From Desulfobacteraceae bacterium (GTDB lineage Bacteria > Desulfobacterota > Desulfobacteria > Desulfobacterales > Desulfosalsimonadaceae), in NCBI GenBank assembly GCA_003551985.1, contig PUOB01000064.1, positions 1 to 19,442 of the forward strand: DNA of 19,442 nucleotides, written 5' to 3'. Each line of letters opens with the position of its first letter. Within the stretch, counting starts at the first letter, position 1. Below are positions 1-19,442 of the stretch, one piece after another. Below the pieces are notes generated by a model, which was given only the letters and a program-made list of their open reading frames with translations, was not told where the DNA came from and searched no databases. The position numbers and the translations under genes were made by a program.

Positions 1-609
1 CACATATCCGGTGCATATGGTGAGACCGGTTTTCACCTGGATCCCGTAGGTCTTGATCCGGGTTTCCGCATACTGGGCCACGGTTTCCGGTGCGGCTTTA
101 AGGGATCTGGCAATCGCGTCATAGGCCTGGCCGTCGCAATGCCAAGTCTTATCTTCCGGCAGGTCCACATACCGGCATATGGCCTCTGCAATTGGCTTCT
201 GGCTGCTGAAGTCGGCCACGATCGATAGAAGGGATCCGGAGGTCGCCATGCAATGCCAGCGGCAACCCGCCTCATCCAGTGCACAAAAAATCGCACCGAT
301 AAGCGCCGGCTTGCAGTGGTGCGGAAATGCGGAAATCAGGCCTGCCCCCGAGGGCAGGTCCGGTTCCTGGGCGCCCCTGTTACCCCCTGGCACTTCCCCA
401 AGGCAGGTAAATGTTTCCGGTGCCACCAGGCAGGTTATCTGCCGTGGTGAGGCCAGGAAATCAAGATGCAGGAATGCCACATTGATTCGCTCGGCGGCCA
501 GTCTCTGATACAGGTAAACCGGTTTCGGCGCGGACGGATCCGCAACCGCCTGCTCAAGTACCAGAAACCGGCCGCTCAGGCGAAGTTCGTTTATCCGGAC
601 AACCGGCAT
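1..609 (-). CDS. Partial ACT-domain protein (aspartokinase-like tandem ACT), C-terminus off window
   Basis: The frame is open from an ATG at 609 to the window edge (203 codons, no stop). It follows the response regulator stop by 13 bases, so it is probably the next gene of the same operon. An in-frame GTG at 630 would overlap the regulator by a few codons; neither start has a strong ribosome binding site. Two segments resemble ACT repeats of the aspartokinase type: residues about 30-65 (AERINVAFLHLD then ITCLVAPE) and about 90-150 (GLISAFPHHCKPALIGAIFC, then MATSGSLLSIVADF). No kinase domain precedes them, so this would be a stand-alone amino-acid or small-ligand sensing protein. The ACT call is by eye and tentative; the coding call is stronger. 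Confidence 0.55.
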   Translation of the reverse strand, partial: MPVVRINELRLSGRFLVLEQAVADPSAPKPVYLYQRLAAERINVAFLHLDFLASPRQITCLVAPETFTCLGEVPGGNRGAQEPDLPSGAGLISAFPHHCKPALIGAIFCALDEAGCRWHCMATSGSLLSIVADFSSQKPIAEAICRYVDLPEDKTWHCDGQAYDAIARSLKAAPETVAQYAETRIKTYGIQVKTGLTICTGYV

Positions 610-622
610 TTTCGGTCGATCA

Positions 623-1012
623 TTATGCACCCAGGTGATCATCAACAATATCCATAAGCTGATCCATATCAATGGGCTTGGGAATGTAATCGTCCGCCAG
701 GGTGGTTTTCCCCTCATGGTGGGTATAGCTGGTGCTTCGCACGGCATCCCCCACTGCGGTGAGCATCACCACAACGATATTTTTAAGCCCGTCATCCTTT
801 TTGACCTCGTCACAGAGCTCCCAGCCGTTTTTGCGGGGCATCATGACATCGAGAATCATCAGGTCGGGTTTTTCCGCTTTGAGCTTTTCAGCGGCTTCTT
901 CACCGTCATAGGCTTTGGTGACCCTGTAATTTCTGGACGCCAGTCGCATTGAGACGGCCTCCACCAAATCCGGATCGTCGTCAACGACCATAATTAATTT
1001 TTTTTCACTCAT
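623..1012 (-). CDS. Single-domain response regulator (CheY-like receiver)
   Basis: This 129-residue protein is a receiver domain with no output domain. The acidic pocket is D11-D12-D13 (VVDDDPD), the phospho-acceptor is D55 (LMILDVMMPR), the switch threonine is T85 (VMLTA) and the conserved lysine is K112 (IPKPID). The stretch between T85 and K112 is longer than in CheY and carries a polar insert (STSYTHHEGKTTLADD). AAGGAG about 8 bases before the ATG supports the start. It lies 62 bases after metF in the same direction, so it is probably co-transcribed with the methyl-branch genes. No histidine kinase is adjacent; the only kinase in the window is hybrid and about 15 kb away. It may act by phosphorylation-dependent protein interaction. 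Confidence 0.9.
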   Translation of the reverse strand: MSEKKLIMVVDDDPDLVEAVSMRLASRNYRVTKAYDGEEAAEKLKAEKPDLMILDVMMPRKNGWELCDEVKKDDGLKNIVVVMLTAVGDAVRSTSYTHHEGKTTLADDYIPKPIDMDQLMDIVDDHLGA

Positions 1013-1074
1013 CGGTTTCGCTCCTTGCTGATTAATGGTTTTACATTCCGTTTCCAGGATTAGACAAATTGCCG

Positions 1075-1998
1075 CTAGAGTTCCGGACGGGGCAGCAACC
1101 CCGCCTTTTCAACGATTTCCGGAACCTTTTCCTCCCACTCAATCGCCATGATATGAAAGCCCGCCACGCCCGCCACTTCCTTTAACCGTTGAATGGATTC
1201 CACGGCGATCCGGATGCCCTCTTCGGGCTGCTGTTCCTTGGGGACCGATTCCATCCGCTTGACAACGGCATCCGGTACGTCCATCCCCGGCACCCGGTTT
1301 TTCATGTAACGCGCCATTCCCGCCGTTTTCATGGGGGTTATGCCGGCCAGGATATAGACCTTTTCATGCAGGCCCCGCTGACGGACCCCGTCCATCCAGG
1401 TTTCAAACTTGTCGAGGTTGTAGATGCACTGCGTCTGGATGAAATCCACGCCCGCCTTGACTTTTTTTGCCAGCCGCATGACGCGCAGCTCAAAAGGGTC
1501 GGCAAAGGGGTTCGCGGCGGCACCCACGAACATCTTCGGCGGGTGATCGATGTCCTTTCCCCCCTGGAACTTCCCTTCATCGCGCATCTTGACCACCATC
1601 TGGATCAACTGCACGGAATCAATGTCATGGACATTGGCAGCCATGGGATGGTCGCCGAATTTGGGGTGGTCGCCGGACAGGCACAGCATGGTGTTTATCC
1701 CCAGGGAATAAGCGCCGATGATATCCGCTTGAATGGCAAGCCGGTTGCGGTCCCGGGTCACCATCTGGAGCACCGGGTCCAGACCTATCTGCTTTATCAG
1801 GATTCCAGCCGCCCAGCTGGACATGCGCACCATGGCCGTCTGGTTGTCGGTCACGTTGATGGCATCCACCCAGCCGCGCAGCATGCCGGCCTTTTCCTTT
1901 ACCTTCTCAGGCAGGGCACCCCTGGGCGGGCCGCACTCTGAGGTGACCGCCAGCGCGCCCGAAGCCAGCACCTTTTCCAGTCTGCTCTCGGTTTTCAT
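1075..1998 (-). CDS. metF: Methylenetetrahydrofolate reductase, MetF
   Basis: This 307-residue TIM-barrel flavoprotein of the MTHFR family should reduce 5,10-methylene-tetrahydrofolate to methyl-tetrahydrofolate, the last folate step of the Wood-Ljungdahl methyl branch. The N-terminus has the family E-x-x-P-P-R-G pattern (TSECGPPRG, residues 19-27, E21 at the catalytic glutamate position). Further family-like segments are DAINVTDNQ, the RDRNRLAIQADIIGAYSLG flavin/folate region and FIQTQCIYNLDKF. The ATG at 1998 was chosen because GGGAGGA precedes it and it overlaps the metV stop (ATGA), implying translational coupling; the open frame extends further upstream but only through metV sequence. 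The direct metV neighbour and the upstream mvhD/hdrA fit the MetVF-type complex known from acetogens such as Moorella. Confidence 0.93.
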   Translation of the reverse strand: MKTESRLEKVLASGALAVTSECGPPRGALPEKVKEKAGMLRGWVDAINVTDNQTAMVRMSSWAAGILIKQIGLDPVLQMVTRDRNRLAIQADIIGAYSLGINTMLCLSGDHPKFGDHPMAANVHDIDSVQLIQMVVKMRDEGKFQGGKDIDHPPKMFVGAAANPFADPFELRVMRLAKKVKAGVDFIQTQCIYNLDKFETWMDGVRQRGLHEKVYILAGITPMKTAGMARYMKNRVPGMDVPDAVVKRMESVPKEQQPEEGIRIAVESIQRLKEVAGVAGFHIMAIEWEEKVPEIVEKAGLLPRPEL

Positions 1999-2663
1999 GA
2001 TGCCAGATCCTCCCTTATTATTTTCCGGGGCCCGCCGTCGCGGCTGGTCCGCCAGTCCTTGGCTTCGATAACGTCTTCGATCCGCTTTTCCAGTCCCAGG
2101 GCCTTCAAGCGGTCCCAAATCAACTGCCAGGCGCAGTCGACATTGGCGTCGATTTCACATTTGCCTTTCGTGGAACCGCCGCAGGGGCCGTTCAGCAGCC
2201 GCTTGGAGCACCGGGCAATGGGGCAGATGCCGCCGGTGATCCCCAGCACGCAGTCCCCGCATCCCTGGCACCGCTCGGACCACACCCCCTGGCGCTCGGA
2301 TGCGCCCATGAAGGTGGTGTTGACCGCCGGGAAAACGGGTTTTTCCCGAAAGCGCGCGGCAATCGTCTGCACACCGCAGCCGCAGGCCATGGACAAAACC
2401 GCATCGGCACCGTCAATGCTGTTGACCAGTTCCTCCACGTACTCCGGGTCGCACTGGCGTTCCAGCGTCATCTCCCGGGCCTCCATGGTTTTTCCCTGCT
2501 TCAGAAAATGCATCTGCAGGGCAGAAGACAGAAGCGCCACTTCTTTTCTGCCGCCGGCGGAGCATACGCTCACACATTCATTGCACCCGACCAGAAGGAT
2601 TCGGTCATAGGGGGATACACATGCGATAATCTCTTCCATGGGTTTTCGTACTGCCGTTATCAT
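1995..2663 (-). CDS. metV: MetV, zinc/iron-sulfur partner of MetF (MTHFR C-terminal-like protein)
   Basis: This 222-residue cysteine-rich protein belongs to the family annotated as methylenetetrahydrofolate reductase C-terminal, called MetV in acetogens. Cysteines visible are C27/C30/C34 (GCNECVSVCSAGG), C94/C96 (SMACGCG), C132/C135/C138 (CQGCGDC), C147, C152, C161 (LNGPCGGSTKGKC) and C169. In characterised systems MetV connects MetF to an electron-transferring HdrA/MvhD-type module. GGAGA sits about 8 bases before the ATG. The gene starts 28 bases after mvhD ends and overlaps metF by four bases. All cysteine clusters appear intact. Confidence 0.9.
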   Translation of the reverse strand: MITAVRKPMEEIIACVSPYDRILLVGCNECVSVCSAGGRKEVALLSSALQMHFLKQGKTMEAREMTLERQCDPEYVEELVNSIDGADAVLSMACGCGVQTIAARFREKPVFPAVNTTFMGASERQGVWSERCQGCGDCVLGITGGICPIARCSKRLLNGPCGGSTKGKCEIDANVDCAWQLIWDRLKALGLEKRIEDVIEAKDWRTSRDGGPRKIIREDLAS

Positions 2664-2691
2664 CTTTTCATCTCCAGGTTGTTTTCAATAA

Positions 2692-3138
2692 TTATACTGC
2701 CGCGCGCCGCCCCTGCGCCTTACCGGCGGACCGGATCGGACTGGGGCCCAACGCCCGGATCTTTTCGGTAAATTCGCAGGCCGTCTGCGCAAACCGCTCT
2801 CCCATACCGGCAGACATGAGAATCATTTCCACCCGCCGGCTGTCGAATCCGATCTCCTCAAGCAGCGCTTTTACCCGGCGCACCCGGTGCGCTGCCCGGA
2901 TATTGCCGGTTTTGAAATGGCAGTCCCCTTCCATGCACCCGGCCACATAAACGCCGTCAGCCCCTTTCTCAAGGGCTTTCATGACGTGAATGGCATCGAC
3001 TTTGCCGGTGCACGGCACGCGGATAATTTTGACGTTGGGCGGATAGGGTATCCGCTTGCTGCCGGCCATGTCCGCGGCCGTGTAGGCGCAGTAATGGCAG
3101 CAGAATGCGACAATTTCCGGTTCAAAAATATCTGTCAT
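2692..3138 (-). CDS. mvhD: MvhD/FrhD-like iron-sulfur electron-transfer subunit
   Basis: This 148-residue protein is of the methyl-viologen-reducing hydrogenase delta subunit family, which carries a [2Fe-2S] cluster and bridges electron donors to HdrA. Family signatures are FCCHYCAY (C13, C14, C17) followed by AADMAG, the V-P-C-T-G-K motif (C43), and GCMEGDCHF (C68, C73). It begins on the last base of the hdrA stop (TGATG), with GAGAGGA just upstream. It probably assembles with the HdrA protein and passes electrons between it and the MetVF pair. No hydrogenase large or small subunit is in the window, so the usual hydrogenase partner is replaced or encoded elsewhere. Confidence 0.93.
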   Translation of the reverse strand: MTDIFEPEIVAFCCHYCAYTAADMAGSKRIPYPPNVKIIRVPCTGKVDAIHVMKALEKGADGVYVAGCMEGDCHFKTGNIRAAHRVRRVKALLEEIGFDSRRVEMILMSAGMGERFAQTACEFTEKIRALGPSPIRSAGKAQGRRAAV

Positions 3139-6100
3139 CAGTTCATCCTCTCAAACAGGCCGTCAAGTTTGGCCAGTATCTGGTCGTCTTCATACTGCAT
3201 GAGCTGTATGGCCCGGGCCGGGCAGTCGGCCGCGCAGATGCCGCAGCCGTGGCACTTGGCCGGGTCGATTTCAGAATAGCCTTCCGCATTGATAAACGGC
3301 ACGTTGTATGGGCATGCCCGGACACACACGAGGCATGCGGAGCATTTGGCGCCATCGACTTTTGCAACCGCCGCACCCAAATTGATCCACTGCTTTGCCA
3401 GCATGGTCAGCGCCCGGCCGGCAGCCGCCTGCCCCTGGGTGATGCTTTCGTGAATCGTTTTGGGCGCATGGGCCGTGCCGGCCAGAAAAAAGCCGCGCAC
3501 GGACATGTCCGTGGGGCGCAGCTTGACATGGTCTTCCAGGAAATATCCGTCATCCGTGCGGGGCAAATGAAACAGCACCGACAGTTCCTCTGTTGTTTCA
3601 TCATCAGCGATCAAACCGGTACTCAGCACAACGGCATCCGTTGAAATTTCCAGCCGGCAGCCCAGGATATCGTCGTATACGCTTACGACCATGCTGTCTT
3701 GCGCTGCCCGGACGTCCGGGCGCCGTTCCGGCTCATAGCGGATAAACTGCACCCCCTGCTGCCGGGCTTCTCGGTAATAATCCTCCTGGAAGCCATAGGT
3801 GCGGATATCCCGGTTCAGAATATAAATCTGCATGTCCGGGTTCAGGGCCTTCATCCGCAGGGCGTTTTTGATAGCGCTCTGGCAGCAGATGCGCGAACAG
3901 TTTGGATTGCCCGGCTCTCGGGAACCCACGCACTGGATCATGACGACCTGGTCCATGCGCCGGATCGATTCCGGATCATCGGCGATTTTCGCATCCATAT
4001 CCAACTGGGTCAGGACCCGGTCATCTTCGCCCAGCATGTACTGCCGGGGCCGGCTGACCAGGGCGCCCGTGGCCAGGATGGTAGCGCCGTGCTCAATTTG
4101 CATGTAATGCATTCGCGGGCCCGTCTGGATGCCGGTGGTAAACCGGCCGGGCATCCCCTTGTGATCAACGATGATGGATTGAATCAACACCTGGATTTTC
4201 TCGTGGGCCTGAACTTTTTCCATTAAACCGGACATGTACCGGCCCACATCATCCCCTTCCAGGGTTGTTCGCACCGTGCGGGCGATACCCCCAAGGCGGG
4301 CTTCCCGCTCCACCAGGTAGACCCGGAAACCCTGGTCTGCCAGGAGCAGCGCCGTGTTCATGCCGGTCACCCCGCCGCCGATCACCAGCACATTGCGGTT
4401 CATGGGGAGGGAATGCTCCACCAGGGGATGGGCCCGGATGACACCGTAAACCCCCATCTCCAGCATTTTTAAGGCCTTTCGGGTAGCATCCGCCGGTCGA
4501 TCCATGTGTACCCAGGTATCCTGGTCCCGGATGTTGACGATTTCCACCAGGTACTTGTTCAAACCGCAGCGGCGCAGCATGTCCTGGAATTTGGTTTCAT
4601 GGGTCCGGGGAGAGCATCCGCCGATGACCACACGGTTCAACCGGTGCTCCTGAATCAGGGCTTCCATGCGGTTCATGGACTCCTTGCTGCAACCGTACCC
4701 CATGGCTTCGGCGTATGCCACATTGGGAAAATGCCGGGCCTTTTCCACCACTTCGGAGACTGTGATCACCCCGCCGATATTGGTGCCGCAGTCACACACA
4801 AATACGCCTGCACGAAGCGGTTCTGCGGACACATCGCGTTCCGGGGGGAAAAATTCTTCTTCGTTGATGTCATTTTCATCCAGATGCATATGCGCGCCGG
4901 CCATGGCCGCGGCCGCACTGGCCTGGATCATGGTTTCCGGTATATCCTTGGGGCTTTCGCTCACACCGCAGACGTAGATGCCCGGCCGGGAAGTGGCCAC
5001 CGGTTCAAAACCGCAGGTCTTTGCAAAACCGTGTTCATTGAGATCAATGCCCAGGCGATTGGCAAGCGCCACCGAGCTGTCCGGGATCCGAAACCCGGTG
5101 GACAAAACCACCATGTCAAAAATCTCGGTTTGGTGCCTTGCATTGCCGTCCGTTGCATACGTGATGGAAAGGTCGCCGGTGTCCGGGTCCGCCACGACGG
5201 AATGGGGCCGGGAGCGGATGAGCTTGACCCCGTATTCGTCCACGGCCCGGGTCAGATAGCGCTCGTAGTCCTTGCCGAAGGTCCGCATATCCATGTAGAA
5301 GATGCAGGCCTCTATCTCTTCGGCGAACCGTTCCTTGGTGACAATGGCCTCCTTGAGGGCATACATGCAGCAAACACTGGAGCAGTAGGGCACATCCGCG
5401 CGGTTGATCCCCCGGGACCCGACACACTGGACCCATGCTACCCGTGCCGGGCGCTTCTGGTCCGAAGGGCGGACCAATTGCCCCAGGGTGGGGCCGGAAG
5501 CCGACATGATACGCTCGTATTCCAGGCCGGTAACCACGTTGGGATATTTACCCGCACCGAAATTGTCAAGCACTGCCGGGTCAAACAGTTCCGCCCCGGT
5601 GGCAAGGACGATGGCGGACACGTTCAGGGTCTCGGTGGTTTCCCGGTCATCCGGGCGGATGGCCCCGACCTTGCAGACCCCTTGGAGCGCAGCATAATCC
5701 GTGACTTTTTCCGTATCCACGGAAAATGCATAGGGGGTCGCCTGCGGGTAGCGCATGCATGTGGGCGCCCGGGGATCCAGGCCCGGTGTAAATCTTACCC
5801 ATTCGGGAAATTTTTCCACACACTCGCCGCAGGCGGTGCATGTGTTCAGATCAATGAAGCGGGGCATGGTTTTCACGGTGACCTTAAAGTCACCCACATC
5901 CCCGTCTACCTGTTCGACAATGGTCATGGGTTTGAGATCGATGCGTAGCTGCCGCCCGCTTTCGGAAAGATGCGGCGAGACAGTGCACAGATCGCAGTTG
6001 TTGGTCGGAAACGTCCGGTCCAGGCGGGTCATCAGCCCGCCTATGGCGTAGGATTGGTCAATCAGAACCACGTCGCGCCGGGATTCTGCCAAATCCAGGG

Positions 6101-6188
6101 CGGCCCGGATGCCGCCCACGCCTCCACCGATCACGAGCACGGTTTGCGTTCCTTCTTGCCTGGTGTTCATATCCATATATTCCTGCAT
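3138..6188 (-). CDS. hdrA: Tandem HdrA-like FAD/iron-sulfur protein (two HdrA units fused)
   Basis: This 1016-residue soluble protein consists of two HdrA-type flavin units in series; heterodisulfide reductase A proteins carry the FAD that can bifurcate electrons. Unit 1 has the FAD motif GGGVGG (21-26), NNCDLC (C65, C68) and a degenerate inserted ferredoxin: CTACGEC (C117, C120, C123) is followed by KFP where CP is expected, and the second cluster keeps only C172. Unit 2 starts with the HdrA N-terminal cluster (C465, C467, C500, C525), then FAD GGGVTG (604-609) and CVGSREPGNPNCSRICC (753-769). It ends with two intact ferredoxin clusters (C949/952/955/959 and C979/982/985/989). The ATG at 6188 follows GGGGGA; TTG at 6200 and ATG at 6176 are alternatives. 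No HdrB/HdrC genes adjoin it. Confidence 0.9.
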   Translation of the reverse strand: MQEYMDMNTRQEGTQTVLVIGGGVGGIRAALDLAESRRDVVLIDQSYAIGGLMTRLDRTFPTNNCDLCTVSPHLSESGRQLRIDLKPMTIVEQVDGDVGDFKVTVKTMPRFIDLNTCTACGECVEKFPEWVRFTPGLDPRAPTCMRYPQATPYAFSVDTEKVTDYAALQGVCKVGAIRPDDRETTETLNVSAIVLATGAELFDPAVLDNFGAGKYPNVVTGLEYERIMSASGPTLGQLVRPSDQKRPARVAWVQCVGSRGINRADVPYCSSVCCMYALKEAIVTKERFAEEIEACIFYMDMRTFGKDYERYLTRAVDEYGVKLIRSRPHSVVADPDTGDLSITYATDGNARHQTEIFDMVVLSTGFRIPDSSVALANRLGIDLNEHGFAKTCGFEPVATSRPGIYVCGVSESPKDIPETMIQASAAAAMAGAHMHLDENDINEEEFFPPERDVSAEPLRAGVFVCDCGTNIGGVITVSEVVEKARHFPNVAYAEAMGYGCSKESMNRMEALIQEHRLNRVVIGGCSPRTHETKFQDMLRRCGLNKYLVEIVNIRDQDTWVHMDRPADATRKALKMLEMGVYGVIRAHPLVEHSLPMNRNVLVIGGGVTGMNTALLLADQGFRVYLVEREARLGGIARTVRTTLEGDDVGRYMSGLMEKVQAHEKIQVLIQSIIVDHKGMPGRFTTGIQTGPRMHYMQIEHGATILATGALVSRPRQYMLGEDDRVLTQLDMDAKIADDPESIRRMDQVVMIQCVGSREPGNPNCSRICCQSAIKNALRMKALNPDMQIYILNRDIRTYGFQEDYYREARQQGVQFIRYEPERRPDVRAAQDSMVVSVYDDILGCRLEISTDAVVLSTGLIADDETTEELSVLFHLPRTDDGYFLEDHVKLRPTDMSVRGFFLAGTAHAPKTIHESITQGQAAAGRALTMLAKQWINLGAAVAKVDGAKCSACLVCVRACPYNVPFINAEGYSEIDPAKCHGCGICAADCPARAIQLMQYEDDQILAKLDGLFERMN

Positions 6189-6278
6189 GGGTTCCCCCAA
6201 TAATGACGTTTACGAGTCCGTCGTATTTGATTTTTCAGGCACCCGACTGCTGCCGTTGCCGGATGACAGAACCGGACA

Positions 6279-7151
6279 TCACAGCCCGGCGCCCGACAGA
6301 ATATCCGGCAAGCGGTGCTCCCAGCCAAGGGTCGTGATCTTGATGCCCTGAACCCGATTTTTCAGCTCCGCTGCAGCCTCCCCGGCCATGCGAATGCATT
6401 CGGCTTCCCGGTCAGGCGCTTTGCGGATGCGGCGGATCATGTCCTCGGAAATGCGGGAACCGGGATCATGAATGGATATGTACCGGGCCATCCCCACGTT
6501 TTTGAGCAGGAACAAGGTCGCGATTACCGGCAGTCCAAAAGGCTTCAGTGCATCGACGATGCGCTGGTATGCCCCCAGGTCAAACACCGGCGGGGTGACG
6601 ATATACCGGGCACCGGCTTCCATTTTCCTGCCTATGGCTTCCACTTCATGGGCCAACTGCGTGTCGTCGGCCACCGGGGACATGGCGCATCCCACCGTCA
6701 ACTCGGGCGTGCCCTTCAGTTCAAAACCGGCCATATCCACGCCTTCGCACAGGGATCGAATCATTTTTAAAATTTCAACCTCTCCGAGATCATCAACGGC
6801 ACTGGCCTCCCGGTGGTCACCATTGGCCATGGGTTCAGCCGGCACCGCCAACAGGTGCGGTATCCCCAGCACGTAAGCCGCCAGGACGTCGCCCTGTAGG
6901 GCCATCCGGTTTTTATCCCGGCCATAGATATGCACAACGGTTTCAAGCCCCTCCCGGCGCAGCAGGGCGCCGCCGGCCAGCGCGCTCATCCGCATGACGC
7001 CGTTATCCATGTCCGGGATCACCACAGCATCGACCCGGTCTTTCAAGCGCCTGGCATTGGTCACGAGTTCCGAGATATCCACACCCTTTGGGGTATTCAT
7101 CTCGGCAAGCACCACGAACTCGCCAGCTGACAACTTCTTCTTAAAATTCAT
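6279..7151 (-). CDS. Second, divergent MetF-like methylenetetrahydrofolate reductase family protein
   Basis: This 290-residue protein is a paralogue of the metF at 1075-1998. Both share the N-terminal glutamate segment (VVLAEMNTPKG here, E17), a DNGVMRMSALAGG loop corresponding to DNQTAMVRMSSWAAG, the GRDKNRMALQGDVLAAYVLG block and a V-G-M-A-R-Y motif (212-230 region). It lacks the PPRG signature and is more divergent. GAGG lies about 9 bases before the ATG. It lies 90 bases before hdrA in the same direction, so it is probably part of the same transcript. Its substrate may be methylene-tetrahydrofolate or another folate; it could also be a regulatory or alternative-donor isoform. Family membership is secure, exact function is not. 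Confidence 0.8.
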   Translation of the reverse strand: MNFKKKLSAGEFVVLAEMNTPKGVDISELVTNARRLKDRVDAVVIPDMDNGVMRMSALAGGALLRREGLETVVHIYGRDKNRMALQGDVLAAYVLGIPHLLAVPAEPMANGDHREASAVDDLGEVEILKMIRSLCEGVDMAGFELKGTPELTVGCAMSPVADDTQLAHEVEAIGRKMEAGARYIVTPPVFDLGAYQRIVDALKPFGLPVIATLFLLKNVGMARYISIHDPGSRISEDMIRRIRKAPDREAECIRMAGEAAAELKNRVQGIKITTLGWEHRLPDILSGAGL

Positions 7152-7280
7152 AATTAAACCTCGTTAGATAGGTCATTTATCATCGGATTCCGTTTGATTC
7201 GTCAAAAACGGACACCACCGTACTCCAGATATAACCCCTTGATTAGAACCCAGTGAATCCGCTTATTGAGATCTGGTTTC

Positions 7281-7317
7281 TTCGAAATCGAAATCGCTGT
7301 CGGGATCGAAATCGATC
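7281..7317. repeat. Short degenerate tandem of ATCGAAATCG units
   Basis: The plus strand carries TTCGAAATCGAAATCG, a short spacer, then GGATCGAAATCGATCC: four AATCG-type repeats within about 37 bases, in the 240-base gap between cooS and the metF-like gene. It has no coding significance that I can see. It may be a short sequence repeat of the kind dispersed in Desulfobacterota genomes; that comparison is from memory. Confidence 0.4.
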
Positions 7318-7335
7318 CTCTTTCCTTTTTCATGC

Positions 7336-7367
7336 ACCGGCGCCCCGGTTTTTGCCGGGGCGCCGGT
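7336..7367 (-). other. Perfect 13-bp GC-rich stem-loop between cooS and the metF-like gene
   Basis: Arms at 7336-7348 and 7355-7367 are exact reverse complements (ACCGGCGCCCCGG) around a six-base loop. On the minus strand it begins 24 bases after the cooS stop. There is no T-run after either arm, so it is not a standard intrinsic terminator. It could act as an mRNA-stabilising or processing hairpin that sets cooS expression apart from the downstream genes. Confidence 0.7.
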
Positions 7368-7390
7368 ATACTGTATAAATTGAATGACAA

Positions 7391-9415
7391 TCATGAAGCC
7401 ATGGTTCGACGGTCGGTCATATCAATCAGGACCCGCTTCCTTGCCTTATCAATGCCAAGCGCTTTACGCTTTTTATCGATATGGGCGATCATTTTACGGG
7501 CATGCAGCACGGGATCGATTTCAAGGTCCCACATGCCGCCGTACATTTTTTCAAACTCTTCAAAGAGGTACTTCTGGAATACAGGCGCCCCGGAAACCGG
7601 CAGGGTAACGCCGAATACCGTGTACACGCCCGAAGCCACAAAATAGTGCCCGATGCTGATCGCTTTTTCACTCATCCATTCCGGGGCGCTTCCGGCAACC
7701 GGCAGGTCGCTGATATCTTTCCCAATCCCGCCCGCTTTTACCACTTCCGTGGCTGCCAGAAGGATGCGGCTGTTATCCACGCAGGACCCCATATGCAAAA
7801 CAGGCGGAATTCCAACCGTTTCACACACTTCGGCAAGGCCGGGGCCGCAGAAGACGCCTGCCGTCTCCGGTGTTAGAAGCCCTTCCATGGCGCAGGCAAT
7901 GCCATTGCAGCCGGTGGTCAGGACGATAACGTCATTTTTGATCAATTCTTTGACCACGGTGAGGTGCCCCTCGTTGTGGCGGGTCCTGGCGTTGTTGCAG
8001 CCGACCACGCCCGCGATGCCCCGGATCCTGCCGTTGATGATATTGTCGTTAAGGGTGTAGTAGGATCCCCGGAAGATGCCGCCCAGATTGTACTCGATGG
8101 ATTCAACGCCGAACCCGGCAATCTGGGTGTTTTTATGACGGGGGATCATGACCTCGGTTTTCCGGTTGGCAAAATTGTCGATCGCTATTTTTACGATTCG
8201 CTTGGCATCCTCAAACGCATAGTGCTCGTCAAATTCGATGTGGATGACATTCTCCTGCTCCATTTTTGCGATGGGGTGCGTGGTGATCAGTTTGGTATGG
8301 AAGCATTTTGCCACGTTTGCGAGATTCTGCATGATGCACTGGATGTCCACTACCATGGCATCGCAGGCACCGGTGATGATGGCCAGTTCCTGCTGCAGAA
8401 ACGTACCGCAAAGGGGAACGCCGTGACGCTGCAGAATCTCGTTGGCCGTGCAGCAGATGCCGGACAGCTGGATGCCTTTCGCACCCTTTGCCCTCGCATA
8501 TTCCTGTATTTCCGGGGTCATGGTCGCCGTAACGATCATTTCCGAGAGAACCGGTTCATGGCCGTGAATAACCAGGTTGACATGGTCTTCCTTCAGAACG
8601 CCCAGGTTGGCCTCGGATTGGATTGGATAAGGGGTTCCGAAAAGAACATCCTGGAGGTCGGTTGCCAGCATGGAACCGCCCCAGCCGTCGGCAATGGCCG
8701 TACGGGTTCCCTGTTTCATGAGGTTTTTATAATCCTGGTCCACGCCGATATGCGTGCGGTGCATGATTTCAACGATTTCCCGGTCAATATTGCGGGGGAG
8801 CACGCCGTTTTTTTTCCATTTCTCATAAAGTGCTTCCGGGGCGCGCTTTAAATAAAGAAGCGTTCCCTCGGATTTTCCCCACTCGTTGATTGCCTTTTCC
8901 GCAACCGCCACCGCGATCTCGTCGAGGTCCCTGTCCAGGGTTTCGCCGTCAACTTCAACGGTTACGGCCACATCAAAAAGGGGGGCGATTGCCAGCAGTT
9001 TTTCAACATCCTTGATTTTATAGGCATCGGTTTCTTTTCGTGCCGCGGCCAGAAACACTTCCGCCACGCACCGGCCATGGTCCGAATGGGCGGCCGCACC
9101 GCCGGCGATCATCCGTATGAAATTTCGGGCCGCAATGGTGTTTGCCGAAGCGCCGCACAGCCCTTTTCGCTCGTCCTCACCCTCTATGCCGGACTTCGGC
9201 AGGGGCAGACGGCAGGGCCCCATGCCGCAGTTCTTGCAGCATGTGCCCTGTGAACCGATATTGCAGGGCTTCATTTTTTCGGCCCTTTCAAAAATTGTTT
9301 CAATCCCGAGGTCCTGGGCACGGACAATCATTTCACGGGTTGCCTGATCCACTGTTGCTGCTATCGGATCGGCAAGCTTTTGCTCTTTTTGAGTTTTTTT
9401 TGCATCTTCTTTCAT
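7391..9415 (-). CDS. cooS: Anaerobic Ni-Fe carbon monoxide dehydrogenase, catalytic subunit
   Basis: This 674-residue protein interconverts CO and CO2 at a Ni-Fe-S C-cluster. The N-terminal cluster ligands are C51 and C59 (D-cluster, shared across the dimer) and C60/C63/C68/C87 (B-cluster), in CNIGSQGTCCKNCGMGPC. C-cluster ligands are visible at HGHEP (284-288), C321 (SGICCTANE), C360 (VDIQC), C473 (VVGCNN), C503 (TGCNG) and C545 (HMGSCVDNS). The acid-base lysine region is SEKAISIG (K584). The ATG at 9415 has GGGGAGG seven bases upstream; the frame is open 31 codons further but that part has no family similarity. It is slightly longer than typical CooS. It lies 56 bases after the NifX-like gene. 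No acetyl-CoA synthase or cooC maturation gene is in the window, so monofunctional versus ACS-linked use is unresolved. Confidence 0.97.
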   Translation of the reverse strand: MKEDAKKTQKEQKLADPIAATVDQATREMIVRAQDLGIETIFERAEKMKPCNIGSQGTCCKNCGMGPCRLPLPKSGIEGEDERKGLCGASANTIAARNFIRMIAGGAAAHSDHGRCVAEVFLAAARKETDAYKIKDVEKLLAIAPLFDVAVTVEVDGETLDRDLDEIAVAVAEKAINEWGKSEGTLLYLKRAPEALYEKWKKNGVLPRNIDREIVEIMHRTHIGVDQDYKNLMKQGTRTAIADGWGGSMLATDLQDVLFGTPYPIQSEANLGVLKEDHVNLVIHGHEPVLSEMIVTATMTPEIQEYARAKGAKGIQLSGICCTANEILQRHGVPLCGTFLQQELAIITGACDAMVVDIQCIMQNLANVAKCFHTKLITTHPIAKMEQENVIHIEFDEHYAFEDAKRIVKIAIDNFANRKTEVMIPRHKNTQIAGFGVESIEYNLGGIFRGSYYTLNDNIINGRIRGIAGVVGCNNARTRHNEGHLTVVKELIKNDVIVLTTGCNGIACAMEGLLTPETAGVFCGPGLAEVCETVGIPPVLHMGSCVDNSRILLAATEVVKAGGIGKDISDLPVAGSAPEWMSEKAISIGHYFVASGVYTVFGVTLPVSGAPVFQKYLFEEFEKMYGGMWDLEIDPVLHARKMIAHIDKKRKALGIDKARKRVLIDMTDRRTMAS

Positions 9416-9471
9416 TTCAAATCCTCCCCGGCGTAAAAGTGTTTTTGCCTTGGCGGCCAAACGCTGTCTGC

Positions 9472-9834
9472 CTATAAATGGATTGAAGGGGTTTTTCTCC
9501 TGCGGCAACCCGGCATCAGGTACATGGGATCCGCCAGTTTTCCATTCAGGAACGCTTCTATAACCTCCTTCAAAGACCCTCTCGTATACGAAAACACCTT
9601 GATATTATGTGAAACCAATGCCTTCTCCAGGGAAATGGATATGGCGCCGCATATCAACCATTCGATTCCCAGGCTGGCGACATACCCGGCCCGCAGCAAT
9701 GGATCACTGTGCCGCAGGTCCACTTCGATGCGCCTGACTTCCCGGCCCTTTTCGATTTCAATAAGAAGGATTTCCCTTGACGTGTCAAAAACCGGTGACA
9801 CGCGACCCTGCCAGTATGGTATGGCGATTTTCAT
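9472..9834 (-). CDS. NifX/NifB-type (dinitrogenase iron-molybdenum cofactor family) small protein
   Basis: This 120-residue protein belongs to the COG1433-like family, whose members bind or are predicted to bind Fe-Mo or Fe-S type clusters. The N-terminus MKIAIPYWQGRVSPVFDTS is the family hallmark, followed by a ribonuclease-H-like alternation of strands and helices and ICGAIS at residues 61-66. C110 (MPGCRRRK) is the only other cysteine besides C62. The start at 9834 was chosen for this conserved N-terminus; the open frame extends 27 codons upstream without similarity. No Shine-Dalgarno precedes this ATG, and a sigma54-like promoter ends almost on it, so a leaderless mRNA is possible. It lies 56 bases before cooS and faces a divergent sigma54 activator. 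Confidence 0.85.
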   Translation of the reverse strand: MKIAIPYWQGRVSPVFDTSREILLIEIEKGREVRRIEVDLRHSDPLLRAGYVASLGIEWLICGAISISLEKALVSHNIKVFSYTRGSLKEVIEAFLNGKLADPMYLMPGCRRRKTPSIHL

Positions 9835-9846
9835 GCGATAAAGACT

Positions 9847-9862
9847 GCATGAGGCATGCCAA
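9847..9862 (-). promoter_or_regulatory. Sigma54 (-24/-12) promoter for the NifX-like/cooS operon
   Basis: The minus strand reads TTGGCATGCCTCATGC: the GG and GC dinucleotides are separated by exactly ten bases as sigma54 requires, and TGGCA matches the -24 consensus. The mismatches are T for C after TGGCA and A for T in TTGC. The predicted transcript start is about 9835, right at the NifX-like ATG. The divergent sigma54 activator gene and palindromes 80-140 bases upstream support the call. Confidence 0.6.
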
Positions 9863-9940
9863 GGTTTTTTTAAAAATATAAGGCACTGTTTTATTATTAA
9901 AAAAGACCTATTCAAAAAACATGGGCAGGCTTTTCAACAT

Positions 9941-9951
9941 GGCAATTTGCA
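9941..9951. promoter_or_regulatory. TGCAA-N-TTGCA palindrome, site 1 (one mismatch)
   Basis: GGCAATTTGCA matches the palindrome TGCAA-N-TTGCA except at the first base. It lies about 80 bases behind the -24 element of the operon promoter, a distance typical for an enhancer bound by a sigma54 activator. Binding by the adjacent activator is inferred. Confidence 0.5.
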
Positions 9952-9971
9952 AGTTTTAGCCCGTCATACTA

Positions 9972-9984
9972 TTGCAAATTGCAA
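9972..9984. promoter_or_regulatory. TGCAA-N-TTGCA palindrome, site 2 (perfect)
   Basis: TTGCAAATTGCAA is a perfect palindrome with six-base arms around one base. It is in the divergent intergenic region about 110 bases upstream of the sigma54 promoter and about 90 bases upstream of the activator ATG, so it could serve activation of the operon and autoregulation. Confidence 0.6.
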
Positions 9985-10075
9985 AAAAAGGGCGTATGGG
10001 TACTGAAAATGATTCACTGATTTTGATCACCGTTGCAAAAGGGAACATGCTTTTTGCCCAATAAACAACCCGGCA

Positions 10076-11467
10076 ATGCGAAACCAACAGGCGCTTTCGA
10101 TTATGAACCTTGAAAAAATATACAGGCACTACCACACGATCCTTGATTCCATTAATGAGGGGGTTTTTACCGTTGACCTGAACTGGCGGATTACTACCTT
10201 CAATAAAGCAGCGGAGCGTATCACCGGCGTGACACGTGAACAGGCCATCGGCGTTGCCTGCAGCGAAGTTTTCAGGGCGAATCTCTGCGAGACGTCATGC
10301 GCCCTGAAAAGGACGCTTGAATCCGGCAAATCGATATATAATGCCATGGCCTACTTCATTAACGCATCCGGAAAACACGTACCCATCCGCATTTCCACGG
10401 CGCTCCTGAAGAACAAGTCCGGCAAAATTATCGGCGGCGTGGAAACTTTTCAGGATATTTCCATGATCGAGCAGCTGCGCAAGGAACTCGAGGGGCGCTA
10501 CACATTCGAAGACATCATCGGCAGAAGCCGGACAATGATGGACCTGTTTGAAATTCTGCCCAAAATCGCGGAAAGCGGCAGTACTGTTTTACTGGAAGGC
10601 GCCAGCGGCACCGGCAAGGAGCTTTTTGCAAGGGCCATCCACAACTTATCCGCCCGAAAAAAGAAGCGGTTTATCCCTTTGAATTGCAGCGCCCTTCCGG
10701 ACACCCTTCTCGAATCGGAGCTTTTCGGATACAAGGCCGGCGCCTTTACGGATGCCAAGAAGGACAAGCCGGGCCGCTTTAAATTAGCGGATCATGGGAC
10801 CCTGTTTCTCGATGAAATCGGCGACATTTCCCCTGCCATGCAGGCCCGCCTGCTTCGCGTGCTGCAGGAGCATCAGATTGAGCCCTTGGGCTCTGTGATT
10901 GCGGAAAATATCGATGTCCGGATTATCGCGGCAACCAACAAGGACCTTACAAAATTGGTGCAGTCCGGAAAATTTCGCAAAGACCTGTTCTACCGCATCC
11001 GGGTCATCCATATCCAGCTGCCCGATTTGAAGGACCGGCGGGAAGACATCCCCCTGCTTGTCTCCCACCTGGTATCCAAACTGAACCGGCTCAAGGGAAG
11101 GGATATTGCCGGCGTGTCGGGGTGGGTGATGGCCAGGCTCATGGAATACGAATACCCGGGCAACATCAGGGAGCTCGAAAACATCATTGAACATGCGTTT
11201 GCGCTGTGTGAAGGGGAGCTGATCGATCGGGAGCACCTGCCTCCGGAGCACCGCCCGGAGGCCGTTTCAATTATGCAGGGACCGGACACCGCCGCATCCC
11301 TGAAAACGATGGAAAACGCCTTAATCAAGGAGGTGCTGCGACGCCACGGGGGCAGCAGAATACGTGCTGCCCGGGAACTGGGCATTGACACGAGTACGCT
11401 TTACCGGAAAATCAAGGCGATGGAAATTGCGCTTCCGCCCAGGGATGGCAGAAGCCGGAAGGAATAG
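10076..11467 (+). CDS. PAS-containing sigma54-dependent enhancer-binding protein
   Basis: This 463-residue activator has a PAS domain (about 17-130), an AAA+ ATPase (about 145-375) and a Fis-type helix-turn-helix (about 409-447, RIRAARELGIDTSTLYRKIK). Walker A is GASGTGKE (175-182), Walker B is GTLFLDEIGD (241-250), and the sigma54-contact loop reads GAFTDA (222-227) instead of GAFTGA. The PAS domain has C71 and C75 (LCETSCALKRT), possible redox or metal ligands. It is transcribed divergently from the NifX-like/cooS operon and is the natural candidate to drive the sigma54 promoter at 9847-9862. The ATG at 10076 has no clear ribosome binding site; ATG 10103 is an alternative. A decayed paralogue lies at 11911-12316. 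Confidence 0.92.
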   Translation: MRNQQALSIMNLEKIYRHYHTILDSINEGVFTVDLNWRITTFNKAAERITGVTREQAIGVACSEVFRANLCETSCALKRTLESGKSIYNAMAYFINASGKHVPIRISTALLKNKSGKIIGGVETFQDISMIEQLRKELEGRYTFEDIIGRSRTMMDLFEILPKIAESGSTVLLEGASGTGKELFARAIHNLSARKKKRFIPLNCSALPDTLLESELFGYKAGAFTDAKKDKPGRFKLADHGTLFLDEIGDISPAMQARLLRVLQEHQIEPLGSVIAENIDVRIIAATNKDLTKLVQSGKFRKDLFYRIRVIHIQLPDLKDRREDIPLLVSHLVSKLNRLKGRDIAGVSGWVMARLMEYEYPGNIRELENIIEHAFALCEGELIDREHLPPEHRPEAVSIMQGPDTAASLKTMENALIKEVLRRHGGSRIRAARELGIDTSTLYRKIKAMEIALPPRDGRSRKE

Positions 11468-11469
11468 TC

Positions 11470-11482
11470 GTGCAAGTTGCAC
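11470..11482. promoter_or_regulatory. TGCAA-N-TTGCA palindrome, site 3 (perfect)
   Basis: GTGCAAGTTGCAC begins three bases after the activator stop codon and has perfect six-base arms around one central G. The one-base centre cannot form a stable RNA hairpin, so a DNA-binding site is more likely than a terminator. It lies 128 bases upstream of the selenoprotein start. No convincing -24/-12 sequence was found between them. Confidence 0.6.
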
Positions 11483-11544
11483 TGTTTAAAAATCGGCCGC
11501 GGGGTTAAATGGAATCCACAATATCCAGTTGCAGAATGTTAAGC

Positions 11545-11556
11545 ATATGCTCATAT
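11545..11556 (+). promoter_or_regulatory. TATGCTCATA element, copy 1 (upstream of selenoprotein gene)
   Basis: ATATGCTCATAT is a near-palindrome (ATATG/CATAT) 55 bases before the ATG at 11611. The core TATGCTCATA is identical, in sense orientation, to elements before the two zinc-ribbon genes (13942-13953 minus, 15050-15061 plus). In this copy no good -35 box is visible 17 bases upstream. Confidence 0.6.
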
Positions 11557-11610
11557 CGTGCTCGCAGGAAAACCACCCATCCCGTTATTTTTTAAAAATG
11601 AGGACTTGAT

Positions 11611-11892
11611 ATGTATCAACTGATTGTTTTCCATAGCGGAAACCCCCGCTGAGTGTCTTGCCAAAAGGCTATGGGCGTAGCCAGGGAGATGGCAGAAAGC
11701 TTTAAAGGTCAATTGGATGTGAAATTTTACACCATGGATTCCCAGGAAGCGAAAAAGCACCACTTCAAGGGTGCAACAGTGGTTTATTTTGAAAATGAAG
11801 CCGTTCCGATTAAGGTGGCCATGGATAAAATCCAAATGGAAGCGTTTTTATCGGAGCGAATAAACCCCCAAAGCGGCCCGGAAAATAATTGA
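11611..11892 (+). CDS. Thioredoxin-like selenoprotein with U-x-x-C motif (in-frame TGA at 11650-11652)
   Basis: Reading the TGA at 11650-11652 as selenocysteine gives one 93-residue protein: a beta strand (MYQLIVFHSGNPR), then U14-V15-S16-C17 at the start of a helix (QKAMGVAREMAE). A second strand (DVKFYTMD), a GATVVYFENEAVPI hairpin and a C-terminal helix (DKIQMEAFLSERI) follow, as in a thioredoxin-like fold with a redox U-x-x-C pair. GAGGA lies about 7 bases before the ATG at 11611. Without readthrough only a 13-residue peptide results, and the remaining ORF would start at GTG 11653 with no ribosome binding site and no first strand. A hairpin with a G-containing loop lies 19 bases after the TGA, as expected for a bacterial SECIS. 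It is probably a thiol/disulfide redox protein; the partner is unknown. Confidence 0.78.
11667..11682 (+). promoter_or_regulatory. Candidate bacterial SECIS stem-loop
   Basis: GGCTA (11667-11671) pairs perfectly with TAGCC (11678-11682) around the loop TGGGCG. The loop starts 19 bases after the TGA, and G is its second base. Both match the known bacterial SECIS rules: loop about 16-37 nt from UGA, and a G among the first two loop bases. It lies inside the coding region, as bacterial SECIS elements do. Confidence 0.65.
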
Positions 11893-11908
11893 CGGCTTCG
11901 TAAAAAGT
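11891..11908. repeat. GACGGCTTCGTAAAAAGT dispersed-repeat-like sequence
   Basis: The sequence starts within the selenoprotein stop codon and marks the junction with the decayed activator copy. A partial match (GACTTTGTAAAAAGCCCGG) occurs at 18641-18659. I recall similar sequences dispersed in Desulfobacterota genomes, possibly as small mobile repeats; that is memory, not shown here. Confidence 0.35.
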
Positions 11909-11910
11909 TC

Positions 11911-12316
11911 AATATCTGCGAAGGGGACTGCGCCCTGAAAAGGACCATGAAAGAAAAAAACCGTTTGTCGCCATCAATTGCGTTGCGCTTCCGGATACGC
12001 TCCTTGAATCGGAGCTGTTCGGATACAAGGCAGGCGCTTTTACAGGTGCGAGGGCGGGAAATCATGGGGGTGTCGGAAGAGGTGATGGCGTGGCTGATGG
12101 AATATGATTACCCGGGCAATGTCCGGGAACTGGAGAACATCATCGAGCATGCGTTCGCGCTGTGCAACGGCGATCTGGTCGAATGCCGGCACCTGCCACC
12201 GGAACACCGGCCCGGCAATACCCCGGCGGAAGACGTGCCTGCGTTTTCACTCAAGGCCATGGAAGAAGCACTGATATGAAGAGCGCTGGTACGCCACGGC
12301 GGCAGAAGTCATAAAA
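11911..12316 (+). pseudogene. Deleted and frameshifted copy of the sigma54 activator
   Basis: Three blocks match the intact activator in order. The first, 11911-11949, reads [14 protein letters not shown] against residues 68-81. The second, 11953-12045, reads KKPFVAINC then [22 protein letters not shown] against about 195-227. The third, 12055-12316, reads [20 protein letters not shown] and onward against about 341-428. The parts between (most of PAS, Walker A, Walker B and the ATPase core) are deleted, the blocks are in different frames, and a TGA at 12276-12278 interrupts the C-terminus before the helix-turn-helix. The second block still has the canonical GAFTGA, unlike the intact gene's GAFTDA, so the copies diverged before decay or came from different sources. 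It cannot make a working regulator. Confidence 0.88.
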
Positions 12317-12323
12317 ATAGCTG

Positions 12324-12334
12324 TGCAAATTGCA
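12324..12334. promoter_or_regulatory. TGCAA-N-TTGCA palindrome, site 4 (perfect)
   Basis: TGCAAATTGCA lies a few bases after the activator pseudogene, the same relative position as site 3 after the intact activator. This suggests the activator-plus-site arrangement was duplicated as a unit. It lies 25 bases upstream of the truncated MBL-fold gene. Confidence 0.55.
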
Positions 12335-12359
12335 ATGCTGCAGTAAGGGCGAGGCAAAA

Positions 12360-12473
12360 ATGCGGATTACCATTGTTTACGACAATACCAGCCAGCAGGA
12401 AAACCTTGTAGCGGACTGGGGGTTTTCGTGCCTCGTGGAGGCTTACGGCAAAATCATCCTCAAGCGAATATGA
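12360..12473 (+). pseudogene. Truncated MBL-fold metallohydrolase, N-terminal fragment
   Basis: From ATG 12360 (GAGG about 6 bases upstream) the frame gives MRITIVYDNTSQQ, then ADWGFSCLVEAYGKIIL, and stops at 12471. This is recognisably the N-terminal beta strands of a small metallo-beta-lactamase-fold family in which an F-D-T-G segment should follow directly after IIL. Here it switches to KRI-stop at the junction with the IS66 remnant. The H-x-H-x-D-H metal site and the rest of the protein are absent from the window. Insertion or deletion associated with the transposon probably destroyed it. Confidence 0.65.
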
Positions 12474-12489
12474 ATGTCTGCAAAATCCG

Positions 12490-12736
12490 CCCTTATCCAT
12501 TTTCCAGTCATCCCCGGTTCCGGCTCTGCCTGGCCGAACAGGTTCAACTGCGTCTGGTCGGGCTCATGGGGTTGCTTTTCGGATTTTCTGCCGAAGATCT
12601 CGTTGGTAAGCAGGCGGATGCGCTCTTCCAGCAACTCGATATGCTTTTTGGACTTCTCATGCTGTTCGGCAAATTCGATGATTATTGCCTTGAGTGCATC
12701 ATGGTCGTCAGGAAGTGTTGCAGTATCGAGTTTCAT
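12490..12736 (-). pseudogene. IS66-family transposase (TnpC), N-terminal fragment
   Basis: The minus strand from ATG 12736 encodes ALKAIIIEFAEQHEKSKKHI, ELLEERIRLLTNEIFGRKSE and QTQLNLFGQAE. This is the leucine-zipper-like N-terminus and following segment of IS66 transposases. Similarity is lost near 12490 (after AEPEP), and the frame runs on to 12443 with unrelated residues. The zinc-finger region, the DDE catalytic domain and the rest of the about 500-residue protein are missing. It is non-functional. Confidence 0.75.
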
Positions 12737-12816
12737 GGCCCATGAAATGGCATAAAATACTGATTTTGTATAGTCTTATCTGGTTTTATAAGTAAAAAAA
12801 ATTGTGCTGGCGGCGC

Positions 12817-13074
12817 TTAATAAAGTGTCGTGTATTTGAGTTTTTTATGTGCCCGGGCCTGATGGATATCCAGTTCCGAGGATAGCCGGAGCTCGATAAA
12901 CGTCGGGCTCTCCGGCGGATGCAGCCTTTTCTTCCAGTACTGGAACTGGTGCCGGCAGAGACCATGCTCCCGGCAGTAATCCACCTGGGTCCGGCCGCTG
13001 GCAGACCAGTCCTTGAGATGCTTTTTCCAGATGCGGCATTTTCTTGCATTCTCGGCTTTTCGGGATTGCGCCAT
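12817..13074 (-). pseudogene. IS66-family accessory protein TnpA, truncated
   Basis: This 85-residue product begins MAQSRKAENARKCRIWKKHL and continues with a helix-turn-helix-like segment, VDYCREHGLCRHQFQYWKKR, typical of the IS66 first ORF (transposase-associated DNA-binding protein). AGGAGGC lies a few bases before the ATG. The C-terminal part expected of intact family members seems to be lost after PTFIELRLSSEL, where the sequence turns into KKLKYTTLY-stop. It is probably inactive because tnpB and most of tnpC are missing. Confidence 0.65.
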
Positions 13075-13124
13075 GACGCCTCCTTCATGAATTTTAATTT
13101 TCGGAGGATCATGGCATAACGGGG

Positions 13125-13226
13125 TCAGGCTGGGAAGATGCGGTTAATTGAGCGGTTACCTTCTTTTGGCGCGCCGGCCGGCCCGCTGGTCGGCCGCTTG
13201 CAACCCGGCTTGAACGCTTCCGGCAT
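13125..13226 (-). CDS. Very short ORF with strong ribosome binding site, probably truncated
   Basis: The ATG at 13226 has AAAAAAGGAGG seven bases upstream, better than many genes here, but encodes only 33 residues (MPEAFKPGCKRPTSGPAG then APKEGNRSINRIFPA). It stops at the edge of the IS66 remnant, so it may be the 5' end of a gene cut by the element. Proline- and glycine-rich with one cysteine; no family recognised. Confidence 0.35.
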   Translation of the reverse strand: MPEAFKPGCKRPTSGPAGAPKEGNRSINRIFPA

Positions 13227-13377
13227 GATCAATCCTCCTTTTTTGGATGTGAGTTCACGGCTGCAAGACTCAGCCTGCATTGGCCCCATTTCCGTAGCTC
13301 TGCTCAACCTTGATCTCCTGAGCAAAAGCTGAGGGTCCTAAAAACAATTTTATCGAATACCTGGTTATTGGAAATGT

Positions 13378-13725
13378 TCAAAAGCTTATAATTTCATATC
13401 CGGCCAAGCGGTATCCGGCCATTCCCGGATGTCCGGACATATCATCCAGCAGATTGAGGCCCTGGGCCTCGGCATCCTTTAATACGCCCATTTTATTCGA
13501 ACAGGCCCGGCATGCTCCTTCAACCATGCCACCATCTTTTACCTTCTCCCAAAGCTGATGCAACGGATGCCCCGATTGGGCAAGCTCAGGGATCAGCTTA
13601 GTGGCTGACCCTTCAACAATGATTTTTGCCTCATTTCCTGTCTCATTCATATCCAGGGCGTTTAACAGCACATGGATAAAGCACATGGGATCTCCATTGA
13701 ATACAAAAAGGGCAAACTTTGTCAT
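13378..13725 (-). CDS. DsrE-like small cytoplasmic protein
   Basis: This 115-residue protein resembles the DsrE/DsrF-like alpha/beta fold. The N-terminus is [20 protein letters not shown], followed by [16 protein letters not shown]. Then comes [11 protein letters not shown] (C72, C75), where DsrE-type proteins often have a functional cysteine, and a C-terminal AGYEIISF. C15 is also present. DsrE-family members are linked to sulfur transfer or to peripheral redox roles; the exact role here is unknown. GGGAG lies seven bases before ATG 13725, and this ATG overlaps the stop of the upstream zinc-ribbon gene (ATGA), so the two are translationally coupled. Confidence 0.75.
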
Positions 13726-13901
13726 TTTGAACTCCCGCATTTGGGGCATTTTTTTTCATAACAGGGTTTACCCTGCTCATGCTCTACCTTTTGACCGCAC
13801 TTGGGGCAGACGCAAAAGCCGCTTGTATTCATACCGCCTCCCCGTCCCCGGCCGGGACCAGATCCTTTTTCTCTGCCTTCCGATTTTTTTTGCCCTGGCA
13901 T
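13722..13901 (-). CDS. Small zinc-ribbon protein with Gly/Arg-rich linker
   Basis: This 59-residue protein starts at ATG 13901, six bases after AAGGAGG. It has a basic N-terminus, a [17 protein letters not shown] linker and a cysteine-rich C-terminus: C30, C32, C35 (FCVCPKCG) and C47, C52, C55 ([12 protein letters not shown]). That is enough for a zinc ribbon or a small iron-sulfur site. It is closely related to the protein at 15105-15296, with identical linker and cysteine spacing. It overlaps the DsrE-like gene by four bases. The shared element TATGCTCATA lies 41 bases upstream. The function is unknown; the gene is short enough to be missed by standard annotation. Confidence 0.8.
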
Positions 13902-13941
13902 TGGCGCCTCCTTATTTTTTAATCCATAAAAAAAATGCTTA

Positions 13942-13975
13942 TTATGAGCATAATCCCGAAATTAAAGGGGGGCAA
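13942..13975 (-). promoter_or_regulatory. TATGCTCATA element, copy 2, overlapping a sigma70-like promoter
   Basis: On the minus strand TTATGCTCATAA (13953-13942) lies 41 bases before the zinc-ribbon start. TTGCCC (13975-13970) is exactly 17 bases upstream of TATGCT, so the element could contain the -10 box of a sigma70-like promoter with an operator overlapping it. Confidence 0.6.
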
Positions 13976-14036
13976 GAAAAACTTTGGAGAATTGCGACAT
14001 GCAAATCTTTCTTGGCGAAAAAGGAGGACGTTTTTT

Positions 14037-14365
14037 GAAATTGAATTCATCAAGCGCAACCCTTTGCCAAATTTGCACATTGAATCTGGCAATCCTGTCT
14101 GGCCATAGAAGTCGCATTACTGTCGGGGAATAGCCGCCTGTGCAAGTGGACTCTTAAAAAACAGCCTGATTTTTATCTTGAAATTTCGATCAACCCCGGA
14201 TATAATCCTCATAAGTACAAAGATCGTCATAACTTTTGGGCCTTTCAGTTCAACCACGTTTTATCCATCATCCTTTTATATCATCTGATTCCTGAGATTC
14301 CAGCAAGGGTGAGCAAATTTTTATTTTGTACCTCTTGTTTTGCAAGATGCAGTATAAAACGGTAG
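14037..14365 (+). pseudogene. Possible frameshifted coding remnant, unidentified
   Basis: This AT-rich stretch of more than 300 bases has no intact gene. One frame (14037-14108) reads EIEFIKRNPLPNLHIESGNP then VWP-stop. An overlapping frame, from about 14085 to a TAG at 14363-14365, reads RLCKWTLKKQPDFYLEISIN and YKDRHNFWAFQFNHVLSIIL without any start codon or ribosome binding site. Residue composition looks protein-like, but I recognise no family. It also contains TGCAAGATGCA at 14341-14351. Confidence 0.25.
14341..14351. promoter_or_regulatory. TGCAA-N-TTGCA-like site 5 (one mismatch)
   Basis: TGCAAGATGCA differs from the palindrome by one base and lies 74 bases upstream of the CGGC-domain gene at 14425. 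It is weaker evidence than sites 2-4 and could be chance in an AT-rich region. Confidence 0.3.
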
Positions 14366-14424
14366 TCGTTAAGTGCCATATTATTCTTTGGTCAAAATAA
14401 AATAGTTATACAGGGGTCATAAAT

Positions 14425-14862
14425 ATGAAGAAGATTGGAATAATCATTTGTAACCGCTATCACACTTGTGCGGGCGGGAAGTGTCTCCGAGCTATGCGCA
14501 ACCGTGAAGGGGCTTTTTCCCTGTACAAGGGAGATGAAATAGATCTTGTCGGATTTACTACATGCGGGGGATGTCCTGGTGGAAATGTAGAATACGCTCC
14601 AGCAGAAATGAAAAGAAATGGAGCAGATGTCATCCATTTAGCCACCGGTTTAGTGGTCGGATATCCACCTTGTCCACGGTTGAAAGATTTTTGCAGTTAC
14701 ATTCCTGCAAAGTACGGATTGGATGTGGTAATTGGCACGCATCCAATACCTCAAAACTATTATTTAACTCACGAAAAACTTGGCACTTGGCAAACTGATA
14801 AATGGCAAAATCGAATTAAGCATGTCTTACCAAACGAAGAGATGCGCTTGGCATATGATTAA
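14425..14862 (+). CDS. CGGC-domain putative metal-binding protein
   Basis: This 145-residue protein has the CGGC-domain signature FTTCGGCPGGN (C47, C50), preceded by C9, C15 and C20 (IICNRYHTCAGGKC) and followed by C83 and C90 (PPCPRLKDFC). The family is described as putative metal- or cluster-binding and is common in strict anaerobes; its biochemistry is not established. AGGGG precedes the ATG by about 10 bases. The gene is AT-richer than the CODH operon, which hints at separate acquisition. A second, shorter relative lies at 15338-15703. Confidence 0.85.
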   Translation: MKKIGIIICNRYHTCAGGKCLRAMRNREGAFSLYKGDEIDLVGFTTCGGCPGGNVEYAPAEMKRNGADVIHLATGLVVGYPPCPRLKDFCSYIPAKYGLDVVIGTHPIPQNYYLTHEKLGTWQTDKWQNRIKHVLPNEEMRLAYD

Positions 14863-14912
14863 TGACTTACTACTATTGGTAAGCTTCAGCAAGAGACTCC
14901 ACGAGCCTTAGG

Positions 14913-14930
14913 CTTTTTTAGCTTGAAGAA
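14913..14930 (+). terminator. Weak terminator-like hairpin with T-run
   Basis: AGCC-TTA-GGCT followed by TTTTTT lies 51 bases after the CGGC-domain gene stop. The stem is only four base pairs, so this is a weak candidate. Confidence 0.3.
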
Positions 14931-15027
14931 TAAATTGCTTGAAGTGGTCGCGGTCACAATCAACAAATGGCAGTTGACATATCGTTCTTCTTCAAACAGC
15001 GGCCCTTAAAAAACTTGAAGATTTTTC

Positions 15028-15061
15028 TTGCACGTCAATGTTTTTGGTCTTATGCTCATAA
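15028..15061 (+). promoter_or_regulatory. TATGCTCATA element, copy 3, overlapping a sigma70-like promoter
   Basis: TTATGCTCATAA (15050-15061) lies 44 bases before the TTG start at 15105. TTGCAC (15028-15033) is exactly 17 bases upstream of TATGCT. The arrangement matches copy 2: a -35-like box, 17 bases, then the palindromic element over the -10. Confidence 0.6.
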
Positions 15062-15104
15062 AAAAGTTTTCATTGAAGCAAAATAAATAAGGGGGGTGAA
15101 TTTT

Positions 15105-15296
15105 TTGGACCAGGTTAAATCGGGTAGCAGAAAAAAAGGAACCGGCCCCGGCCGAGGACGCGGTGGAGGTATGAACACAAGCGGGTTTTGTGCGTGCCCC
15201 CTTTGCGGTCAGAGAGTGCCGCATGAACGGGGAAAGCCTTGTTTCGAACAAAAATGCCCTGAGTGTGGTGCTGAGATGACAAGGGGAGAGTCATAA
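15105..15296 (+). CDS. Small zinc-ribbon protein, paralogue of the 13722-13901 gene
   Basis: This 63-residue protein (from TTG 15105, eight bases after AAGGGGGG; GTG 15096 is a less likely start because it overlaps the G-run) carries the same [16 protein letters not shown] block as the minus-strand paralogue. The same six cysteines follow: FCACPLCG and KPCFEQKCPECG. The tail is longer and acidic (EMTRGES). The start matches the paralogue's length from initiation codon to the linker. It stands 41 bases before a CGGC-like gene in the same direction, so they may form one transcript. Function is unknown; a cluster- or zinc-binding small protein is likely. Confidence 0.8.
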   Translation: MDQVKSGSRKKGTGPGRGRGGGMNTSGFCACPLCGQRVPHERGKPCFEQKCPECGAEMTRGES

Positions 15297-15337
15297 TTTC
15301 AGGCAAGACGGAAAAGCCAAAGGGAGTATTGAAGATA

Positions 15338-15703
15338 ATGGAAAAAATATTGATTGTCGGATGCAAAAGAGCCATGGACGATGTGTGTATCGGTTGTTCA
15401 CGCTGTATGGTCGGCTTTAACAGAAGAGCCGGCGAATTTGAACGTTACGGCAGCGATGATGCTGAACTGATAGGGCTTATTAACTGCGGAGACTGTCCGG
15501 GTGCAACCATTGTTACACGGCTTGCGCAAGTCAACCTCTGGAACAAGGCGGTTGATGAGAACGTGACCAAAGTGCATGTCGCTCCATGCATTGCGGATCA
15601 TTGCCCTTACAAAGATGCAATTGTCGGGAAAATAAACGCTAAGGCCGGGGTTGAAGTCATTCAAGGTACCCATCCGTATAAACCGTCGGATATATTTGCT
15701 TGA
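15338..15703 (+). CDS. CGGC-like putative metal-binding protein
   Basis: This 121-residue protein, related to the CGGC-domain family, has CGDC in the signature position (LINCGDCPG, C50 and C53). It also has C9, a VCIGCSRC cluster (C17, C20, C23) and C84/C89 (APCIADHCPY). Eight cysteines in ferredoxin-like spacing suggest a metal or iron-sulfur site; its activity is not known. GGGAG lies 11 bases before ATG 15338; an in-frame TTG at 15329 is too close to that box. It follows the zinc-ribbon gene by 41 bases, likely under the same TATGCTCATA element. Confidence 0.78.
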   Translation: MEKILIVGCKRAMDDVCIGCSRCMVGFNRRAGEFERYGSDDAELIGLINCGDCPGATIVTRLAQVNLWNKAVDENVTKVHVAPCIADHCPYKDAIVGKINAKAGVEVIQGTHPYKPSDIFA

Positions 15704-15706
15704 TTT

Positions 15707-15886
15707 TTAGAAATATACCTTGTTGCTACGGTCAGCGATGCGGGTATTTATCCCACTGAGAATATGGGTTTCAATATAATAACAGGTGCAGTGATGCGGC
15801 CCGGTTTGTATTTGAAAGACGGTCTGTGGTCAGGCTTTTTTGGGTTGATACAATCAATAAAATCCGGAAACGGTTTTGGAATTTGA
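15707..15886 (+). pseudogene. Possible C-terminal coding remnant, unidentified
   Basis: An open frame without a plausible start ends at TGA 15884-15886 and reads GIYPTENMGFNIITGAVMRP, then GLYLKDGLWSGFFGLIQSI. The residue pattern looks like the end of a real protein and lies in a gap of about 280 bases with no other gene. I recognise no family. It could be a leftover of a deleted gene or chance. Confidence 0.25.
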
Positions 15887-15980
15887 TCACGGCAGCAATC
15901 TTTTCTTCAGCGGCCTCACGGGGTGCGGAAAGTACGTTCCGTGGCAAGTTATGCTGCACTTTCGTTGCTATGAAAAAAAC

Positions 15981-18263
15981 CTATCCTTGCGCAATCGCCT
16001 CCCGTACTTTGACTGCCAATGCCTGCCGGGATAAAGGTTTCTGGATGAAAAGGACGTCCGGATCCAGTACCCCGGTATGAGCGATCACATTTTCCGTATA
16101 ACTCGACATGTATAGGGTTTTCAACCCGGGCCGGCTCATGGTCAATTTCGAGGCCAGGTTTCGCCCATTCATCTCCGGCATGACCACATCGGTCAGGAGC
16201 AGATGAATTGTTCCTTCATATGCTGCGGAAAGCCTCAATGCCTCAGATGGATTTCCAGCGGCCTGAACGGTGTAGCCCAGCCTCTCGAGTATCCGCCTGG
16301 ACATGTGCAACACGCCTTTTTCATCTTCAACGACCAGGATGGTCTCCGTTCCGGTGGGTACTTGGCCGGTGGATGTTATTGCGGGCTTCAAAGAGGACGC
16401 TTCCGCTTCATGCCGGGGCAGGTATATTTTAAAAGTCGTTTTCATCCCTGGCTCGCTGTAGACGTTTATAAAGCCGTTGTTCTGCTTCACGATGCCATAG
16501 ACCGTGGCCAGGCCGAGCCCCGTTCCTTTCCCGATTTCCTTCGTGGTAAAAAATGGTTCGAACAGGTTTTCAAGCGTCTCCTTGTCCATCCCGGAACCGT
16601 TATCGCTTACGGTAAGCATGACGTATTGCCCGGGAACAAAATGAGATAGTGTACAATATTCTTCATCAACCTCGATATTGGTGGTTTCTATTATTATCTT
16701 GCCCACATCGGTAATTGCATCACGCGCATTGACAGCAAGGTTTGCCATGATCTGGTCCACCTGTGAGGGGTCTATCTTTACAGGCCACAAATTTTTGCCG
16801 GGGTGCCACACAAGTTCAACGTTTTCGCCGATCAGGCGCTGCAGCATATTCAGCATGCTGGGAATGGTGTCGTTTAAATCAAGCAGCACCGGGCTGATGG
16901 TCTGTTTCCGGGCAAAGGCCAAAAGCTGGCGCACTATGTCGGCGGATTTTTTTCCAGCAGTGTATATTTCCTGTATTTTTTTGTGGAGGGGGTCTGAGGG
17001 GTCTATCATTTCGATGGCCATTTCGGCATATCCGTTGATGATGGTAAGTTTGTTGTTGAAATCGTGCGCAACCCCGCCTGCCAGCCTGCCCACGGATTCC
17101 ATCTTCTGGGCCTGGTTGAGCTGGGCCTGCAGTTTTTTGCGGTCGCTTTCCGCCAGTTTGCGGCTGGTAATGTCGCGATCCACGCCATTCAATCCGATAA
17201 GGGTTCCGTGTTGATCGTGAATGCAGGTAACAGCGGTTTCAACGATAATGGCGCTCCCGTCCTTCCGGTAATATTCCAGTTCAAGGGAGATGCTTCGGTG
17301 GGGGTCCGCCTGCTTCGTTTTTTCACGGGCCATTTCCTGCACAAAGGTTTTGAGTGCCTTTTTTCGGGATGCCGGCGTCATCATCTCTCCCAGAGTCTGG
17401 GTCATCCGTTCTTCCGGAGAAAATCCATAGAGCCGCTCAACCGACTGGCTTACATAGGTGAGGCCAAGCTTCGTATCGCAGGTCCAGATAAAGTCGTTCA
17501 TCCCCTCTGCGATCAGGCGGTATTTGGATTCGCTTTGCCGGAGCGCTTCCACCGCCTTTTCATGTTCCCGTATCTTGCGTGAAAGCTGTCGGTTCGCTTC
17601 TTCCAGATCAGCGGTCCGTTCGGTTATGCGCTCCTCCAGTTGATCTTTTGATTCTTCGATCTGCCGCATGAGAAAGAAATTGTGCCGGCTCATGTACTCG
17701 ATGACATAGCAGATCAGCATGCCGGCAAAATTGGCGCTGACGAGAAAAAAATTGTTGCTGATGAGAATGGTTCCCGGGGTAGCGGACCATACAGCGGCCA
17801 CATTGTAGAAAACCACGATCAAAAGCCCTGCAAGAGATGCCCACAGGAATTGCAGGAAGGCAAATGCATAGCCGAACATCAGCACCAGGATCAATCCGGC
17901 ATAGTAATAATGGCTGATCGGCTCCGGCGCCACGAGGACCATGAGTACGATTCCCAACCCCCCGACTGTGACCATAAAGAACAGTATGGGCTGGAGATAC
18001 GGGTAGAGGCGGGGAACGTAGGTGGCTGCAACAACGAGCAGGAGCCCGGGGCAGACAATGGCATATCGGATCAGCCAGGTGATATGCTTTTGTTCCGGCA
18101 ACACCAGGGCGTCTAGAATTCCGAACAAGCCGTAGAGCAAGGCGCCCAGGAAAAAGGAAATTCTGACCAGGAAAAGTGTAGAGCGGAGATGATGCTTTTT
18201 GTACAAGGGCTCCAGGGCCGACTGGGGGCCGGAGAACCTCAAAGACATCATGTTCAGATGCAT
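15981..18263 (-). CDS. Membrane-bound hybrid sensor histidine kinase (PAS, HisKA, HATPase, receiver)
   Basis: This 760-residue protein has about six transmembrane helices (roughly 29-50, 63-81, 91-111, 121-139, 141-157, 171-189). A coiled linker (200-244), a PAS domain (about 245-368) and HisKA with H400 in GGVAHDFNN follow. The ATPase has N508 (NLAVNARDA), DNGSGMD (554-560) and GKGTGLGL (579-586). The C-terminal receiver has D692 ([13 protein letters not shown]) and K742 (IQKPLS). The ATG at 18263 was chosen for GGGAGG ten bases upstream; the open frame to GTG 18350 has no ribosome binding site. The membrane region has no recognisable periplasmic domain, so the signal may be membrane- or cytosol-derived. 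No output regulator is adjacent. Confidence 0.93.
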
Positions 18264-18847
18264 GACCTTGCTCCTCCCTGTGGCAATGCAGGCTTGCTCA
18301 ATAAAACGATGATCTTTCTTCTTGGATTGCCCAAGCCTTGCGCTTGTCACGCCATGGCGTGATTAGAAAGTCGTCTGATCAAGACTTTTACGAAAGAATC
18401 TTATTTTTGCTTATGTGCCATGAATTGTCCTTTTGGTAAAGTGTAAACGTCTGAGCCACCCCTGAAATTCTAAATGCTGCAGGGGCGTAAAAGAACAAAG
18501 CCCTGCGAATTCAAGGCCATTAAGCAATAGCAGAGTCAATGTTTACGGCCGGCGTATGGCTAAAGCCCGAAAAATATTTTTTTGTAAATGTTTATATCAT
18601 GTTTATAGTTTTGATAGTCTCGCAAAAAAGGTGATCAGGAGACTTTGTAAAAAGCCCGGAATCCAGGCATGTGCAACCTTTAGAGTTCGCCTGCTGGATG
18701 AGAGCATGGAGGGGCTGTCAAAAACATTGCATGAAATGGCAAGTCATCTTGAGATCTTTTTGCCGGATAGTACGGCATGGATCTAATGTTTTGTAATGGT
18801 TTGCGATAAATGGTTTGCGATAAAACATCGCACAGGGTCTTGTTCTT
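18264..18847. other. 580-base stretch with no convincing gene
   Basis: A 76-codon plus frame at 18556-18786 has no ribosome binding site, biased content (FFCKCLYHVYSF) and no recognisable family. A partial copy of the GTAAAAAGC-type repeat is at 18641-18659. The rest is AT-rich and probably contains promoters of the flanking divergent genes, but none could be assigned. Confidence 0.5.
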
Positions 18848-19060
18848 ATGGCACAACTTCAATGTCCGAACTGTGGCAGCAAAGGGTTTCACATTAAGAG
18901 CCCTGATGAGGAGCGCGACAGATACGAATTTGAATACCGGGACGGGCAGCTCTTCTTCGGTGTATGGGTAGATGAAGAGAGCCGCCCGAAAATGGATGAC
19001 GACACGCCCATCTTCTGCAATGTTTGCGCATGGCAGGGAAAATTCCATACGGGGCAATAA
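18848..19060 (+). CDS. Small two-CxxC zinc-ribbon protein
   Basis: This 70-residue acidic protein begins MAQLQCPNCGSKGFHIKS (C6, C9) and ends TPIFCNVCAWQGKFHTGQ (C57, C60), so the two CxxC knuckles bracket a strand-rich middle segment. This suggests a single structural zinc site. The ribosome binding site is weak (AGGG about 12 bases upstream). It is followed 114 bases later by another small gene. No function can be assigned; small zinc ribbons of this kind often bind nucleic acid or partner proteins. Confidence 0.7.
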   Translation: MAQLQCPNCGSKGFHIKSPDEERDRYEFEYRDGQLFFGVWVDEESRPKMDDDTPIFCNVCAWQGKFHTGQ

Positions 19061-19174
19061 GCATGTCAGTCTATACCTGACACGACAGCGAACATGCCCC
19101 CTGCGCTGGGTAAAAGGCATAGTGCCCGGCGTTTTCAGAGAAACCCATTCATATTAAAAAAAGGAGGTTTTACC

Positions 19175-19442
19175 ATGGACGCAAAAGATTATTGCAATTC
19201 AATGGCAGCAGAACTGACCGCTTGGAAGGCCAAACTGTTTGACGTAATCGCCAGGACGGATAAAATGGGCACTGCGGAAAAGGACAAGGTCTTTGAATAC
19301 TTTGGTGAAATGAAGATCGTTATCCAGGATATTGAGGATAAGATCGAGTCGCTTCGCACGGAATGCCCGTCCGATTGGAGCCCGCAGAAGAAGGACATCG
19401 AGGATGCGCATGTGGACATGCGCTCCAAGTACGAAGAAACGC
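19175..19442 (+). CDS. Partial small acidic alpha-helical protein, C-terminus off window
   Basis: AAAGGAGG lies eight bases before ATG 19175, and the frame is open to the window edge (89 codons). The sequence is helical, charged and rich in Lys, Glu and Asp (AAELTAWKAKLFDVIARTDK, EYFGEMKIVIQDIEDKIESL, TECPSDWSPQKKDIEDAH). It has no signal peptide or membrane segment. I recall similar short uncharacterised proteins from Desulfobacterota with the same W-S-P-Q-K segment; no function is known to me. It probably folds as a helical bundle or coiled coil. Confidence 0.75.
   Translation, partial: MDAKDYCNSMAAELTAWKAKLFDVIARTDKMGTAEKDKVFEYFGEMKIVIQDIEDKIESLRTECPSDWSPQKKDIEDAHVDMRSKYEET

Follow-up and report, generated by a model that had tools for sequence, protein, structure and literature searches.

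Selenoproteins with a UxxC motif include TsoX, which is listed as such in a 2026 review (PMC13188914). The review credits TsoX to Haft and Tolstoy 2025, mSystems (its ref. 64), and spells out Tso as "three selenoprotein operon", a set of adjacent, otherwise unrelated selenoprotein genes. NCBIfam holds a model for the family, NF045809 (seleno_TsoX, "HSGNPxU motif (seleno)protein TsoX"). Here we describe a tsoX gene on a contig of a Desulfobacteraceae bacterium; the window, that is, the whole stretch of DNA analysed, is 19,442 nt long. Read through its in-frame TGA, the gene product matches NF045809 with 116.2 bits (5.6e-34; cut-off 52) over nearly the full length of the model, residues 3-82 aligning with profile positions 2-81 of 82. 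The HSGNPxU and UxxC motifs are common to both, the UGA lies at the same place, and no essential difference from the described family was found. The HUIPC motif family (NF047660) and SaoT (NF040730) are likewise thioredoxin-like UxxC (seleno)proteins, but the window protein reaches only about 14 bits against either model, with cut-offs at 105 and 65, respectively. A first-pass annotation made from the DNA letters had called this an overlooked selenoprotein, a description that has to be withdrawn, since an NCBIfam model exists for the family and the review lists TsoX; the family of selenoproteins being already named and published, the window gene adds one more member to it. We hold with high confidence that the locus encodes a TsoX family member in a Desulfobacterales-type bacterium, with selenocysteine (Sec) inserted at the TGA. 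The features on which the following discussion draws are these:

10076..11467, + strand: gene for a PAS/sigma-54 activator, some 143 nt 5' of tsoX
11600..11604, + strand: Shine-Dalgarno-like GAGGA, 6 nt 5' of the ATG (from the sequence, and loose-pattern runs in 44/46 copies)
11611..11892, + strand: tsoX, a 93-residue predicted thioredoxin-like selenoprotein (from translation, the NF045809 match and 46 homologous copies)
11650..11652, + strand: predicted Sec-encoding TGA, codon 14 (TGA at the aligned codon in 46/47 copies, the window included)
11667..11682, + strand: bSECIS upper stem-loop GGCTAT-GGGC-GTAGCC (from conserved register, covariation and published bSECIS geometry)
11890..11892, + strand: terminal TGA, the true stop of tsoX (from translation, the lack of a SECIS-like element after it, and the 18/46 copies that end in TGA)
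11947..12279, + strand: remnant gene immediately 3' of tsoX, with just the AAA lid domain of a second PAS/sigma-54 activator

The tsoX frame opens at the ATG at 11611, is interrupted solely by the TGA at 11650-11652, and then stays open to the TGA at 11890-11892. Its readthrough product begins MYQLIVFHSGNPRUVSCQKAMG and is 93 residues long, with the UxxC motif in the context HSGNPRUVSC and the predicted Sec at residue 14. Translation and the GAGGA run thus bear out the first-pass annotation in its coordinates, its start codon, its ribosome binding site and its in-frame TGA. The same annotation had expected automated gene calling to truncate the protein at or after the TGA, and this is what is seen: a mechanical ORF call runs from a GTG at 11653 to 11892 and gives 79 aa, and the protein database entry (P0002, a cluster with 3 member sequences) is the same 79-aa truncated form. 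When the readthrough protein was used as query against 5.8 billion protein sequences, this truncated form of the same protein was the sole match, so that the search could give no showing of Cys or Sec homologues. A match to PF26315 listed by the protein search was not reproduced by a Pfam scan.

Homologues were instead recovered at the level of genomes, by a search with NF045809. TsoX was over the cut-off in 21 of 395 genomes of the phylum and in 26 of 389 genomes of the order, one of the latter with two copies; the two sets overlap by two genomes, leaving 45 distinct genomes with 46 copies, while none of 14 control genomes passed. Rows under the cut-off (4 in the phylum set, 13 in the order set) were dropped before counting; one copy with an extra TAG (G613, L094; G and L numbers denote genomes and loci) and a shortened one (G633, L102) were both counted. 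Nine dropped or neighbouring loci, L048 among them, were inspected: L046, L047, L049, L104, L105 and L106 are thioredoxin-like proteins with Cys-x-x-Cys, and L102 is the shortened copy already counted. Locus L103 (G616), at 50.5 bits just under the cut-off, holds a TsoX-like stretch that lacks the HSGNPxU region and is for that reason probably a remnant or decayed copy. Two tandem TsoX copies, at 1498-1749 and about 1857-2108 and both with the TGA, were noticed in L087 (G511).

The codon aligned with the window's TGA is a TGA in 45 of the 46 other copies, hence in 46 of 47 with the window. The sole exception, in G314 (L043), has TTA for Leu and may reflect recent loss of Sec, decay or an assembly error. 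This TTA (194-196 in L043) lies near a contig edge, and the hairpin of that copy is still intact. No copy among the 47 has Cys at this codon, and there is thus no Cys homologue on which the usual Cys/Sec argument could be anchored. An alignment check of position 14 for Cys or Sec, as proposed in the first pass, accordingly gives TGA in all copies except the one with Leu. Among the most conserved columns, counted over 46 copies without the second copy of G511, are H8, C17 and A24 (46 each) together with position 14, the predicted Sec (45). With script-picked starts, the distance from start codon to TGA is 9-15 codons in 46 copies, and 13 codons in 39 of them, so no homologue was seen that begins downstream of the TGA; a Shine-Dalgarno-like run matching a loose pattern is present in 44/46. 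Eighteen of 46 copies, the window's included, end in TGA.

Following the TGA in the window, the sequences GGCTAT and GTAGCC form a 6-bp stem that includes a terminal T-G pair and whose first base is nt 15 after the TGA; the loop GGGC occupies nt 21-24, leaving 20 nt between TGA and loop. The published bSECIS geometry, as given in the review, calls for a loop of 3-9 nt on a stem of 4-16 bp, a G in the first two loop positions and a loop 16-37 nt after the UGA (PMC13188914), and the window element, with its 4-nt loop, 6 bp and 20-nt spacing, falls within these published limits. The first-pass annotation had drawn the same element with 5 bp and a 6-nt loop; the element stands, with the loop position corrected by 1-2 nt. 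On its own, such a hairpin is weak evidence. In the window, a stem of at least 6 bp in loose bSECIS geometry follows 125 of the 655 TGA triplets on both strands, while the exact register of the tsoX element follows just 2 of the 655, tsoX's own among them. Folding of single sequences is not decisive: the best fold of the window RNA has the hairpin at lengths of 33, 36, 39 and 60 nt and lacks it at 30 and 45 nt, and at 45 nt, where the window's RNA does not show it, the best fold contains the full hairpin in 17 of 22 copies. An Rfam scan of the window gave three matches, all below gathering scores and none a SECIS element.

What makes the hairpin convincing is not its strength; it is the conserved register, the loop G and the covariation across the 47 copies. 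The 39 columns from the TGA onward align without gaps. All six pairs form in 40 of the 47 copies, at least one pair failing in the other 7, and the G at loop position 2 is present in all 47. The most telling pair, 18-27, is T-A in 36 copies, C-G in 9, A-T in 1 and G-G in 1; it joins the third bases, both silent, of the codons for Ala20 and Val23. In eight genes of the window, GCT accounts for 8% of the Ala codons and GTA for 11% of the Val codons, and with the codon usage of these genes the two third positions would be expected to form a Watson-Crick pair by chance in 32% of cases. Over 44 distinct rows, 96.6% of cells pair in the conserved register, against 19-51% in slid registers. Cells with changes on both sides number 13, compared with 2.8 +/- 1.4 in shuffles that ignore relatedness, a level that none of 500 shuffles reaches; counted by pairs, two-sided change is seen in 3 against 1.5, weakly above the same relatedness-blind shuffles, of which 22/500 reach 3. 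RNAalifold recovered the same helix unprompted. After the terminal TGA, by comparison, there is no SECIS-like element, the best stem having 4 bp and 3 of 6 positions pairing in the fixed register.

The first-pass annotation had also pointed to the selenocysteine machinery as a check. We examined it in six relatives (G001, G015, G002, G003, G004 and G005), a set that stands apart from the window's own genome and in which G001 and G015 are, judged by the HdrA-like gene described below, the nearest two genomes with TsoX. The tRNA-Sec model passes its cut-off in all six relatives, and it also passes in 5 of the 14 controls, so that a tRNA-Sec match alone is soft. Among the proteins, selB is over the cut-off in 5 of the 6 relatives (2/14 controls), selA in 4 (1/14) and selD in 4, each with its own in-frame TGA (2/14). 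The selB of G001 is a contig-edge piece covering profile positions 1-222, and is still over the cut-off. All four parts, selA, selB, selD and tRNA-Sec, are over their cut-offs in G001, G015 and G003 only, among the six; the gaps in the other relatives may be due to incomplete assemblies. With the complete set in both G001 and G015, the machinery of the relatives gives no argument against Sec. No tRNA was found in the window.

The AlphaFold2 model of the window protein (pLDDT 89.5) has a strand at residues 2-8, then residue 14 and then a helix at 15-30, so that the catalytic pair would sit at the N-terminus of helix 1 of a thioredoxin-like fold. The top Foldseek matches of this model in the PDB are thioredoxins (best E 1.2e-4, probability 1.00), with TM-scores by query length mostly of 0.6-0.7. 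A profile of 36 copies searched against the PDB likewise finds thioredoxins (best E 1e-5), and aligns position 14 with residue 32 of E. coli-type thioredoxin chains. Compared with thioredoxin itself (PF00085; E. coli TrxA), the window protein has the same fold by model, the same active-site position and the same spacing, whereas the predicted Sec replaces the first Cys and the N-terminus is shorter; against PF00085 it scores 14.3 bits, below the gathering score of 23.5. The agreement of model, structure search and profile search supports the first-pass proposal of a predicted thioredoxin-like fold.

A suggestion as to what reduces such a protein comes from its relatives. In G163 (L045, 1489-2712), a TsoX domain with its own in-frame TGA continues into a complete thioredoxin reductase; the fusion scores 384 bits against TIGR01292 (cut-off 343) and 94.5 bits against NF045809. 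The AhpF-type model TIGR03140 aligns with residues 16-398 of this fusion, from the TsoX domain into the reductase, at 258 bits against a cut-off of 503; this score, together with the predicted Sec in the thioredoxin-like part, by which it differs from AhpF-type reductases, is why we do not file the fusion as AhpF. The window protein itself differs from AhpF-type reductases (TIGR03140) in having no reductase domain. By eye, the hairpin of the G163 fusion fits better with a one-base shift and a loop of 5 nt. Reductase genes are also found next to unfused copies: in G484 about 0.1 kb upstream of tsoX on the same strand, and in G520 likewise upstream, at slightly less than 1 kb. The count leaves out G393, where a truncated reductase-like stretch lies about 1.2 kb 5' of tsoX. 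A reductase thus lies within about 1 kb of tsoX in 3 of 45 genomes, against an expectation of about 0.05 given 84 reductase-like genes (0.09 for 2 kb), a comparison that is suggestive only, as it was framed after the fusion had been seen. In the window, no partner for electron transfer by TsoX was found.

Taken in sequence, the events at this locus would run as follows. SelB with Sec-tRNA(Sec) would bind the hairpin, its loop set 20 nt beyond the UGA, and the ribosome would insert Sec at residue 14. Translation would end at the second UGA, 237 nt downstream of the first, after which no such hairpin follows. The product would be a short thioredoxin fold with, in the model, Sec14 at the N-terminus of helix 1 and Cys17 as the presumed resolving thiol of a U-x-x-C couple. 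A thioredoxin-reductase-type flavoprotein could then reduce TsoX, which in turn may hand electrons to some disulfide, peroxide or other oxidised substrate; for both of these last steps we regard the support as moderate. Most likely, then, TsoX is a selenium-containing thioredoxin reduced by thioredoxin reductase. The more specific proposal is that TsoX is a selenium-containing thioredoxin of a dedicated kind, with thioredoxin reductase as its direct partner and a separate reductase in that role where the two are not fused; we put it forward tentatively, giving it somewhat less than an even chance.

The surroundings of the gene were examined in the window and in relatives. From 1075 to 9508 the window carries a one-carbon/CO locus with two MTHFR-type proteins, DUF5981, FlpD, an HdrA-like protein of 1020 aa (3138-6200) and the catalytic subunit of CO dehydrogenase, adjoined by a dinitrogenase iron-molybdenum cofactor domain protein (9472-9915). 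Further on, two CGGC-domain (PF08821) proteins are encoded on the + strand about 0.5 kb apart, at 14425-14862 and 15329-15703. When TsoX was used as a query over contigs, no relative was confirmed among 32 stretches, and the HdrA-like neighbour was therefore taken as a second query. It found 23 loci, all in records of Desulfobacterales, Desulfobacteraceae or other deltaproteobacteria, with the best matches in two Desulfobacteraceae MAGs (L001, 89%; L015, 86%). The gene order of L015 is that of the window: HdrA, MTHFR, CODH, the NifX-like protein, the sigma-54 regulator and TsoX. In the 22 genomes behind the HdrA-like loci, L023 being omitted as from the same MAG as L009, TsoX was over the cut-off in two, G001 and G015.

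Across the family, the neighbourhoods of tsoX are diverse: no gene family occurs in more than 4 of the 22 distinct neighbourhoods clustered, where L015 and L079 were treated as the same place, L078 of G163 was omitted and ORFs below 90 aa were omitted. The PAS/sigma-54 activator upstream of tsoX is also present in L015/L079, and one lies downstream of tsoX in L075; in the syntenic relative L079, a full-length activator of 543 aa stands in the place of the window's remnant. By eye, small J-domain-like proteins with an HPD motif directly adjoin tsoX in L036, L094 and L099, and in L088 (G476) tsoX is flanked by two HdrA/Qmo-like flavoprotein genes. No other Tso protein was found near the window's tsoX: there is no Tso model among the NCBIfam matches listed for ten standard ORFs or for ten frames around tsoX read with TGA as Cys, the latter also giving no further selenoprotein family. 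A place beside other Tso genes is not a fixed trait of tsoX, for in a search for TsoY and TsoB (26 genomes in all, four without TsoX) most of the 22 genomes with TsoX had neither next to it, TsoY adjoining TsoX in 2 of the 22 and full TsoB in 1; in G163, a contig-edge TsoB-like piece with two TGAs remains under the cut-off.

Two readings of the locus would do without Sec. The TGA could be a true stop, either of a broken thioredoxin-like gene or upstream of a protein that truly starts at GTG 11653, and in its favour gene callers do yield the 79-aa form and the neighbouring regulator is itself a remnant. We consider this very improbable. Of the 47 copies, 46 have TGA at this codon, preceded by a conserved HSGNP motif; a hairpin that covaries at silent sites is not what gene decay would leave behind; and, judging from the model, the truncated form would lack strand 1 and one half of its active site. 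A still fainter chance attaches to the idea that UGA is read as some other amino acid, through a general change of code or through suppression: the frame would be open under any code in which UGA is sense. Against it, UGA is the terminator in 18 of 46 copies, the window's tsoX included; the hairpin, like the set of selA, selB, selD and tRNA-Sec, is specific to Sec; and no UGA has to be read through to complete the window's large genes. The in-frame TGA of tsoX thus almost certainly encodes selenocysteine, a reading that comes from comparison of sequences.

If Sec is accepted, the role of TsoX is more open to argument. Instead of carrying electrons, it could carry selenium or a metal, or sense redox state for the sigma-54 regulator next to it; it adjoins PAS/sigma-54 activators in the window, in L015/L079 and in L075, and it adjoins TsoY in two and TsoB in one of 22 TsoX genomes. 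Among the 22 clustered neighbourhoods, however, the pairing with the regulator is confined to close relatives, and both the reductase fusion and the reductase neighbours point to electron transfer, so we judge a carrier or sensor role less likely, though far from negligible. The reading of TsoX as a selenium-containing thioredoxin reduced by thioredoxin reductase is the one we prefer. The main proposal of the first-pass annotation, a 93-residue selenocysteine redox protein with a U-x-x-C motif, is on comparative grounds well supported as a prediction.

The window gene is an instance of a selenoprotein that plain gene calling truncates and that comparative evidence confirms, and in the alignment of TsoX SECIS elements RNA pairing plainly keeps silent codon positions in register. 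What might be new to a specialist is the reductase fusion. If our reading is correct, the G163 fusion would be a bacterial NADPH-to-selenium relay in one chain, and the fused or adjacent reductases, as the suggested source of electrons, would give the TsoX family a testable role.
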